A DNA stretch of 64,000 nt from Sinomonas sp. R1AF57 (GTDB lineage: Bacteria; Actinomycetota; Actinomycetes; Actinomycetales; Micrococcaceae): the NCBI RefSeq assembly GCF_002224485.1, contig NZ_CP022463.1, forward strand, positions 512,422 to 576,421, given 5' to 3'. A program made the translations under genes and the position numbers. Position 1 is the stretch's first letter, and the number at the start of each line of letters is the position of its first letter. Positions 1 through 64,000 of this stretch are shown in pieces. The notes beneath the pieces are model-generated. The model had not been told where the DNA came from. It made no database searches and saw nothing but the letters and a program-made list of their open reading frames with translations.

Positions 1-14
1 GGACGGGACACAGG

Positions 15-132
15 GTTACGGCGGTCACAGCGTGGGGGAAACGCCCGGTCCCATCCCGAACCCGGAAGCTAAGACCCACAGCGCCGATGGTACTGCACCC
101 GCGAGGGTGTGGGAGAGTAGGACACCGCCGGA
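15..132 (+). rRNA. rrf: 5S ribosomal RNA
   Basis: The stretch matches the actinobacterial 5S pattern: it opens with GTTACGGCGGTCACAGCG, contains the conserved CCCGGTCCCATCCCGAACCC and AAGCTAAGACCCACAGCGCC blocks, and closes with GGACACCGCCGGAC, which pairs with the 5' end. It is about 118 nt, the normal 5S length. The 16S and 23S genes would lie upstream, outside the window, and a strong hairpin follows directly. The exact ends are uncertain by a few bases. Confidence 0.96.
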
Positions 133-147
133 CAACACCACCAGGTC

Positions 148-175
148 GAGCCCCCCAGCACCCGCCGGGGGGCTC
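148..175 (+). terminator. Intrinsic terminator after 5S rRNA
   Basis: A perfect 9-bp inverted repeat (GAGCCCCCC / GGGGGGCTC) with a 10-nt loop starts about 15 nt after the 5S gene and is followed by a weakly T-containing tail (CCTGCATTT). Position and stem strength fit the end of an rRNA operon. Confidence 0.75.
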
Positions 176-244
176 CCTGCATTTAACGACACCCCACCAG
201 AAGCCCCGACGTGCACGGTAGCTGCACGGCCCTAGGATCGTTGC

Positions 245-775
245 ATGGAACCCCTCTTCTCAGACTCTCCGCGCTCGGAGCCCGATCAGGCAGCGCGCGG
301 GGAGGCGCCGCCGTCGCGCGTGTACCGCCTCGAGCTGCCCGTGCCCCGGGAGGTGGTCTACCGGGCATTCGTGGGGGACGCCCATCTGTGGTGGCCGGCG
401 GAGTCGACCCGCTTCGGCGAGGGTACGCATGTGTTCATCGAGGACGGCGTCGTGGGCGAGGAGGGGCAGAACGGCGAGACACTGGTGTGGGCCGAGGTGC
501 GGCACGAGGAGCCTGGGGAGGACATCGTGTTCTCCTGGTCCGACGGGGCACCCGCCGGCAGCCCGACTACGGTGACGGTGGCGCTGGAGGACGCGTCGGG
601 TCATTCCGTGGGCGGAACCGTTGTCACCCTGACGCAGGACGGATGGGCGGCGGGAGCCGTCGGGGTTGCCCAGTTTGAGCGGTCCGGCGACTGGCGCGCA
701 ATCCTGGGGCGGTTCGGCGCGTTCTTCGGCCAGCTCCCAGAGGCTGTCGAGGAGCTCGCAGACGGCGGAGACTGA
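245..775 (+). CDS. SRPBCC (START/AHSA1-like) domain protein
   Basis: The 176-residue protein has the AHSA1/SRPBCC layout. After a charged 27-residue N-terminus come a strand (YRLELPVPREVVYRAFV), a Trp-rich segment (HLWWPAESTRFGEG), alternating strands ending EDIVFSW, and a C-terminal helix (WRAILGRFGAFFGQLPEAV) of the kind that closes the hydrophobic cavity. The family binds small hydrophobic ligands or acts as a co-chaperone; the ligand cannot be read from sequence. It is the first gene after the rRNA operon, and a DUF2461 gene follows 31 nt downstream on the same strand, so co-transcription is possible. An ATG at 211 opens another frame that is only a shadow. Confidence 0.82.
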   Translation: MEPLFSDSPRSEPDQAARGEAPPSRVYRLELPVPREVVYRAFVGDAHLWWPAESTRFGEGTHVFIEDGVVGEEGQNGETLVWAEVRHEEPGEDIVFSWSDGAPAGSPTTVTVALEDASGHSVGGTVVTLTQDGWAAGAVGVAQFERSGDWRAILGRFGAFFGQLPEAVEELADGGD

Positions 776-806
776 GACTGGACGGACGGTTCTGAGAGGG
801 CGGAAG

Positions 807-1451
807 ATGCCTTCCATGGGTGCATTCACGGGATTCCCTCCGGAGGGACCTGCCTTCTATGCAGACCTTGAGCTGAACAACTCCAAAGAATGGTGGACCG
901 GGCACAAGGATGTCTACGAGAGGACGGTCAGGGGCCCGATGACATCGCTTCTGGACGAGCTCTCAGGGGAGTTCGGCGAGGCCAAGGCCTTCCGCCCTTA
1001 CCGGGATGTGCGGTTCAGCAAGGACAAATCGCCCTACAAGACCCATCAGGGCGGCTTCGCGCAGACTGCTCAGGGCATCGGGTACTACCTCCACCTCGAC
1101 GCTGACGGACTCACAGTGGGCGGCGGGTACCACTCGCATACGCCGGCTCAGGTCGCCCGCTACCGGGGCGCCGTCGATGCCCCTTCCTCAGGAGCGGAGC
1201 TGGATGCCATTGTCGGAGCACTGCGAAGTGCTGGTTTCGCCATTGACGGAGAGCGTCTCAAGTCGGTTCCGCGCGAGTATCCGAGAGACCATCCCAGGGG
1301 TGAGCTCCTGACCTACAAGTCGCTCACTGCCGGGAAGGCGTACGGCATTCCGGTCTGGCTCGGGACACCGGACGCCCTCGCGCATGTGCGCAGCGCCTGG
1401 TCAGGGCTCCGGCCCCTCGTCGAGTGGCTGACGGACCACGTGGGCGGGTGA
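807..1451 (+). CDS. DUF2461 family protein
   Basis: The 214-residue protein carries the hallmarks of DUF2461: FYADLELNNSKEWW near the N-terminus, the central YRDVRFSKDKSPYKTHQG block (here FRPYRDVRFSKDKSPYK) and YYLHLDADGLTVGGGYH. Its biochemical role is unknown. I chose the ATG at 807 because GAGAGGG precedes it and the family similarity starts just after it; the frame stays open upstream to 666 but that part is out-of-frame sequence of the preceding gene. The gene ends one base before the stop of the convergent DUF4032 gene, so there is no room for a terminator between them. Confidence 0.88.
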   Translation: MPSMGAFTGFPPEGPAFYADLELNNSKEWWTGHKDVYERTVRGPMTSLLDELSGEFGEAKAFRPYRDVRFSKDKSPYKTHQGGFAQTAQGIGYYLHLDADGLTVGGGYHSHTPAQVARYRGAVDAPSSGAELDAIVGALRSAGFAIDGERLKSVPREYPRDHPRGELLTYKSLTAGKAYGIPVWLGTPDALAHVRSAWSGLRPLVEWLTDHVGG

Positions 1452-1452
1452 C

Positions 1453-2859
1453 TCAGTCCTCGGTGGGGTGCTCGCCGTCGTCCTCGTCATCCTCGCGGTG
1501 ACGGGCCTCCTCGGTCTCGATGACCTTCAGGAGCTGGGTGTCCGGGTTGAGCATGATGGCCGCCTCGTCGCGGCGGTGGCGGAGGACATCGTCGATGTAG
1601 GACTGGAGCGTCTCGGCGAGCGGAACATAGCGCTCGAGCTTCTCCGACATGTACCACCGGTGCTCGAGGACCTGATGCACCACCTCGGCCGGCTCCAGCT
1701 TGCCCGACAGCTCCTTCGGGATCGCCCTGACGATGGGCTCGAAGACCTGGGTGACCCAGGCGTGGGCGCTGATCTCTTCGTCCTGGCCGGGGTAGTTGTC
1801 TGCGCGGAACGAGTCCATGTCGTTCAGCAGGCGCCGTGCCTGGTTCTCCTGGGCGTCCAGTCCGGTGAGGCGCAGGAGCCGGCGCTGGTGATGGCCGGCG
1901 TCGACGACCTTGGGCTGGAGCTGGATGGTGGTGCCCCCGGCCGTCGTCTTGATGGCGTACTCCTCCACGTCGAAGCCGAGCTCGTTGAGCCGACGGATGC
2001 GGGCGCCCACACGCCACCGCTCGCCCAGCTCGAACGACTCCTTCGCCGTGAGCTCGGCCCACAGGTTCCGGTAGGAGTCCATGATCCTCTCGCTGGTGGC
2101 GACGGGATCCACCTCGGGGTCTATCAGGCCGCCGTCGAGGAGGTCCATGAGTTCACCCGCGATGTTGACGCGTGCGATTTCCAGGTCGTACTCGCGCTGG
2201 CCGGTGGAGAGGTCGGGGTAGAGCTCGCCAGTCTCGGCGTCCACGAGATAGGCCGCGAAGGAGCCGGCATCGCGGCGGAACAGCGTGTTCGAGAGCGAGA
2301 CGTCCCCCCAGTAGAACCCCACGAGATGGAGCCGAACCAGCAGCAGCGCCTGCGCGTCGATGAGCCGCGTGAGGGTGTCCTTGCGCAGTGTCTGCGAGAA
2401 CAGCGCACGGTAGGGCAGGGAGAACTTGAGGTGCCGGGTGACGAGGCAGGGGTCGAGCGGGGTGCCCTGGGGGGTCTGCCGATCGCGGATCACGGCTACC
2501 GGCTCGACGCACGGGACGTCGAGGCGCTGGAGCTTGCGCAGCATGTGGTATTCGTGGCGGGCCACATGCTCGCCGGTCTCCTTCACGGCGATGACGGAGT
2601 TGCCCAACTTCGCGAACCGCACGATGTGCCGGGAGATGCCGCGCGGAAGCGCAGCCAGGTACTCCTCGGGCCATTCTTCGAGCGCCATGTGCCACGGCAG
2701 GTCCAGGAGCTCCGGGTCCGCTGCCGCCGCCGTGATGCTGAGTGAGCCCATGACCGGCGAGGGCGGCGGGTCGGGCAGGGGAGAGCGCCTCGGCAGCTTG
2801 CCGAGTTCGGCGTAGTCCGTCGGCTCGTCCTGCCACGTGGCGCTGCTCTGTTCCGTCAT
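1453..2859 (-). CDS. DUF4032 domain protein, protein-kinase-like fold
   Basis: The protein is 468 residues, acidic at both ends, with a kinase-like core. SVIAVKETGEHVARHEYHML resembles the Lys/Glu part of the kinase N-lobe, GFYWGDVSLSNTLF resembles the catalytic loop of lipopolysaccharide-kinase/InaA-type proteins, and AYLVDAETGEL takes the place of the metal-binding DFG. The C-terminal ~200 residues form the DUF4032 region. The family is common and conserved in actinobacteria but its function is not established, so phosphotransfer is an inference from motifs. The start at 2859 has GGAAGA about 9 nt upstream; an ATG at 2868 is an alternative. It lies downstream of the ugpC-like gene, separated by a strong hairpin. 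Confidence 0.85.
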   Translation of the reverse strand: MTEQSSATWQDEPTDYAELGKLPRRSPLPDPPPSPVMGSLSITAAAADPELLDLPWHMALEEWPEEYLAALPRGISRHIVRFAKLGNSVIAVKETGEHVARHEYHMLRKLQRLDVPCVEPVAVIRDRQTPQGTPLDPCLVTRHLKFSLPYRALFSQTLRKDTLTRLIDAQALLLVRLHLVGFYWGDVSLSNTLFRRDAGSFAAYLVDAETGELYPDLSTGQREYDLEIARVNIAGELMDLLDGGLIDPEVDPVATSERIMDSYRNLWAELTAKESFELGERWRVGARIRRLNELGFDVEEYAIKTTAGGTTIQLQPKVVDAGHHQRRLLRLTGLDAQENQARRLLNDMDSFRADNYPGQDEEISAHAWVTQVFEPIVRAIPKELSGKLEPAEVVHQVLEHRWYMSEKLERYVPLAETLQSYIDDVLRHRRDEAAIMLNPDTQLLKVIETEEARHREDDEDDGEHPTED

Positions 2860-2910
2860 GTCTTCCATTCTTCCGCTGTTCGTCCGAGGCGCGCAGCCCC
2901 GTGACACGAG

Positions 2911-2941
2911 AGCGCCCGCCGGGCGGGGCCTGGCGGGCGCT
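2911..2941 (-). terminator. Terminator hairpin downstream of ugpC
   Basis: AGCGCCCGCC and GGCGGGCGCT form a perfect 10-bp stem around an 11-nt loop, 34 nt after the stop of the minus-strand ABC ATPase gene and before the start of the DUF4032 gene. There is no clear U-tract, as is common in high-GC actinobacteria. Confidence 0.6.
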
Positions 2942-2975
2942 GTCGTGATTTGCGCGGCGTCGCCGCGTCAGGGGG

Positions 2976-4064
<1,089 letters not shown>

Positions 4065-4275
4065 CAGTCCCTTCACCGGCAGGTACGTGCCGGACGATCC
4101 GTAGTGAATGGTTCGTGTTGTTCAGTTGTGTCCCTCATGGCGGCCAGAACAGGCCGCCCGTGCTGGCGTCGCCCATTTTGGCACAACATGACGATCGGGG
4201 GCAGCGCCCTCGCTCAACAAGATGAGTATGGCACGGATCACATTCGAGGGGAAATGTGGTGCACGTAACATCCCG

Positions 4276-5085
4276 TTATGTGGACGCCCCGTCGGTGTCA
4301 GGGCGCGTCTGCGCACCGAGGTCCGCGCGGAGCTCGGCCAGGAGACCGACAACCTCGGCGACGTCCTGGGGGGACTCGACGCGGAAGCCAGCGGAGGTCT
4401 CGCCCGGACCCACCTTGATCCCCACGTCACCGGACTCCAGAGCGCGGAAGCCGTCCTCGTCCGTGACGTCGTCGCCGGCGAACAGCACAGCCTCGGCCTC
4501 GGTCACCTGGCGCAGGAAGGCCAGCCCCTCACCCTTGGTCGCGTGCACGACCGAGCCCTCGAGGACCTCCTTGCCGTCCTTGAGGAAGATGTCCCCCCGG
4601 CCGGTGAGCGCCCTGCGGGCGGCTGCGACGGCAGCCGCGGCGTCGTCCCGGTCGGCCTGACGAGTGTGCAGGACGCGTCCCGCCGGCTTCTCCTCGACCC
4701 AAGTTCCGGGGGCCTGGGTGGAGACCTCGGTGAATGTGCGGTGGAGGTCGGCGAGCGCATCGCGCTGGTCGGGGTCGAGCGCCACGGGGTGCTCCTCGGT
4801 GCCCAGCCGGACCTCCGCTCCGTGGCTCCCGATGAGCAGCGTCCGGTCGTCCGGTGAGGCGACCTTGAGCAGGCTCGTGAGCGCCCGGCCCGACACGTAG
4901 GCCGTCCACGTCTCCGGCAGCGCCGCCAGGCGCACGACGGCGGCCGCGGTCGCCGGGAGGGGCCGGGCGTCCTCGGCGCGCTCCACAATGGGCGAGACGA
5001 CGCCGTCGAAGTCGAGGGCGACGAGGAGCCGGTCGACGCCGGCCAGCTGGGTCAGTGCCGCCCGGAGCTGGTCGTCGATGGTCAC
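4276..5085 (-). CDS. otsB: Trehalose-6-phosphate phosphatase
   Basis: OtsB dephosphorylates trehalose 6-phosphate to trehalose. The 269-residue protein is of usual length for bacterial OtsB and is a HAD phosphatase: motif I is LDFDGVVSPI (Asp nucleophile and Asp acid/base), the motif III region is LKDGKEVLE, and motif IV is FAGDDVTDEDGF. The start is GTG at 5085, preceded by a near-ideal AAGGAGGT at 5 to 6 nt; the frame is open far upstream but there it is antisense-like sequence inside otsA. The gene overlaps the otsA stop by 4 nt (GTGA), indicating translational coupling. Confidence 0.95.
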   Translation of the reverse strand: MTIDDQLRAALTQLAGVDRLLVALDFDGVVSPIVERAEDARPLPATAAAVVRLAALPETWTAYVSGRALTSLLKVASPDDRTLLIGSHGAEVRLGTEEHPVALDPDQRDALADLHRTFTEVSTQAPGTWVEEKPAGRVLHTRQADRDDAAAAVAAARRALTGRGDIFLKDGKEVLEGSVVHATKGEGLAFLRQVTEAEAVLFAGDDVTDEDGFRALESGDVGIKVGPGETSAGFRVESPQDVAEVVGLLAELRADLGAQTRPDTDGAST

Positions 5086-6548
5086 GGGCAGACCTCCTTG
5101 AGTCGCGCGAGGAAGATGGACGACCATTCCTCGACGTTGTGCACCAGGACCTGGCGGCGCATCGTCTTCATGCGGCGCGCCGCGATTCCCGGCGGGAGGT
5201 TGATGGCCGTGGTGATCGAGTCCTTGAGGCCCGCGATGTCGTGCGGGTTGATCAGCAGCGCCTGTTTGAGCTGGTCCGCGGCGCCGGCGAATTCGCTCAG
5301 GATCAGCGCCCCAGTCCCGTCGAGGCGCGAGGCCACATACTCCTTGGCCACGAGGTTCATGCCGTCGCGGAGGGCCGTGACGAGCATGACGTCCGCTGCG
5401 AGGTAGAGCGCCACCATCTCCTCGGTCGGGTACGAATGGTGCAGATAGCGGACGGCGGTGTGCTGCATGGTGTCGAACGTGCCGTTGATCCGCCCGACCG
5501 TGCCCTCGATCTCCTCGCGCAGGAGGCGGTACTGCTCGACCCGCTCGCGGCTTGGGCTCGCGACCTGGATGAGAGTCACTTCGCCCACCTTGACCCGCCC
5601 GTCGGTGAGGAGCTCCTCGAAGGCCTTGAGCCGGTGGCGGATGCCCTTCGTGTAGTCCAGCCGGTCGACCCCGAGCATGATCACCTTCGGGTCGCCCAGG
5701 TCCTGGCGGATCTGGCGGGCGCGTTCGATGATGTCGGGGCGGGAGGCGAGCTCGGCGATCCTTGCCGTGTCGATCGAGATGGGGAACGCTTCCGCGCGCA
5801 CCTCGCGCCGTCCGTCGTGGCGCGTGGGATCGTGGACGACGAGGTGGGTTCCCTTGCCGCTCGCTCCCGCGTACCGACGCGCGGCGCGGGCGAAGTTCGA
5901 GGCGTCGTTGGGCCGCTGGAAGCCCAGGAGGTCCGCACCGAGCAGTCCCTCGAGGACCTGGCGCCGCCAGGGCAGCTGGGCGAAGATCTCCTGCGGTGGG
6001 AACGGGATGTGGTTGAAGAAGCCGATCTTCAGGTCCGGGCGCTGTCGGCGGAGCATCGCTGGGACGAGCTGGAGCTGGTAGTCCTGCACCCAGACCGTGG
6101 CGCCGTCGGCGGCGCAGGCCGTGACGGCGTCGGCGAACCTCTGGTTGACCTTGCGGTACGCGTCCCACCAGGTCCGGTGGAACTCCGGCGGCGCGATCAC
6201 GTCGTGGTAGAGGGGCCACAGGGTGGCGTTGGAGAAGCCCTCGTAGTATGTCTCGACTTCCTGGGCCGAGAGCGGCACCGGCAGGATCGAGATCCCATCG
6301 TGCTCGAACGGCTCCACTTCCTCGTCCGGCGCACCATGCCAGCCGACCCACGCGCCGTCGGACTTCTCCATCACCGGGGCGAGCGCCGTGACCAGACCGC
6401 CGGGGGAGCGCCGCCACCCTGCATCCTCGCCTTCGCCGACCCTGTCGACAGGCAGGCGGTTGGAGACGACGAGGAAGTCGTAGATGTGCGTCCTGGCGGG
6501 GATTCCGTCGTCTTCCTCGGTCGGTTTCTTGGCGGTCTGCTGGCTCAC
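5082..6548 (-). CDS. otsA: Trehalose-6-phosphate synthase (GT20)
   Basis: OtsA makes trehalose 6-phosphate from a nucleotide-sugar glucose donor and glucose 6-phosphate, the first step of the OtsAB osmoprotectant route. The 488-residue protein is full length. Seen motifs are FLVVSNRLPVDRV at the N-terminus, VWVQDYQLQLVPAMLR, GFFNHIPFPPQEIFAQLPW, the donor-binding GVDRLDYTKGI, and ALRDGMNLVAKEYVA near the C-terminus. The GTG start at 6548 follows AGGGGA. It overlaps otsB, so the two enzymes are probably made in a fixed ratio. A long 555-aa reading frame on the opposite strand is a shadow. Confidence 0.96.
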   Translation of the reverse strand: MSQQTAKKPTEEDDGIPARTHIYDFLVVSNRLPVDRVGEGEDAGWRRSPGGLVTALAPVMEKSDGAWVGWHGAPDEEVEPFEHDGISILPVPLSAQEVETYYEGFSNATLWPLYHDVIAPPEFHRTWWDAYRKVNQRFADAVTACAADGATVWVQDYQLQLVPAMLRRQRPDLKIGFFNHIPFPPQEIFAQLPWRRQVLEGLLGADLLGFQRPNDASNFARAARRYAGASGKGTHLVVHDPTRHDGRREVRAEAFPISIDTARIAELASRPDIIERARQIRQDLGDPKVIMLGVDRLDYTKGIRHRLKAFEELLTDGRVKVGEVTLIQVASPSRERVEQYRLLREEIEGTVGRINGTFDTMQHTAVRYLHHSYPTEEMVALYLAADVMLVTALRDGMNLVAKEYVASRLDGTGALILSEFAGAADQLKQALLINPHDIAGLKDSITTAINLPPGIAARRMKTMRRQVLVHNVEEWSSIFLARLKEVCP

Positions 6549-6778
6549 GTTCAGTCCCCTCGGATCCCTGTCACTTTCCTCAACACTACCCGCCGCGGCG
6601 TGGGCTGCATGTCACACGCGGAATATGGAACTCAGCCCAGATGCGGAACGTTGCGGGGGAAGAAGCCCCGGCGAGGGGAAGGAAAGGGCGGGACCCGGCG
6701 CCAGCTGCCTGCACTACACTGACCCCGTCGCCGACCCACGGGCGTGCACTGCGCGCCGCGAACCGATCACGAGGAACG

Positions 6779-7678
6779 ATGAGCCCCGCCAATCAGCCAC
6801 GACAGACGAAGGCAGAGCGCACCGCCGCCGCCCGGGAGAAGGCCCGCCAGATCCGTGAGGAGCAGCAGAAGAGGGAGAAGCGCAATCGTCTGCTGCTTCG
6901 GTGGGGCGTCGTGGTCGCTCTCGTGGCCGTGATCGCCGTGGTTGCGCTCGTGGTCACGAGCTCGATGCGCTCCAACGCCCCGATCGGGGACACCGGGCCC
7001 CGTGCGGCCAACATGAACGCGGACGGCGGCGTGACGCTCGGAAAGGGCAACGAGGTCAAGGCGGTGCCGGCGTCGGCCGTCGATGTCGCATCGATCCCTC
7101 CCGCGACCGGCCAGCCGAGCGCCGGCCAGGCCGCCAACGCCCCCGGCATCGAGCCGTCCGCCAAGGCCGAGCCGGTCAAGGTGGTCGTCTACATCGACTT
7201 CATCTGCCCGATCTGCAAGCAGTTCGAGGACACGTACGGCGAGAAGCTGAACCAGGCGCGCAACGACGGCAAGATCACCCTCGAGTACCGTCCGCTGGGC
7301 TTCCTGGACCGCCAGTCCACGACGAACTACTCGTCGCGGGCCGCCAACGCCGCCGCCTGCGTCGCGAACTCCTACCCGGACAAGTACGCCGACTTCTTCA
7401 CGGCGCTGTTCGCACAGCAGCCCGCGGAGGGCAGCGCCGGCCTGTCCGATGACAAGCTCAAGGAGATCGCGCGGGGCCTCGGCGCAGACATTGGCAAGTG
7501 CGTCGACGACAAGACCTACCGGCCGATGGTCAAGTACGACACCCAGCTCGCGACCTCCTCGGGCGTCACGGGCACGCCCACGGCGTTCGTGGACGGCAAG
7601 CAGTGGGGCATCGGGGACTCTGCGCAGCAGGGCTTCGACGCGTTCCTCGACGCCGCGATCGCTGCCAAGGCCGCCTGA
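6779..7678 (+). CDS. Membrane-anchored DsbA-family thiol-disulfide oxidoreductase
   Basis: The 299-residue protein starts with a charged cytoplasmic region (many Lys/Arg/Glu, coiled-coil-like) followed by one membrane segment at about residues 39-62 (LLLRWGVVVALVAVIAVVAL). After a flexible Ala/Pro linker comes a thioredoxin fold opening with VVVYIDFICPICKQ; the active-site pair is C143-P-I-C146. The later TGVTGTPTAFVDG carries the cis-Pro loop, and a helical insert with a Cys pair (AACVANS, GKCVDDK) is typical of DsbA/Thioredoxin_4 proteins. It probably oxidises or isomerises exported proteins. The ATG at 6779 is preceded by GAGGAACG. A strong hairpin follows. Confidence 0.9.
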   Translation: MSPANQPRQTKAERTAAAREKARQIREEQQKREKRNRLLLRWGVVVALVAVIAVVALVVTSSMRSNAPIGDTGPRAANMNADGGVTLGKGNEVKAVPASAVDVASIPPATGQPSAGQAANAPGIEPSAKAEPVKVVVYIDFICPICKQFEDTYGEKLNQARNDGKITLEYRPLGFLDRQSTTNYSSRAANAAACVANSYPDKYADFFTALFAQQPAEGSAGLSDDKLKEIARGLGADIGKCVDDKTYRPMVKYDTQLATSSGVTGTPTAFVDGKQWGIGDSAQQGFDAFLDAAIAAKAA

Positions 7679-7692
7679 CCGAAACGTACGAC

Positions 7693-7726
7693 GCCGGCCC
7701 GGTCCCCTCGCGGGGGCCGGGCCGGC
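7693..7726 (+). terminator. Intrinsic terminator after the DsbA-like gene
   Basis: GCCGGCCCGG-T-CCCC pairs with GGGG-CCGGGCCGGC around a short loop (TCGCG), 15 nt after the stop codon and followed by TGTCGTT. The position between convergent genes suggests it may also serve the minus-strand gene at 7766. Confidence 0.75.
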
Positions 7727-7765
7727 TGTCGTTGGAGCAGAAGTCCGGTGAGGTGCGTCGCCCCG

Positions 7766-7990
7766 TCAGCGGATGTGCAGCTGGACGAGGGCGACGGCTG
7801 CCGCGAGCAGGAGGCCGAGCGCGACGACGCCGACCATTCCGGCGAGGGCCAGCACGAGCCTGCCGGCGGCAATGAAGGGCTCCTTCGGGATCATCCAGGC
7901 CTTCCTCTGCAGCGCTGCCTGCAGCCGTGCAGACTCTGCCCGCGCATCCAGGAGGCTCTCCTGAACGAGGCCGTCCCCCACAGGGCCCAT
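7766..7990 (-). CDS. Small membrane protein of unknown function
   Basis: The 74-residue protein has an amphipathic, charged N-terminal half (ESLLDARAESARLQAALQ) and one or two close membrane segments in the C-terminal half (GRLVLALAGMVGVVALGLLLAAAVALVQ). I recognise no family. The ATG at 7990 follows GAGGGGGAAGGG, a good ribosome-binding site. It is convergent with the DsbA-like gene and divergent from the gene at 8267. Confidence 0.6.
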   Translation of the reverse strand: MGPVGDGLVQESLLDARAESARLQAALQRKAWMIPKEPFIAAGRLVLALAGMVGVVALGLLLAAAVALVQLHIR

Positions 7991-8047
7991 CCCTTCCCCC
8001 TCTTGTGTTTACTGTTGTCTCCGCCGTCCGGGGTGACAATCGCGCCC

Positions 8048-8086
8048 GCGGCCGCCTCACCGTGTGCACGGTGTCGAGGCGGCCGC
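8048..8086. repeat. Long nested palindrome in a divergent intergenic region
   Basis: GCGGCCGCCT (8048-8057) pairs perfectly with AGGCGGCCGC (8077-8086). Inside it CACCGTG (8058-8064) pairs with CACGGTG (8067-8073), leaving a TG loop and a 3-nt bulge. That is 17 base pairs within 39 nt. There is no T-tract. It lies 58 nt upstream of the minus-strand gene and 181 nt upstream of the plus-strand gene, so it may be an operator or an RNA structure in a leader rather than a terminator. Confidence 0.6.
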
Positions 8087-8266
8087 AGGCGCTCCAAAGC
8101 GAACCCCCAGCGTCCGCATTGGACATGTACAACATTAGCGGATATGCCACCTGCGCGGCGCGGAAAGAAGCGATGCCTTTGGGGCGCTGCTGCCGCCCCT
8201 GAGGCCTCAGGATCTGGCTAGAATGCGTCAACGCGGCGTCGGAGAGTCACTGGGGGGAATGAATAC

Positions 8267-8548
8267 GTGGACGAGGCAATGAGGCGCTATCTCTCCAGGC
8301 AGATCACAGGGCTCGACCGCATGAGAGAACCGCGCGACGAGGAGTTCGCGGCGGCCATTGTGGAACTCGAGGCATTCTGTGAGGAAGGCGGCGGCGTCCC
8401 CGACTGGAGATCGAGCGACCCGGTCGAAGCGAGTCTCGGTTCGTGGTTGGAGGGCCAGCGGGATGTTGAACGCCGCGGCGTGCTGTGCGAGAAGCGGCGC
8501 GCGCTGCTCGAAGGCGTGCTGGGGCCGCGGTGGGTGAGCCCAAGCTGA
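8267..8548 (+). CDS. Hypothetical acidic small protein
   Basis: The 93-residue protein is acidic, with a predicted helical start (RYLSRQITGLDRMREP) and a short central motif FCEEGGGVPDW. It is not recognised. The GTG start at 8267 has a GGGGGG tract 9 nt upstream. Codon usage resembles the neighbours (G/C at third positions), which supports coding. It ends 40 nt before the stop of the convergent gene at 8588. Confidence 0.5.
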   Translation: MDEAMRRYLSRQITGLDRMREPRDEEFAAAIVELEAFCEEGGGVPDWRSSDPVEASLGSWLEGQRDVERRGVLCEKRRALLEGVLGPRWVSPS

Positions 8549-8587
8549 GGCCGCCGACACGGGACCAGCACGGGGACCCGCGGGAGT

Positions 8588-9298
8588 TCAGGAGTCTGTC
8601 GGTGCCGTCCGCTCCCTCGCCGGCAAGGGGGACTCCGCAGCGGCCAGCATTTCTTCCTCCGTTCGTCCCTGCTTGCGGAGGAAGAGCAGCAGTTCTTCCT
8701 GGGAGGGCTCCCCGCGGTCCCGGTACTTCACGGCGAGCCCGTAGAGGTACTCGAAGTCGGCATATCGGGCCGGGTCGGACCACATTTCTCGCTCCCGCAT
8801 CGCCGCCGGCCTCCACAGTGCCCAGCCGTGCCGGATGGAATTCCCATGGAGGTCGAGAACGCGCTCTGCCCTGAGTACGCCAGTCCTCGTGAGGTATCCC
8901 AGCTCGGTATAGAAGTTGAAGAGGGCGCGAGTGGCGCCGTCAATGTACTCTGGCTCCCGCAGCTGTCCATCGACCAGATAGTGGTCGAGGAAGTACTGGA
9001 AACTCGCGCGCCGGTACCGCTGGAAGATGGGCCCGGTCCACTCCTCCCAGAGCTGCGACATCACGCCGACCTCCAGCCGGATCCGCTCGCGCTCGTCGCG
9101 CAGCTGGAGGGACTTCAGCTGCGCGGCCACGCTCTGCGCTGTCAGTTCGGTCTGGCGCCTCATGAGGACGTTCTGCTCCTCGACGAATTCCGCGTGGGCC
9201 CTCAACTGGCGTCGTGCGACCCACGCCGCCCAGATGGCACCGACGCCGGTGGCCATGCCGCCCACGGCTATGAGCACTGTCAGGGGATCGAGGTCCAT
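8588..9298 (-). CDS. Membrane-anchored protein with coiled coil, DUF4760-like
   Basis: The 236-residue protein has one N-terminal membrane segment (LTVLIAVGGMATGVGAIWAAW), then a coiled-coil-like stretch (residues about 30-70, ARRQLRAHAEFVEEQNVLMRRQ) and a soluble region with FQRYRRASFQYFLDHYL and LFNFYTELGYL. This architecture resembles the DUF4760-type proteins of bacteria, whose function is unknown; the match is by eye only. The ATG at 9298 follows GGAAGGG. It faces away from the ole operon. Confidence 0.6.
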   Translation of the reverse strand: MDLDPLTVLIAVGGMATGVGAIWAAWVARRQLRAHAEFVEEQNVLMRRQTELTAQSVAAQLKSLQLRDERERIRLEVGVMSQLWEEWTGPIFQRYRRASFQYFLDHYLVDGQLREPEYIDGATRALFNFYTELGYLTRTGVLRAERVLDLHGNSIRHGWALWRPAAMREREMWSDPARYADFEYLYGLAVKYRDRGEPSQEELLLFLRKQGRTEEEMLAAAESPLPARERTAPTDS

Positions 9299-9538
9299 CG
9301 GCGACCCTTCCTCAGTCCGATGAGATGGGCCCCAGCTGTTCGTACCGTCAAGATTCCGCGCACGCGCTGCGGACGTCAAGGAGGTCAAGGCGAAAGCGAG
9401 AGGCGCGATCGCCTAACCTCTGGCAGAGTGTTCTTCAGCACCGACATCGTGAACCAGCCTGGGCATCTGTCTTAGCCTTCCGCTCATGTGGGTACTGTCA
9501 CCGCATGGATTCAGCACGGAAACGAACAGGGGCCTGAT

Positions 9539-10561
9539 TTGGCAGGGAACGCGACCTTTCGTCACGGCAACGCCGCACTGCTTGCGGTGAGCAGCGTCGA
9601 GGCTCCGAGGATCGTGAGTTCGACGGATTTCGACCACAGCCTGGCCTCGACCCTGCAGCGGCTCAGGTTCCCGCCGCGGCTGCTCGAGCGCGTCGCCGGC
9701 ATCACACACCGCCGCTGGTGGGCCCCCGGGACGTCCTTCGACGACGCCGCGGCCGAAGCGGGTGCGAAGGCGCTGGCAGAGGCGGGTGTGGAAGCATCCG
9801 AGATCGGGCTCCTGATCAACACCTCCGTCACGCGACGCAGCCTCGAGCCGTCCGTCGCGGTGAAGATCCACCACCGGATGGGCCTGAATTCGTCTGCCAT
9901 GAACTTCGACCTTGCGAACGCGTGCCTCGGGTTCGTGAACGGCATGATCCTGGCGGCCAACATGATCGACTCCGGCCAGATCAAGTACGCCGTCATCGTC
10001 AACGGCGAGGACTCCCAAGCCACGCAGGAGGCGACGCTGGCCCGACTGCAGCGGCCGGACACGACCCGCGAAGACTTCACCCGTGAGTTCGCTACGCTCA
10101 CCCTCGGCTCAGGGGCAGCCGCCGCCGTCCTGGGTCCCGCCGATGAGCACCCGGGGGCCCACCGGCTCGTCGGGGGCGTGATGCGGGCCGGCACCGAGCA
10201 CCACGACCTGTGCGTGGGAGGCGTCGACGGGATGTCCACCGACACGAAGGGCCTGCTCGACGGCGGCCTCCAGCTTGTGGTCGACGCCTGGCACGAGGCC
10301 CAGCCGGAGTGGGACTGGGCCTCCATGGACCGCTATGTCACCCACCAGGTGAGCAACGCCTACACCCAGGCCATCATCAAGGCCATCGACCTCGACCCGG
10401 GCAAGGTTCCGATCACCTTCCCCTACTGGGGCAACGTGGGTCCTGCCTCGCTGCCCATGACACTGGCAGCCGAGGCGCAGTCGCTGAGTTCTGGAGACCG
10501 CGTGCTGTGCATGGGCGTGGGCTCGGGACTGAATACGGGCATGGTGGAAATCGTTTGGTAG
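9539..10561 (+). CDS. oleA: OleA: acyl-CoA head-to-head condensing enzyme
   Basis: OleA joins two fatty acyl-CoA molecules to a 2-alkyl-3-ketoacid, the first step of long-chain olefin synthesis. The thiolase-fold protein has the nucleophile Cys in DLANACLGFVNG (about residue 129 from this start), the active-site His in YVTHQVSNAYTQ and the Asn in PYWGNVGPAS. The N-terminal GNATFRHGNAALL is typical of OleA rather than FabH. I chose the TTG at 9539 because AGGGG lies 6-8 nt upstream and OleA proteins begin just before GNATF; a GTG at 9488 in the same frame is the alternative. It is the first gene of an operon and overlaps oleBC by 7 nt. Confidence 0.93.
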   Translation: MAGNATFRHGNAALLAVSSVEAPRIVSSTDFDHSLASTLQRLRFPPRLLERVAGITHRRWWAPGTSFDDAAAEAGAKALAEAGVEASEIGLLINTSVTRRSLEPSVAVKIHHRMGLNSSAMNFDLANACLGFVNGMILAANMIDSGQIKYAVIVNGEDSQATQEATLARLQRPDTTREDFTREFATLTLGSGAAAAVLGPADEHPGAHRLVGGVMRAGTEHHDLCVGGVDGMSTDTKGLLDGGLQLVVDAWHEAQPEWDWASMDRYVTHQVSNAYTQAIIKAIDLDPGKVPITFPYWGNVGPASLPMTLAAEAQSLSSGDRVLCMGVGSGLNTGMVEIVW

Positions 10562-13251
10562 CCGAGGCCTGGGCCGGGGTCGACCCCGAATGGTCCCGGA
10601 CGATCACCGTTCACTCCACCTCCGCGGTGGACCCGCCGGGCACACTGCGCCGCTGGCACGTCTTGGACAACGGCGCACAGATCTCCCGGCGGGGTCTCGC
10701 GCCGGCAGGCACCCTGCTGTGCGTCCACGGCAACCCGACCTGGTCGTACCTGTGGCGGACCCTTCTGGCAGCCGGATCCGAGCCGGGCCACCCGTGGCGC
10801 GTCGTCGCGGTGGACCAGCTGGACATGGGCTACTCGGAGCGGACCGGCACATTCCGTCGCCTGGGTGACCGGATCAACGACCTCGGAGACCTGACCGACG
10901 CACTGGGCCTCGACGGACCGGTGGTCACGGTGGGCCACGACTGGGGCGGGGTCGTCAGCCTCGGCTGGGCGCTGGCGCACCCTCAGAACCTCGCCGGAGT
11001 GGTGCTGACCAACACGGCCGTGCACCAGCCGTCCGGCTCAGGGATCCCGCCCTCCCTGCGGCTTGCGCTGCACCCCGCAGTCCACCGCTGGGGCACCACG
11101 ACGTCGGACGCCTTCCTGCGGGTCACGCACGCCCTGGCACGCCCACAGCTGCCCCCCGAGGTCCGCAGGGCCTACATGGCCCCGTACCGCAGCTCCCACC
11201 GTCGGGCGGGGGTGGGGAACTTCGTGGCGGACATCCCCACGGATGCCTCCCATCCCAGCTTCCCGGCGCTCCGGGGGGTAGCCGAAGGGGTGCGCGGGAT
11301 CAGGGTGCCGGTCCTGCTGCTCTGGGGCCCGCGCGACCCCGTCTTCTCCGACCGGTACCTCAAAGACCTCATCGGTCGGCTCCCGCACGCGGACGTGCAC
11401 CGCTTCGAGGGCGCAGGACACCTCGTGGTGGAGGACCGGGACATCGCCGCACCGGTCTTCCAGTGGCTCGCGGACCACGCGGTCGGCACGCACGACGGCG
11501 ACCACGCGGCGTCGGGCGCCCCGATCCCCGACGCAGGCCAGCCGACGGCCGCCGAGGAGCGGCCCGGCGCGTTCCGCCCGCTCTGGTCGGAGCTCGACGA
11601 GCAGGCGGCGGCCCCGGGAGGGGACGAAACCGCTGTGGCCGAGATGTCGCCGGCGGGCGCCGTAAGCCGTCTGCTCACGTGGAGACAGCTGGGCCGGAGC
11701 ATAGCCGAGCTCGCGGCGGGCCTGCGGGATGCCGGCGTGGGCAGCGGCAGCCGGGTGAGCCTCATGGTTCCGCCGGGGGTGGACCTCACAGTGGCGCTCT
11801 ATGCGTGCCTGCGGCTGGGCGCAGTGGTCGTGGTGGCCGACGCCGGGCTGGGAGCCAGGGGTCTGAGCCGGGCCGTGAAGGGCGCAGCCCCCGATTTCCT
11901 GATCGGCATCGACAGGGCACTGGCGGGCGCCGCGGCGCTCGGCTGGCCCGGGCGACGGATCAGCGTGCAGGAGCTGCCGGAGGTCCGCCGCCGCATCCTG
12001 GCAGTCGAAGCCTCCCTCGCAGGCCTCGCGCGACGCGGTGCAGCGCTGGGCCCGGGCCGACCGCTGCCCGATCCGGATCCGGCGGCCCCCGCCGCCGTAC
12101 TGTTCACATCCGGCTCCACCGGCCCCGCGAAGGGGGTTGCCTACACCCATCGGCAGCTCTCCGCGATGCGGAACACCGTGGCCCAGACGTTCGGGATCCG
12201 CCGCGGGGCCAGACTGGTGGCGGGCTTCGCCCCCTTCGCGCTCCTCGGCCCAGCGCTCGGGGCAGTCTCGGTGACCCCTGCGATGGACGTCACGGCGCCC
12301 CGTACCCTCACCGCGCGCGCACTGGGGGACGCCGCGGCGGCCATCGAAGCCACCGTGGTCTTCGCCTCGCCGGCGGCGCTGCGCAATGTCCTGGCCACAC
12401 AGGATGGCGTGGGCGCGGCGGGGCGCGAAGCCCTGGAGCGGGTCGAACTGCTGCTGTCCGCCGGGGCGCCTGTCCCCGAACCGCTCCTGGCGGAGGTGCA
12501 GCGGCTCCTTCCGCGGGCCTCGCTGCACACCCCCTATGGGATGACGGAAGCGCTGCCCGTCACGGACATCAGCCTCGAACAGATCCAGGCCGCCGACGTC
12601 GACGCTGCCGCCGGCACAGTGCCGGGTGCGGGCAATGGCGTGTGTGTCGGCCTGCCGGTGCATGGTGCGCGCGTCGCCGTCGTTCCGCTGGCCGCCGACG
12701 GCAGTGCGCACGGATCCCATCCTGTGACGGAGGCGGGTGTGACCGGCGAGATCCTGGTCAGCGCGCCGCACGTCAAGCACGCCTACGACAGGCTCTGGCT
12801 GACGCAGCGGGAGAGCTCCAGCGTTCCCGGGTGGCACCGCACAGGCGACGTAGGGCACTTCGACGCGGCCGGCCGCCTCTGGGTGGAGGGGCGCTTGGCC
12901 CACGTCGTGACGGCGCCGGGCACCGTGGTCACGCCTGTTGGCGCGGAGCAGGCAATCGAACGTCTGGACTGTGTCCGGCTGGCCGCCATCGCCGGCGTCG
13001 GCCCGGCTGGCACGCAGGTGGTGGTCGCCGTCGTCGAGACCTCGCCTCGGACCCGCACCGCGGGCCCTGCGGCGCCGCGGCTCGCGGCGCGCGTCAGGGA
13101 GGCGGCCCGTGAGGCCGGTGTGGCGGTCTCCGCGGTGCTGGCCGTTCCAGCACTCCCCACGGACATCCGGCACAACGCGAAGATCGACAGGACGCGTCTG
13201 TCCCGCTGGGCCACCCGAGTGCTCGTCGGCGGCCGCCCGGGGAAGCTATGA
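10555..13251 (+). CDS. oleBC: OleBC fusion: beta-lactone decarboxylase plus beta-lactone synthetase
   Basis: The 898-residue protein carries two enzymes. Residues about 1-310 are OleB, an alpha/beta-hydrolase of the haloalkane-dehalogenase type (oxyanion motif HGNPTWS, nucleophile D129 in GHDWGG, GAGHLVVED near the end) that decarboxylates a beta-lactone to a cis-olefin. After a linker, residues about 345-898 are OleC, an AMP-forming-ligase fold protein (LFTSGSTGPAKG at about 515, YGMTEALP, WHRTGDVGHFD) that makes the beta-lactone from the hydroxyacid. Such fusions are known in Micrococcus and other actinobacteria. The likely start is TTG at 10555, with GGTGGAA upstream; the frame is open much further 5' inside oleA, which is shadow. 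It overlaps oleD by 4 nt. Confidence 0.93.
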   Translation: MVAEAWAGVDPEWSRTITVHSTSAVDPPGTLRRWHVLDNGAQISRRGLAPAGTLLCVHGNPTWSYLWRTLLAAGSEPGHPWRVVAVDQLDMGYSERTGTFRRLGDRINDLGDLTDALGLDGPVVTVGHDWGGVVSLGWALAHPQNLAGVVLTNTAVHQPSGSGIPPSLRLALHPAVHRWGTTTSDAFLRVTHALARPQLPPEVRRAYMAPYRSSHRRAGVGNFVADIPTDASHPSFPALRGVAEGVRGIRVPVLLLWGPRDPVFSDRYLKDLIGRLPHADVHRFEGAGHLVVEDRDIAAPVFQWLADHAVGTHDGDHAASGAPIPDAGQPTAAEERPGAFRPLWSELDEQAAAPGGDETAVAEMSPAGAVSRLLTWRQLGRSIAELAAGLRDAGVGSGSRVSLMVPPGVDLTVALYACLRLGAVVVVADAGLGARGLSRAVKGAAPDFLIGIDRALAGAAALGWPGRRISVQELPEVRRRILAVEASLAGLARRGAALGPGRPLPDPDPAAPAAVLFTSGSTGPAKGVAYTHRQLSAMRNTVAQTFGIRRGARLVAGFAPFALLGPALGAVSVTPAMDVTAPRTLTARALGDAAAAIEATVVFASPAALRNVLATQDGVGAAGREALERVELLLSAGAPVPEPLLAEVQRLLPRASLHTPYGMTEALPVTDISLEQIQAADVDAAAGTVPGAGNGVCVGLPVHGARVAVVPLAADGSAHGSHPVTEAGVTGEILVSAPHVKHAYDRLWLTQRESSSVPGWHRTGDVGHFDAAGRLWVEGRLAHVVTAPGTVVTPVGAEQAIERLDCVRLAAIAGVGPAGTQVVVAVVETSPRTRTAGPAAPRLAARVREAAREAGVAVSAVLAVPALPTDIRHNAKIDRTRLSRWATRVLVGGRPGKL

Positions 13252-14231
13252 GGGTCCTCGTCACGGGCGCCAGCGGGCTGCTCGGACGTGAGGTCGCGCG
13301 GCTCCTGGTCCGCCGAGGGCACGCGGTGACCACGTTCCAGCGACGGGCGTCAGGGGTCGACGGCGCCGCCGACCTCCGCGGGTCCGTCACCGACGAGGAA
13401 GCCGTCCGGGCGGCCGTCCGGGGTGTGGAGGGAATCATCCATCTGGCCGCGAAGGTCTCCTTCACCGGCCGAGCGGCCGAGTTCCACGAGGTGAACGTCG
13501 AGGGGACTCGCCGCCTCCTCCGGTCCGCCCGCGCGGCCGGCGTGCGGGATGTGGTGTTCGTGTCGTCCCCGTCCGTGGCCAATTCCGGTGCCGCCATCGC
13601 GGGCCTGGGCGCCGAGCCCGCCGACCCGCAGCGCGCGCACGGAGACTACTCGCGCACCAAGGCCGAGGCGGAGCTCCTCGCGCTGGCGGCGGATTCGCCG
13701 GGGTTCCGGGTCGCGGCGGTGCGCCCCCACATCGTGTGGGGCCCTGGCGATACCCAACTGGTGGAACGGGTCCTGCACCGTGCGAGGCACCACCGCCTGC
13801 CCCTGCTCGACGCCGGTGCCGCGCTGATCGACACCACCTATGTGGACAATGCCGCCTCCGCCATCGTCGCTGCGCTGCACCGCATGGACCACATCCATGG
13901 GAGAGCCGTCGTAGTGACCAACGGCGAGCCTCGCCCGATCGGCGAGCTGCTCGCAGGCATCTGCCGCGCAGGCGGCGTCCCGGCGCCGTCGTGGGCCGTG
14001 CCCGGCGCCGTGGCTCGGACGGCGGGCGCGGTGGTGGAGAAGCTCTGGACCTGGGCCGGGCGCAAGGAGGAGCCACCGATGACGAGATTCCTGGCCGAGC
14101 AGCTCTCCACGGCCCACTGGTACGACCAGCGTGAGACCCGTGCGCTCCTCGACTGGACCCCCTCTGTCTCGCTCGATGAGGGGCTCGCGAGACTTGGCGA
14201 GCACTATGGTTCTCCGTCAGGGAGCCGCTGA
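13248..14231 (+). CDS. oleD: OleD: 2-alkyl-3-ketoalkanoate reductase
   Basis: OleD reduces the OleA product to the 2-alkyl-3-hydroxyacid with NADPH. The 327-residue short-chain dehydrogenase has the Rossmann motif GASGLLGREV at residues 7-16, FVSSPSV, the catalytic pair Y134 and K138 in YSRTKAEAE, and VRPHIVWGPGD. It starts in an ATGA overlap with the oleBC stop. Gene order oleA-oleBC-oleD with overlaps means all activities of the pathway come from one transcript. The gene ends inside the 3' end of a degenerate minus-strand gene. Confidence 0.93.
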   Translation: MRVLVTGASGLLGREVARLLVRRGHAVTTFQRRASGVDGAADLRGSVTDEEAVRAAVRGVEGIIHLAAKVSFTGRAAEFHEVNVEGTRRLLRSARAAGVRDVVFVSSPSVANSGAAIAGLGAEPADPQRAHGDYSRTKAEAELLALAADSPGFRVAAVRPHIVWGPGDTQLVERVLHRARHHRLPLLDAGAALIDTTYVDNAASAIVAALHRMDHIHGRAVVVTNGEPRPIGELLAGICRAGGVPAPSWAVPGAVARTAGAVVEKLWTWAGRKEEPPMTRFLAEQLSTAHWYDQRETRALLDWTPSVSLDEGLARLGEHYGSPSGSR

Positions 14232-14514
14232 CGCATCTCGGCGACCGTGAGCGGGCACCCCGCCTCACCCAGCGCCCTGGAGGTCGGGGCCGGGCAGCGG
14301 CGTGGGCGACATCGGCGCCGATGTGCTCGGCGGCGAGCACAAGGCGGTGCCCGACAGGGAGGCGGGTGTGCTCTGCGGCCCAGAGGTCCAAGGCGCGGTC
14401 GAGCTGGCCGGCGTCGGCGTCGGCGAGCTGGACTTCGACGAGGAGGCGGGTTCCGCTGGCGGGGTCGAAGAGGATGGCGGCGAACCGGTCGGCGCCGGGA
14501 CGTGCGCACACCAC
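14204..14514 (-). pseudogene. Frameshifted remnant of an unknown gene
   Basis: Two minus-strand frames read as one protein with a break. The first part, from GTG 14514, gives a sensible sequence (VCARPGADRFAAILFDP, LLVEVQLADADAGQLDRAL, LVLAAEHIGADVAHAA); near 14290 the sense moves to another frame ending ALGEAGCPLTVAEMRQRLP. Neither frame alone looks coding throughout. I do not recognise the family. Either a real frameshift or a sequencing error would explain it. It overlaps the 3' end of oleD tail-to-tail by 28 nt. Confidence 0.4.
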
Positions 14515-15177
14515 GATCCTATGGGCGGCCCCTGCAGCAGTCCGTGATGCACGGCATGGCCGCGGGGCGGTTTGGCCCGCCGGTGTGCCGGATAGGATCC
14601 GGTCGAGTTCCCTCTCCCAATGGACTCAGCGGGCTGGTAACCCGCGACCCGGTACGGAGGGGCCCGGCAGCTGGGGCCCCTCCGGGGCCGGAACGTCTCA
14701 GCGCTTGCCCGTGGCGGCGAGGGCATTCCTGTCCTGATGCCGACTACCCGTCATCGCAGAGAGCGGCGACAATGATAGGAGCGCAATGGGCCTCAAGAGT
14801 CTGGGACCCCGGCTGCGCGTTGAGAATGATGCCCTCTCGACAGAGTCGAGCGAGGGCAGGGCAGGCAGATCTTCCATGCTTCCTCGAAGCAGTCACTCCA
14901 GAACCAGCCTCCACTCCGAGAAGTCCGTCGCGCGGGCTCATCCGGACCATGAGCAGCAGACCGGCCCTGATCTCGCTCCGGCCTCCCACCGACAGAGGAC
15001 GCGGTTGCTCCGCGAACTCAGGCAGGCTGGCCTCGGGGATTCGGAGGCGAGGGCCGAGGCGTCGAGGCTGCTGGGCGGTGACATCTGGTGCGGATGATCG
15101 GGAAGCACTGCCTGACAAGACGCACATGACGCCAATGTGCTAGGCAAAGGGGATCTTGCGGGACCCGGGAGCAGGAA
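14515..15177. other. Intergenic region without a convincing gene; one strong hairpin
   Basis: No frame here has convincing coding character. A minus-strand frame at 14744-15127 (127 codons) has patchy plausible segments (EIRAGLLLMVRMSPRDGLLG) but no recognisable domain and no good ribosome-binding site. A perfect 10-bp stem (GGAGGGGCCC / GGGCCCCTCC) at 14656-14683 may be a terminator. The region looks like decayed coding sequence next to the frameshifted gene. Confidence 0.4.
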
Positions 15178-15206
15178 CCCCGGCCGCTCGAAGCGAGCGG
15201 CCGGGG
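15178..15206 (-). terminator. Terminator downstream of the DUF805 gene
   Basis: CCCCGGCCGCTCG and CGAGCGGCCGGGG form a perfect 13-bp stem with an AAG loop, 23 nt past the stop of the minus-strand DUF805 gene. On that strand the stem is followed by GTTCCTGCTCC. Confidence 0.75.
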
Positions 15207-15229
15207 CGCGAGTTCGCGGTGCCGCGAGG

Positions 15230-15748
15230 TCAGGCCTTGTAGCCCCCCGCAGTGGGCCGGTCGAAGCGCTGCCCTGCCGGGTTGGACGGCAGCAGGACCA
15301 TGACGAGCACGGCGATGGGGCCGAGGAACGGCACGAGGGCAACGAGGGCCAGCCAGCCGCTGATGTTCACGTCGTGCAGGCGGCGGACGGTCACCGCGAT
15401 GCTCGGGACGAGGGTCGCCAGGGTGAAGGCGGCCACGAGGATGTAGCCGAGGATTGCGACCGGCCCGGGGACTGGGCGGCCGTACGCGTCATAGCTCGTG
15501 CCGGCGGTGATGACGACCTGCAGGATGATGCTGACGATCACGCTGGCCAAGACCCACCACCAGTACTCGCCGCGCCCGGCGCGGCCCGTGAAGGTGGCGT
15601 ACTTCGCGAAGAAGCGGCGGATCGCGTCCCGGAACGAGATTCCGTAGTGCGGTGCCCAGAGCGGCGGGGCGGCGTCAAAGCCCGCCGGCGTCGGATTCGG
15701 GTACTGCGGTGCCTGGTACTGCGGATTCGGGTACTGCGGACTGGACAT
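15230..15748 (-). CDS. DUF805 family membrane protein
   Basis: The 172-residue protein has a Tyr/Pro/Gln-rich cytoplasmic N-terminus with repeated QYPNP/QYQAP units, then DUF805: FFAKYATFTGRAGRGEYWWW followed by three or four membrane segments (VLASVIVSIILQVVI; AILGYILVAAFTLATLVPSIAV; ISGWLALVALVPFLGPIAVLVMVLL) and the conserved VRRLHDVNISGW. The function is unknown; DUF805 proteins are small inner-membrane proteins. The ATG at 15748 follows GGGGGAA; the frame is open upstream but without coding character. Confidence 0.88.
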   Translation of the reverse strand: MSSPQYPNPQYQAPQYPNPTPAGFDAAPPLWAPHYGISFRDAIRRFFAKYATFTGRAGRGEYWWWVLASVIVSIILQVVITAGTSYDAYGRPVPGPVAILGYILVAAFTLATLVPSIAVTVRRLHDVNISGWLALVALVPFLGPIAVLVMVLLPSNPAGQRFDRPTAGGYKA

Positions 15749-16093
15749 GGTTCCCCCTTGTGTCGGTGCGGTGACGCCCTGATCGTACGGCATCGACCCA
15801 TCCATCCGAGGTGAAGGTTGGCGTGGTTTTGCGGGAGACATGCTGGGACACGCCCAACCCACCCTGTCCATGGCTGGGTACTGTCTGGTAGAAACAGTGG
15901 CAGCGTGCGACGGCATCGTCCCTGCCTGCCGATTCGCAACATTGCACGTGCTGGAGGCGTCAGGCTGGCGCTCGGTCCTGAGGGAGGCCATTGGCCGGTC
16001 GGGCGCCTTCCGCGCGCCCGAGACGCCATGCGGACCATTGTCGGGCACCGGACCGGCGGCCTGGTTCGGAAGGACCGAGAAGGAGGAACGTGT
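15749..16093. other. Divergent intergenic region
   Basis: This lies between the divergent DUF805 and PEP mutase-family genes. I see no gene in it. An AGGAGG at 16081-16086 decides the start of the downstream gene. An imperfect dyad (ACTGT-N9-ACAGT, near 15880-15898) is the only structure noted, and no clear promoter hexamers are visible. Confidence 0.4.
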
Positions 16094-16873
16094 ATGGCTG
16101 CGAACACCACGGCAGAGCGGGCGCGGACCCTCAAGGCGCTGCACGAGGCGTCGGAGATCCTGCGCGTCGTCAACGTCTGGGATGCCGTCAGTGCGGCCAC
16201 GGTAGCGGCCCTGCCCGAGACGAAGGCTATCGCCACCGCAGGCCACTCGATCGCGGCCTCCTACGGCTACCCCGACGGTGGGATGCCGCTGGAGACGGCG
16301 CTGGCGGGGATCAAGGCTGTGGTCGACGCGGTCGAGCTGCCCGTCACCGCTGACCTCGATGACGGCTACGACGACCCGGGCGAGACGGTCCGCCGGGCGA
16401 TGGGCATAGGCGTCGTGGGCGCGAACGTCGAAGACCGGCTTCGGCCCTTCGAGGTGGCCGTGGCCCGGGTCGAGGCGATCATCGCGGCCGCCCAGCGCGA
16501 AGGCATAGAGTTCCAGCTCAACGCCCGCACCGACGCGATCGTGCGCGGTGGCGGACGCCCCATCCAAGAGAGCGTCGAGGACGCCATCCGCCGCGGCAGG
16601 GCGTTCCTCGACGCCGGCGCTGCGCTCGTGTTCGTCCCCGGGGCCCTCACCCGCGACACCATCGAGCCTCTCGTGGACGGGCTGGGAGCGGGCAAGCTCT
16701 CGGTTATCGGTGCCCCGGGCGCGCTGCCGGCGGCGGAGATGCAGAAACTCGGGGTGGCCCGCATTTCCTACGGGCCCTACACCCAGCGGGTGGCCCTGCG
16801 CGCACTGCGCGACCTCGCCGCCGACCTCTACGGCTCCGGCGTCATTCCTGAGGACACGCCTGCCCTGAACTGA
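16094..16873 (+). CDS. Isocitrate lyase/PEP mutase-family protein
   Basis: The 259-residue TIM-barrel protein belongs to the ICL/PEP mutase superfamily. It has LRVVNVWDAVSAATVAAL, ATAGHSIAASYGYPDG, the Asp-rich metal-binding loop TADLDDGYDD and VGANVEDRL, and ends with the barrel strand ARISYGPYTQRVAL. The catalytic-loop Cys of true isocitrate lyases (KKCGH) is absent, so it is more like the short oxaloacetate hydrolase, methylisocitrate lyase or carboxyphosphonoenolpyruvate mutase relatives; the reaction cannot be named. AGGAGG sits 7 nt before the ATG at 16094. No pathway partner is adjacent. Confidence 0.87.
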   Translation: MAANTTAERARTLKALHEASEILRVVNVWDAVSAATVAALPETKAIATAGHSIAASYGYPDGGMPLETALAGIKAVVDAVELPVTADLDDGYDDPGETVRRAMGIGVVGANVEDRLRPFEVAVARVEAIIAAAQREGIEFQLNARTDAIVRGGGRPIQESVEDAIRRGRAFLDAGAALVFVPGALTRDTIEPLVDGLGAGKLSVIGAPGALPAAEMQKLGVARISYGPYTQRVALRALRDLAADLYGSGVIPEDTPALN

Positions 16874-16964
16874 GCGCACGCAGGCGCCCGCCTAGGACGA
16901 GGCCGCGAGCTGATCCGGCAGCGCCCCCGCCACAGGGCATGAGGCCATCAGCTTCCGGGGCGCG

Positions 16965-17264
16965 TCAGCCTTCGCAGTCGCGGCAGAAGGCCTGACCGCC
17001 GACCTCGACCTTCTGTGAGCGGTGGTGGACGAGGAAGCACGACTGGCAGACGAACTCGTCCTCGCCCTGAGGGATGACTTGGACAGTGAGTTCGTCGGTC
17101 AGGATCTCCCCGCCGCGCAGTTCCCCAGCCTCGCCACTGTCGTCCACGTCCAGCTCGCGCACGACGCTGCGCGCATCGGGGGCGCTCACCGACTTCACCG
17201 CCTCAAGCGATTCGTTCTGGGATTCCTTCACGTCGGAGCGCAGTTCGTCGAAGTCGGCGGCCAC
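16965..17264 (-). CDS. DUF4193 zinc-ribbon-like small protein
   Basis: The 99-residue protein matches the actinobacterial DUF4193 family in length and layout: it starts (V/M)AADFDELRSDVK, has an acidic middle (VVRELDVDDSGEAGEL), then DEFVCQSCFLVHHRSQ and a terminal CRDC. The two CxxC pairs probably bind zinc. The function is unknown. The GTG at 17264 is chosen from the family's usual N-terminus; the upstream purine-rich GAGAGAAA is a modest ribosome-binding site. Confidence 0.87.
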   Translation of the reverse strand: MAADFDELRSDVKESQNESLEAVKSVSAPDARSVVRELDVDDSGEAGELRGGEILTDELTVQVIPQGEDEFVCQSCFLVHHRSQKVEVGGQAFCRDCEG

Positions 17265-17347
17265 GGTGCTGGTGTTTCTCTCAGTGGTGGGGGCAAGAGC
17301 AGCTAACCGTACACCAGTCAGCTGGGCGCCGCGCGGCACGGCCGTCA

Positions 17348-17611
17348 TCAGCCGCGCAGCAGGCGCAGACTGCCGGGCTGGGGCGGGGCCTCCAGACCGC
17401 CGAGGACCGCTAGCACGGTCCGGCACGGCCAGTGCTCCAGGCAGCCTTCACAAGCCGCCGCGGTATGTTCACCGGCCGGGGCATGGACCCATAGCAGGAC
17501 CTCGCACCCCTCGAGCGAGTACCTGCTGTGCGACATCCGCCGTCGTCGCGCCTCGCCGATCAGCTCGAGCATCGTCCCGTGCAGCGGCGAGGCCGGTTCT
17601 TGATAGGGCAT
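17348..17611 (-). CDS. Hypothetical small Cys-containing protein
   Basis: The 87-residue protein has a His/Arg-rich start (LIGEARRRRMSHSRYSL) and a compact motif CEGCLEHWPCRTVLAVLGGL near the C-terminus. Short actinobacterial proteins with a C-x2-C-x3-WPC arrangement are common but uncharacterised. The ATG at 17611 has only a weak ribosome-binding site; a TTG two codons upstream is possible. It lies 83 nt upstream of the DUF4193 gene on the same strand and may share its transcript. Confidence 0.55.
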   Translation of the reverse strand: MPYQEPASPLHGTMLELIGEARRRRMSHSRYSLEGCEVLLWVHAPAGEHTAAACEGCLEHWPCRTVLAVLGGLEAPPQPGSLRLLRG

Positions 17612-17639
17612 GCCCAAAGGGATACCCGTTCGGCCGGAA

Positions 17640-17843
17640 GCAGAAACCGAGAGCAGTCGGTTCGGTTGCTGGAGTCCATGTGATGCAAAACCCCTCTCAG
17701 CTCTGCGTTTCAGTTTGGGTGGACACCCCCGAAGTCCGGGTGCGCCATCAACGGGTGCCAGTGCCTGGGGCCCACCTACGGTCCCTGCTTCTGGGACCCT
17801 CGGTATCTCCCGACCGGCCCGACGCAGAAACCGAGAGCAGTCG
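17640..17843. repeat. Pair of perfect 20-bp direct repeats in an intergenic region
   Basis: GCAGAAACCGAGAGCAGTCG occurs at 17640-17659 and again at 17824-17843, exactly 184 bp apart and identical at all 20 positions. Both copies are preceded by related CCG(T/A)(T/C)CGGCC-type sequence. No gene is visible between them. They could be binding sites or the scar of a small duplication or insertion. Confidence 0.65.
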
Positions 17844-17953
17844 AATCGCCAAGAGGCGGCTCGCGGTCACCCGGCTCGCAGATTCTGCCGGATCCCGCTT
17901 GGGCACTTGGCTGCGGGGCGGTCCACGGGGATGCTGGCAGCAGCCTGAGCAGT

Positions 17954-17988
17954 AGGCCTCCTTCCAGGAGTGTCCACGGAGGAGGCCT
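17954..17988. repeat. 9-bp inverted repeat in the leader of the GMC oxidoreductase gene
   Basis: AGGCCTCCT pairs with AGGAGGCCT around a 17-nt loop, 77 nt upstream of the oxidoreductase start. The right arm contains AGGAGG, so the hairpin would hide a Shine-Dalgarno-like sequence; no start codon follows it directly. It may be an operator or a terminator of an upstream transcript. Confidence 0.4.
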
Positions 17989-18064
17989 GAATGGGCTTGC
18001 AGTAGGACCGGTCGGCCAAGGTGGACTGAACCGCTGGACGGAGGGTGCGGGCAGGGGAATGGAA

Positions 18065-19657
18065 ATGCCTGAGGCGGTCTACGACTATGTGGTCATTGGG
18101 GCGGGGTCTGCGGGGTGCGTGCTGGCGAACCGGCTGAGCGAGGACGGGCGGGCCTCGGTCCTGCTGCTGGAGGCCGGCCCTGCCCCGCGAAGCCCACTGC
18201 TGCGGGTCCCTGCCGCGGGCAGCCTGCTCTACAAGTCCCGCTACGACTGGACGCTGGAGACCGAGCCCCAACCGCACTTGAACGGGCGCCGGCTGTATGT
18301 GGGCCGGGGGAGGGGCCTTGGCGGGTCGACCCTGATCAACTCGATGATCTGCATGCGCGGAGCACCCCGAGACTACGACCATTGGGCCTCCTCAGGGAAC
18401 CCCGGGTGGAGCTTCGCCGAGGTCCTGCCCTACTTCAGGAAGCTCGAGGACAACCAGCGTGGTGCCTCGGAATTCCACGGCGCCGGCGGCCCGCTTCGGG
18501 TTGAGGACCTGCGTTGGGTCAGCCCCCTGTCCCGGGCCTTCCTGGAGTCCGCGGCCGCTGCGGGGCATCGGCGCAACGAGGACTTCAACGGGGCCGAACA
18601 GGAAGGGGTGGGGCTGCACCAGGTGGCCCAGCGGGGCGGGCGCCGGCAGAGCGCGGCGGACGCGTACCTGCGCCCGGCCAAGGCCCGGCCGAACTTGGCG
18701 GTCAGGACCGGGGCGCGGGTCACCAGGCTGCACATCGGCGCCTCAGGGGTGGACGCCGCCTACGTCAAGGACGGCCGCCCGCATGCCGTGCGGGCGCGTC
18801 GCGAAGTGCTCCTATGTGCCGGGGCCCTGCACTCCCCGCAGATCCTGCTCCTGTCCGGTATCGGCCCGTCCGGGCACCTGCGGCAGATGGGCATCCCCGT
18901 GGTGAAGGACCTGCCCGGGGTCGGGCAGAACCTGCACGACAACGTGGCCATGGGCGTGGCCTGCTCCTGCGCCCAGCCGCTAGGCTTCGGCCGGGCCCTG
19001 GCCCCCTGGGCCCTGCCGCGGCACCTCCTGCACTATCTGCTCTCGCGCCGGGGCCCGCTGGCGTCGAACGTGCTCGAAGCGGGCGGCTTCGCCAGATCCG
19101 AGCCCGGCTTGGCGGCCCCGGACCTGCAGTTCGCGTTCCTTCCCGTCTGGGCGATGGACCACGGTCTCACCCGGATCAAGGGCGACGGGTTCGTGCTCCT
19201 GACCCTGCTCCTGCGGCCCGAGAGCCGCGGCAGCGTGACGCTGCGCTCGGCTGACCCGCTCGATCCGCCTCGCATTCAGCCGAACTACCTCGCTTCCCGT
19301 GGGGACCGGGCGGCGCTGCTGCGCGGGATCCGGCTGGTGCGTGAGGTCGTCAGCGCCGAGCCGCTGGCCGCGCTGCGGGGGGATGAGTGCTATCCGGGCG
19401 CCGGCGTGCAGGATGACGACGGGCTGCTGGCGTGGACCCGGGCCTTCGCCGAGCATGGGGACCACCCAGTCGGGACGGCCAGGATGGGCCGTGATGCGAT
19501 GGCGGTGGTCGACGAGCGCCTGCGCGTCCACGGCGTGCCGGGCCTCCGGGTGGTCGACGCGTCGGTCATGCCCACCATCATCGGGGGGAACACCAACATC
19601 CCGACCGTCATGATCGCCGAGCGCGCCGCTGACCTGATCAAAGCAGAGAACCCGTAG
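18065..19657 (+). CDS. GMC-family FAD-dependent oxidoreductase (choline dehydrogenase-like)
   Basis: The 530-residue flavoenzyme opens with the FAD-binding YDYVVIGAGSAGCVLANRL, followed by LLLEAGP, the GMC signature region GRGRGLGGSTLINSMICMRG and LCAGALHSPQILLLSGIGP. The C-terminal catalytic pair is the His of HPVGTARMG and the Asn of IIGGNTNIPTVMIAE. Family members oxidise alcohols such as choline, other polyols or aliphatic alcohols. No betaine aldehyde dehydrogenase is nearby, so choline is not specifically supported. AGGGGA lies 8 nt before the ATG at 18065; the ATG at 18059 is too close to it. Three unknown genes follow on the same strand after 37 nt. Confidence 0.92.
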   Translation: MPEAVYDYVVIGAGSAGCVLANRLSEDGRASVLLLEAGPAPRSPLLRVPAAGSLLYKSRYDWTLETEPQPHLNGRRLYVGRGRGLGGSTLINSMICMRGAPRDYDHWASSGNPGWSFAEVLPYFRKLEDNQRGASEFHGAGGPLRVEDLRWVSPLSRAFLESAAAAGHRRNEDFNGAEQEGVGLHQVAQRGGRRQSAADAYLRPAKARPNLAVRTGARVTRLHIGASGVDAAYVKDGRPHAVRARREVLLCAGALHSPQILLLSGIGPSGHLRQMGIPVVKDLPGVGQNLHDNVAMGVACSCAQPLGFGRALAPWALPRHLLHYLLSRRGPLASNVLEAGGFARSEPGLAAPDLQFAFLPVWAMDHGLTRIKGDGFVLLTLLLRPESRGSVTLRSADPLDPPRIQPNYLASRGDRAALLRGIRLVREVVSAEPLAALRGDECYPGAGVQDDDGLLAWTRAFAEHGDHPVGTARMGRDAMAVVDERLRVHGVPGLRVVDASVMPTIIGGNTNIPTVMIAERAADLIKAENP

Positions 19658-19694
19658 GCCGGCACGCTAGCCGGAGGAAGGAGGGGACGCTTCC

Positions 19695-20273
19695 ATGGAC
19701 ATCCGCGACTACCTCGACGGGGACCAGGTAGACCTGCATGGCTTCCAGGACCACCTCGACAGCCTCGACGACGAGGCCCGGGTCGGCGCAGTCCGTTCGC
19801 TCGGTCCAGCGCAGCAGGCCCTCCTGTTCGAGGCCGCCGCGGACGCTGCGCTGACCGACACCGCGCATCTGGTGCCTGCAGGCACACCCGCCTGGCAGGC
19901 AGTGGTCCATGCCGGGCGCAATTCCCTCCCGCTGCTGAGCAGATTCGAGAAGAGGTTCTTCCGCACAGAGCTGGGGGAGGTCTTCGGGTACAACAGGCAC
20001 GTGCTCAGGCCCCTGGTGGGCCCGGGGTACTTCGGTGTTGCCAGGACCGAGCGCGGGTTCCTGGTGATCGACTACGCGAGGCTCCCGGCCCGGGCCCCGC
20101 GGGGCTGGCCGGCGGTGCGGGCGAACTCGGCCCGGCTGGGCCGGTTCGTCTACCACCGCACCACCGACACGCTTCGTGCGGTGGGCGCCCATGTCACCGT
20201 CGGGCGCGCCAGCCGGGACGGGAGGGCCCTGGATGCCTGGTTCGTGCTGTGCAGGAGGACACCGGATGCCTGA
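19695..20273 (+). CDS. Hypothetical protein in a three-gene operon
   Basis: The 192-residue soluble protein has an acidic start (MDIRDYLDGDQVDLHGF), a helical middle (RVGAVRSLGPAQQALLFEAA) and a conserved-looking segment FEKRFFRTELGEVFGYN then GPGYFGVARTERGFLVIDY. I recognise no family. The ATG at 19695 follows GGAGGAAGGAGGGG. Its 3' end overlaps the next gene by 8 nt, so the three genes 19695-21431 are probably translated together; a single exported or membrane function is likely but not identified. Confidence 0.7.
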   Translation: MDIRDYLDGDQVDLHGFQDHLDSLDDEARVGAVRSLGPAQQALLFEAAADAALTDTAHLVPAGTPAWQAVVHAGRNSLPLLSRFEKRFFRTELGEVFGYNRHVLRPLVGPGYFGVARTERGFLVIDYARLPARAPRGWPAVRANSARLGRFVYHRTTDTLRAVGAHVTVGRASRDGRALDAWFVLCRRTPDA

Positions 20274-20793
20274 AGCGGCAGCGCGGACGCGGCATCGGAT
20301 GCCGGCAGTGCTGGCGGCCTGCCTCCTCGCGTTGGCCGGCTGCTCGCGCCCGTCCGTTACGCCCCCCAGTCCGGGTCCCGGAATCACCCGCTGCAGCCCC
20401 TCGGACCAGGACCGGTACGTCTATGACCCGGACCGCCTCCAGGTCGTGGCGGCCTGCCTGCGCGTCAGCGGCCGCGTCGAGGCGGTCCAGTCCGGAAGCG
20501 ACGGGGACACGATCTTCCTGCTGGACGTGGACCCCGCCTACCGGGAACTACTGACCCCGGGCAACGACGCCGACGAGACAGGCGGGAGCCTGGACATCGA
20601 GGCCGTCTGCACGATCCCTCCGCTGGAGCCGATCGTGTACGCCGTGTGCGCGGGAGACCCGCACCCGGTCCCCGGCCCCTACCCGGGCGTCGGGGAGCAT
20701 GTGTGGATGGAGGGGCGCTACATCCTGGACCTGAACCACGACGCCCACGCCGAGCTCCACCCCCTCTACCGCTTCGGCCCCGCCACCCCATGA
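20266..20793 (+). CDS. Putative lipoprotein
   Basis: The 175-residue protein has a twin-Arg-free signal peptide ending in a lipobox (ACLLALAGC, Cys about residue 25), so it should be anchored to the outer face of the membrane. The mature part has Cys residues (TRCSPSDQD, VVAACLRVSG, AVCTIPP, YAVCAGDP) and a beta-rich segment VEAVQSGSDGDTIFLLDVDP, which resembles OB-like secreted domains; this is a loose resemblance. It overlaps its neighbours on both sides (8 nt and an ATGA). Confidence 0.72.
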   Translation: MPEAAARTRHRMPAVLAACLLALAGCSRPSVTPPSPGPGITRCSPSDQDRYVYDPDRLQVVAACLRVSGRVEAVQSGSDGDTIFLLDVDPAYRELLTPGNDADETGGSLDIEAVCTIPPLEPIVYAVCAGDPHPVPGPYPGVGEHVWMEGRYILDLNHDAHAELHPLYRFGPATP

Positions 20794-21431
20794 GAATCCT
20801 GACCCGCCGCCCCGGCACCGCGTGGGTCGCAGCCAACACCATCGGGTACGCAGCGGCGGTGGTGCTGTGGGCCACTTTCAGCGGACCGCTCTGGTCGGCC
20901 ATGAGCCCGCTGCTGGGCGGCGCCGCCACTCTGGCCCTGTACGGTGCGGTGCTCGGCACCGGCCCGGGGGCCCTCCAGCTGGCCGCCCTCCGCCCACTGC
21001 TTCCCCGCCCGCGCAGGTGGCTGCCCGCGACGGCAGCGGGCTGCGCTGCTGGGTTCGTCCTGGCCTCCTGGGCGGCCCTGGCCGTGACCGAGGCCTTCTG
21101 GGCCAATGCGAACAAGTACCTCAGCAACTCCGCGGTCAACGTCGCCTTCGGCCTCTTGGCCGGAGCCGGGATCGGGGCAGGCAGATGGCTGGCGCTCGGC
21201 AAGGAGAACCGGGCGGCGGGACGGTGGATCGGCGTGAGCGCAGTGAGCTTCACGCTCGGCTACGGGCTCGCTGCAGCCGTGGTCCAGCTCACCTACCCCC
21301 TCCCCGCTCTCGCCACAGCGCTCGTGTTCGGAGCCTGCGCCGGCTTCACCACAGCCGCCATCGAATGGGCATGGTACGGCCGCCGCCCCGAAGCCTGGGC
21401 CAACCCGCAGGGGGGCGGCCCCTCTCGCTGA
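20790..21431 (+). CDS. Polytopic membrane protein of unknown function
   Basis: The 213-residue protein has about six hydrophobic segments (WVAANTIGYAAAVVLWATF, LLGGAATLALYGAVLG, ATAAGCAAGFVLASWAAL, VNVAFGLLAGAGIGAG, WIGVSAVSFTLGYGLAAAV, LATALVFGACAGFTTAAIEW). No transporter signature is visible. The start is an ATGA overlap with the preceding lipoprotein gene, supporting a functional unit of soluble, lipoprotein and membrane partners. Confidence 0.72.
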   Translation: MRILTRRPGTAWVAANTIGYAAAVVLWATFSGPLWSAMSPLLGGAATLALYGAVLGTGPGALQLAALRPLLPRPRRWLPATAAGCAAGFVLASWAALAVTEAFWANANKYLSNSAVNVAFGLLAGAGIGAGRWLALGKENRAAGRWIGVSAVSFTLGYGLAAAVVQLTYPLPALATALVFGACAGFTTAAIEWAWYGRRPEAWANPQGGGPSR

Positions 21432-21534
21432 CAGCGCCCGCGCCCGGCCAGGCCGCCTCAGGTACGCGGCTGCGCACGCCACCGGAGCGGACGCCTTCCT
21501 CGCTGGAACCCGACATCCTCCAGATCCCTGTGCA

Positions 21535-21741
21535 TTGGTGGCCGGACGCAGTCCGCGCCAACGGGCGGAGCTCGGCGGGAATCTCGCCCTCAAAGACCTC
21601 CCGCCCGGGCACGCTCGCCACTTCCGGTTCAGCATCCTCCGCGTTTTCCGCCCCAGCACGTCCACCACCGAAGTGGATGCCGCCGAAGCGCGCTACAAGC
21701 GGGCATTGAAGAGCAGGGAGTTCGGCAGCAACAAGAACTAA
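21535..21741 (+). pseudogene. Possible C-terminal remnant of a GIY-YIG-family protein
   Basis: The 68-codon frame contains HFRFSILRVFRPSTSTTEVD and AAEARYKRALKSREFGSNKN, which resemble the end of GIY-YIG nuclease-like proteins (a strand, a helix with an alternating acidic/Lys pattern, then SREFGxNxN). The GIY and YIG motifs that should precede it are missing upstream, so it would be a truncated remnant. The match is by pattern memory only. The rest of 21432-21773 shows no gene. Confidence 0.35.
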
Positions 21742-21773
21742 GGTGACGGGCACTCAGCCCCTCGCGGATATGC

Positions 21774-21995
21774 CTAATCCTGCATGTTGTGGGGTCGCGC
21801 CTCCTGCGCGGCTTCGATCTCGGCTGACTGGAGGCGCCACGCAGCCTCCGTCTCGTCATTGATGGGGACCACTCGTGCGACAGGCTTGCCGCCCTGGGTG
21901 AGGATGCAGGACCCGCCGGAGGAGACGAGGTCCAGGATGCCCTTGACGGACTCCTCGATCCGCTCGATCGGCACTTCAAGTTCAGCGCTGGTCAT
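21774..21995 (-). CDS. Phd/YefM-type antitoxin, no visible toxin
   Basis: The 73-residue protein has the Phd/YefM antitoxin layout: VPIERIEESVKGILDLVSS (helix), then CILTQGGKPVARVVPI, the usual strand with G-x-P-V-A, and an acidic C-terminal tail that would cover a toxin. Phd proteins repress their own operon and neutralise a Doc, RelE or VapC-type toxin. No toxin reading frame lies downstream (21741 and below) or upstream, so this is an orphan or has lost its partner. GGGG lies about 5 nt before the ATG at 21995. Confidence 0.7.
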   Translation of the reverse strand: MTSAELEVPIERIEESVKGILDLVSSGGSCILTQGGKPVARVVPINDETEAAWRLQSAEIEAAQEARPHNMQD

Positions 21996-22103
21996 GCGCC
22001 CCAGTCTGCTCGGCGCACCCCCTCGGGCGCCATACCGCCCCACCATCCGCCCTTACACACAGCCGCGCCTGAGCCTACGCTCGCTCTGGAGAGAGTGGGG
22101 AAG

Positions 22104-22312
22104 ATGCGCTGCTGTCCCTTAGTCATGCGCCTCGGGAACGCTCTGCCCGTGCTCGCAGCGCGACTGCGGCGCTGCTGCTGGCGGGCTGCGGTGTCCCTGC
22201 CCACGCGACACCTGCGGGCCAGTGCCCAGATCCCGAGGCTCTCGACCCGCTCGTCCCGCCGGACTCCGGTGAGCAGCTCCGCACGACCTCCCATCCGGAC
22301 CACCGCAGGTAG
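22104..22312 (+). pseudogene. Frameshifted small lipoprotein gene
   Basis: From the ATG at 22104 (or 22125) the frame reads MRLGNALPVLAA; after a CG doublet at 22161-22162 the sense continues two bases later as TAALLLAGCGVPAHATPAG and runs to a TAG at 22310-22312. Joined, this is a normal lipoprotein signal peptide with lipobox LAGC and a short mature part (CPDPEALDPLVPPDSGEQL). A 2-nt expansion of GCG to GCGCG would explain the break. It is a pseudogene or a sequencing error; the mature part is short and unrecognised. Confidence 0.4.
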
Positions 22313-22345
22313 GCAAACCCATCGGGCACACCCACCGTCAGAGGC

Positions 22346-22410
22346 GGTCCTGAATCAAACCATCACAACACGCCGGTCGGGAGGCAGCTGGTCCTGAATC
22401 AGGCCGTCAC
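22346..22410. repeat. Imperfect 21-bp direct repeat pair
   Basis: GGTCCTGAATCAAACCATCAC at 22346-22366 recurs as GGTCCTGAATCAGGCCGTCAC at 22390-22410 (3 mismatches). The second copy contains the near-palindrome CCTGAATCAGG. They lie in the 502-nt gap 21996-22497, which otherwise holds only the frameshifted lipoprotein remnant. Confidence 0.5.
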
Positions 22411-22497
22411 GTTCAGTGCTCGTCAGAAGGCTTGGCGGCTCTCGAGGAGATCGTCGTGGGACACCGGGATCTGTAAACCTGCCTTGATCATTGGCGG

Positions 22498-23151
22498 CTA
22501 TTGAAGCCGGGGTGAGGCGGAGTCGCGAGAGGTCTCGAAGGTCTGCACATAGTCGATGGCGGCCTGCAGGGCGTCTCTCAGCGGGGCCGGGTTCCGCTGG
22601 ACCTGGGAGAGGAGCATCCCGCCTTGGAACGCCGAGAGCAGAAGATTGGCCAGACGGGCCGGATCTGCATCGGCGCTGATCCGGCCGAGCTCCTGCATGC
22701 GCTGTAGTCCGTCGCGGAAGATGTCCCGCCACTGGTCGAACGCGTCCGCGAGCTGATTGTGGACGTCGAGGTCAGTCTTGATGATCTCGCTCGCGAGCGA
22801 CCCGAGAGTGCAGCCTTCCTGATGGGCGCGCTCGAAGCCGACGTAGAAGTCCGCCCACTCCTGCAATGCGTCCAGGCTGTCGAAGCTGGCGAACCGCTCG
22901 CTTCGATGGAACGAGAGGACCCGGTCGGCGCGCCATTCGATGACGGCCAGGACGAGGCTCTCCTTGGTCGGGAAGTAGTGGTTGAGCTGGGACCCGCTGA
23001 CGCCGGCTGCCCGCCGGAGCTGCTCGTTGTTCGTCGCATGGACGCCCTTGGTGTAGATGAGCTCCGCCGCGTGCTCCAGGATCCGCTCGCGGGTCGCCTG
23101 CCCCTTGCCGGTGAGCTTCCGCGGCTCCCGAATCCCCGCACTGGCATTCAT
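22498..23151 (-). CDS. TetR-family transcriptional regulator
   Basis: The 217-residue repressor has an N-terminal TetR DNA-binding domain at residues about 15-65 (ATRERILEHAAELIYTKGVH, then LRRAAGVSGSQLNHYFPTKESL) and a helical ligand domain with VGFERAHQEGCTLGSLASEI, which resembles the AcrR/YxaF-type C-terminal domain. It is divergent from an MFS remnant and a quinone-oxidoreductase gene, and a palindrome covers the -35 of the promoter firing toward them, so it probably represses them and is released by a small hydrophobic or electrophilic compound. The ATG start is at 23151. Confidence 0.92.
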   Translation of the reverse strand: MNASAGIREPRKLTGKGQATRERILEHAAELIYTKGVHATNNEQLRRAAGVSGSQLNHYFPTKESLVLAVIEWRADRVLSFHRSERFASFDSLDALQEWADFYVGFERAHQEGCTLGSLASEIIKTDLDVHNQLADAFDQWRDIFRDGLQRMQELGRISADADPARLANLLLSAFQGGMLLSQVQRNPAPLRDALQAAIDYVQTFETSRDSASPRLQ

Positions 23152-23171
23152 GCTTCCAAGTATAGATCAAA

Positions 23172-23207
23172 AGTGGGCTTGACAGCCCACTCGCACCCGC
23201 GCTTAAT
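23172..23207 (+). promoter_or_regulatory. Promoter with palindromic operator over the -35
   Basis: A perfect 8-bp dyad AGTGGGCT-TGAC-AGCCCACT spans 23172-23191. Inside it is a consensus -35 (TTGACA, 23179-23184); 17 nt later comes CTTAAT (23102+ to 23207 region, hexamer 23202-23207) as the -10. A repressor bound to the dyad would block the -35. A second inverted repeat, CGACCCA/TGGGTCG, lies at 23225-23253. The divergent TetR gene is the obvious candidate binder. Confidence 0.7.
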
Positions 23208-23324
23208 GGAAGAAATGGGCTGACCGACCCAAAAAAATCGGATCGATGGGTCGAGATCAGCGTTCCAGTGGCTTCTCGTTCCAGGCCCCACTAAGGAGGG
23301 TGATCTGCTGGGCCACGCCAGGAC

Positions 23325-23783
23325 TTGGCTCTCGAGCACCAATCAGGACCAGCGAAAAACCGACTCGGCCGGGAGGAAGGCCTCTTGGTGGCCTTCGCTT
23401 CGGCGGTGGTCGCCTTGCTGGCCTCATTCGCCACGGTGGGGTCAACAATTCCGCTGTTCAACGTCTATCGGGCTCAGGACGGCTTCAGCAGTGCCGACGC
23501 CTCCCTGAACGTGGTCGCCTACTCGGGCGGAACGCTCGGAACACTGCTGGTTACGGGTCGCCTGTCCAACTATGGCGGCAGGCGCCCCGTCTCCATCGCC
23601 AGCCTCGCCTTCCTGATTGCGGGAACGCTGACGCTGCTGAACGTGCACCAACACCCGGTGATGATCTGGACGACGGAACTTGACCTACCAGCCACCGAGT
23701 GCGCCGCACTCATCCCCAACCAAGCCCGGCACATCCGCTTCAACTTCCCGTCAACAGATACACGACAGAGGAAAAACCCATGA
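23325..23783 (+). pseudogene. Truncated MFS transporter (N-terminal fragment)
   Basis: The frame encodes the first part of a major facilitator: a membrane helix with EEGLLVAFASAVVALLASFA, then NVVAYSGGTLGTLLVTGRLSN, the loop motif GGRRPVSIASL and a further helix FLIAGTLTLLNVH. After about residue 115 (near 23672) the membrane character ends and an unrelated hydrophilic tail (ALIPNQARHIRFNFPSTDTR) runs to the stop at 23783. A full MFS protein has 12 or more helices, so an internal deletion has removed most of the gene and joined it to the next gene's leader. The start (TTG at 23325) is uncertain. Confidence 0.65.
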
Positions 23784-24697
23784 AAGCCATCGTGGTCACC
23801 GATCAGGCAGCAGGACTCGCCGGAATGACACTGACCGAGCGCCCCGAGCCGACCGCGGCAATAAACGACGTGGTCGTCCAGATTCGCGCCTCGGGATTCG
23901 TCCCGACCGAGATGGACTGGCCGTCGACCTGGACCGACCGCGCCGGCCACGACAAGTCACCCTCGATCCCCGGCCATGAGGTGGCGGGTGTGGTCAGCGC
24001 CCTCGGCTACGGCACGACCGGACTCTCGATCGGACAGCGGGTCTTCGGACTCGCCGACTGGCACCGAGACGGAACCCTCGCCGAGTATGTGGCGATCGAG
24101 GCGCGCAACCTCGCCCCGCTGCCCGGCGACGTCGACTTCACCGTGGCCGCATCCCTGCCGATCTCCGGCCTGACCGCGTGGCAGGGCCTGTTCCAGCACG
24201 GCCGCCTGCAAGCCGGGCAGACAGTCCTTGCCCACGGCGCGGCCGGGGCGGTCGGGACGATGGTGGCCCAGCTCGCTCGCGAGGCTGGCGCCTACGTCAT
24301 CGGCACAGGCCGCGCCGCCGACCGTGAGAAGGCGCTCGACTTCGGCGCGCACGAGTTCGTCGACCTCGAGAACGACGCGCTCGACGCTGTCGGCCGCGTC
24401 GACCTGGTCTTCGATGTCATCGGAGGCGAGATTCAGAAGCGGTCCGCGGCCGTCATCAAGCCTGGGGGAACGCTGGTGTCCATCGTCGGGCCTGTCGAGG
24501 GCCGCCCGGCCGATGGCCTGGCGGTGGACTTCGTCGTGGAGGCTGATCGGGCCGAGTTGGTCGAGATCGTGCAGCGGGTCCGGGACGGCCGACTGCGGAC
24601 GAACATCGACACCATCGCGCCCCTCGACGAGGCGGTCTCAGCCCTCAACCCGACCGTCCGCCGTAAGGGAAAGACGATCATCAGCTTTCGCCCGTAA
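23780..24697 (+). CDS. NADPH:quinone oxidoreductase-like MDR-family enzyme
   Basis: The 305-residue medium-chain dehydrogenase/reductase lacks the zinc ligands of alcohol dehydrogenases. It has PGHEVAGVVSALGYGTTGLSIG, the Rossmann motif AHGAAGAVGTMVAQLAREAG, FDVIGGEIQKRS and APLDEAVSALNPTVRRKGKTI. Such enzymes reduce quinones or enones with NADPH. The ATG follows GAGGAAAAACCC and overlaps the stop of the MFS fragment by 4 nt. It is probably controlled by the TetR operator upstream. Confidence 0.9.
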   Translation: MKAIVVTDQAAGLAGMTLTERPEPTAAINDVVVQIRASGFVPTEMDWPSTWTDRAGHDKSPSIPGHEVAGVVSALGYGTTGLSIGQRVFGLADWHRDGTLAEYVAIEARNLAPLPGDVDFTVAASLPISGLTAWQGLFQHGRLQAGQTVLAHGAAGAVGTMVAQLAREAGAYVIGTGRAADREKALDFGAHEFVDLENDALDAVGRVDLVFDVIGGEIQKRSAAVIKPGGTLVSIVGPVEGRPADGLAVDFVVEADRAELVEIVQRVRDGRLRTNIDTIAPLDEAVSALNPTVRRKGKTIISFRP

Positions 24698-25430
24698 TAC
24701 GGTGGAATCCGCATGTACCGGATCGGCGGACCGGCTACGTAGGCGGCGTTGAGGCGTCGCCCACCAACGCGGGTGGACCTCTTCGGGACCAAGCTTGGCT
24801 GCATTGATCCCGGTGTACGACGGGGCCATCGGGCACTGCTACTCCGGCTGCGAGGGCCCCGGTCCCCTGGGACAGGGAGCGCCCGTGGGCAGGGTACGCG
24901 GCAGCGTGCCTGCGGGCGGTCCGGGACGACCTCCTCCGCCACCCGGGGGGCCTGGGCTGAGCTGGCCGTTTCCAATCCCGAAGGACCCACGCGCGGCGAC
25001 GGCCGCCCCCAGCACGGCGAACCGACTTCCAAGGCAGCGCAAGCCCTCAGGATCACCGCAGGATTGGCGCAGGAACGGGGATCGCAGGCTTTCAGGCCGA
25101 GACGATGTATTCGTGCCCCCTCCGACGTGTCCCCGCCGAGCGCCCGCAAGCGCGCCCTCGGCGGCGCCGTCGCCCGCCCACGCCGCCGACACGAGCACGA
25201 CGGCGACCGTCTACTCCGCTTCCAACCCTCAACCCGCCCACGGAACCAGCCGGCACTGATCGGCTGCGCAGCACTCAACCTCCTGCGCGGCCGCCCTCAC
25301 GCACCGCCGCAGCCGCGGCCCCGCACGGCGCGACGAAGGCCACGCCCCCGGCGGAACACCGGCCCCGACCGTCCTGGGCAGCCCTACTGCCGCCTAGACC
25401 AGCCACACCATCCCCGCACTTGGAGGACCC
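24698..25430. other. 733-nt intergenic region, no supported gene
   Basis: Several frames are open because of high GC, but none has a ribosome-binding site, a recognisable domain or consistent codon bias. It forms the long 5' region of the first LGFP protein gene, whose own RBS (TTGGAGGACCC) is at its end. A structured leader cannot be excluded by eye; I could not match it to a known riboswitch. Confidence 0.4.
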
Positions 25431-28211
25431 ATGCGCCGACGCGCGCCTAAACACCGAGCCGTGCCCGCCAAGAAGCGCCGCCCCGACATGGGGCACCGGC
25501 ACAGCGCCGCGCAGCGCGGACTGACCTCGGCCGCCCTCGTCCTGACCGTCCTGGCAACCCCCGTCCTCACCGGCCAGCCGGCCCAGGCGGCCACACTCCC
25601 GGCCGCCGTCACGACCGCGTTCCCGCAGCGGGCCGCCCAGCTCTCCGTCACCCTCGTCACACTGCAGACCCGCGACAAGACCGCCGCCGACGCCGCAGCG
25701 CTCGACGTCAACGCCTACCGCAACGCCATCTCCTCGGCCAGCACCTACTGGTCCTCGATGTCCTCCGGGCGCATAGGCATGCGTGTCGACCGGGTCCTCG
25801 CGGGATTCCGCACCTCCGCGTCCTCCGCCGACGACTTCACCGCCATCATGGACACCGTTGCCCGCGAGATCGGCTGGGCCGCCGGAGGGAACAGCGTCCT
25901 CATCCTCGCCGTCCCCCGCGACGACGTCATGGTCTACGGCTCCGGCGGAAACCTCGGCGCCGGCTGGGCCGCCGGGCAGACCAGCGGCCGCATCCTGCTG
26001 CCCCGCCCGTCCAATTTCACCGGCCCCGTCACGGCGCACGAGGTCGGCCACGTCCTCGGCCTCGGCCACGCCAACACCCTCCAGTGCAGCAACGGTGCCG
26101 CCGACTCCGCCCGCGGCGCAGGCCGCTTCGCGGACGCATCGTGCAGCACTCGCGCCTATGGCGACCGGACCGACCTCATGGGCGTCTCCCAGTGGAGCCA
26201 GCCCCACCTGAACTCCTACCTGTACGAGTACGGCGGCTTCGGGCGCGGCGACGAGATCACCGACGCCGGGACAGCCGGAGCCACCGTCACCTATACCCTC
26301 CTGCCTTGGGCAGGGACAGCCTCGCACCGGGCCCTGAAGTTTAAGGACCCGGCCACCGGGGAGTGGTACTACGTCCAGTTCAAGACCAACAACGGCTACG
26401 ACGCCCCGACCGCAATCGGCGGCAACCGCGGGATCGAGATCATCAAGGGCGGCCTCGACGAGAGCGAATCGCTGCTCATCCCGCCTTCCACGCTCCCGTT
26501 CGCCGGGGTCTACGCCAGCAGCCTGGCCTGGCAGGCCGGGCAGACCTTCACCACCGCCGGCGGCGCCCGTGTGACCGTTAACTCCGTCGGGGCGGATACT
26601 GCAACTGTGACCATCGCCGGGAAGAACGCGCCGCCCGCGGCCGTCGCCACAGTGATCGACACCAAGGCCGCCCAAGCCGGGCTCGGCTCCGCCACCAGCG
26701 ACTTCGGCGCGATCCGCAGCGGCGGCTTCTACCGCATCTACCAGCGCGGCGCCGTCGTCTGGACTTCCTTCACCGGCGCGCACATCTCCACCGGCGGCAT
26801 CCGGACCGCCTGGGCCAGGAACGGCTACGAGAACGGCCACCTCGGCTACCCCACAACGGACGAGATCGGCGGCCTCAAGGGCGGGGGCGTCTACCAGATG
26901 TACGAGGGCGGGGCGATCATCTGGAACCCCACCCTTGGTGCCTTCGAGTCCAGCGGGACCATCCGCGCCGCATGGACCCGCAACGGGCTCGAGAACGGCA
27001 AGTTCGGATACCCCACCAGCGACGAGGTCCGCGGCCTCAGGGGCGGCGGCTCCTACCAGGCCTTCCAGGGCGGGCTCATCATGTGGTCCCCTACCACCGG
27101 GGCACACGAGTCCCTCGGCGGCATCCGCAACGCCTGGCAGCGCACCGGATTCGAGGACGGCTACCTCGGCTACCCCACCACCGACGAGATCGGCGGCCTC
27201 AAGGACGGGGGCGTCTACCAGATGTACCAGGGCGGGGCCATCCTCTGGTCACCCAAGACAGGGGCACACGAGTCCGGCGGCGCGATCCGCGCAGCATGGG
27301 CCCGGTACGGGCTCGAGAACGGCAGGTTCGGGTACCCCACCGGCGACGAGGTCCGGGGCCTGCGCGACGGCGGGTCCTACCAGGCCTTCGAAGGCGGGCT
27401 CATTATGTGGTCCCCGAAGACCGGGGCACACGAGTCGGTCGGCGCCATCCGGAACGCCTGGCAGCGGGTCGGGTTCGAGGACGGCTACCTCGGCTACCCC
27501 GCCACCGACGAGATCCCCGGCCTGAAGGACGGCGGCGTCTACCAGATGTACCAGGGCGGGGCGATCGTCTGGTCCCCCAAGACCGGGGCGCACGAGTCCG
27601 GTGGCGCGATCCGTCAGGCGTGGGCGAAGGCAGGGTACGAGAACGGGAACCTCGGCTACCCCACCAGCGACGAGTACGCGATCTCCGGCGGCAAGGCGCA
27701 GGACTTCCAGGGCGGGCGCATCGAATGGCGGCCCGGCTCGGGCACGACCGTCGTCGACCCGCTCCGCTCGGAAGGCAGCGCCGGACCCACGATCCCCGCC
27801 GCCCCGGCGTCCGGGACCGAGAGCGTCGCGCAGGTCCAGTCCATGGTCCGGCAGACCGCCACCCAGATGGGCGTCGACCCGGCCCTGGCCCTTGCCGTGG
27901 CCGAGCAGGAGTCCAGCTTCCGGCAGAACGTCACCTCGTCCGTCGGGGCGATCGGCGTCATGCAGATCATGCCGGCCAACCGGGACTGGCTCGCCGCGCT
28001 CTCCGGCCGGCCCGCACTGGACCTGCGCAAGACCTCCGACAACATCGCCGCCGGCGTCGCGATGCTCCGCTGGCTGCGCGCCCAGGCGCCCTCCCTCGAC
28101 GTGGCCGTCGCCGGCTACTACCAGGGCCTCGGGTCGGTCCAGTCCAGAGGCATGTACGAGGACACCAAGGTCTACGTCGCGCAGGTCAAGGCGCGCATGG
28201 CCAAGTACTGA
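25431..28211 (+). CDS. Secreted metzincin-like protease / LGFP repeats / lytic transglycosylase
   Basis: The 926-residue protein has an N-terminal signal peptide (Arg-rich start, hydrophobic LTSAALVLTVLATPVLTG, AQA cleavage-type site near residue 50). Residues about 55-290 form a metalloprotease-like domain with the zinc motif HEVGHVLGLGH (first His is residue 203) and a later DLMGVSQWSQPH that can serve as a Met-turn. Residues about 405-775 are LGFP repeats: five exact 54-residue units (456-725) flanked by two degenerate ones. The C-terminal ~115 residues are an SLT domain (ALAVAEQESSFRQNV, catalytic Glu827; GAIGVMQIMPANRDW; AGYYQGLGS). LGFP repeats are thought to hold proteins to the mycolata/actinobacterial cell wall. 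It is probably an exported wall-bound enzyme cutting both protein and glycan. A close paralogue lies at 32572. Confidence 0.9.
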   Translation: MRRRAPKHRAVPAKKRRPDMGHRHSAAQRGLTSAALVLTVLATPVLTGQPAQAATLPAAVTTAFPQRAAQLSVTLVTLQTRDKTAADAAALDVNAYRNAISSASTYWSSMSSGRIGMRVDRVLAGFRTSASSADDFTAIMDTVAREIGWAAGGNSVLILAVPRDDVMVYGSGGNLGAGWAAGQTSGRILLPRPSNFTGPVTAHEVGHVLGLGHANTLQCSNGAADSARGAGRFADASCSTRAYGDRTDLMGVSQWSQPHLNSYLYEYGGFGRGDEITDAGTAGATVTYTLLPWAGTASHRALKFKDPATGEWYYVQFKTNNGYDAPTAIGGNRGIEIIKGGLDESESLLIPPSTLPFAGVYASSLAWQAGQTFTTAGGARVTVNSVGADTATVTIAGKNAPPAAVATVIDTKAAQAGLGSATSDFGAIRSGGFYRIYQRGAVVWTSFTGAHISTGGIRTAWARNGYENGHLGYPTTDEIGGLKGGGVYQMYEGGAIIWNPTLGAFESSGTIRAAWTRNGLENGKFGYPTSDEVRGLRGGGSYQAFQGGLIMWSPTTGAHESLGGIRNAWQRTGFEDGYLGYPTTDEIGGLKDGGVYQMYQGGAILWSPKTGAHESGGAIRAAWARYGLENGRFGYPTGDEVRGLRDGGSYQAFEGGLIMWSPKTGAHESVGAIRNAWQRVGFEDGYLGYPATDEIPGLKDGGVYQMYQGGAIVWSPKTGAHESGGAIRQAWAKAGYENGNLGYPTSDEYAISGGKAQDFQGGRIEWRPGSGTTVVDPLRSEGSAGPTIPAAPASGTESVAQVQSMVRQTATQMGVDPALALAVAEQESSFRQNVTSSVGAIGVMQIMPANRDWLAALSGRPALDLRKTSDNIAAGVAMLRWLRAQAPSLDVAVAGYYQGLGSVQSRGMYEDTKVYVAQVKARMAKY
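26799..27608 (+). repeat. Five in-frame 162-bp LGFP repeat units
   Basis: Units start at each IRxAW motif and are exactly 54 codons long (810 nt in total). They alternate between type A (GVYQMYxGGAI) and type B (GSYQAFxGGLIMW) in the order A-B-A-B-A, so the true unit of duplication appears to be about 324 bp. Each unit has the family core LGYPTTDE or FGYPTSDE. Confidence 0.85.
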
Positions 28212-28275
28212 CCGCCGGCCCGTCGCCCGGCAGGGCGCATAGAAGTACATACCGACACCATCAGAGAGGGGTTCT

Positions 28276-28352
28276 TGGAGCCCCCTGCCGGATTCGAACC
28301 GGCGACCCTCTGTTTACAAGACAGATGCTCTGGCCAACTGAGCTAAGGAGGC
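28276..28352 (-). tRNA. tRNA-Thr (anticodon TGT)
   Basis: On the minus strand the sequence runs GCCTCCTTAGCTCAGTTGG, then the anticodon arm TCTGT-CTTGTAA-ACAGA with anticodon TGT, then GGTTCGAATCC and the acceptor partner AGGGGGC followed by T and an encoded CCA. All four stems pair. It reads ACA codons. It lies 65 nt after the first LGFP protein gene and 92 nt from the XRE gene stop. Confidence 0.96.
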
Positions 28353-28443
28353 GCGGCGACCGCGCAGGCTGTGCCTGCGGCGTTGCACCGAACCAGACTA
28401 GCGCCTCACGTGTCCCTGTCGGGAATTGGGCTGACGCGCAGAG

Positions 28444-28872
28444 TCAGCGGTGCTCGCGGAGGGTGCGGTCGATGATGTCCCTGATCTCGAGCAGGGTCTC
28501 CACGGAGAGGTCGGAGGTCAGGGTGCGGGCGGCGAAGGACTTCACCTCTGCCTCGCGCATCGTGCGGAGCAGTTCGAGCTGGGCTCCAACCCGGTCCGGG
28601 ATCTCCGGCTCTGGGTCCGTGAGGTACGTGATGGGCACTCCGAACATGTCGGCCAGGGCGTGAAGGAGCTTGGTGTCGGTCGTGAGGGGGCCGGTCCCAG
28701 CACGCATGTAGTGCCACCGCTGTCTCGAGACCTGGGCGCCGCGTTCCTCGACTCCACGTTTGATCTCCGGGAACTGCGGCCGCTCTCCTCTGCGCTCGGC
28801 GGCGGCGATGTCCAGCAGGGTGTTGAGCCGCTGGGCCAGTGCCGCCGCGGAGGGCGGTAGCGGTTCAGGCAT
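28444..28872 (-). CDS. XRE-family helix-turn-helix regulator
   Basis: The 142-residue protein has an N-terminal helical region (AAALAQRLNTLLDIAAAERR) and a Cro/CI-type DNA-binding domain (VSRQRWHYMRAGTGPLTTDTKLLHALADMFGVPITYLTDP), followed by a C-terminal helix (VETLLEIRDIIDRTL). It is transcribed away from an ImmA/IrrE-family peptidase gene. In known ImmR/ImmA-type pairs the peptidase destroys the XRE repressor, so this is the likely target. GAGGAGGT precedes the ATG at 28872. A TTAT-C-ATAA dyad (28895-28903) sits over its putative -10 (TATGAT on the minus strand) and may be an autoregulatory operator. Confidence 0.88.
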   Translation of the reverse strand: MPEPLPPSAAALAQRLNTLLDIAAAERRGERPQFPEIKRGVEERGAQVSRQRWHYMRAGTGPLTTDTKLLHALADMFGVPITYLTDPEPEIPDRVGAQLELLRTMREAEVKSFAARTLTSDLSVETLLEIRDIIDRTLREHR

Positions 28873-29043
28873 GTGGTACCTCCTCGGTCTTGATTATCAT
28901 AACGATTTCTCGCTTTACCCGCCTTTCCCGGGGCCCAGGCGAATCATGCCCGGCCGAGGAGGCGAATGACCGCGTCTGCGGTGAGTGCGGGCGGAGGTTA
29001 GTCTTGGTCTCATGCGAGAGAATTTGCCGGGCGGAATGGCGCC

Positions 29044-29550
29044 GTGAGGAGGCGCCTCCTGCGTGATGGCTTGGGTCCTGTGCGGAGGGAAGCCGCCGAG
29101 GCTGTTTCCCGACTCCGCCTCGGTTCTGCCTTCGGCTTCCAAGAGCTGGTGGATTCGGTGGCCCGATACCGCGGCACCCGGCTCGATATCAGGGCTGTGC
29201 CGAGCCTCGGCAAAGGTGAGGTCAGTGCACTGTGGCTGTCCATGCGCGACGTCGAGCTGATCCTTCACGTGGACACCGATTCCGAGCTTTATCGGGAACA
29301 GATAATTCTGCACGAGCTCGCCCACATGATTCTGGGACATGATCTTCAGGAAACACGTTCCATCGCGCAGAATTCCCTTCTTCCCGATCTCCCGGCGGCT
29401 TTGATCCAAGGTGCGCTCGCCCGCTGCCGCGAGCGGAGCCGAATTGAACTCGCCGCTGAGGTGCTCGCCGATCTGCTCGCGAAAGGCCTGAGTGCCTCGC
29501 GTGTGCCGTCCGGAGGGGAACCGCTCAAGTTCTCAGAAGTGTTCGGATGA
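29044..29550 (+). CDS. ImmA/IrrE-family metallopeptidase
   Basis: The 168-residue protein has the zinc motif HELAHMILGH (first His at residue 90) preceded by LYREQIILHELA, as in ImmA/IrrE peptidases, which cleave XRE repressors or act as toxin/stress switches. The upstream part (FGFQELVDSVARYRGTRLDI) fits the family's N-terminus. The GTG start at 29044 has GGCGGAA upstream. The stop overlaps the next gene (ATGA), linking it to the membrane protein. The divergent XRE gene is the presumed substrate; cleavage is inferred. Confidence 0.85.
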   Translation: MRRRLLRDGLGPVRREAAEAVSRLRLGSAFGFQELVDSVARYRGTRLDIRAVPSLGKGEVSALWLSMRDVELILHVDTDSELYREQIILHELAHMILGHDLQETRSIAQNSLLPDLPAALIQGALARCRERSRIELAAEVLADLLAKGLSASRVPSGGEPLKFSEVFG

Positions 29551-30554
29551 CGGTGCACGTTGTGGCTGCAGCGGCTCTGGGCCTCCTGGCTCTGCTCCGT
29601 CTGCCTGCACTCGTGAGGCGGGGAGACTGCGTCTTCTTCGTCGCAGTCTTCGCAGCAGTCGCCTCGGTCCTGGACGTTGCCCCGATTGCAACGGCGGTGG
29701 ACGCGGCGGTGGGCGTGCGCGGGATGGCCGCCCTTCTGGGCGGGCTGCTCATGATCGCGGCCTTCGGCGCCATCCGCCTGTCCGTCCTGAGAGCAGTCGT
29801 CCCCGAGGCGGACGTCCAGGACGAAGTGCAGCGAGCGATTCTCCTCACCTGGGTCGCCGCCGCGATGTACCTCGGCTCCTTCCTCTGCATGTGGCTCGTC
29901 GCGCCGGGCAGCCCAGGAGCCGGCGAGGCACTCCTGACCAGGGTCGCCAAGGAATCGGATGTCGGAGCGTTTGTCTGCGGGACCGTGCTGAACGGCTTCT
30001 TGGCGCTCGCCTCGCTCTCCGTCCTGCGCGCGTGCCTCCGACACGTGCCCGACATGGCGTCCACGGCCTTCCGCATGGGCTTTGCCTGCGTGGGCGCAGG
30101 CAGCGTGCTGCGCATCGGATCCCAGGCTGTGCAGGAAGCGAGGGCAGTCCTCATCATGCTCGGCCGACCCGAGCTCGGCGCCGTCCCCCTGGACTCGCTG
30201 AGCCTCGTCCTCGGCGGGACCTCGATGCTGATGATGGCACTCGGGCTGACCCTCCCGGCACTGCTCCGCCATCTCGCCCCTTTGGGCGTTCGTCACCGTC
30301 TCCAGCTCCTCAGGCTCGTCCGCGTGTGGCGTCGCACCACCGCGGTGTATCCAGAAGTGGTGGTCCACCGCAGCCTGACGCCGGCCCACGGAGTGTTCTC
30401 GGGAGAACCGAGGGCATACCTGCATCGGGCCGTCGTGGAGCTCATCGACTGCGAAGTGCTTTCGGGCGGACGGCTCTTCACCGACCGTGAGCGCGGTGCG
30501 CTGTGCCAGGCAGAGTCGATGCTGTATGCGTCACCTGTCAGGGTTGCGGGATGA
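29547..30554 (+). CDS. MAB_1171c-type putative membrane transporter
   Basis: The 335-residue protein has about seven membrane helices in its first 235 residues (VHVVAAAALGLLALLRLPAL; CVFFVAVFAAVASVLDVA; GMAALLGGLLMIAAFGAI; AILLTWVAAAMYLGSFLCMW; VCGTVLNGFLALASLSVL; FRMGFACVGAGSVLRI; SLSLVLGGTSMLMMALGLTL), then a cytoplasmic domain with LRRTTAVYP-like and VVHRSLTPAHGVF, RAVVELIDCEVL. This matches the actinobacterial MAB_1171c family, often encoded with an ImmA/IrrE peptidase and an XRE regulator. Its substrate is unknown. It overlaps both neighbours by 4 nt. Confidence 0.82.
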   Translation: MTVHVVAAAALGLLALLRLPALVRRGDCVFFVAVFAAVASVLDVAPIATAVDAAVGVRGMAALLGGLLMIAAFGAIRLSVLRAVVPEADVQDEVQRAILLTWVAAAMYLGSFLCMWLVAPGSPGAGEALLTRVAKESDVGAFVCGTVLNGFLALASLSVLRACLRHVPDMASTAFRMGFACVGAGSVLRIGSQAVQEARAVLIMLGRPELGAVPLDSLSLVLGGTSMLMMALGLTLPALLRHLAPLGVRHRLQLLRLVRVWRRTTAVYPEVVVHRSLTPAHGVFSGEPRAYLHRAVVELIDCEVLSGGRLFTDRERGALCQAESMLYASPVRVAG

Positions 30555-31144
30555 CGCAGCGCAGGAGCGGACTCCGGATTCTCGGGTACGTGTGCGTCAC
30601 GGCCACCCTGACGTTCACGGGGGTGTCAGCTCTTCAGGCCGTGGTCAACCCGCCCCTGAAGCAGCTCGAGCAACTGTGGCCGCCTCAAGAGGGCGCGCCT
30701 CCTGCCCCGCTGCCCACGAGCGCGGCTGAGGATGCCGGAAACGGCCACATGGCGCCCACGCCTGAGGGGGACTCGCCGGCAGCCCAGCTGCCGTGGTGGG
30801 CGTGCGACGCCGGTTGCTCTCAGCCGCCGGCCACGCCGTCGGGCCATGCCGACGGCGCGGCTGCTGGTCCCGGATCGTCGCGGGACAAACGGAGCCACGA
30901 GAAGTCCGACGTCGACCCGGGACTCACCTCGGACGAGGGCGCCGGGCCGACGGCTCGCCCGGAGCCGCGGGCCCAGGACGGGAATTCCGCCGGCAAGTCG
31001 GCGCCGCCAGCCTCTGGGCGGGACGACCGGGGCACGGGGGAGGCGACGAGGCCCGACGACGAGGGCGTGGGCCGGGCGCCGAGCGGAAAGCCGCTGCCGA
31101 GCCAGGGGACCCAAGGCCAGGGGCAGTCCGACTCATCCAGATGA
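30551..31144 (+). CDS. Exported Pro/Gly-rich low-complexity protein of the ImmA operon
   Basis: The 197-residue protein begins with a basic stretch and one hydrophobic segment (ILGYVCVTATLTFTGVSALQ, residues 10-29), a signal peptide or anchor. The rest is disordered, rich in Pro, Gly, Ser, Asp and Arg, apart from a hydrophobic patch with two Trp and two Cys (WWACDAGC, residues 82-89) that stands out. No family is recognised. It overlaps the MAB_1171c-type gene by an ATGA and ends 12 nt inside the 3' end of the convergent XRE-TPR gene. It may be the cargo or an exported partner of the membrane protein. Confidence 0.7.
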   Translation: MTQRRSGLRILGYVCVTATLTFTGVSALQAVVNPPLKQLEQLWPPQEGAPPAPLPTSAAEDAGNGHMAPTPEGDSPAAQLPWWACDAGCSQPPATPSGHADGAAAGPGSSRDKRSHEKSDVDPGLTSDEGAGPTARPEPRAQDGNSAGKSAPPASGRDDRGTGEATRPDDEGVGRAPSGKPLPSQGTQGQGQSDSSR

Positions 31145-32377
31145 CGTGCGGAACGAGGTGCGTGTTTCGACTGCAGCGCTGATGCATTCGTTGACCCTGT
31201 TCCATGCCCCGGCGTCGGCGAAGTGCTGCCGTGCGGCGTCGAGCTGTTCGAGCGCGTCGGAGGTGCGTCGGAGGGTCCCGAGCGTGCGCCCGTAGAGGAG
31301 CGCGACCTCCCCGGCGGGGTAGGGCCCGAGGTCGAGGGCTTCCGGTGCAAGGTCCTCGAGCCGCTCCGCGGCTGCGGCGGGGTCTCCCGAGAGGTAGAGC
31401 CACTGGGCGCGGATGAGCGCGACATCGAGATGGTCGCGCCGGCTGCCGCCAACGATCTCGAGGGACATCTCCGCCCGTTCAAGGGCGGCGAGGGTAGCGG
31501 GCTCGACGCGCCCCGCTGCGAGCCGCGCGGCGGCGGTGGCTTTATTGAACTGGGCCCAGAGCCCCAGGTCCTGGGCGGGTGAGAGGAGCGCCGCGGCGCG
31601 CTCGTGACGGTCGACTCCCTCTTCGCAGTCGCTGCGCATGAATGCGACATTGCCGATCGCCCACTCGACCTGGCCGGCGAGCTGGGGCGATGTGCCGTCG
31701 ACGAGCGAGGCGAGGTGCCGGCAGTGCTCCCACGCCTCATCGAGGTGCCCACGGTCCGCCAGCGCGGCGACCAGGACATTGAGGGCGCTGACGTGGGTCG
31801 TCGACGAGTGCGCGTACCGTTCGGCCAGTGCGACGGCTTCCCGGGCCCGCTGCACCGCGGCATCCAGCTGGCCGAGTCCGTGGCACGAGGCAGCGAGGAG
31901 CTGCTGTGCCCGGCCAGCCAGAGAAGGGGACTCTGCGACGATCGGGTGGCCGAGGAGCTGATCGGCGAGTCGCTGGCACTCGGCGAGGTCTCCCTGCTTG
32001 AGGGCGCACTCGGCCTGCATGTAAGTCATGTTCCACCAGTCGCTGTGGTGGCCGCTCGCCAGGGCCAGCTGGGCCGCCGCCTCAGCATGCGACGCTGACC
32101 GGGCGTAGTCCCTCCCGTCCCACGCGTCGCGGGCACTGAGCTCAGCGAGGACGAATTCGGCGTCGTGGGCACGAGCCTCCTGGAGTGGGTCGAGGTCGCT
32201 GGGGGCGACTTTCAGGCGGTCTGCCAATTCGGCGAGGACGCCGGGAGTCGGTTCACGAAGGCCGGACTCGAGCATCGAGATATAGACCGCGGAGCAGAGG
32301 TTCCTGCCGAGTTCGGCCTGCGACAGGCCTCGCTCCATTCGCTTCGACTGCAGGCGAGCGCCGAATCGGACACCCAT
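31133..32377 (-). CDS. XRE regulator with TPR-like C-terminal domain
   Basis: The 414-residue protein has an N-terminal Cro/CI HTH (FGARLQSKRMERGLSQAELG, then YISMLESGLREPTPGVLAEL, residues about 4-65) and a long all-helical domain of TPR-like repeats (ARSASHAEAAAQLALASGHH; AECQRLADQLLG; AAVQRAREAVALAERYAHSS; ALEQLDAARQHFADAG). HTH-TPR regulators of this shape often respond to peptides or protein partners. GGAGGAG lies 7 nt before the ATG at 32377; the frame is open further upstream but without an RBS. It is divergent from the second LGFP protein gene, with ACATGT sites in the gap. Confidence 0.88.
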   Translation of the reverse strand: MGVRFGARLQSKRMERGLSQAELGRNLCSAVYISMLESGLREPTPGVLAELADRLKVAPSDLDPLQEARAHDAEFVLAELSARDAWDGRDYARSASHAEAAAQLALASGHHSDWWNMTYMQAECALKQGDLAECQRLADQLLGHPIVAESPSLAGRAQQLLAASCHGLGQLDAAVQRAREAVALAERYAHSSTTHVSALNVLVAALADRGHLDEAWEHCRHLASLVDGTSPQLAGQVEWAIGNVAFMRSDCEEGVDRHERAAALLSPAQDLGLWAQFNKATAAARLAAGRVEPATLAALERAEMSLEIVGGSRRDHLDVALIRAQWLYLSGDPAAAAERLEDLAPEALDLGPYPAGEVALLYGRTLGTLRRTSDALEQLDAARQHFADAGAWNRVNECISAAVETRTSFRTSSG

Positions 32378-32462
32378 GCTCAACTCCTCCGCACGCTGGT
32401 ACAGGGCTTGTGGCGCGGATTGGCCCTTTTCAACGGCTGACTCCGGCGACGCCTGTTCGGGA

Positions 32463-32522
32463 ACATGTATATCATTCCTTTTACATGTAAAAGATCCTCT
32501 GGAGGTAGGGGCGTTTACATGT
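32463..32522. promoter_or_regulatory. Three ACATGT sites including a 14-bp palindrome (putative operator)
   Basis: ACATGT occurs at 32463-32468 (GAACATGTAT), within the perfect palindrome TTTTACATGTAAAA at 32479-32492, and in TTTACATGT at 32514-32522. The centres are 20 and 34 bp apart. The region is markedly A/T-rich against the genome background and lies between the divergent XRE-TPR regulator and the second LGFP protein gene. The regulator is the likely binder. No similar sites precede the first paralogue. Confidence 0.65.
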
Positions 32523-32571
32523 CCGCCTTTCACTGATCTCGGGCGAGAATTCGCCCAACCGGAGGACACGC

Positions 32572-35349
32572 ATGCGCCGTCGCACCCCCAAGCACCGCGC
32601 CGAGCGCACGAAGCGTCCTGCGGCTGCCCCGCCCCGGGCCGCGGCAGCCGTTGCCGTGGCAGTGGCGCTCGCCGCCGTCCAGCAGGGCACGACCGCGAAC
32701 GCCGCTCAGGCCGCGGCCTCCGCACAGGGCTCGGCGCCGTCCGTACTGGCCGCCGCCTACCCCCAGCGCACGGCCCAGATCAGCGTCACCCTGGTGACGC
32801 TGCAGACACGGGACAAGACCGCTGCGGATGCTGCATCACTGGATGTGGCGGCCTACCGCACCGCGATCCAGTCGGCCAGTGCGTACTGGTCGTCGATGTC
32901 GGCGGGCAGGATCGGGCTGCGCCTCGACCGCGTCCTGGCAGGCCAGCGGACTTCAGCCGCCTCCGGGGACGACTTCACGGTCATCATGGACACGGTTGCA
33001 CGGGAGATCGGATGGACCCCGGGGACGGCCAACGTCCTGATGCTGGCGATTCCGCGCGACGACGTCGTCGTGTACGGCGCGGGAGGGAACCTCGGTGCGG
33101 GATGGGAGTCGGGGCAGACGAGCGGGCGCATCCTCCTCCCGAGGCAGTCCAACTTCACGGCTCCGGTGACGGCCCATGAGATGGGGCATGTCCTCGGGCT
33201 CGGGCACGCCAATACCCTCCAGTGCACCAACGGGGCAGCGGACTCGACACGGTCCATCGGGCGCTTCAGCGACAGCGCCTGCAGCACCCGCGAGTACGGC
33301 GACCGCACCGACCTGATGGGCGTGTCGCAATGGAGCCAGCCGCACCTGAATTCCTACCTCTTCGAGTACGGCGGATTCGGACGCGGAGACGAAGTCCTGG
33401 ACATCGGCACTCCGGGGTCCCCCACGAGCTACATCCTCACGCCGTGGGCGGGCACGGGCCCCAGGAGGGCCGTGAAGTTCCGGGACCCCGCGACCGGTGA
33501 GTGGTACTACCTGCAGTTCAAGGCCCCGACGGGGTACGACGCTCCCACCGCCCTCGGCGGCAACCGCGGTGTAGAGATCATCAAGGGCAGTCTGGACGAG
33601 ACGGAGTCGCTGCTCATCCCTCCGAGCACCCGCCCGTTCGCCGGCTACTACGCCACGGATCTGGCCTGGCAGCCCGGCCAGACCTTCACCACGGCCGGCG
33701 GGGCCAGAGTCACCGTCGACGCCGTCGGCGCGACCGCGACCGTCACCGTCGCCGCCAAGAACGCGCCGCCAGCCGCGGTAGCGTCACTCATCGACGCGAA
33801 GGCCGCCCAGGCCGGGCTGGGTTCTGCCTACGGCGACTTCGGCGCCATCCGCAGCGGCGGCTTCTACCGCATGTACCAGAGGGGTGCCGTGGTCTGGACG
33901 GCGGTCACGGGAGCGCGCGTCTCCACAGGCGCGATCCGGAGCGCCTGGCAGCGGCAGGGCTTCGAGAACGGCTACCTCGGGTATCCCACTACGGACGAGA
34001 TCCGGGGCCTGCGCGACGGCGGCGTGTACCAGATGTACGAAGGGGGCGCGATCGTCTGGAATCCCCTCACCGGAGCGTTCGAATCCGGCGGTGCGATCCG
34101 AGCGGCATGGCTGAGGTTCGGGCTCGAGAACGGCAAGCTCGGGTACCCCGTCACCGACGAGATCCGGGGCCTGCGCAACGGAGGCTCCTACCAGGCCTAC
34201 CAGGGCGGCGTGATTGTCTGGTCGTCCACCACGGGGGCTCGCGAGTCCGGCGGGGGAATCCGTACCGCGTGGCAGCGGCAGGGCTCGGAGAACGGCTACC
34301 TCGGGTACCCCACGACGGACGAGGTCAGGGGCCTGCGCGACGGCGGTGTGTACCAGATGTACCAGGGCGGTGCCATCGTCTGGTCCCCCCAGACGGGCGC
34401 ACACGAGTCCGCCGGTGCGATCCGGGCAGCATGGCTGCGGTTCGGCCTGGAGAACGGCAAGTTCGGCTACCCCACCACGGACGAGGTCAGGGGCCTGCGC
34501 AACGGAGGTTCCTACCAGGCCTACCAAGGCGGACTGATCATGTGGTCGCCCACGACCGGAGCGCATGAATCGAGCGGCGGCATCCGCGCGGCGTGGCAGC
34601 GGCGCGGCTTCGAGAACGGCTACCTCGGATACCCGACCACCGACGAGATCCGGGGCCTGCGCGACGGCGGCGTGTACCAGATGTACCAGGGTGGCGCGAT
34701 CATCTGGTCGCCGAAGACGGGAGCGCACGAGTCGGGCGGAGCCATCCGCCAGGCATGGGCGGGACTCGGCTATGAGGGCGGCACTCTCGGCTACCCCACG
34801 AGCGACGAGTACGCCATCACGGGTGGCGTGGCCCAGGACTTCGAGGGCGGTCGCATCGAATGGCGCCCAGGTTCCGGCATATCCGTCGTCGATTCGCTCC
34901 GGGCAGGAGGAAGCACGGGCACGATCATCGCCGCGCCGACTCCGACGGCGACGGAGTCCCCGGCACAGATCCAGTCGATGGTCCGCCAGACCGCCTCCCA
35001 GATGGGGGTCGATCCCGCTCTCGCGCTTGCTGTGGCCGAGCAGGAGTCGGGCTTCCGCCAGAACGTCACCTCATCCGTCGGGGCGGTGGGAGTCATGCAG
35101 ATCATGCCGGCGAACAGGGACTGGCTCGCCAGCCTCACCGGCCGGCCGAACCTCGACCTGACGAAGACGGCGGACAACATCGCCGCCGGCGTGGCCCTGC
35201 TCCGCTGGCTCCGCTCGAACGCGTCCAGCCTCGACCAGGCGCTCGCCGGCTACTACCAGGGCCTCGGCTCGGTGCAGACCCGAGGCATGTACGAGGACAC
35301 CAAGACCTATGTCGCACAGGTCAAGGCCCGCATGGCGAAGTTCGTCTGA
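32572..35349 (+). CDS. Paralogous secreted metzincin-like protease / LGFP repeats / lytic transglycosylase
   Basis: The 925-residue protein is a close paralogue of the one at 25431, colinear over its whole length. It has a signal peptide (AAAAVAVAVALAAV), the zinc motif HEMGHVLGLGH (first His at residue 202), DLMGVSQWSQPH, then LGFP repeats with exactly five 54-residue units and degenerate edges, and a C-terminal SLT domain (AVAEQESGFRQNV; GAVGVMQIMPANRDW). The N-terminal 50 residues and the interdomain linkers differ most, while zinc and SLT motifs are kept, so both copies are probably active. GGAGGACACGC precedes the ATG. Unlike the first copy it has its own divergent regulator and an ACATGT-rich control region. 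Confidence 0.9.
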   Translation: MRRRTPKHRAERTKRPAAAPPRAAAAVAVAVALAAVQQGTTANAAQAAASAQGSAPSVLAAAYPQRTAQISVTLVTLQTRDKTAADAASLDVAAYRTAIQSASAYWSSMSAGRIGLRLDRVLAGQRTSAASGDDFTVIMDTVAREIGWTPGTANVLMLAIPRDDVVVYGAGGNLGAGWESGQTSGRILLPRQSNFTAPVTAHEMGHVLGLGHANTLQCTNGAADSTRSIGRFSDSACSTREYGDRTDLMGVSQWSQPHLNSYLFEYGGFGRGDEVLDIGTPGSPTSYILTPWAGTGPRRAVKFRDPATGEWYYLQFKAPTGYDAPTALGGNRGVEIIKGSLDETESLLIPPSTRPFAGYYATDLAWQPGQTFTTAGGARVTVDAVGATATVTVAAKNAPPAAVASLIDAKAAQAGLGSAYGDFGAIRSGGFYRMYQRGAVVWTAVTGARVSTGAIRSAWQRQGFENGYLGYPTTDEIRGLRDGGVYQMYEGGAIVWNPLTGAFESGGAIRAAWLRFGLENGKLGYPVTDEIRGLRNGGSYQAYQGGVIVWSSTTGARESGGGIRTAWQRQGSENGYLGYPTTDEVRGLRDGGVYQMYQGGAIVWSPQTGAHESAGAIRAAWLRFGLENGKFGYPTTDEVRGLRNGGSYQAYQGGLIMWSPTTGAHESSGGIRAAWQRRGFENGYLGYPTTDEIRGLRDGGVYQMYQGGAIIWSPKTGAHESGGAIRQAWAGLGYEGGTLGYPTSDEYAITGGVAQDFEGGRIEWRPGSGISVVDSLRAGGSTGTIIAAPTPTATESPAQIQSMVRQTASQMGVDPALALAVAEQESGFRQNVTSSVGAVGVMQIMPANRDWLASLTGRPNLDLTKTADNIAAGVALLRWLRSNASSLDQALAGYYQGLGSVQTRGMYEDTKTYVAQVKARMAKFV
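33934..34743 (+). repeat. Five in-frame 162-bp LGFP repeat units (second copy)
   Basis: As in the first paralogue there are exactly five 54-codon units (810 nt) alternating type A (GVYQMYxGGAI) and type B (GSYQAYQGGxI) in the order A-B-A-B-A. Equal number and order in both proteins imply that the array existed before the gene duplicated and has not since expanded. Confidence 0.85.
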
Positions 35350-35374
35350 GCCCCGGCCACCGGTTCCCGCGGGC

Positions 35375-36409
35375 TCAGCTTGTGGCGCCCTGGTCTCCGG
35401 GACGCAGCGCCGCGGATGCCTGGACCCCGGACGCCTGCTGCATGCCCCCGAGGACGGCCGACACTGCTTCCTGGGAGCTCCGCTGCGGCTGCCAGCCGAG
35501 CTCGGTCTGGGCGCGGGTTGTGTCCATGATCGGAACCTGCATCGCCATATCGATCCATCCGGGATCGGTGCGCTGCACACGGAGCTCCCACGAGAGCCAC
35601 ACCACGCTTCTCAGCGCCGCCGCCGGTACGGGGACCGATCGCCGGGCCCCGAGCACGGGAGTCAGCGTCTGCGGGTCGAGCACCGGTTCGGCGGCGATGT
35701 TGAAGGCACCCCGCGCACGGACCGCGAGGACCCGGGCATACGCGTCTGCCGCGTCCTCGGCATGCACGGCCTGGAAGGCCATGCCCGGCGGCATCGGCAG
35801 GACGGGCACCCGCGCCCGGGCCACCTGCTGGGGGATGAACCGCCCGAGGAAGAACCGCCCGACCTCGGACGCCTGCCCCGACTGGAAGATCAGGCCGGGA
35901 CGGAGCCGGGCCACCGCGATCTCCGGATGGTCCGCCTCGAAGCGGTCCAGAATGCGCTCGACCTCGGCCTTCTGCCGGCTGTAGTGCGAGGTGTGGAGTC
36001 CGCCGGTCGGCCACGATTCGTCGACTCGGCGATCCTTCGGCCCCGAGCTGTACGCGCCCACCGACGAGGCATAGACGACCTGCTTGACGCCCGCCTGCGC
36101 CGCGGCGTCGAACACCCGGGCGCTCCCGTCCACATTGACCCGGCGGAGCTCCTCTTCCCGGTGGTTCGGCTGGATCACCCAAGCGAGATGGACGACGGCG
36201 TCGCACCCCTCGAGCGCCGACCGCAGGGCCGCAGTGGCGTCGGGGGCGGCGATGTCCACGGCGCGCCAGGAGGCACTCCGGTACGGCGCCGACGCCGCAT
36301 CGGGCTCCCGGCGGCCCACCCCGACCAGCTCGTGGCCTCCGTCCGCGGAGAGGGTCCGCAGCAGTGCCGTTCCCACGTTTCCTGTCGCCCCGACGACGGC
36401 GATGCGCAT
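35375..36409 (-). CDS. NAD(P)-dependent epimerase/dehydratase (extended SDR)
   Basis: The 344-residue protein has the Rossmann motif AVVGATGNVGTALLRTL at the N-terminus, VVHLAWVIQPNHREEELRRV, VVYASSVGAYSSG and the catalytic YSRQKAEVE. LRPGLIFQSGQASE and a C-terminal QTELGWQPQRSSQEAV are typical of sugar-nucleotide-like epimerases, though the substrate is unknown. AAGGAG lies before the ATG at 36409; the frame is open upstream without coding character. It is divergent from an efflux pump gene. Confidence 0.88.
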   Translation of the reverse strand: MRIAVVGATGNVGTALLRTLSADGGHELVGVGRREPDAASAPYRSASWRAVDIAAPDATAALRSALEGCDAVVHLAWVIQPNHREEELRRVNVDGSARVFDAAAQAGVKQVVYASSVGAYSSGPKDRRVDESWPTGGLHTSHYSRQKAEVERILDRFEADHPEIAVARLRPGLIFQSGQASEVGRFFLGRFIPQQVARARVPVLPMPPGMAFQAVHAEDAADAYARVLAVRARGAFNIAAEPVLDPQTLTPVLGARRSVPVPAAALRSVVWLSWELRVQRTDPGWIDMAMQVPIMDTTRAQTELGWQPQRSSQEAVSAVLGGMQQASGVQASAALRPGDQGATS

Positions 36410-36515
36410 GTCTGCTCCTTCGGAAGACGGTGCCTCGGGACCTCCTTTCCCCGCCGCAGCGACGGCAACCAGACGCACGGCAGCGGCAGCCAGGGAATCG
36501 GGGGGCAGCCAAGCA

Positions 36516-36544
36516 TTGTTCTCTCGAAAATCGAGAAGTAAGAT
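36516..36544 (+). promoter_or_regulatory. Efflux-pump promoter with a palindrome in the spacer
   Basis: TTGTTC (36516-36521) and TAAGAT (36539-36544) are spaced by exactly 17 nt, a good sigma-70-type promoter toward the MFS gene. The spacer holds the dyad TCTCGA-AAA-TCGAGA (36522-36536), where a bound repressor would exclude RNA polymerase. No MarR or TetR gene is adjacent, so the regulator must be encoded elsewhere. Confidence 0.6.
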
Positions 36545-36579
36545 AACCGAAAAATCTCGCTCTTCCGGGAGGCTCTGAC

Positions 36580-38295
36580 ATGACCGGTCCGTCTCGCCCG
36601 TCCGGTGGGCTGGCTGCGCAGACAGGGGGGATCGCCGCATCATCGCGGGGGATCGAGGGGCGACGTCGGTGGATCGGGCTCGTCGTGATAAGCCTCGCGG
36701 TGTCGCTCATCATCGTGGACTCCACGATTGTCAACGTGGCCATCCCCTCGATCGTTCAGGACCTCGGCATCGATTCGACGGGAGTGCAGTGGGTCCAGGA
36801 GTCCTACACGCTCGTCTTCGCGGCCCTCCTGCTTGTCTTCGGCACGCTCGGGGACCGGTATGGCCGGCGACGGCTGCTCCTGATCGGCGTCGTCGTGTTC
36901 GCGCTCTCCTCCGTCGTGGCGGCGCTGGCCCCGGACGGCAGCGTCCTCATCGCCTCGCGCCTTGTCCAGGGTGTGGGCGGGGCGATGGTGTTGCCGTCCA
37001 CCCTCTCGCTGATCAATGCGGGGTTCAGGGGACCGGAGCGTGGAATCGCCTTCGCGGTGTGGGGCTCGACAATCGGAGGAATGTCCGCCGTCGGCCCACT
37101 GCTCGGTGGCTGGTTGACTACATCCTTCTCGTGGCGTTGGGCGTTCGGGATCAACATCCCGATCGCCGCGGTCATCGTTGTCGGAGCGCTTGCCGCAGTC
37201 GCCGAGTCCAGAGACGGAACCCGTCGTCGTCTCGATCCCGTAGGGGCGGCGCTGTCAGTCGTCGCGTCGGCTTCCTTGGTCTTCGCCCTCATCGAGGGAC
37301 GCACCTATGGGTGGTGGGCCGTAGAGCACCGCCCGCGCGTCGGATCCTGGGAGTGGCCGGGCGTCATCTCTCCGATCCCCTACGTCCTGGCACTCGCGGT
37401 CATCGCAGCCCTCGCCTGCGCCTTCTGGGCCATCCGACGCGATCGCCACGGCAAGGGCAGCATGTTCTCCGTTGAGCTCCTGCGCATACCTTCGTTCCGC
37501 AACGGCAATATCGCCGCACTCATCGTCTCGCTTGGCGAGTTCGGCATCATCCTCGTGCTCCCCATCTGGCTCCAGAACGTCCTCGGGTTCAGCGCCCTGG
37601 AGACCGGGCTGATCCTTCTCGCGCTCGCGATCGGCTCCTTCGCGGCCAGTGGTCTTGCTGGCGCAGTCGGGCACCGCGCCTCGGCGGTGGTCGTGGTCCG
37701 GGTAGGCCTTGCGGCCGAGATCGCCGGGGTTGCCGGCCTCGGCATCGTCATCGGGCCCGACACCACGTGGGGCCTCCTCGTCCCCTTCCTGTTCGTCTAT
37801 GGCTTCGGTGTTGGACTCGCGACAGCGCAGCTGACCGGCGTCGTGCTCCAGGACGTCCCGGTGACGCTGAGCGGGCAGGCTTCCGGAACCCAGAGCACGT
37901 CGCGGCAGATCGGCTCCGCCCTGGGCATCGCCGTCCTCGGGACGGTCCTCTTCTCGTCCGCCGCCGGGGTCTTGGGCAGCTCCCTCGATGCGCGGGGAGT
38001 GCCGGCGGACCAGCGCGACTCCATCGTCGCCGCCGTCGTCGACAGCTCCGGGGGCGCCATCGCAAGTCTGGCCGGGTCGCCTGCCACCGCGCAGGCAGCC
38101 TCTGATTCGCGGGTGGCGTTCTCCGAGGGGACGCGGCTGGCGGCGTGGTCGGCCGCCGGATTCCTTGCAGTGGGTCTCCTCGCCACACTCTCGCTCAGCC
38201 GAGGCGCTGGCGGCCGGCGTCTGCAGGGCGGGCCCCCGGACGAGGGATTGGCAGAACCTTCCCGGGCCGGGGCCCAGCGGCCGCCGGTATCCTGA
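36580..38295 (+). CDS. MFS multidrug efflux transporter, DHA2 (14-TM) type
   Basis: The 571-residue protein has 14 likely membrane helices, the DHA2-family size. The motif DSTIVNVAIPSIVQDL in helix 1, LLVFGTLGDRYGRRRLLLIG (motif A), RLVQGVGGAMVLPSTLSLI (motif B) and GPLLGGWL (motif C) are all present. Such pumps export antibiotics, dyes or metabolites using the proton gradient. GGGAGG lies before the ATG at 36580. It is followed after 4 nt by a dienelactone hydrolase-like gene. Confidence 0.93.
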   Translation: MTGPSRPSGGLAAQTGGIAASSRGIEGRRRWIGLVVISLAVSLIIVDSTIVNVAIPSIVQDLGIDSTGVQWVQESYTLVFAALLLVFGTLGDRYGRRRLLLIGVVVFALSSVVAALAPDGSVLIASRLVQGVGGAMVLPSTLSLINAGFRGPERGIAFAVWGSTIGGMSAVGPLLGGWLTTSFSWRWAFGINIPIAAVIVVGALAAVAESRDGTRRRLDPVGAALSVVASASLVFALIEGRTYGWWAVEHRPRVGSWEWPGVISPIPYVLALAVIAALACAFWAIRRDRHGKGSMFSVELLRIPSFRNGNIAALIVSLGEFGIILVLPIWLQNVLGFSALETGLILLALAIGSFAASGLAGAVGHRASAVVVVRVGLAAEIAGVAGLGIVIGPDTTWGLLVPFLFVYGFGVGLATAQLTGVVLQDVPVTLSGQASGTQSTSRQIGSALGIAVLGTVLFSSAAGVLGSSLDARGVPADQRDSIVAAVVDSSGGAIASLAGSPATAQAASDSRVAFSEGTRLAAWSAAGFLAVGLLATLSLSRGAGGRRLQGGPPDEGLAEPSRAGAQRPPVS

Positions 38296-38299
38296 CGCC

Positions 38300-39070
38300 G
38301 TGTCGACTGAAATGATCACGATTCCCGCTCCGGCGGGCACCGCGGAAGCCATCGTCGCCCGTCCGTCGTCCGAGGAGGGCCTGTTTCCCGGCGTCATCCT
38401 CTACATGGACGCGTTCGGCCTCCGCCCGCGCATCGAGGAGATGGCCCAGCGCATTGCGGACTGGGGGTACGTGGTCCTGGCCCCGAACGTCTTCTACCGC
38501 GAGGGCGCTGCGGCCGAGCTCGCGCCTCAGACCGACATGACCACGCCTGAAGGTCGCGAGGCGGCAGGGAAGGCCGCATTCCCGCGGGTGCGCGGCCTCA
38601 CTGCGTCCAAGGCCCTGCCCGATATCGACGCCTGGATTGCCGCGCTTCGTGGACTCCCGGGGGTCGCACCCGGACCGATCGGGACGACCGGGTACTGCAT
38701 GGGTGCGCGCCTTGCCTTGCGCACGGCAGCGGCCCACCCCGAGGCGGTTGCCGCCTGCGGCGGGTTCCACGGCGGCGGCCTCGCGACGGACGAGCCGGAC
38801 AGCCCTCATCTGGGCCTGCGGCAGGCGAGGGCGCGCTTCGTGTTCGGCCATGCCGACCACGACAGGAGCATGGGTCCCGAGGCAGTGGCACGCCTCGGTG
38901 CGGCTCTCGCGGAAGCCGGCCTGACGGCGTCGAACGTGATCTACTCGGGCGCCCCCCACGGCTACACGATGGCGGACACGTCGGCCTACCACGAGGAGGC
39001 CGCAGAGCGGCACTTCCGCGAGCTTCGCGAGCTCTTCGACACGACCCTCAGAGGCTCATCGGACCTATGA
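38300..39070 (+). CDS. Dienelactone hydrolase-family protein
   Basis: The 256-residue alpha/beta hydrolase has the Cys nucleophile in TGYCMGARLAL, an Asp region in FVFGHADHDRSM and the His in YSGAPHGYTM, the DLH catalytic triad. The N-terminus (ITIPAPAGTAEAIVARP; GVILYMDAFGLRPRIEEMA) fits the family. It may hydrolyse lactones or esters; no aromatic-degradation genes are adjacent. The start is GTG at 38300, just after the pump stop; an ATG at 38312 is an alternative. Confidence 0.88.
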   Translation: MSTEMITIPAPAGTAEAIVARPSSEEGLFPGVILYMDAFGLRPRIEEMAQRIADWGYVVLAPNVFYREGAAAELAPQTDMTTPEGREAAGKAAFPRVRGLTASKALPDIDAWIAALRGLPGVAPGPIGTTGYCMGARLALRTAAAHPEAVAACGGFHGGGLATDEPDSPHLGLRQARARFVFGHADHDRSMGPEAVARLGAALAEAGLTASNVIYSGAPHGYTMADTSAYHEEAAERHFRELRELFDTTLRGSSDL

Positions 39071-39097
39071 TGGACCTGCTTGAGAAGCGCGCGTTCC

Positions 39098-39128
39098 CCC
39101 GGAGGTGACCTCATCGGCCACCTCCGGG
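39098..39128. terminator. Bidirectional terminator between convergent genes
   Basis: CCCGGAGGTG and CACCTCCGGG form a perfect 10-bp stem with an 11-nt loop, between the stops of the dienelactone hydrolase-like gene (39070) and the penicillin-binding protein gene (39145). Confidence 0.7.
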
Positions 39129-39144
39129 CCCGGTCTCCTGCCAG

Positions 39145-41310
39145 CTACTTCTTGCCCGTGATGAGCACGGGCGGTGGGGGATCGAACCCGCCGTGGTCGA
39201 ACAGGCCGACCACCTTCTGCATGTAGAAGGCCCACTGCGGTCCCGCGATGTAGGCGCCGTCGACGCTCGGCCAGAACCTGCCGTTGACCACGACGTTCCG
39301 CCCGATCCGGTCCTCCGGGTTGCGCAGCGCCTCGCCGAAGAACGACGCCGTCGCGAGGCCCTTGGTAAACCCCATGACCCAGGTCTGGCTGTTGTACTGG
39401 TTCGTACCGGTCTTCGCAGCCGCGGGGACACCGAGCTGGATCGTCTTCCCGGCGTCGTCCTTGATGTTGTAGCCGGAGCCCTTCGTCAGGACGTCCTGGA
39501 GCACGTTGGTCACGGCCTTCGCCACGTCGGGGCTGATCGCCCCTGCCCGGCACTTCTGCTCCTGGCCGCCGATCCGCTGCCCGTTGGCGTCCTTCACCTC
39601 GGTGATGGAGATCGGGACGCAGTAGGTCCCGTTGGCCGAGAAGGTCGCGAACATGCTCGCCATCGTCACGGGCGACACGTTGGGGCCGCCCAGCAGGTTG
39701 CCCAGGGTGGACATGTCCAGCTTCTGGTCCTTGCCCTCGCCGTCGTGCAGTCCGAGCGCGTCCGCTGCCCGCTGGATGTCACAGAAGTCATTGAGGCCGG
39801 CCGCCGTGGCGAAGGTCGCGGTGTTGATCGACTGGTAGATCCCCTCACGGACCGGCATGGGCCGGTACCACTGCGGCTCGTTGTTCTGCAGGTCGGGAGC
39901 CGTCCCGAGGCCCACCGTCGTGTCGTCGAAGGCGCCGGTGACCTTGGTGCACGTGGTCTTCCACGGGTAGTTGAGCGGGTACCGGCGCTGGGCGGCGTTG
40001 ACGACCTGGTCAGTCGGCTTGCCCTCGCTGAGCCATGCCGTGAGCGTGACCGGCTTCATCGCGGATCCCGGCTGGAAGCCGCCGGCTCCCCCGAGGTCGT
40101 TCCCGTTCGCGTCGAGGCGATCCACGTTGAAGTTGTAGGACGTGACGAAGTCCAACCCCTGGCCTTGGAGCATCCGCGTGTTCTGGGCCATCGAGAGCAC
40201 CTTGCCCGTGCCCGGCTGGACCGTGGTGAGCGCGGTGCCCCACTTGTCCGGGTTGGCCCCCGCGGTGGCATCCACCTGGGCCTGCGCGGGCGCCTGGAGC
40301 CGCGGGTCGAGGGTCGTCGTGATCGTCAGGCCCCCGCGCGTGAGCAGCTGGAGCCGGTCATCCGCCGTCGCGCCGTAGGCGGGGTCGTTGAGGATCTGGT
40401 GGAGGACGTAGTCGCAGAAGTACTGGGCCTGGGCCGCGTAGGCGCAGCCCTGCATCGTGGGCTTGACCGCCAGCTGGATCGGGGTCGCGACCGACTCCGT
40501 GTACTGGGCCTGCGTGATGTACCCCCGCTTGAGCATCGCGTCGAGGACCAGGTTGCGGCGCTGGAGCGAGTTGTCCGGGTTCGTGACGGGATCGTAGACC
40601 GAGGGCCCGTTGACGAGCCCGGCGAGGAGGGCCGCCTGCGGAATCGTGAGGTCCTTCGCGTCGACCGAGAAGAAGTGCTGGCTTGCGGCCTGGATCCCAT
40701 ACGCATCGCGGTTGAAGAACACGATGTTGAGGTACCCCTCGAGGATCTGGTCCTTGGAGTACTGCTTCTCGAGCGCGATCGCGAGCTTCATCTCGCGGAG
40801 CTTGTCGCCGATGCTCTTCTGGCCGTTGAGCAGCACCGCCGGGTCCTCGCCCTGGGCGATGGCGTTCTCCTTGAGGACGTTGGCGACGTACTGCTGTGTG
40901 AGGGTGGAGGCGCCCTGCCTGTCGCCCCGGAAATTCGCCATGACGGCTCGCAGGATGCCGGTGGTGTCCACGCCCCCGTGCTCGTAGAAGCGGTAGTCCT
41001 CGATCGCGATGATGGCATTCGTGATGTTCGGCGACATGGCCGCGAGGGGGACCGGTGTCCGGTTCTCGCTGTAGACCGAGGCGATTGGCGACCCGTCCGC
41101 CGCGACGATCTTCGTCACGCGCGCCGGAGGCGTCACCTTCAGCTCCGAGGGGAGGCTGTCGAAGAACTGCACGGAGCCGTTCGCGGCGCCCCACGTGGCG
41201 GCGACCGTCGGGGCCAGGAAGCCGACCGCCAGGACACCGCACAGGGCGCTGACGGCGAGGAAGGCCACGAGCCTCCCCAGGGTCCTGGCCAGGGCGGACA
41301 ACCATCTCAT
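39145..41310 (-). CDS. Class A penicillin-binding protein (transglycosylase/transpeptidase)
   Basis: The 721-residue bifunctional enzyme polymerises and cross-links peptidoglycan. It has a short cytoplasmic start, one membrane anchor (about residues 10-38), a GT51 transglycosylase domain (AIEDYRFYEHGGVD with the catalytic Glu, GASTLTQQYVANVL, LEGYLNIVFFNRDAYGI) and a transpeptidase domain with SAMK (Ser about 416, PGSAMKP), SIN (YQSINTATF) and KTGT (AAKTGTNQ). The ATG at 41310 follows GAGGACGG and shares one base with the stop of the upstream gene. Confidence 0.95.
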   Translation of the reverse strand: MRWLSALARTLGRLVAFLAVSALCGVLAVGFLAPTVAATWGAANGSVQFFDSLPSELKVTPPARVTKIVAADGSPIASVYSENRTPVPLAAMSPNITNAIIAIEDYRFYEHGGVDTTGILRAVMANFRGDRQGASTLTQQYVANVLKENAIAQGEDPAVLLNGQKSIGDKLREMKLAIALEKQYSKDQILEGYLNIVFFNRDAYGIQAASQHFFSVDAKDLTIPQAALLAGLVNGPSVYDPVTNPDNSLQRRNLVLDAMLKRGYITQAQYTESVATPIQLAVKPTMQGCAYAAQAQYFCDYVLHQILNDPAYGATADDRLQLLTRGGLTITTTLDPRLQAPAQAQVDATAGANPDKWGTALTTVQPGTGKVLSMAQNTRMLQGQGLDFVTSYNFNVDRLDANGNDLGGAGGFQPGSAMKPVTLTAWLSEGKPTDQVVNAAQRRYPLNYPWKTTCTKVTGAFDDTTVGLGTAPDLQNNEPQWYRPMPVREGIYQSINTATFATAAGLNDFCDIQRAADALGLHDGEGKDQKLDMSTLGNLLGGPNVSPVTMASMFATFSANGTYCVPISITEVKDANGQRIGGQEQKCRAGAISPDVAKAVTNVLQDVLTKGSGYNIKDDAGKTIQLGVPAAAKTGTNQYNSQTWVMGFTKGLATASFFGEALRNPEDRIGRNVVVNGRFWPSVDGAYIAGPQWAFYMQKVVGLFDHGGFDPPPPVLITGKK

Positions 41311-41984
41311 CAAGGACCGTCCTCACTCAGGCGCCTCAGGTACGTGTCAACGTTATAGGGGCTCCCGGGCGGGGGCTGCGAAGGGTCCGCCGGCGGCTCG
41401 GGGCGTGGCGGGGAAGCGTCGGGTCGGGCAGCGGGCCCGTAGTGGCGGTCCTCGAAGCCCTGCCGCCGCTGACGGCGGAGGAACGCCAGCCAGCTCGAGC
41501 CCACGACGACCAGCACGAACGGGACCCCGGCGACCCGCCCGATGTCGAGGAAGGCCAGGCACACGAGCACCAGCACGAGCCAGCGGGCCCCGAACGCGGC
41601 GAGATTGACCGGCGGTGCACTGCGCCCTGCGCGCCACAGGGGCCGCGGGTCGGCGCCCACTGCGCGCAGGATGCGCTCTGCCTGCCCGATCGTGAGCCCG
41701 CGGAGGCTCGGCGTCTGGCCGGTCTGCTGCCAGACCGCTCGGCGCACGTAGGCGACCTGCAGGGGCAGCGCGGGAGGAGTGCCGTCCGGGGCCAGGAGCG
41801 CGCGCCAGACGGAGGTGGTCTGCTGGCTGACGACGCCGAGGCCTTCCCGCCGCGGTCGGGTCACGCGTGTTCGGGGGTCGGCCTGCCGCTCCTGGGGAAG
41901 CGGGGCGGGACGGCGGGCAGTAGCCGAGGTGCGGTACGACCGTCCGTGCCGCGCCCCCCGGACCCGGTAGTGGATGTGCCCCAC
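41310..41984 (-). CDS. Hypothetical membrane protein upstream of the PBP gene
   Basis: The 224-residue protein has a basic N-terminal region (GHIHYRVRGARHGRSYR), a helical middle (TIGQAERILRAVGADPRPLW) and two membrane segments (WLVLVLVCLAFLDIG; VPFVLVVVGSSWLAFL), then a Pro-rich tail. I recognise no family. The GTG at 41984 has AGAGGAGGT 4 nt upstream; an ATG at 42008 is the alternative. Its stop (TGA) overlaps the PBP start by one base, so the two are translationally coupled and may act together in wall synthesis. Confidence 0.7.
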   Translation of the reverse strand: MGHIHYRVRGARHGRSYRTSATARRPAPLPQERQADPRTRVTRPRREGLGVVSQQTTSVWRALLAPDGTPPALPLQVAYVRRAVWQQTGQTPSLRGLTIGQAERILRAVGADPRPLWRAGRSAPPVNLAAFGARWLVLVLVCLAFLDIGRVAGVPFVLVVVGSSWLAFLRRQRRQGFEDRHYGPAARPDASPPRPEPPADPSQPPPGSPYNVDTYLRRLSEDGP

Positions 41985-42063
41985 GGGACCTCCTCTGGCT
42001 TCCTCCATTGTAGGAGCGCCTACCCTTGTGAAAGGTAGGTTTCAGCGTCAGGAAGGTGTCCCC

Positions 42064-42528
42064 ATGTCCACGCTCAAGGAGCGGCTCCAAGCCGATGTCG
42101 TGGCCCACATGAAGTCGGGCAACAGGACCGCGCTGACGACGGTGCGCAACGTTCTCGGCGAGATCGAGACCCGGGAGAAGTCCGGGAAGGCTCCCGTGAC
42201 CCTCGATGATGCCCAGCTCACCTCGCTCCTGCAGAAGGAGGCCTCCAAGCGCCGCGAGACCGCCGAGATCTACTCGCAGGCAGGTGAGGCGGAGCGCGCC
42301 TCTGCGGAGATCGCCGAGGCCGAGGTCATCGAGGCGTACCTCCCGAAGCCTCTCACCCGCGACGAGGTCGAGGCGATCGTCGACGAGGTCGTCGCTGGCC
42401 TCAGGGCCGGGGGGACGGAACCCGGGATGCGCCAGATGGGCCAGGTCATGAAGCCCGTGACCGCGAAGGTCGCCGGACGCTTCGACGGCAAGGCGGTCAG
42501 CGAGATCGTCCGCTCCCGGCTCGCTTAG
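42064..42528 (+). CDS. GatB/YqeY domain protein
   Basis: The 154-residue protein is a stand-alone YqeY domain: TLKERLQADVVAHMKSGNRT, RNVLGEIETREKSG, a kinked helical middle (LLQKEASKRRETAEIYSQAG) and EAYLPKPLTRDEVEAIVDE, ending QVMKPVTAKVAGRFDGKAV. It resembles the tRNA-binding tail of GatB; its cellular role is not established. GGAAGG lies 8 nt before the ATG. Confidence 0.93.
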   Translation: MSTLKERLQADVVAHMKSGNRTALTTVRNVLGEIETREKSGKAPVTLDDAQLTSLLQKEASKRRETAEIYSQAGEAERASAEIAEAEVIEAYLPKPLTRDEVEAIVDEVVAGLRAGGTEPGMRQMGQVMKPVTAKVAGRFDGKAVSEIVRSRLA

Positions 42529-42571
42529 GCTTCCCTGCCGGCGTGCCTCCCTGCCTGCGCGCGGCGGGCAG

Positions 42572-42599
42572 ACGACGGCGCGCGGGGGCCCGCCGTCGT
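42572..42599. terminator. Terminator between convergent yqeY and yciO-like genes
   Basis: ACGACGGCG and CGCCGTCGT form a perfect 9-bp stem around a 10-nt G-rich loop, 43 nt after the YqeY stop. Confidence 0.65.
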
Positions 42600-42618
42600 G
42601 CTCCCCAGTAGCGCTGGG

Positions 42619-43239
42619 CTACTCGAACCGGCTCGGATCGCCGGCGCCGTAGCGGGCGATCTCGGCGACGCCGGAAGAGAAGTCGATGACGGTGGTCGGC
42701 TCGGAGCCGCACTCGCCGGCGTCGATCACCGCGTCCACCGCGTGGTCGAGGCGCTCTTTGATTTCCCACCCGTCGGTGAGCGGCTCCTCCTCATCGGGAA
42801 GGAGGAGGGTCGAGGAGAGGAGGGGCTCTCGGAGCTCGGCCAGGAGCGCTCGGACCACCGCGTGGTCCGGAATCCTCACGCCCACGGTCTTCTTCTTGGG
42901 GTGGAGCATGCGCTTGGGCACCTCGCGCGTGGCGGGGAGGATGAATGTGTAGGGGCCCGGTGTGACGGCCTTGATGGCACGGAAGACGTCGTTCGGCATG
43001 TCCACCAGCTGGCCCAGCTGGGCGAATTCGCGGCACACGAGCGTGAAGTGGTGTTTGTCGTCGAGGTGCCGGATCTGCCGGATGCGGTCGAGCGCCTCGC
43101 GGTTGCCCATCACCGCACCGAGGGCGTAGCACGAGTCTGTCGGATAGGCGATGAGGCCACCGTCCCGGAGGATCTGCACCGCCTGGCCGATGGCGCGGGG
43201 CTGCGGGTCGACCGGGTGGACGTCGAAGAATCTGGCCAT
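42619..43239 (-). CDS. Sua5/YciO/YrdC-family protein (YciO-like)
   Basis: The 206-residue protein has the YrdC fold: IGQAVQILRDGGLIAYPTDSCYALG, RIRQIRHLDDKHHFTLVCRE, AVTPGPYTFILPATREVPKR, and RIPDHAVVRALL. Its length and the KKKTVGVRIPDH block fit YciO more than TsaC/Sua5, which make threonylcarbamoyl-adenylate for tRNA modification. Whether it takes part in t6A synthesis is unproven. The ATG at 43239 fits the YciO N-terminus (MARFFDVHP). Confidence 0.9.
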   Translation of the reverse strand: MARFFDVHPVDPQPRAIGQAVQILRDGGLIAYPTDSCYALGAVMGNREALDRIRQIRHLDDKHHFTLVCREFAQLGQLVDMPNDVFRAIKAVTPGPYTFILPATREVPKRMLHPKKKTVGVRIPDHAVVRALLAELREPLLSSTLLLPDEEEPLTDGWEIKERLDHAVDAVIDAGECGSEPTTVIDFSSGVAEIARYGAGDPSRFE

Positions 43240-43320
43240 GTGCGCCAGCCTACGCCGTGGGATCGCAACTCTCCGGGCCGCCGTACGAGAAATGTCGGAG
43301 CCGCTCTCTAGCCTGAAAAC

Positions 43321-43560
43321 ATGAGCACTGCAGCAGTCATCGCCTCGCCTGAGCGGACCCACCCCAAGGCCGCGTCTCCCCGTCCCCTGCACCTCGCCGA
43401 GGACGCGTGCCGCGACTGCGGCCACGCCCTCGCCCAGTTCGAGGAGCACCGGTGCGCGGACTGCGAGGATCTCAGCCTCCACATGGAGTGCCGCGACTGT
43501 GGGAGGATCCTCGCCGAGGCCGACCTCGGAGCTGGCGCCTGCGCCAGCTGCCTCGGGTGA
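43321..43560 (+). CDS. Small zinc-ribbon-like protein, perhaps from a leaderless mRNA
   Basis: The 79-residue protein has four CxxC-type pairs: CRDCGHAL, CADCED, CRDCGRIL and CASCLG, spaced as tandem zinc knuckles. The His/Cys in HRCADCEDLSLHMEC may add ligands. No family is recognised. No Shine-Dalgarno precedes the ATG; instead TAGCCT, a fair -10, ends 7 nt upstream, which suggests translation of a leaderless transcript, common in actinobacteria. Confidence 0.65.
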   Translation: MSTAAVIASPERTHPKAASPRPLHLAEDACRDCGHALAQFEEHRCADCEDLSLHMECRDCGRILAEADLGAGACASCLG

Positions 43561-43620
43561 GCTCCCGGCCTTGAACCTCTCGCACTACCGTCCCGTCCAC
43601 GGCGGGAGGGCTCCGCGCGC

Positions 43621-44484
43621 ATGATGGGAGCCCATCACGCGGCCTGTGGCGCAGCAGCCTGGGTCGCGGTGACCACCAGATTCACCATCGACATCTCTCC
43701 CGCGACCGTCCCGCTTGGGTTCGGGCACGTTGGGGTGGACATCGGCTGGCCGCTCTTCGAGTCCACGCCCGCCGGGGTCGTCGTCGGCGCGCTCGTGACC
43801 GCCGGCGCGGCGCTCCTTCCCGACGCCGACCACCGCAGCGCGACCATCGCCCAGTCCCTGCCGCCGGTCTCCAATGCGTTCTGCGCGGGGATCGGCACAG
43901 TGTCGGGCGGCCACCGGAACGGCACCCACTCGCTCGTGGGAATCGCCGCCTTCGTCACGCTTGCCTGGTTCGCGGGGCAGTGGACGGTCGAGACCGACCT
44001 CTGGGGGACCGTGTACGTCGGGGCAGGCCTGGCTTCGCTCCTGCTCGTCTCGTTCGCCGCCAAGGTCCTCGGCATCCTGCCCGACGGCGTCCAGAAGCTC
44101 CCGTGGCTCCTGGCCGTTCCGCTGGCCCTCTTCGTGGCCGCCTTCGCCCCGGACCAGGAGGACTGGTTCCCGCTCGCCGTCGCGCTCGGCACCGCGGTCC
44201 ACATCGCGGGGGACATGCTGACGACAGGCGGCTGCAACCTCGTCTGGCCGTTTCGCTTCCGCCGGCCCAAGATCCTGCACAAGGTCCCCATCATCCGGTG
44301 GATGTGGCGTCGCGGCGGGCACCTCTCGATCCCCGTCCTCGGCGACGCCGGGTCGTGGCGGGAGTGGCTCATGCTCGTCCCCGTCAGCGTCTACGCGATC
44401 GCTGGGGTCGGCACTGCCCTCTACGCGCTCGGGAAGGCGGGCATCCTCTGGGCTGCGGTGAACCTCGGGGTCCTCGCCCGATGA
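43621..44484 (+). CDS. Membrane-bound metal-dependent hydrolase (DUF457/YdjM-like)
   Basis: The 287-residue integral membrane protein has GAHHAACGAAAWVAV at the N-terminus, ALLPDADHRSATIA (metal-ligand Asp/His), GHRNGTHSLVGIAAF and AVHIAGDMLTTGGCNLVWPF, the conserved His/Asp pattern of the YdjM/DUF457 family. Members are membrane hydrolases of unclear role, linked in E. coli to the LexA regulon. Five or six helices are visible. The ATG at 43621 or 43624 is the start. Confidence 0.87.
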   Translation: MMGAHHAACGAAAWVAVTTRFTIDISPATVPLGFGHVGVDIGWPLFESTPAGVVVGALVTAGAALLPDADHRSATIAQSLPPVSNAFCAGIGTVSGGHRNGTHSLVGIAAFVTLAWFAGQWTVETDLWGTVYVGAGLASLLLVSFAAKVLGILPDGVQKLPWLLAVPLALFVAAFAPDQEDWFPLAVALGTAVHIAGDMLTTGGCNLVWPFRFRRPKILHKVPIIRWMWRRGGHLSIPVLGDAGSWREWLMLVPVSVYAIAGVGTALYALGKAGILWAAVNLGVLAR

Positions 44485-44508
44485 GGCACCGCGGCGGGGG
44501 AGGCCGGC

Positions 44509-47085
44509 ATGGGGAGTGTCGGTGCCATGGTGCACAGTAGGAGGGTGAGCACAGCGACTTCTCCCGCCTCCCGCCCTGCTGCCCTTCACGAGCCGTCCCT
44601 GCCGACGCCGGAGCAGACTGCCGAGGACATCGCCACGACGATCGCGGCCGAGCTCGGGGTCGAGCCGTGGCAGGTCCGGGCGGCGATCGGCCTGCTCGAC
44701 GGCGGTGCCACGGTGCCGTTCATCGCCCGGTACCGCAAGGAGGCCACGGGGACGCTGGACGATGCCCAGCTGCGGGCCCTCGAGGAGCGGCTGCGCTACC
44801 TCCGCGAACTCGAGGACAGGCGGCGCGCTATCCTCACGGCCGTCGCCGAGCAGGGTGCGCTCACCGAGGACCTGCAGGCGGCGCTCCTTGCCGCCTTGAC
44901 GAAGTCCGAGCTCGAGGACCTCTACCTCCCCTACAAGTCCAAGCGCCGCACCCGCGCGCAGATTGCCCGGGAGGCCGGGCTCGAGCCGCTTGCGGACGCA
45001 CTCCTTGCCGATCCCAGCCAGGACCTCGAGGCCCTCGCCGGGCTGTACGTGGACGGCGAACGCGGCGTCGCCTCAGCCCAGGATGCCCTTGCGGGTGCCC
45101 GGGCAATCCTCACCGAGCGCGCCGGCCAGGACGCCGAGCTCGTGGCCACGCTGCGCGAACGGCTCTTCTCCGGCGGCCGCCTGCGTTCGGCTGCGAAGGG
45201 CGGCGCCGCTGCCACGCACGACGCCGGCCCGCGTGGGACCTCGGAGTCGTCTGGGAACCACGCCGGCGCCGGGAAGTATGCGGACTTCGCGGACTACGTC
45301 CAGCCCGTCGGGACCGTGCCCGGCCATCGCGTCCTGGCACTCCTGCGCGGGGAGCGGGAGGGCGAGCTCTCGCTCGAGATCGCGGAGGCGGACCCCCGGG
45401 ACGAGTCGGCGCTCGCCGAAGCACGGTCGCGTTACGAGGGAGCGGTCGCCCGGGCCCTCGGCGTGCGGGGCGGGACGGACACCGCGGCGGGGAAGTGGCT
45501 GGCCCAGACCGTCAAGGTCGCGTGGCAGGGCCGTCTCCTCGCCAAGCTCGAGTCCGACCTGCGCTCGCGCCTCTTCGAATCCGCCGAGGACGAGGCTGTG
45601 AAGGTGTTCGCCGCCAACCTGCGTGACGTCCTGCTTGCGGCGCCAGCCGGCAACCGTCCGGTCCTCGGCCTCGATCCGGGCCTGCGCACCGGCGTCAAGG
45701 TCGCCGTCGTGGACGCGACGGGCAAAGTCGTTGACACGGCGACGGTGTACCCGCATGCGCCGGCGAAGAAGTGGGAGGAGTCGCTCGCGGTCCTCGAACG
45801 GCTCGCCCGGAAGCACGCCGTCGAGCTGGTCGCGGTCGGCAATGGCACGGCGAGCCGTGAGACGGACCGGCTCGCGGGGGACCTCCTCGGACGTCTCGGC
45901 ATGCCGCGAAGCGCGAAGGTCATCGTCTCCGAGGCGGGAGCCTCCGTGTACTCGGCCTCGGCGCTCGCCTCGGCCGAGCTCCCGGACCTCGACGTGTCCC
46001 TGCGGGGCGCGGTCTCGATCGCGCGCCGCCTCCAGGATCCGCTCGCCGAGCTGGTCAAGATCGACCCGAAGTCGATCGGTGTGGGGCAGTACCAGCACGA
46101 CGTCACCCAGTCCAAGCTCGAGCGTTCGCTCGACGCGGTCGTCGAGGACTGCGTCAACGCGGTCGGGGTCGACGTCAACACCGCGTCCCCGGCCCTCCTT
46201 GCCCGGGTCGCCGGTGTGGGCCCGATCCTGAGCAGGAACATCGTCGAGTACCGCGATGCCAACGGGGCCTTCGCATCGCGCTCGGAGCTCAAAAAGGTCC
46301 CCCGGCTCGGGGCGAAGGCTTTCGAGCAGTGCGCAGGGTTCCTGCGGATCACCGGCGGGAAGCAGCCGCTCGACGCTTCGGCCGTGCACCCCGAGGCCTA
46401 CGGCCTCGCGGAGAGGATCCTTGCGTCGGCCGGGGGGTCGAAGGAACGGGTCGCGACCCTCAGCGCCGCGGCATTCGTCGACGACCGCTTCGGGCTGCCC
46501 ACCGTCCAGGACGTCATGGCCGAGATCGTCCGCCCCGGCAGGGACCCGCGTCCGGAGTTCGTGACGGCTGCGCTGAAGGAGGGAGTGGAGACCATCAACG
46601 ACCTCACGCCGGGAATGGTCCTCGAAGGCACCGTGTCCAACGTCGCTGCGTTCGGTGCCTTCGTCGACATCGGCGTGCACCAGGACGGCCTCGTGCACGT
46701 CTCGGCCATGAGCAGCAGGTTCGTCGCCGATCCGCGGGAGGTGGTGCAATCGGGACAGGTCGTGAAGGTCAAGGTCCTCGAGGTCGACGTGCCGCGCAAG
46801 CGCATCTCGCTCACGCTGCGCCTCGACGACGAGCCCGGAGCCGGGAGGAACGCCGGGGCCGGCACACGCGGCGGGGAGGACCGGCGTCGTCAGCCTGGCG
46901 AGCAGCGCTCGGGCGGCCAGCAGCAGGGCGGACCGCGACAGGGCGGCAGCCAGCAGCGGACCGGCAGCGAGCCCGGCCGGGGGCAGCGGAGCGGTGCCCA
47001 GCAAGGCGGTGCGCCCCGGGGCAAGCGGCCCGAACCCGCGGACACCGCTCTGGCGGAGGCGCTGCGCCGGGCGGGGCTCGCCTGA
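44509..47085 (+). CDS. tex: Tex: RNA-binding transcriptional accessory protein
   Basis: The 858-residue protein has the full Tex architecture. The Tex N-terminal region starts AAELGVEPWQVRAAIGLLDGGATVPFIARYRKEATG; a YqgF-like domain has LGLDPGLRTGVKVAVVD and AVGNGTASRETDRL; helix-hairpin-helix motifs lie at VDVNTASPALLARVAGVGP and FASRSELKKVPRLG; and an S1 domain starts GMVLEGTVSNVAAFGAFVDIGVHQDGLVHVS. The last ~80 residues are an Arg/Gly/Gln-rich tail likely to bind nucleic acid. The ATG at 44509 follows GGGGGAGG at 5 nt; ATG 44527 or GTG 44545 are alternatives. Confidence 0.94.
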   Translation: MGSVGAMVHSRRVSTATSPASRPAALHEPSLPTPEQTAEDIATTIAAELGVEPWQVRAAIGLLDGGATVPFIARYRKEATGTLDDAQLRALEERLRYLRELEDRRRAILTAVAEQGALTEDLQAALLAALTKSELEDLYLPYKSKRRTRAQIAREAGLEPLADALLADPSQDLEALAGLYVDGERGVASAQDALAGARAILTERAGQDAELVATLRERLFSGGRLRSAAKGGAAATHDAGPRGTSESSGNHAGAGKYADFADYVQPVGTVPGHRVLALLRGEREGELSLEIAEADPRDESALAEARSRYEGAVARALGVRGGTDTAAGKWLAQTVKVAWQGRLLAKLESDLRSRLFESAEDEAVKVFAANLRDVLLAAPAGNRPVLGLDPGLRTGVKVAVVDATGKVVDTATVYPHAPAKKWEESLAVLERLARKHAVELVAVGNGTASRETDRLAGDLLGRLGMPRSAKVIVSEAGASVYSASALASAELPDLDVSLRGAVSIARRLQDPLAELVKIDPKSIGVGQYQHDVTQSKLERSLDAVVEDCVNAVGVDVNTASPALLARVAGVGPILSRNIVEYRDANGAFASRSELKKVPRLGAKAFEQCAGFLRITGGKQPLDASAVHPEAYGLAERILASAGGSKERVATLSAAAFVDDRFGLPTVQDVMAEIVRPGRDPRPEFVTAALKEGVETINDLTPGMVLEGTVSNVAAFGAFVDIGVHQDGLVHVSAMSSRFVADPREVVQSGQVVKVKVLEVDVPRKRISLTLRLDDEPGAGRNAGAGTRGGEDRRRQPGEQRSGGQQQGGPRQGGSQQRTGSEPGRGQRSGAQQGGAPRGKRPEPADTALAEALRRAGLA

Positions 47086-47210
47086 GCGCCGCGGCAGTGC
47101 ATGCCTGAGCGCCGCCCGCGAGCCGTGTGCCGGCACAGCCCGCGGGCCGGCCGCTCCGGCCCCGCTCACTCGGACGGCGCCGGGCGTGGTCTGCGTGTAC
47201 GGTGGCGCAG

Positions 47211-47864
47211 GTGACCTCCCCTGTGCTCCTGACCGGGTCGCGTGTGGTGCTGCGCGACTGGACCCCCGACGACATCGAGGCCTACCGGCGGTGGATTGTC
47301 CCCCCTGCCTCCGGAACGACCCCCAACGGGGTACACGAGTGGCAGCTCTTCGACGGACCGTTCTACTCGCGGTGGACCGCAGACGGCGCGAACCGCTGGT
47401 GCGACGGGCTCCTGCGGCGGGCGCACGACGCCGACTGGCCGGCCGTGCGCGAGAACCTCGCCGTGGTGGACGCGGCCTCGGGCGAGTTCGTGGGCCAGGC
47501 CTCGTGGTACTGGGAGGAGAAGCCGGGGGAGGAGTCCGCTGACGGCACCGCGCTGCTGCCGTGGCGGCGGCTGGGCCTCGTCGTGTTCGACCCGGCGCAC
47601 TGGTCGGGTGGGTACGGGACCGAGGCGCTGGCACTGTGGACCGACTACCTCTTCGCGGCCACTGACAGCGGCCGGCTCGACTTCGCGACCTGGAGCGGGA
47701 ACGTCGGCATGTGCCGGGTGGGCCAGAAGCTCGGCTTCACCGAGGAAGCCCGGTTCCGCAAGGCCCGGAAGGTCCGCGGCGAGCTCTACGACGCGGTCGT
47801 CTACGGGGTGCTGCGGGAAGAATGGGAAGCCCACCGCGGTGGCAGGGGCGGCCCGCGCCCCTGA
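47211..47864 (+). CDS. GNAT-family N-acetyltransferase (RimJ/RimL type)
   Basis: The 217-residue protein has the RimJ-like layout: LLTGSRVVLRDWTPDDIEAY at the start, VDAASGEFVGQASWYWEE, the acetyl-CoA-binding segment HWSGGYGTEALALWTDYLF and FATWSGNVGMCRVGQKLGFTEEARFRKAR. Members acetylate ribosomal proteins, amino groups of antibiotics or peptides. The target is not predictable. The start is GTG at 47211 (GTG 47202 possible); the longer upstream frame is not family-like. Confidence 0.87.
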   Translation: MTSPVLLTGSRVVLRDWTPDDIEAYRRWIVPPASGTTPNGVHEWQLFDGPFYSRWTADGANRWCDGLLRRAHDADWPAVRENLAVVDAASGEFVGQASWYWEEKPGEESADGTALLPWRRLGLVVFDPAHWSGGYGTEALALWTDYLFAATDSGRLDFATWSGNVGMCRVGQKLGFTEEARFRKARKVRGELYDAVVYGVLREEWEAHRGGRGGPRP

Positions 47865-47880
47865 GGCCGAGCGCAGACGC

Positions 47881-48600
47881 GTGGCAGAATGGCATGCGGT
47901 GCTACCTGAGACCGGACCCCACGACGAGGCTCCTTCAGGGCCCGGAGAGGGCCTGAGGGAGCGCCGCGAGCGTACCCGGATCCGTCCTCTCACGGCGCTT
48001 CTCGCGGCCCTGGCAGCGGGCGTGGCGGTCGCCGGTCTCGTGGTTGCCCCAGCCGCCGTCCTTGCCGTGGCGGCAGTGCTCCTGTGCCTCGCTCTCTTCT
48101 GGAAGTCTTCCGCGCGGAGGTCCGCCGGCTCCGGCTTCGTGCCGACCGCTGTCGTGTGGGGAGGCATCGTGGCCCTCGTCCTCGCGCTCGGCGCAGCCTC
48201 GGTGCAGGGAGTCGCCGGCGCCTGGTCCTCGGCCCTCAGCGGCCTGGCCGCCCCCGCGGGCCGTGCCCCGGCACCGGGTGCGACGACGACGCAGCCCGCC
48301 GCCCGGCCCTCGTCCACGTCCGCAGCCCCGACCAGCATCCCCGCCACGCCGGCCGCACCGGAAGCGGCGAACGCTGCGCCCAGCCAGATCCTCTCGGCGC
48401 CGCCCGCCCCGCAGCCCGTGTCCGCGGCTGCCGCGCCGCCGGCACCCGCGCAGACCGTGGCCCCGGCGCCGGCCCGCCCCGCGCCCAGCTACAAGAACTG
48501 CGGTGCCCTGCGGGCGGCGGGAATCGCGACGCTGACCGCGGGCGAGGCCGGGTACAGCCTCCAGCTCGACCGCAACGGCGACGGGATCGCCTGCAACTGA
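47881..48600 (+). CDS. Membrane protein with C-terminal excalibur calcium-binding domain
   Basis: The 239-residue protein has two hydrophobic regions (LTALLAALAAGVAVAGLVVAPAAVLAVAAVLLCLALFW and VVWGGIVALVLALGAASV), a long Ala/Pro-rich extracytoplasmic linker and a C-terminal excalibur domain: YKNCGALRAAG, then LDRNGDGIACN with a DxNxDG Ca-binding loop and a disulfide-forming Cys pair. Excalibur domains occur on exported nucleases and wall proteins; here no catalytic domain is present. The start is uncertain (GTG 47881 or 47899). Confidence 0.82.
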   Translation: MAEWHAVLPETGPHDEAPSGPGEGLRERRERTRIRPLTALLAALAAGVAVAGLVVAPAAVLAVAAVLLCLALFWKSSARRSAGSGFVPTAVVWGGIVALVLALGAASVQGVAGAWSSALSGLAAPAGRAPAPGATTTQPAARPSSTSAAPTSIPATPAAPEAANAAPSQILSAPPAPQPVSAAAAPPAPAQTVAPAPARPAPSYKNCGALRAAGIATLTAGEAGYSLQLDRNGDGIACN

Positions 48601-48714
48601 CCCGGGTGTCGAAGATCACAGCCGCCGCGTCGGCCGCCGCGTCATTCCGCCGCCGTCGGGCAGCGAAAATTAGGGGGTGGTCCTTCTAGGGGAGGGGCCG
48701 GAGCGAGTGGAGCG

Positions 48715-48903
48715 ATGTTCGATTTCAACCTTCAGACGGCCGTCTTCTTCGGCACCGTGGCGCTGGGCGCGCTGCTGTTCGGGCTCGGTGTCCTGGCATT
48801 CCTGGGCACGACCCTCATGGTGGGAGCATTCAAGGGAATCCATCAGACCGCCGAGGCGGCGCAGGAGCGGCTGCGGCGCGAGCGGTCGCCGATTACCGGC
48901 TGA
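48715..48903 (+). CDS. Small single-pass membrane protein
   Basis: The 62-residue protein has one long hydrophobic region (AVFFGTVALGALLFGLGVLAF, then TTLMVGAF) and a charged C-terminal amphipathic helix (HQTAEAAQERLRRERS). GTGGAG precedes the ATG at 48715. No family is recognised. A clear terminator follows 15 nt later, so it forms a short monocistronic unit. Confidence 0.65.
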   Translation: MFDFNLQTAVFFGTVALGALLFGLGVLAFLGTTLMVGAFKGIHQTAEAAQERLRRERSPITG

Positions 48904-48917
48904 GCTGCGCCAGGCGA

Positions 48918-48949
48918 GAAGGGCTCCGTCCATCAGGACGGGGCCCTTC
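48918..48949 (+). terminator. Intrinsic terminator
   Basis: GAAGGGCTCCGTCC pairs with GGACGGGGCCCTTC, one T-G pair apart from perfect, around an ATCA loop. It separates the small membrane protein gene from the glycine riboswitch. Confidence 0.75.
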
Positions 48950-49090
48950 GGCGTCACGGGAGGCGGCTCTCAGTTGGGCCCGGACGGGGAAGGCATTTGC
49001 CGATGTGACCCTTGGCATAGCAGAATTGGACGTACACCACGGCGCCGAACGCTCGGGGTGTGCGCACAATTGAAGACAGCCTCTGATCTG

Positions 49091-49272
49091 CGGCGGGAGA
49101 GTCCTGCGAGCAAGAGCAAGCAGGCGCCGTAGGAGCAACACCTCCCCAGGAATCTCTCAGGCACCTGTACCGCTGCGGCAAGGCAACTCTGGAAAGCGGC
49201 CCAATTGGGCTCACCGACGGTGCAAGCCGGAACCATCCGGCGGAATCTCTCAGGTCCCATACAGAGCGGGGA
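49091..49272 (+). promoter_or_regulatory. Tandem glycine riboswitch (gcvT motif)
   Basis: The conserved elements of both aptamers are present in order. Aptamer 1 has CGGCGGGAGAGTCCTG, CGCCGTAGGAGCAA, and CAGGAATCTCTCAGGCA. The linker leads to aptamer 2 with ACTCTGGAAAG, CACCGACGGTGCAA, and GAATCTCTCAGGTCCCATAC-AGAG. It lies directly upstream of gcvP. Glycine-bound tandem aptamers normally switch on glycine cleavage genes, so the operon below is expected to be induced by glycine. Confidence 0.93.
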
Positions 49273-49327
49273 GGAACCTGTTACATCGCCACACCCCACC
49301 GGGTGGGCCGAAATGATGGAGTTCCCC

Positions 49328-52201
<2,874 letters not shown>

Positions 52202-52211
52202 CCGACCACGC

Positions 52212-52275
52212 TGGTTGAGCGGAGTCGAAACCGGCTCCAGACCATGTTTCGACTCCGCTTCGCTTCGCTCAACCA
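52212..52275. repeat. REP-like inverted repeat between gcvP and gcvT
   Basis: TGGTTGAGCGGAGTCGAAAC (52212-52231) is mirrored by GTTTCGACTCCGCT-TCGCT-TCGCTCAACCA (52246-52275), with an internal extra CTTCG-type stretch in the right arm. Sequences of the TGGTTGAG...TCGAAAC type recur as intergenic palindromes in actinobacterial genomes. It ends 17 nt before gcvT and could tune processing or partial termination between gcvP and gcvT. Confidence 0.75.
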
Positions 52276-52292
52276 CCGCAAGGAGACTCTCC

Positions 52293-53462
52293 ATGACTGA
52301 GACCACCACAGAGCGCCACACCGCGCTGTATGACAGGCACGCCGAGCTCGGCGCGTCGTTCACCGACTTCGGCGGCTGGCAGATGCCGCTCAAGTACGGC
52401 TCGGAGCTCGCCGAGCACCGCGCCGTCCGCGAGACGGCGGGCCTGTTCGACCTCTCCCACATGGGCGAGGTCTGGGCCACCGGCCCCGGCGCCGGCGCGT
52501 TCCTCGACTACGCGCTCGTGGGCAAGCTGTCCGCGATCGCGGTCGGGAAGGCCAAGTACTCGCTCATCTGCGCCGAGGACGGCGGGATCATCGACGATCT
52601 CATCGTCTACCGTGTCGCGGAGAACGACTTCCTCGTGGTGCCCAACGCCGGCAACGCGCTGACCGTCGCCTCCGAGCTCGAGGACCGCCTCGCCGCGTTC
52701 TCGGCCTCGTCCGACGCTGGCAAGGTCGCCCTCCGCAACGCCTCCGACGAGACGTCGCTCGTCGCGGTCCAGGGCCCGAACGCCGAGGCGATCGTGCTCG
52801 CCGTCGTGCGCGCCCAGGATGCCGACGCCGTCACGGGCCTCAAGTACTACGCGGCCGTCGAGGTCGAGGTGGAGCTCGAGCAGGGCACCATTCCGGTGCT
52901 CCTGGCCCGCACCGGCTACACCGGGGAGGACGGCTTCGAGCTGTTCGTCGGCAACGGCAGCGCCGCCGCCCTCTGGGACGCACTCAAGGCTGCCGGCGAG
53001 GGCCACGGCCTCATCCCGTGCGGCCTCGCCGCGCGCGACTCCCTGCGCCTCGAGGCGGGCATGCCCCTCTACGGTAACGAGCTCTCCCGTGAGCGCTCGC
53101 CCTTCGCGGCGGGCCTGGGCGGCGTCGTCGCCCTCAAGAGCAAGGAGGGCGACTTCGTCGGCCGCTCCGCGCTCGAGGCCAAGAAGGCTTCCGGCGAGGG
53201 CACCACGAGCGGCCAGCGCCTCGTCGGCCTGAAGGGACTCGGCCGGCGCGCCGCCCGCGGCCACTACCCGATCCTCAAGGACGGCGCCCAGGTCGGCGAG
53301 GTGACGTCGGGCCAGCCCAGCCCCACCCTCGGCTACCCGGTCGCGCTCGCGTACGTCGACGTGGAGCTCTCCGCTCCCGGCACGAAGCTCGACGCCGACC
53401 TGCGCGGCAAGGCCGAGCCCTTCGAGGTCGTCGAGCTCCCGTTCTACAAGCGCCAGAAGTAG
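52293..53462 (+). CDS. gcvT: Aminomethyltransferase, T protein
   Basis: GcvT releases ammonia from aminomethyl-GcvH and moves the one-carbon unit to tetrahydrofolate. The 389-residue protein has FGGWQMPLKYGSELAEHRAV, LFDLSHMGEVWATGP, DDLIVYRV, ARTGYTGEDGFELFV and the GLAARDSLRLEAGMPLYGNE folate-binding region. AAGGAG precedes the ATG at 52293. It sits between gcvP and gcvH in the riboswitch operon. Confidence 0.96.
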   Translation: MTETTTERHTALYDRHAELGASFTDFGGWQMPLKYGSELAEHRAVRETAGLFDLSHMGEVWATGPGAGAFLDYALVGKLSAIAVGKAKYSLICAEDGGIIDDLIVYRVAENDFLVVPNAGNALTVASELEDRLAAFSASSDAGKVALRNASDETSLVAVQGPNAEAIVLAVVRAQDADAVTGLKYYAAVEVEVELEQGTIPVLLARTGYTGEDGFELFVGNGSAAALWDALKAAGEGHGLIPCGLAARDSLRLEAGMPLYGNELSRERSPFAAGLGGVVALKSKEGDFVGRSALEAKKASGEGTTSGQRLVGLKGLGRRAARGHYPILKDGAQVGEVTSGQPSPTLGYPVALAYVDVELSAPGTKLDADLRGKAEPFEVVELPFYKRQK

Positions 53463-53503
53463 CGCTCCACGCTTTCCCTTCAGAGAAGAAAAGGAAGACC
53501 ACT

Positions 53504-53887
53504 ATGAGCAAGGTCCAGACCGGCCTCCGTTACTCCGAAGAGCACGAGTGGCTCGACACCGACGGCGGTGCCGCCGCCAAGGTCGGCGTCTCCCAGGTCG
53601 CCGCTGACGCGCTGGGCGACGTCGTCTACCTCGACCTGCCGGAGGCCGGCAGCGAGGTCACCGCGGGCGCCACCTGCGGCGAGATCGAGTCGACGAAGAG
53701 CGTCTCCGACCTCTACTCGCCGGTCTCCGGCACGGTCGTCGAGGTCAACCAGGAGGCCATCGACAACCCGGCCCTGGTCAACGAGGACCCGTACGGCGCC
53801 GGCTGGCTCTTCACCGTCCAGGTCTCCGAGGAGGGCCCGCTCATGTCGGCCGAGGAGTACGCGGAGAAGAACGGCGGCGAGCTGTGA
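53504..53887 (+). CDS. gcvH: Glycine cleavage H protein
   Basis: The 127-residue lipoyl carrier has [14 protein letters not shown], the lipoylation site [18 protein letters not shown] with Lys65, and the C-terminal [11 protein letters not shown]. It shuttles the aminomethyl group between GcvP, GcvT and the dihydrolipoamide dehydrogenase. GGAAGA precedes the ATG. Its stop overlaps the glyA start by 4 nt (GTGA). Confidence 0.97.
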
Positions 53888-55209
53888 GCGCCCCCGTGCA
53901 GGGCGCGGCACAGTTCGAGCAGGTCCGCTCGCAGTCGCTCGACGCCGACCTGGCCGCCCTCGACCCGGAGGTCGCCGCGAGCATCAATGCCGAGGCAGCC
54001 CGCCAGCGCGGCGGCCTCGAGATGATCGCCTCCGAGAACCACACCGCTGTGGCCGTCATGCAGGCGCAGGGCTCGGTCCTGACCAACAAGTACGCCGAGG
54101 GCTACCCGGGCAAGCGCTACTACGGCGGCTGCGAGCACGTCGACGTCATCGAGACGCTCGCGCTCGAGCGCGTCAAGGCACTCTTCGGCGCCGAGTATGC
54201 CAACGTGCAGCCGCACTCCGGCGCCCAGGCGAACGCCTCGGTCATGCACGCCCTCATCAAGCCGGGCGACACGATCATGGGCCTGAACCTGGCCCACGGC
54301 GGCCACCTCACCCACGGCATGCGGATCAACTTCTCCGGCAAGCTCTACAACGTCATCCCGTACCAGGTCCGCGAGGACGACCACCGGATCGACATGGCCG
54401 AGGTCGAGCGCCTCGCCCAGGAGCACCGGCCGCAGCTCATCGTGGCCGGCTGGTCCGCCTACGCGCGCCAGCTCGACTTCGCCGAGTTCCGCCGGATAGC
54501 CGACTCCGTGGGCGCCTACCTCATGGTGGACATGGCCCACTTCGCCGGCCTCGTGGCCGCGGGCCTGCACCCGAGTCCCGTCCCGCACGCCCACGTGGTC
54601 ACGTCGACGACGCACAAGACCCTCGCGGGCCCGCGCGGAGGCATCATCCTGACGAACGACCCGGACATCGCCAAGAAGGTCAACTCCGCGGTGTTCCCCG
54701 GCCAGCAGGGCGGCCCGCTCGAGCACGTCGTGGCCGGCAAGGCCGTGGCGTTCAAGATCGCCGGCTCGCCGGAGTTCAAGGAGCGCATGGAGCGTGTCCT
54801 CGCCGGCGCGAAGATCCTCGCCGAGCGGCTCACGCAGGAGGATGTCAAGGCCGCCGGCATCGGCGTCGTCTCGGGCGGCACCGACGTCCACCTCGTCCTC
54901 GTCGACCTCCGCAACGCCGCCCTCGACGGGCAGCAGGCCGAGGACCTCCTCGCGGCGATCGACATCACGGTGAACCGCAACGCCGTCCCGTTCGACCCGC
55001 GGCCGCCGATGGTCACCTCGGGCCTGCGGATCGGCACGCCGGCGCTCGCCACCCGCGGCTTCGGCGAGGCGGCGTTCCGCGAGGTTGCCGACATCATCGC
55101 CGAGGCCCTCATCGCCGGGCCCGAGGGCGACCTGTCCGGCCTCAAGGCCCGCGTCGAGGCCCTCGCCGCGGCGCACCCGCTCTACCCGGGGGTCTCCGAC
55201 CTGGCGTGA
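53884..55209 (+). CDS. glyA: Serine hydroxymethyltransferase
   Basis: GlyA interconverts glycine plus 5,10-methylene-THF and serine. The 441-residue PLP enzyme has [36 protein letters not shown], the PLP lysine in [14 protein letters not shown] (Lys245) and [19 protein letters not shown]. The GTG start overlaps gcvH. Placed after the cleavage system, it would use the methylene-THF made by GcvT to turn a second glycine into serine. Confidence 0.97.
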
Positions 55210-55275
55210 CCCCCTGCGTGGGCCCGGCCATCCCGGGCCCACGCACCCCCAACTCCTTCAGGAAGGATCCCCGAC

Positions 55276-56688
55276 ATGGCCGTCGGCGTCTTCGAACTGT
55301 TCTCCGTGGGCATCGGCCCCTCCAGCTCCCACACCGTGGGTCCCATGCGCGCGGGCGCCGTCTTCGCACGCGAGCTGCACGAGAAGGGCATCCTCGAACG
55401 CGTCGCCTCGCTGCGCGTCGACCTCTACGGCTCGCTCGCCGCGACCGGCCACGGCCACGGGACCTTCACGGCCGTGCTCCTGGGCCTCGAGGGCTTCGAG
55501 CCGGAGGAGATCCTCCCGCACGAGGTCGAGGAGCGGCTCGCCGCGATCGACGAGACGGGCAAGCTCAACCTCGCGGGCGGGGCGCTCCTCGAGTACGGGG
55601 TGAAGGACATGGTCCTGCACCCGCTCACCGTCCTGCCCCGGCACACCAACGGCATGAAGTTCCAGGTGTTCGGCGCGGACGACGCCGAGGGGTCGCCTGA
55701 GCTGCTCCACGAGGCCACGTTCTTCTCCGTGGGCGGCGGCTTCATCGTGCGCGAGGGCGAGGAGGACTCCGCGCAGGAGGAGCTCGACGCGTCCAAGAAG
55801 GAGCTCCCCTTCCCGTTCCGCACCGCTGCCGAGCTGCTGGGGCGCTGCTCCTCGAAGGGCCTCTCGATCAGCGACATCATGCTCGTCAACGAGAAGGCCT
55901 CCCGGTCCGAGGACGAGATCCGCGACGGGCTCCTCCACATCTGGGCTGTCATGGAGGGCTGCGTCGAGTCGAGCCTCAAGCGCGAGGGGCTCCTTCCCGG
56001 CGGACTGAAGGTGCGCCGTCGTGCGCCTGACTGGCACGAGCGGCTGCTGAAGGAGGACAAGGACCGCGATCCCAAGTACTGGCAGGAGTGGGTGAACCTC
56101 ATCGCCCTCGCGGTGAACGAGGAGAACGCCTCCGGCGGCCGCGTCGTCACTGCGCCGACCAACGGCGCGGCCGGGATCATCCCCGCCGTCCTCTACTACG
56201 CGCTCAACTATGCCCCCGGCATGGACAAGGCGACGCAGGAGGACAAGGACGATGTGGTCGTCAAGTTCCTCCTGGCCGCAGGCGCCGTCGGTGTCCTGTA
56301 CAAGGAGCAGGCCTCCATCTCCGGCGCGGAGGTGGGGTGCCAGGGCGAGGTGGGTTCGGCGTCGTCCATGGCCGCCGCCGGTCTGGCCGAGGTGATGGGC
56401 GGAACGCCCGCCCAGGTCGAGAACGCGGCCGAGATCGCCATGGAGCACAACCTCGGCCTCACGTGCGACCCCATCGGCGGGCTCGTCCAGGTGCCCTGCA
56501 TCGAGCGCAACGCGATCGCCGCCGCCAAGGCCATCAACGCCGCCAAGATGGCTCTCTGGGGCGACGGCACGCACCGCGTCTCGCTCGATGAGGTCATCGT
56601 GACCATGCGTGAGACGGGCAAGGACATGAGCCACAAGTACAAGGAGACCGCCATGGGCGGCCTCGCGGTGAACGTGGTGGAGTGCTAG
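55276..56688 (+). CDS. sdaA: L-serine ammonia-lyase (dehydratase), Fe-S type
   Basis: SdaA deaminates serine to pyruvate, completing the glycine-to-pyruvate route of this operon. The 470-residue single-chain enzyme has the beta domain ([24 protein letters not shown]) and the alpha domain with [16 protein letters not shown], three Fe-S ligand Cys candidates ([35 protein letters not shown]) and a C-terminal Cys (the last residue, VVEC) as in bacterial enzymes whose tail occupies the active site. AGGAAGGAT lies upstream of the ATG. Confidence 0.95.
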
Positions 56689-56720
56689 GGGCCCAGCGGC
56701 TGAGAGCGTGCCGGGCCCCT
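56687..56720. terminator. Terminator at the end of the gcv-sdaA operon
   Basis: AGGGGCCC and GGGCCCCT form an 8-bp stem at the sdaA stop codon, extended by CAGCGGC/GTGCC-like pairs in the loop. It lies between convergent genes and may work in both directions. Confidence 0.6.
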
Positions 56721-56733
56721 GCGGGTGGTGCTC

Positions 56734-57288
56734 CTACCTGTGCTGGCCCTCGGCGATCTCCTCGAGCATCTTGCTGCAGAAGGCCTCGAGGTCGCCGGGG
56801 TTGCGGGAGGTCGTGAGGCCGTGGTCTGTCACGACCTCCTGGTCGACCCACTGCGCGCCCGCATTGGTGAGGTCGGTCTCGAGCGACGCGTAGGAGGTCA
56901 TCGTCCGGCCCTTCACCACCCCCGCCTCGATGAGGATCCACGGGCCGTGGCAGATCGCGGAGATGGGCTTGCCGGCCTCGGCGAAGGACTTCACGAACGC
57001 GACGCCCTCCTTCTCGAGGCGCATCTTGTCCGCGTTCACCGTTCCACCAGGGAGCACGAGTGCGTCGTAGTCGTCCGGGTTGGCCCCGGAGAGCGGGACG
57101 TCGACTGGGAAGGAATCCCCGTGGTCCCAGTCGCCCTTCATCGCGGTGATCGTTCCCGATTCGGGGGAGACCAGGACCGGCTGGCCTCCCGCCTGCTCGA
57201 CGGCCTTCCACGGCTCGGTCAGCTCGGCCTGCTCCACGCCGTTGGTCAGGAGGAACGCGATCTTCTTGCCGGTGATGTCATGTGCCAT
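56734..57288 (-). CDS. DJ-1/PfpI-family glutamine amidotransferase-like protein
   Basis: The 184-residue protein has the PfpI layout: KKIAFLLTNGVEQAELTEPW with the catalytic Glu, DDYDALVLPGGTVNADKMR, the nucleophile elbow AICHGPWILIEAG (Cys-His) and ASLETDLTNAGAQWVDQEVV. Family members are proteases, chaperones or deglycases acting on glyoxal adducts. The exact activity is uncertain. The ATG at 57288 is the family start. Confidence 0.92.
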   Translation of the reverse strand: MAHDITGKKIAFLLTNGVEQAELTEPWKAVEQAGGQPVLVSPESGTITAMKGDWDHGDSFPVDVPLSGANPDDYDALVLPGGTVNADKMRLEKEGVAFVKSFAEAGKPISAICHGPWILIEAGVVKGRTMTSYASLETDLTNAGAQWVDQEVVTDHGLTTSRNPGDLEAFCSKMLEEIAEGQHR

Positions 57289-57403
57289 GCCTACCGGTTT
57301 CCCGATCCGCCGGGAGCGCAAACCGGCCCCGGAGGGAGGGACGGCAGCGCGGACTGACTAGACTGGCAGAGGCCCGCAGCCAGACCGAAGGGATCCCTCC
57401 TCC

Positions 57404-58528
57404 GTGACCAGCCACACTGTCACCTTCACCGCCCGCTTCGCGAACGACACCGAAATCGAGAACTGGGACAAGCACGTCACGGCCAACCCCAATGGCGGCA
57501 ACCTGCTCCAGTCGGCGGCGTTCGCGGCCGTCAAGAGGAACTTCGGGTGGGACGTCCGGCATCTCGTGCTGGAGCCGCGCGTCGGCCATGGGGGAGAGGC
57601 CGGCGAGCATGAAGCACAGCCGAGCTACAACCTCGTCCTGGAGAAGTCCGTCCCCCTGCTGGGCCGCTTCTGGTACCTCATCAAGGGCCCGGACGTCGCG
57701 GCCGCCGAGCAGGTCCCCGCGGCCCTCGCCGCGGTGAAGGAGTTCGTCCTCCGGGAGCGCCTCGGCGTGTTCGCCGTCAAGATCGAGCCGGACATCGTCG
57801 ACTCCGACTCCTCCCGCGCGCTCCTGGCCGGGGCCGGCCTCGTCAAGGTCCCCAACCTGCAGCCCAATGACTCGACGGCGATCCTCGACATCAGCACCGA
57901 GCCCCGACTCATCCTCAAGAGCCTCCACTCCCGCGGCCGCAACGCCGTCCGCCGCGCCGAGCGAGAGGGCGTCGAGGTGGTCGAGGCGGAGCCCACGCTC
58001 GAGAACTACCGCACCATGCACGCCCTCATGACCGGGACGCTGAACTCAAAGTCGCGCACCGGCGTGCAGGTGCGCAGCTTCGACTACTACCGCCAGTTCT
58101 GGACCGAATTCACCCAGCGCGGCCAGGGGCGGCTCTACTTCGTCTATGAGAACGGCCGGCCCTCCGTCGGGGCCTTCGTCATCAACTACGGCCGCAAGGG
58201 CACGTACAAGGACGGCGGCTCGCTGCAGAAGCGGACCCAGTACGGCGACTCCCACCTCGTGCAGTGGACCGCGATCAACCGCGTCAAGGAGCTCGGCTGC
58301 ACCGAGTACGACTTCTGCGGCACACCCCCGGCGGACCGCCTGAAGGACACCTCCCACCCGTTCCACGGCCTGGGCCTGTTCAAGACCTCGTTCACCAAGA
58401 CCGTGACGGACTTCGTGGGCTGCTGGGACTTCGTCATCGACCCGCTGCGCTACAGAGCATGGACGACGGCGGGCGAGCGGATCGCGCGCCAGCTCTACAC
58501 GCGCCGCACGGGCCAGCAGTTCTACTGA
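57404..58528 (+). CDS. FemABX-family peptidoglycan interpeptide-bridge aminoacyltransferase
   Basis: The 374-residue protein belongs to the FemABX group, which adds amino acids from aminoacyl-tRNA to the peptidoglycan stem peptide. It has NLLQSAAFAAVKRNFGWDV, FWYLIKGPDVA, TAILDISTEPRLILKSLHS, RGRNAVRRAEREGVEVVE and the second GNAT half with RLYFVYENGRPSVGAFVINYGRKGTYKDGGS, and CTEYDFCGTPPADRL, typical of bacterial Fem proteins. The GTG at 57404 is used. Micrococcaceae have variable bridges with Ala, Ser, Thr or Gly; the residue added is unknown. Confidence 0.9.
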   Translation: MTSHTVTFTARFANDTEIENWDKHVTANPNGGNLLQSAAFAAVKRNFGWDVRHLVLEPRVGHGGEAGEHEAQPSYNLVLEKSVPLLGRFWYLIKGPDVAAAEQVPAALAAVKEFVLRERLGVFAVKIEPDIVDSDSSRALLAGAGLVKVPNLQPNDSTAILDISTEPRLILKSLHSRGRNAVRRAEREGVEVVEAEPTLENYRTMHALMTGTLNSKSRTGVQVRSFDYYRQFWTEFTQRGQGRLYFVYENGRPSVGAFVINYGRKGTYKDGGSLQKRTQYGDSHLVQWTAINRVKELGCTEYDFCGTPPADRLKDTSHPFHGLGLFKTSFTKTVTDFVGCWDFVIDPLRYRAWTTAGERIARQLYTRRTGQQFY

Positions 58529-58559
58529 TCCACGAAAGGGTCCCGGGGGAGGGATACGC

Positions 58560-60287
58560 ATGGCGGAGTCCGAACGCGCGGAGGGGCCCGGCGGGGACAT
58601 CCCCGCCGGCGTGATTCCGCAGATCACACCCATCGCCTTCACCGACGCGCCCGCGGCGGCATCGGACAGCTCGGCGACCACTGCCGCCGGGGAACGCACG
58701 ACGCCGGGTGGGCACGCGGCGTCGTCCGGGCCGCCCGCGCTGCACGCACCCACGCCGGCACCGGTCGCCCCGGTGGCCCTGACGGCGACGCCGGTCGCGC
58801 CCCCGGCAGCCGCTCCCGCGGTCGCACCGCCGCCCGCGGCGCCGGGGACCCCGGCCACCCAGCCGATCAGCGCCTCACAGGTCCGCGCCAACGCCGCCGC
58901 GAAGCGCGTCCTCGCGCGGTTCATGCGGGGCGAGAACCCGCCCACGGCTCCGATGAGCATCGTGGACCGGCTTGCCGGCAGCCCGTACGAGAACCTCGCG
59001 ATCCCGTCTGGGCCCGACGAGTCCGCCCGGCGGACCCTCGACTTCGCACTCCTGCTGGCCGAGACGATGTTCCGCTACGGGGCAGGCGCCCTCGAAGTCG
59101 AGACCTCCATGATCGCTTCCACAGCCGCCCTCGGGCTCCGGCACATCGAGGTGGACATCACGAACCAGTCCGTGGCGATCAACTATGCACCGCAGGACGG
59201 GACGCCGATCACGCTCATGCGCGTGGTCCGCTCGTGGACGAGCAACTACGCCGGCCTCGTGCTCGTGCACCAGCTCGTCACCGAGATCGCCGCGGGCGGT
59301 GTGGGCCGCGACGAGGCGATGCGCCGGCTCCAGAGCATCTCGCGGCGCGCCAAGCCGTTCCCCAAATGGTCGGTGACCTTCGCGTTCGGCGTCTTCGCGG
59401 CAGCGTTCGTGGGCGTCATCGGAGGGGGCCAGCTCGCCTCGCTCGTCGCGTTCGGCTCCAACCTGCTGATCTCGGTGGTGGCGCGGGTGATGGGCAGGTG
59501 GCGGATCCCGGACTTCTTCGTCACGCTCGCGAGCTCGTTCGTGGTGACGATGGTCGCGCTGCTGATGTTCGCCGCGCAGCTGCCCATCGCACCGGCCATC
59601 GTCGTGGTGGGCGGCATCCTCCTGCTGTTGCCGACCGCCCGGCTCGTCTCCGCGACGCAGGACGCCATCAACGGCTTCCCCGTGACAGCTGCCGGCCGGT
59701 ACCTCTCGGCATTCCTCACGTTCGCCGCGCTCGTGGCCGGGATCGCCGTCGCCACGGCCGTGGGGGAGCTGCTCGGGATCGAGCGGATCGACGTCACCGA
59801 GACGTTCCCGCCCGCCTATCCGTACATCGTCCAGGTGCTGCTCATCGGGGCCGCCGTCGCCTCAATCGCCATCACCGAGCAGACCTCCCGGAGGCTCGTG
59901 CTGCCGACGGCGGCCGTCGGCGTCGTGGGGTACCTCGCCCTGACCGGGGTGGGGCTGCTCGGGGTCGGGGACAGGATCGCGCCTGCGGTGAGCGCCGTCG
60001 TCATGGGGTTCCTCGCGCGGATCGTGGCCCTCCGGCTCGGCGCGCCGCAGCTCGTGGTCGCGGTGCCGGCGGCGCTCATCCTCCTGCCCGGGCTGACGAT
60101 CTTCCGCTCCATGTACATCGCGACCATCGACGCCGCGCAGATCACCACCGGCGCCGGGGGAATGCTCACGGCGATGGCCATCATCCTGGGGGCGGCGGCC
60201 GGCGTCGTGCTCGGCGACAACCTCGCGCGGCCGTTCACCCGCGGCGGGGCGTCCCTCGAGCGGCGCCGCCGCTCCCGCCGTAGGTGA
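58560..60287 (+). CDS. ThrE-type threonine/serine exporter
   Basis: The 575-residue protein has an Ala/Pro-rich N-terminal extension of about 130 residues, then the ThrE cytoplasmic domain (LLAETMFRYGAGALEVETSM, SVAINYAPQDG, AMRRLQSISRRAKPFPKW) and about ten membrane helices (WSVTFAFGVFAAAFVGVIGG; ALLMFAAQLPIAPAIVVVGG; LVVAVPAALILLPGLTIFRS). ThrE proteins export threonine and serine. GGGAGGGA precedes the ATG. It follows the Fem gene by 31 nt, so co-transcription is likely. Confidence 0.9.
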   Translation: MAESERAEGPGGDIPAGVIPQITPIAFTDAPAAASDSSATTAAGERTTPGGHAASSGPPALHAPTPAPVAPVALTATPVAPPAAAPAVAPPPAAPGTPATQPISASQVRANAAAKRVLARFMRGENPPTAPMSIVDRLAGSPYENLAIPSGPDESARRTLDFALLLAETMFRYGAGALEVETSMIASTAALGLRHIEVDITNQSVAINYAPQDGTPITLMRVVRSWTSNYAGLVLVHQLVTEIAAGGVGRDEAMRRLQSISRRAKPFPKWSVTFAFGVFAAAFVGVIGGGQLASLVAFGSNLLISVVARVMGRWRIPDFFVTLASSFVVTMVALLMFAAQLPIAPAIVVVGGILLLLPTARLVSATQDAINGFPVTAAGRYLSAFLTFAALVAGIAVATAVGELLGIERIDVTETFPPAYPYIVQVLLIGAAVASIAITEQTSRRLVLPTAAVGVVGYLALTGVGLLGVGDRIAPAVSAVVMGFLARIVALRLGAPQLVVAVPAALILLPGLTIFRSMYIATIDAAQITTGAGGMLTAMAIILGAAAGVVLGDNLARPFTRGGASLERRRRSRRR

Positions 60288-60337
60288 CCCCCAGGACCTG
60301 ACCCCCAGAGGCACGCGGGGTGCCCCGGGGACGCGGT

Positions 60338-61204
60338 TCAGATCTGGCCGATGGGGAGCTTCTTCTCCGCCTGGAACTGGTCCTCGGCCCGGCCCAGGGC
60401 CCAGTAGCCGGAGAGGGACAGACGTTCGCGCGGCACCTCGCGCTGCTTGAACACGGCGCGGAGCTCCTTCATGGCCCCCCGCTCGCCATGGGCGAAGACG
60501 TGGGGGATGCCCTCGGGCCACGTCGACTCGGCGACGGCCTCGGCGAGCACCAGAGTCTCGCCGGCGGGGAAGCCCTCGCGGGAGAGCCATCGGACATCGA
60601 TCCCGGAGGGCGCGCGCAGCTCGATGACGTCGTCTCCGCTGCCGACTTCGAGGAACGCGATCCCCGTCGCGTCCGCCGGGAGCGCCTCGAGCGCCGCCCC
60701 GATCGCGGGAAGCGCGGACTCGTCCCCGGCGAAGAGGTACCACGGCGCGTCCGGTGCCGGCGAGTAGGCGCCCCCGGGGCCGGTGCACACGAGCCGGTCA
60801 CCCGGCTGCGCGCTTGCGGCCCACGGCCCGGCGAGGCCCTCGTCGCCGTGGACCACGAAGTCGATCGCGAGCTCTCCGGCCGCGGGATCGAACCAGCGCA
60901 CCGTGTAGGTGCGGGACACTGGCCACTGCGCGCGCGGGAGGGACTCCTTGAGCTCCTGCAGGTCCACAGGCCCGTCCGGCCACCGGCCGCCGGGCAGCTC
61001 GGTCGGGAAGGCGATCTTCACGTACTTGTCGGCGAACCCGTTGTCGACGAAGGCGTCGAACCCGGGCCCGCCCACCACGACCCGGACCATGTGGGGGGTC
61101 AGCTGTTCGGTGCGCGCGACCACGAGGTCGAGCGTGGGCCGGGCCCTCTTCGCGGGGGCGGCGGCGGGTCCCTGCGGCACTGGGCTCTCGGCGGCCGAAG
61201 TCAT
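60338..61204 (-). CDS. Siderophore-interacting FAD-binding reductase (SIP)
   Basis: The 288-residue protein has the SIP layout: an FAD-binding domain with VARTEQLTPHMVRVVVGG, VSRTYTVRWFDPAAGELAIDFVVHG and GPWAASAQPGDRL, then the NAD(P)-binding SIP domain (YLFAGDESALPAIGAALEALP, SGYWALGRAEDQF). Such enzymes reduce ferric siderophores to release iron. No siderophore synthesis or uptake genes are visible beside it. It lies 58 nt downstream of ung on the same strand. Confidence 0.92.
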   Translation of the reverse strand: MTSAAESPVPQGPAAAPAKRARPTLDLVVARTEQLTPHMVRVVVGGPGFDAFVDNGFADKYVKIAFPTELPGGRWPDGPVDLQELKESLPRAQWPVSRTYTVRWFDPAAGELAIDFVVHGDEGLAGPWAASAQPGDRLVCTGPGGAYSPAPDAPWYLFAGDESALPAIGAALEALPADATGIAFLEVGSGDDVIELRAPSGIDVRWLSREGFPAGETLVLAEAVAESTWPEGIPHVFAHGERGAMKELRAVFKQREVPRERLSLSGYWALGRAEDQFQAEKKLPIGQI

Positions 61205-61262
61205 GCGCCCCAGACTACCGGGTGGCCCGCGCCGGCCCGGCTCCGGTGACGCGGGGCCCGGG

Positions 61263-62042
61263 TCAGGCCCAGCGGACGGGAGCGGCGCCCTGCTGGGCCA
61301 GGAGCTCGTTCGCCCTGCTGAACGGGCGCGAGCCGAAGAACCCCCGCGACGCGCTCAGCGGCGAAGGGTGCGCCGAGGCGATGGTCGGAGTCGCTCCCAG
61401 GAGAGGCGCGACCGACTGCGCGTCCCTGCCCCACAGGATCGCCACGAGCGGTGCACCACGGGCGACGACCGCCCACACCGCCGCGTCGGTGACCTCCTCC
61501 CAGCCGAGCCGGCGGTGGGACCCGGCCGCGCCGGCGCGCACCGACAGGACCCGGTTGAGCAGCAGGACGCCCTCGTCGGCCCACGGGGACAGGTCGCCGT
61601 CACTGGGGGCAGGTACGCCGAGGTCCGCAGACAGCTCCCGGTAGATGTTGGCGAGGCTGCGTGGGAGGGGCCGGACGTGGGCGTCGCATGCGAAGGAAAG
61701 GCCGATCGCGTGGCCCGGCGTGGGGTACGGGTCCTGGCCGATCACGATCACCTTCACCTCGTGCAGCGGGCGGGCGAAGGCCCGCAGGAGGCGCGCAGGG
61801 GCTGGGAGGATGACGGCGCCGTCGTGCGCCTGCCGGGCGAGTGCGGAGAGCGCGGCGCGCAGGGTCGGCTCGCAGGGGGCGAGGGCCACTGCCCACTCGG
61901 GGTGCACGAGTTCGGCGAGCGGGGCGGCCGCCATCCGCTCGAACTCGCGGGCGGCCTCCTCGGACGACGCCGCGTGCTCGCCGGCGGCGGACCCGCTTGC
62001 CGCGGGCGCCGGCAGGTCGAAGAGGGGTTCGGCGTCCATCAT
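61263..62042 (-). CDS. ung: Uracil-DNA glycosylase, family 1
   Basis: Ung removes uracil from DNA to start base-excision repair. The 259-residue protein has the water-activating [30 protein letters not shown], and the minor-groove loop [21 protein letters not shown] with the catalytic His. The N-terminal ~30 residues are Ala/Glu-rich and variable. The ATG at 62042 (next ATG at 62039) is used. Confidence 0.96.
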
Positions 62043-62153
62043 CTACGCCAGTGTGCCAGAGGGAACTCGGCGGCGCCCGGGAGCCTACGCTCTGGGCGCA
62101 GCGCCGGGCGCGCCGGAATGACACTCCTGTAGTTCCCTCTTAAACTGGAACGC

Positions 62154-62477
62154 ATGTCGGCAGCAGCGCACCAGACCCATGTCAGGGCCCAGGATCTCGA
62201 GCGGGCGGCGGCAGGCCGCCCCGTGGAGGGGCTCAGCGAGCGGGACGTGAAGATGCTGGCCCTCGAGCGCGGGTGGTGGAAGTACGCGGGCGCCAAGGAA
62301 CAGGCCATCCGCGACCTCTTCGACCTCTCGGCCACGCACTACTACCAGCAGCTCAACACCCTCATTGACACCGAGGCCGCCCTGGCCCACGACCCGATGC
62401 TTGTGAAGAGGTTGCGTAGACTGAGGACGTCGCGGCAGCGCGCGCGCACCGCCCGCCGGCTCGGTGGGGGCGCCTGA
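62154..62477 (+). CDS. DUF3263 family protein
   Basis: The 107-residue protein matches the actinobacterial DUF3263 family: GLSERDVKMLALERGWWKYAGAKEQAIRDLFDLSATHYYQQLN, a helix-turn-helix-like core, with a basic C-terminus (RLRRLRTSRQRARTARRLG). It is probably a small DNA-binding protein; the function is not established. It is divergent from ung, and is followed after 49 nt by a LytR_C protein, a conserved actinobacterial pairing. Confidence 0.9.
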   Translation: MSAAAHQTHVRAQDLERAAAGRPVEGLSERDVKMLALERGWWKYAGAKEQAIRDLFDLSATHYYQQLNTLIDTEAALAHDPMLVKRLRRLRTSRQRARTARRLGGGA

Positions 62478-62526
62478 CGCTGCCCGCTGTCCCCAGCAGG
62501 CCACCGACAAGGACCCTGACCCAGGC

Positions 62527-63135
62527 ATGAGAACGTACCCCCGCGACGAATTCGATGCAGTACCCGAGTCTCCCCGCAGGCAGGGCGTGCACAGGACGCG
62601 GGAGGGGGAGGAGCCGCAGCGGCGATCGGGCCTCGGGTGGATCCTCGCCGCGGGCATCCTCGCCCTCGTGATCGGGGCGGTGGCCTTCTTCCTGCTCCCG
62701 CGCCTCGGGATCAGCGGCTCCGAATCCGCCGTGGCGTCGGCGCCGTCGACTTCGCAGCCCGCCCCCGAGGGCTCCCAGCCCGCGGCCTCCGCGCCTGCCC
62801 CGGCGCCGACTTCAGCGGCGCCCACCCCCACCGCGACCCCGACGCCTACCGAGAGCGCCAACAAGGCCCTCGAGGTCGGCGTGTACAACGCGACCGGCAC
62901 GGCCGGGCTCGGCAACCGCGTCGCGACCACCGCTCGCACGGCCGGCTGGACGGTCACGGACGTGGGCAACTGGGCCGGCGCCCCCGTGAACTCGTCCGTG
63001 GTGTACTACCGCTCCGCGGCCCACGCCGGGTCCGCGAAGGCCCTGGCGGCGGACCTCGGGATCCAGACCGTGCTCGAGGCGCCGGCGCTCGGGCTGCCGC
63101 TGGCCGCCGTTGTGGGCCCCGGGTACGCCGGGTGA
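62527..63135 (+). CDS. LytR_C-domain membrane protein
   Basis: The 202-residue protein has a cytoplasmic charged N-terminus, one membrane helix (LGWILAAGILALVIGAVAFFLL), a Ser/Ala/Pro/Thr linker, and a C-terminal LytR_C domain (EVGVYNATGTAGLGNRVATTARTAGWTV, then SSVVYYRSAAHAGSAKALAADLG). The domain also occurs at the end of LytR-CpsA-Psr wall-polymer ligases; here the catalytic part is absent, so it is probably a wall-associated accessory protein. Its stop overlaps the next start (GTGA). Confidence 0.88.
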   Translation: MRTYPRDEFDAVPESPRRQGVHRTREGEEPQRRSGLGWILAAGILALVIGAVAFFLLPRLGISGSESAVASAPSTSQPAPEGSQPAASAPAPAPTSAAPTPTATPTPTESANKALEVGVYNATGTAGLGNRVATTARTAGWTVTDVGNWAGAPVNSSVVYYRSAAHAGSAKALAADLGIQTVLEAPALGLPLAAVVGPGYAG

Positions 63136-64000
63136 GGTGTCGCGGCACCGCACTGCCACGCCTTGCTGCCGTGGCTGCCGCCGGCCTCGCGTCTCTCGCC
63201 CTTGCGGCCTGCGGGCCCAGCGGCGACGCGCGCACCGCCCACCCGGGGCCATCTGGCGACGGCGTCCTGAGGCTCGGCCTCCTCCTGGACTCCGCCGGCC
63301 AGTCCGCCTATCTGAACGACGCCCAGCGCGCCGCCGTCGTGCTCGCGGTGCAGCAGGCGAATGCGGCCGGCGGGTTCAAGGGGAAGCCGGTCGAGCTGCT
63401 GGACGCAGCCGTCGGCGAGGACACGGGCAGCGGGGCGAAGCGGCTCGCGGAGGCCGGAGCCGACGTCGTCATCGGGCCCACGGACTCGAGCCGCGCGCCC
63501 GCCGCCATCGACGCGCTCGCCGCCGCACAGGTCCCTCTCATCTCCCCGGCGGCAGCCGCTGCCAGCCTGAGCGACTACCGGAGCGGCGGCTTCTTCTTCC
63601 GCACCGCCGCGCCCGAGGGTGCCGAGGGCGCCGCCCTCGTCGAGCTCGCCAAGCGCGCCGGAGCCCATCGCATTGCGGTGCTGCACGAGGACAGCGCGTA
63701 CGGGAAGGCAGTCGCGGCCGGCGCGGCGGGAGCGGCCTCGGCCGCCGGGCTCGAGGAGTCCGGGAGCGCCGAGTTCGGACGCGGCGACGTCCGGTCCAAG
63801 GCCGCGGGCACGAAGGACGCTGACGCCGTCCTCGTCGTCGCCCGCTCGGACGGTCGGTCGGTGCTCACCCAGCTCGCCGAGGCCGGGATCCCCGGGAGAA
63901 GGCTCCTGCTCTCCGACGGGCTCGTGGACCGGTACGGCTCGGCGCTCGCGAACGGCGTGCTCGACGGCGCCCGCGCCGCCGTCCCGGGGGCCTTCCCGAG
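63132..64000 (+). CDS. ABC-type substrate-binding lipoprotein (Leu/Ile/Val type), cut by the window end
   Basis: From GTG 63132 the frame stays open to the window end (289 codons seen). A signal peptide ends in the lipobox LALAAC (Cys about residue 26), followed by the periplasmic-binding type 1 fold of branched-chain amino-acid receptors: LRLGLLLDSAGQSAYLND, AVQQANAAGGFKGKPVELLD, ADVVIGPTDSSRAPAAID, VPLISPAAAAASL, FFFRTAAPEGAEGAAL and RIAVLHEDSAYGKAVA. The ligand is unknown. It overlaps the LytR_C gene by 4 nt. Confidence 0.88.
   Translation, partial: MRCRGTALPRLAAVAAAGLASLALAACGPSGDARTAHPGPSGDGVLRLGLLLDSAGQSAYLNDAQRAAVVLAVQQANAAGGFKGKPVELLDAAVGEDTGSGAKRLAEAGADVVIGPTDSSRAPAAIDALAAAQVPLISPAAAAASLSDYRSGGFFFRTAAPEGAEGAALVELAKRAGAHRIAVLHEDSAYGKAVAAGAAGAASAAGLEESGSAEFGRGDVRSKAAGTKDADAVLVVARSDGRSVLTQLAEAGIPGRRLLLSDGLVDRYGSALANGVLDGARAAVPGAFP

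What the first reader, a model, noticed from the sequence alone, without database searches (positions are those of the whole stretch)
32463..32522. ACATGT operator cluster between the XRE-TPR regulator and the second LGFP gene
Three ACATGT cores, one in a perfect 14-bp palindrome TTTTACATGTAAAA, occur within 60 bp of an A/T-rich divergent control region. In such a GC-rich genome this is very unlikely by chance. The first paralogue lacks them, so the two copies are probably expressed under different conditions.
Basis: partly seen in the sequence, partly recalled or inferred. Interest (0 to 1): 0.6.

Follow-up and report, generated by a model that had tools for sequence, protein, structure and literature searches.

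The report
ACATGT control boxes, genus-wide regulon
A 60-base stretch between two genes of a soil actinobacterium carries three copies of a DNA switch that recurs in front of related genes, some of them flagellar, across its genus, and the protein that reads it is probably not the neighbouring regulator but a small one encoded a few kilobases away.

Summary
In detail: three ACATGT cores at 32463, 32483 and 32517, the middle one in a 16-bp perfect palindrome. Not chance: 0 of 20,000 shuffles reproduce it, and the genome's only other close ACATGT pair is inside a gene. The boxes belong to a genus-wide motif, TTKKACATGTMMAA: 110 sites against 16 for a reversed control in 15 genomes. It is densest in the 9 genomes with flhA and lies before LGFP proteases, a FliA-like sigma factor, an M78-peptidase gene and small envelope proteins. 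LGFP homologues beside the flagellar genes of three relatives carry boxes at similar positions. An EspR-like XRE (window 28447-28872) has orthologues (69-71%) in all 9 and in none of the 5 other genomes; it is my preferred reader, unproven. In passing: the XRE-TPR family has a divergent secreted propeptide with GNWPDP repeats in 80 of 80 named loci, a candidate RRNPP-type pheromone system in Actinobacteria; the window copy has none.

The parts
32463..32468 (.). box S1, AACATGTATA, degenerate flanks; overlaps the -10-like TATACA read towards XRE-TPR
32478..32493 (.). box S2, CTTTTACATGTAAAAG, 16-bp perfect palindrome; core 32483-32488
   Evidence: exact 14-mer once in the genome
32514..32523 (.). 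box S3, TTTACATGTC; core 32517-32522, 55 nt before the LGFP2 ATG
   Evidence: homologues have a box 59-60 nt before the ATG
32466..32471 (-). TATACA (in TGATATACA), -10-like element for XRE-TPR, 14 nt from the centre of S2
   Evidence: sequence; inference
32534..32539 (+). TGATCT at the -10 position for LGFP2, 14 nt from the centre of S3; poor match to a -10
   Evidence: sequence; inference
31133..32377 (-). XRE-TPR regulator, 414 aa; ATG at 32377 chosen by homology; probable target of the boxes
   Evidence: HTH_3; AlphaFold model mean pLDDT 84.7; alignments
32572..35349 (+). LGFP2: 7 LGFP repeats + SLT transglycosylase domain, N-terminal metalloprotease-like part (Pfam M43 below its cut-off), 925 aa; probable target
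28444..28872 (-). small EspR-like XRE, 142 aa; candidate reader of the box
29044..29550 (+). M78 (ImmA/IrrE-like) peptidase-like protein, HELAH motif by eye; candidate antirepressor
   Evidence: Pfam M78 below cut-off (15 of 22 bits); conserved neighbour in 9 relatives
29547..30554 (+). MAB_1171c-like membrane protein (NCBIfam 58.9 bits, cut-off 100)
8119..8132 (.). further box TTGGACATGTACAA upstream of a 93-aa ORF (8267-8548 +) with a borderline helicase-associated domain
   Evidence: HA 28.1 bits, cut-off 28.4
25431..28211 (+). LGFP1, paralogue of LGFP2 without boxes

Best explanation
The 60-bp stretch is a real divergent operator module. Its three boxes are copies of a palindromic motif, TTKKACATGTMMAA, shared by a regulon in the genus (Sinomonas by its named relatives; inferred). 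Shown: the motif is enriched genus-wide and lies before homologous genes in several species. Shown by sequence only: S2 stands 14 nt before a TGATATACA element aimed at the XRE-TPR gene and S3 stands 14 nt before TGATCT aimed at LGFP2; the same 14-nt geometry recurs at LGFP and M78 promoters of relatives. Inferred: a dimeric XRE protein binds the boxes over the -35/spacer region and controls both genes at once, most simply as a repressor, with the sites helping each other. Inferred: that protein is the EspR-like XRE at 28447-28872, and the M78 peptidase beside it relieves repression by cutting it, as IrrE does with DdrO. In flhA-bearing relatives the system touches the flagellar genes. This genome has no flhA and keeps the XRE, the peptidase and a few boxed genes.
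For: Motif TTKKACATGTMMAA (up to 1 mismatch): 94 sites in 9 genomes with flhA (control 10), 12 in 5 others without it (control 6), 4 in the own genome (control 0) (flhA); 9 against 5 genomes, exact p 0.0005 if genomes were independent. Shared targets: LGFP in 3 relatives; the 209-aa gene at own 3749526 and its homologue beside that LGFP (53%); a lipoprotein-like gene in own, G008 and G013 (48-55%); M78 and a FliA-like sigma gene in others. EspR-like XRE, 69-71% identical, in 9 of 9 flhA genomes and in 0 of the 5 others at that level (G011 33%). M78, MAB_1171c and XRE follow one another on one strand in all 9; the XRE lies on flhA's contig, 31-63 kb away, in 6 of 9, on another contig in G004, G005 and G007. 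A box core lies 60-72 nt before the M78 start in G001, G007 and G010, an ACGTGT variant 58 nt before it in G005, G006 and G009. TANNNT starts 13-15 nt after the centre in 13 of 41 chosen boxes, 0-2 in windows not overlapping it. Profile match to EspR, E 3e-7.
Against: No binding data. The known EspR consensus TTTGC[TC][GA] (PMC3315491, passages) is not the box. The own XRE/M78 intergenic (28873-29043) has no box, nor has the stretch before M78 in G004, G008 and G013. None of the 5 own boxes tested has TANNNT at 13-15 nt; 6 of the 13 hits come from variant-centre boxes that I added, and several hits are homologues of one another. The refined motif was drawn up from sites in these same genomes, so one search is partly circular; the unrefined TTTKACATGTMAAA gave 94 against 11. 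The genomes are related, so the presence pattern may rest on few events. Extra XRE-TPRs also lean to box-rich genomes (6 of 10 against 0 of 5). Repressor rather than activator is a guess. M78 Pfam score is under its cut-off.
Confidence: 0.5

Rival explanations
1. The XRE-TPR protein itself binds the boxes, controls its own gene and LGFP2, and may answer to a peptide.
For: Divergent adjacency; XRE proteins often self-regulate (general knowledge); half-sites TTTTAC and GTCAA also occur, with 6-7 bases between, in the conserved propeptide promoter beside its family; one other XRE-TPR (G008, L040/L210) has a box about 200 bp before its likely start; extra XRE-TPRs in 6 of 10 box-rich and 0 of 5 box-poor genomes.
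Against: 4 of 9 box-rich relatives show no second XRE-TPR at E 1e-60; core copies sit beside a different element in 80 of 80 named loci and also occur in the 5 box-poor genomes; boxes recur away from XRE-TPR genes.
Confidence: 0.22
2. Another, unidentified regulator kept with the flagellar regulon reads the boxes.
For: The motif tracks genomes with flhA; I tested the genome distribution of only two regulator families.
Against: The own genome lacks flhA yet keeps boxes and the EspR-like XRE.
Confidence: 0.23
3. The cluster is an A/T-rich accident or a promoter-strengthening element without a dedicated reader.
For: The 60 bp are only 38% GC; ACATGT alone is not rare in the window.
Against: 0 of 20,000 shuffles; 110 sites against 16 control sites; boxes before homologous LGFP genes.
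Confidence: 0.03

Closest known systems
IrrE/DdrO and its RDRM operator (Deinococcus; PMC5552922, abstract and passages)
   Same: XRE regulator with an M78-type peptidase (family names of that pair recalled); short palindrome in or near promoters of many genes; some genes carry two sites
   Different: Box TTKKACATGTMMAA rather than the 17-bp RDRM (whose letters I recall, not read); regulon here flagellar/envelope rather than DNA repair; XRE is EspR-like; cleavage untested
EspR of Mycobacterium tuberculosis (PMC3315491, passages)
   Same: Sequence relative; binds near genes of cell-wall function; cooperative binding at several sites
   Different: EspR consensus TTTGC[TC][GA]; about half its sites intragenic; no flagellar link in the passages seen
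RRNPP(A) peptide receptors (PlcR, NprR, Rap)
   Same: HTH plus TPR superhelix; core family members have a divergent secreted propeptide, mostly with repeats; fold matches NprR, Rap and PlcR structures
   Different: Actinobacterial; no sequence match to them found; window copy has no propeptide; top fold matches are eukaryotic LGN TPRs

Membership tests
Palindromic operator of a regulon | Motif enriched over a composition-matched control | tested here: met
   94 against 11 sites, 110 against 16
Palindromic operator of a regulon | Upstream of homologous genes in several species | tested here: met
Palindromic operator of a regulon | Bound by a named regulator | not testable with these tools
   needs gel shift or footprint
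EspR family (window 28444-28872) | Sequence relationship to EspR | tested here: met
   profile E 3e-7; single-sequence E 4e-4
EspR family (window 28444-28872) | Target consensus TTTGC[TC][GA] | tested here: inconclusive
   the box TTKKACATGTMMAA is not that consensus, but that this protein binds the box is itself unproven
IrrE/DdrO-type switch | M78 peptidase beside an XRE regulator | tested here: inconclusive
   conserved order in 9 of 9 but M78 score 15 bits against a cut-off of 22
IrrE/DdrO-type switch | Peptidase cuts the repressor | not testable with these tools
   needs biochemistry
RRNPP (window XRE-TPR) | N-terminal HTH and C-terminal TPR superhelix | tested here: met
   HTH_3; all-helical model with TPR matches; no TPR Pfam hit at 0.001 in the window copy, several in two core copies
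RRNPP (window XRE-TPR) | Cognate secreted propeptide gene adjacent | tested here: not met
   none in the window by motif nor divergent to it; the only exact GNWPDP-coding site in the genome is at the core paralogue
RRNPP (Micrococcaceae core copies) | Cognate secreted propeptide gene adjacent | tested here: met
   80 of 80 named loci kept; secretion judged by eye, no signal-peptide program run
RRNPP (window XRE-TPR) | Sequence relationship to known RRNPP receptors | tested here: inconclusive
   single-sequence search of PDB chains at E 0.01 found only an immunity repressor; no profile search run
RRNPP (Micrococcaceae core copies) | Receptor binds re-imported peptide | not testable with these tools
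   needs biochemistry

The most novel reading that the evidence does not exclude
The XRE-TPR beside the cluster belongs to a Micrococcaceae-wide family that is an actinobacterial peptide-pheromone system: a divergent secreted propeptide releases a short peptide, (A/V/T)(I/V)GNWPDP(M/A), read inside the cell by the TPR regulator. The window copy is an orphan receptor placed under the ACATGT regulon, so this 60 bp is where pheromone reception and a flagella/envelope programme meet, in a species that has lost its flagella.
Probability: 0.4. Interest if true: 0.85.

Novelty: new member of a known kind. Interest (0 to 1): 0.57.

Why it matters
It turns a single palindrome into a testable regulon, with a motif, a target list and two candidate regulators, that links an EspR-like XRE/M78 module to flagellar and cell-envelope genes in an actinobacterial genus. 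It also exposes a candidate peptide-pheromone receptor family in Actinobacteria, where the RRNPP survey I saw in passages (PMC10075063) says signals are typically small molecules.

Tried and rejected
XRE-TPR as box binder: demoted. sigma-70 scan of the intergenic: no promoter by consensus, so all -10 statements rest on eye and alignment. Hairpin in the LGFP2 leader: z -1.06, not significant. LGFP2 as strict one-to-one orthologue of the flagellar LGFP: not supported, the two own copies are closest to each other (74%, against 67-68% for LGFP2 and 66-70% for LGFP1 to the relatives' flagellar and second groups, N-terminal 410 aa), so I call them homologues. ACATGT pair at 183456: inside a 554-aa ORF. 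Three of seven exact TTTACATGTAAA sites in the genus are one locus in three close genomes. In one search five of 40 sites fell inside an ORF by my mechanical caller (L204, L212, L224, L225, L230); four look like start-extension artefacts, L225 may be true coding; for several of the 40 no gene was called nearby. Rows dropped: one search used 41 boxes, leaving out secondary sites of clusters (one search shows 49 rows), and added 6 variant-centre boxes; among the 35 with ACATGT, 7 have TANNNT at 13-15. Match lists were cut off by the tool; 40 listed sites were fetched. In one search, 249 stretches encode relatives and only the best 80 were kept and read. Papers: no GNWPDP-type peptide in print in this library (one unrelated hit); searches listed no actinobacterial RRNPP system by title (25, 15, 2 and 10 listed of 60, 45, 2 and 218). 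Motif strings: 49 papers, 20 listed, those titles concern p53 and other unrelated work; 29 not seen. One search listed no Sinomonas flagellar regulator paper in its top 10 of 4,221. PMC10075063, PMC3315491, PMC5552922: passages; PMC12700828 (no passage for actinobacterial terms) and PMC12565409 (one reference line) by term search only; all others search listings.

Full report
What is there. The 194-bp intergenic between the XRE-TPR start (ATG 32377, minus strand) and LGFP2 (ATG 32572) holds three ACATGT cores at 32463, 32483 and 32517. The middle core is in a 16-bp perfect palindrome. Three cores in 60 bp never arose in 20,000 dinucleotide shuffles of this intergenic. Genome-wide, ACATGT pairs 10-40 bp apart occur three times (reversed control 0): two are this cluster and the third is inside a 554-aa ORF. 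The short core alone is not rare.

Not a local oddity. In the own genome TTTACATGTAAA recurs once, at 3749468, 55 nt before a 209-aa gene without a Pfam family; near-copies stand before a lipoprotein-like gene (788767), an aldo/keto reductase (3751930; Pfam) and, inside the window at 8119, a 93-aa ORF with a borderline helicase-associated domain. Across 15 genomes of the genus TTTKACATGTMAAA (up to 2 mismatches) has 94 sites against 11 for the reversed control, and the refined TTKKACATGTMMAA (up to 1 mismatch) 110 against 16; the refinement was drawn from sites in the same genomes. The nine genomes with flhA, which I take as flagellated, hold 8-13 sites each, the five others without it 1-4, and the own genome, also without flhA, 4.

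Footprints. LGFP homologues in G004, G008 and G013 carry two boxes, 105-106 and 59-60 nt before the start; the window's lie 109, 89 and 55 before. Those LGFP genes follow flhA and a FliA-like sigma gene (sigma-70 regions 2-4 in G013). The divergent gene there is 53% identical to the own 209-aa gene that has the other exact palindrome (G013). The lipoprotein box is shared with G008 and G013. Boxes also stand before the FliA-like gene (three in G007, L229; a pair 30 bp apart at its start in G004, G008 and G013), before fliM in G006 (TTTACATGTAAA, L052), before M78, and before small LGFP, TM2, DUF4190-like and helicase-associated-like genes. Names without a family search are my reading of the sequences.

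Geometry. Among 41 promoter-proximal boxes that I chose, 13 have TANNNT starting 13-15 nt after the box centre, against 0-2 in three-base windows not overlapping it; 6 of the 13 are variant-centre boxes that I added, and several are homologues of one another. In the window S2 is followed at 14 nt by TATACA (in TGATATACA) towards XRE-TPR, and S3 at 14 nt by TGATCT towards LGFP2. Neither fits TANNNT, so the own promoters are weak or changed.

Who reads the box. The window XRE-TPR has no relative above 59% identity in 14 other genus genomes. Their core copy sits beside a propeptide gene with a different promoter element, and 4 of 9 flhA genomes show no second XRE-TPR at E 1e-60. The small XRE at 28447-28872 has 69-71% orthologues in 9 of 9 flhA genomes and none at that level in the 5 others (G011 has a 33% match). 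Its profile finds EspR and nothing else in the PDB at E 0.1. In all nine M78, MAB_1171c and XRE stand in this order on one strand; in G013 I saw this at the edge of the flagellar genes, and in 6 of 9 the XRE is on flhA's contig. In the own genome XRE and M78 are divergent, with no box between. Co-occurrence is not binding, the genomes are related, and EspR's published consensus differs.

The pheromone lead. A scan of named genomes gave 80 loci (Sinomonas, Arthrobacter, Paenarthrobacter, Pseudarthrobacter and one Micrococcaceae record), the best of 249. All 80 have a small divergent ORF with a signal-peptide-like start and 1-6 copies of WPDP; all 80 hold GNWPDP, and 46 have two copies. Behind it lies a conserved TTGACA-17-TTTAC promoter, 80 of 80 by pattern. 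Pfam and NCBIfam have no family for the propeptide tested. The window protein folds as HTH plus TPR superhelix; eukaryotic LGN TPRs match best, Rap (4gyo, Z 23.4, 4.6 A over 329) and NprR (5dbk, Z 22.4, 5.2 A over 343) follow. TPR superhelices resemble one another widely, so the fold alone shows no function. The window copy has no propeptide nearby.

Verdict. Real operator cluster, part of a genus-level regulon that my two searches did not find in print; reader of the box probably not its neighbour. Ordinary in kind, useful in content, with a more surprising pheromone lead at its edge.

Noticed in passing
L010 (own genome 2888.8-2890.4 kb) and L060-L139: Core XRE-TPR paralogue with a divergent secreted propeptide bearing GNWPDP repeats, 80 of 80 named Micrococcaceae loci kept; other genera show AVGIWPNS, VGDWPHS and SVGWWPH. 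The own copy keeps one intact repeat.
   Followed up: partly
window 25431-35349: Two LGFP paralogues flank a block (EspR-like XRE, M78, MAB_1171c-like, a secreted proline-rich ORF, XRE-TPR), most of whose parts have relatives near the flagellar genes of other species; the own genome has no flhA. It may be the remains of a lost flagellar locus.
   Followed up: partly
L141-L143, upstream of the LGFP genes: A second LGFP group carries TTGGAC-NN-GTCCAA with other centre bases, 14 nt before TAGGAT; the box may tolerate its two central bases.
   Followed up: partly
L048, L049, L050 (G013, G008, G004): TTTTACATGTAAAA conserved near a small helicase-associated-like ORF and a MerR-type gene.
   Followed up: no
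window 32541-32556: GGGCGA-GAAT-TCGCCC stem just before the LGFP2 ribosome site; folding not better than shuffles (z -1.06).
   Followed up: yes
L006 8469 and 10932 (own 3749.5 and 3751.9 kb): Two boxes 2.5 kb apart, before a 209-aa gene and an aldo/keto reductase, with a LysR-like gene and a transporter-like gene between (by eye).
   Followed up: partly
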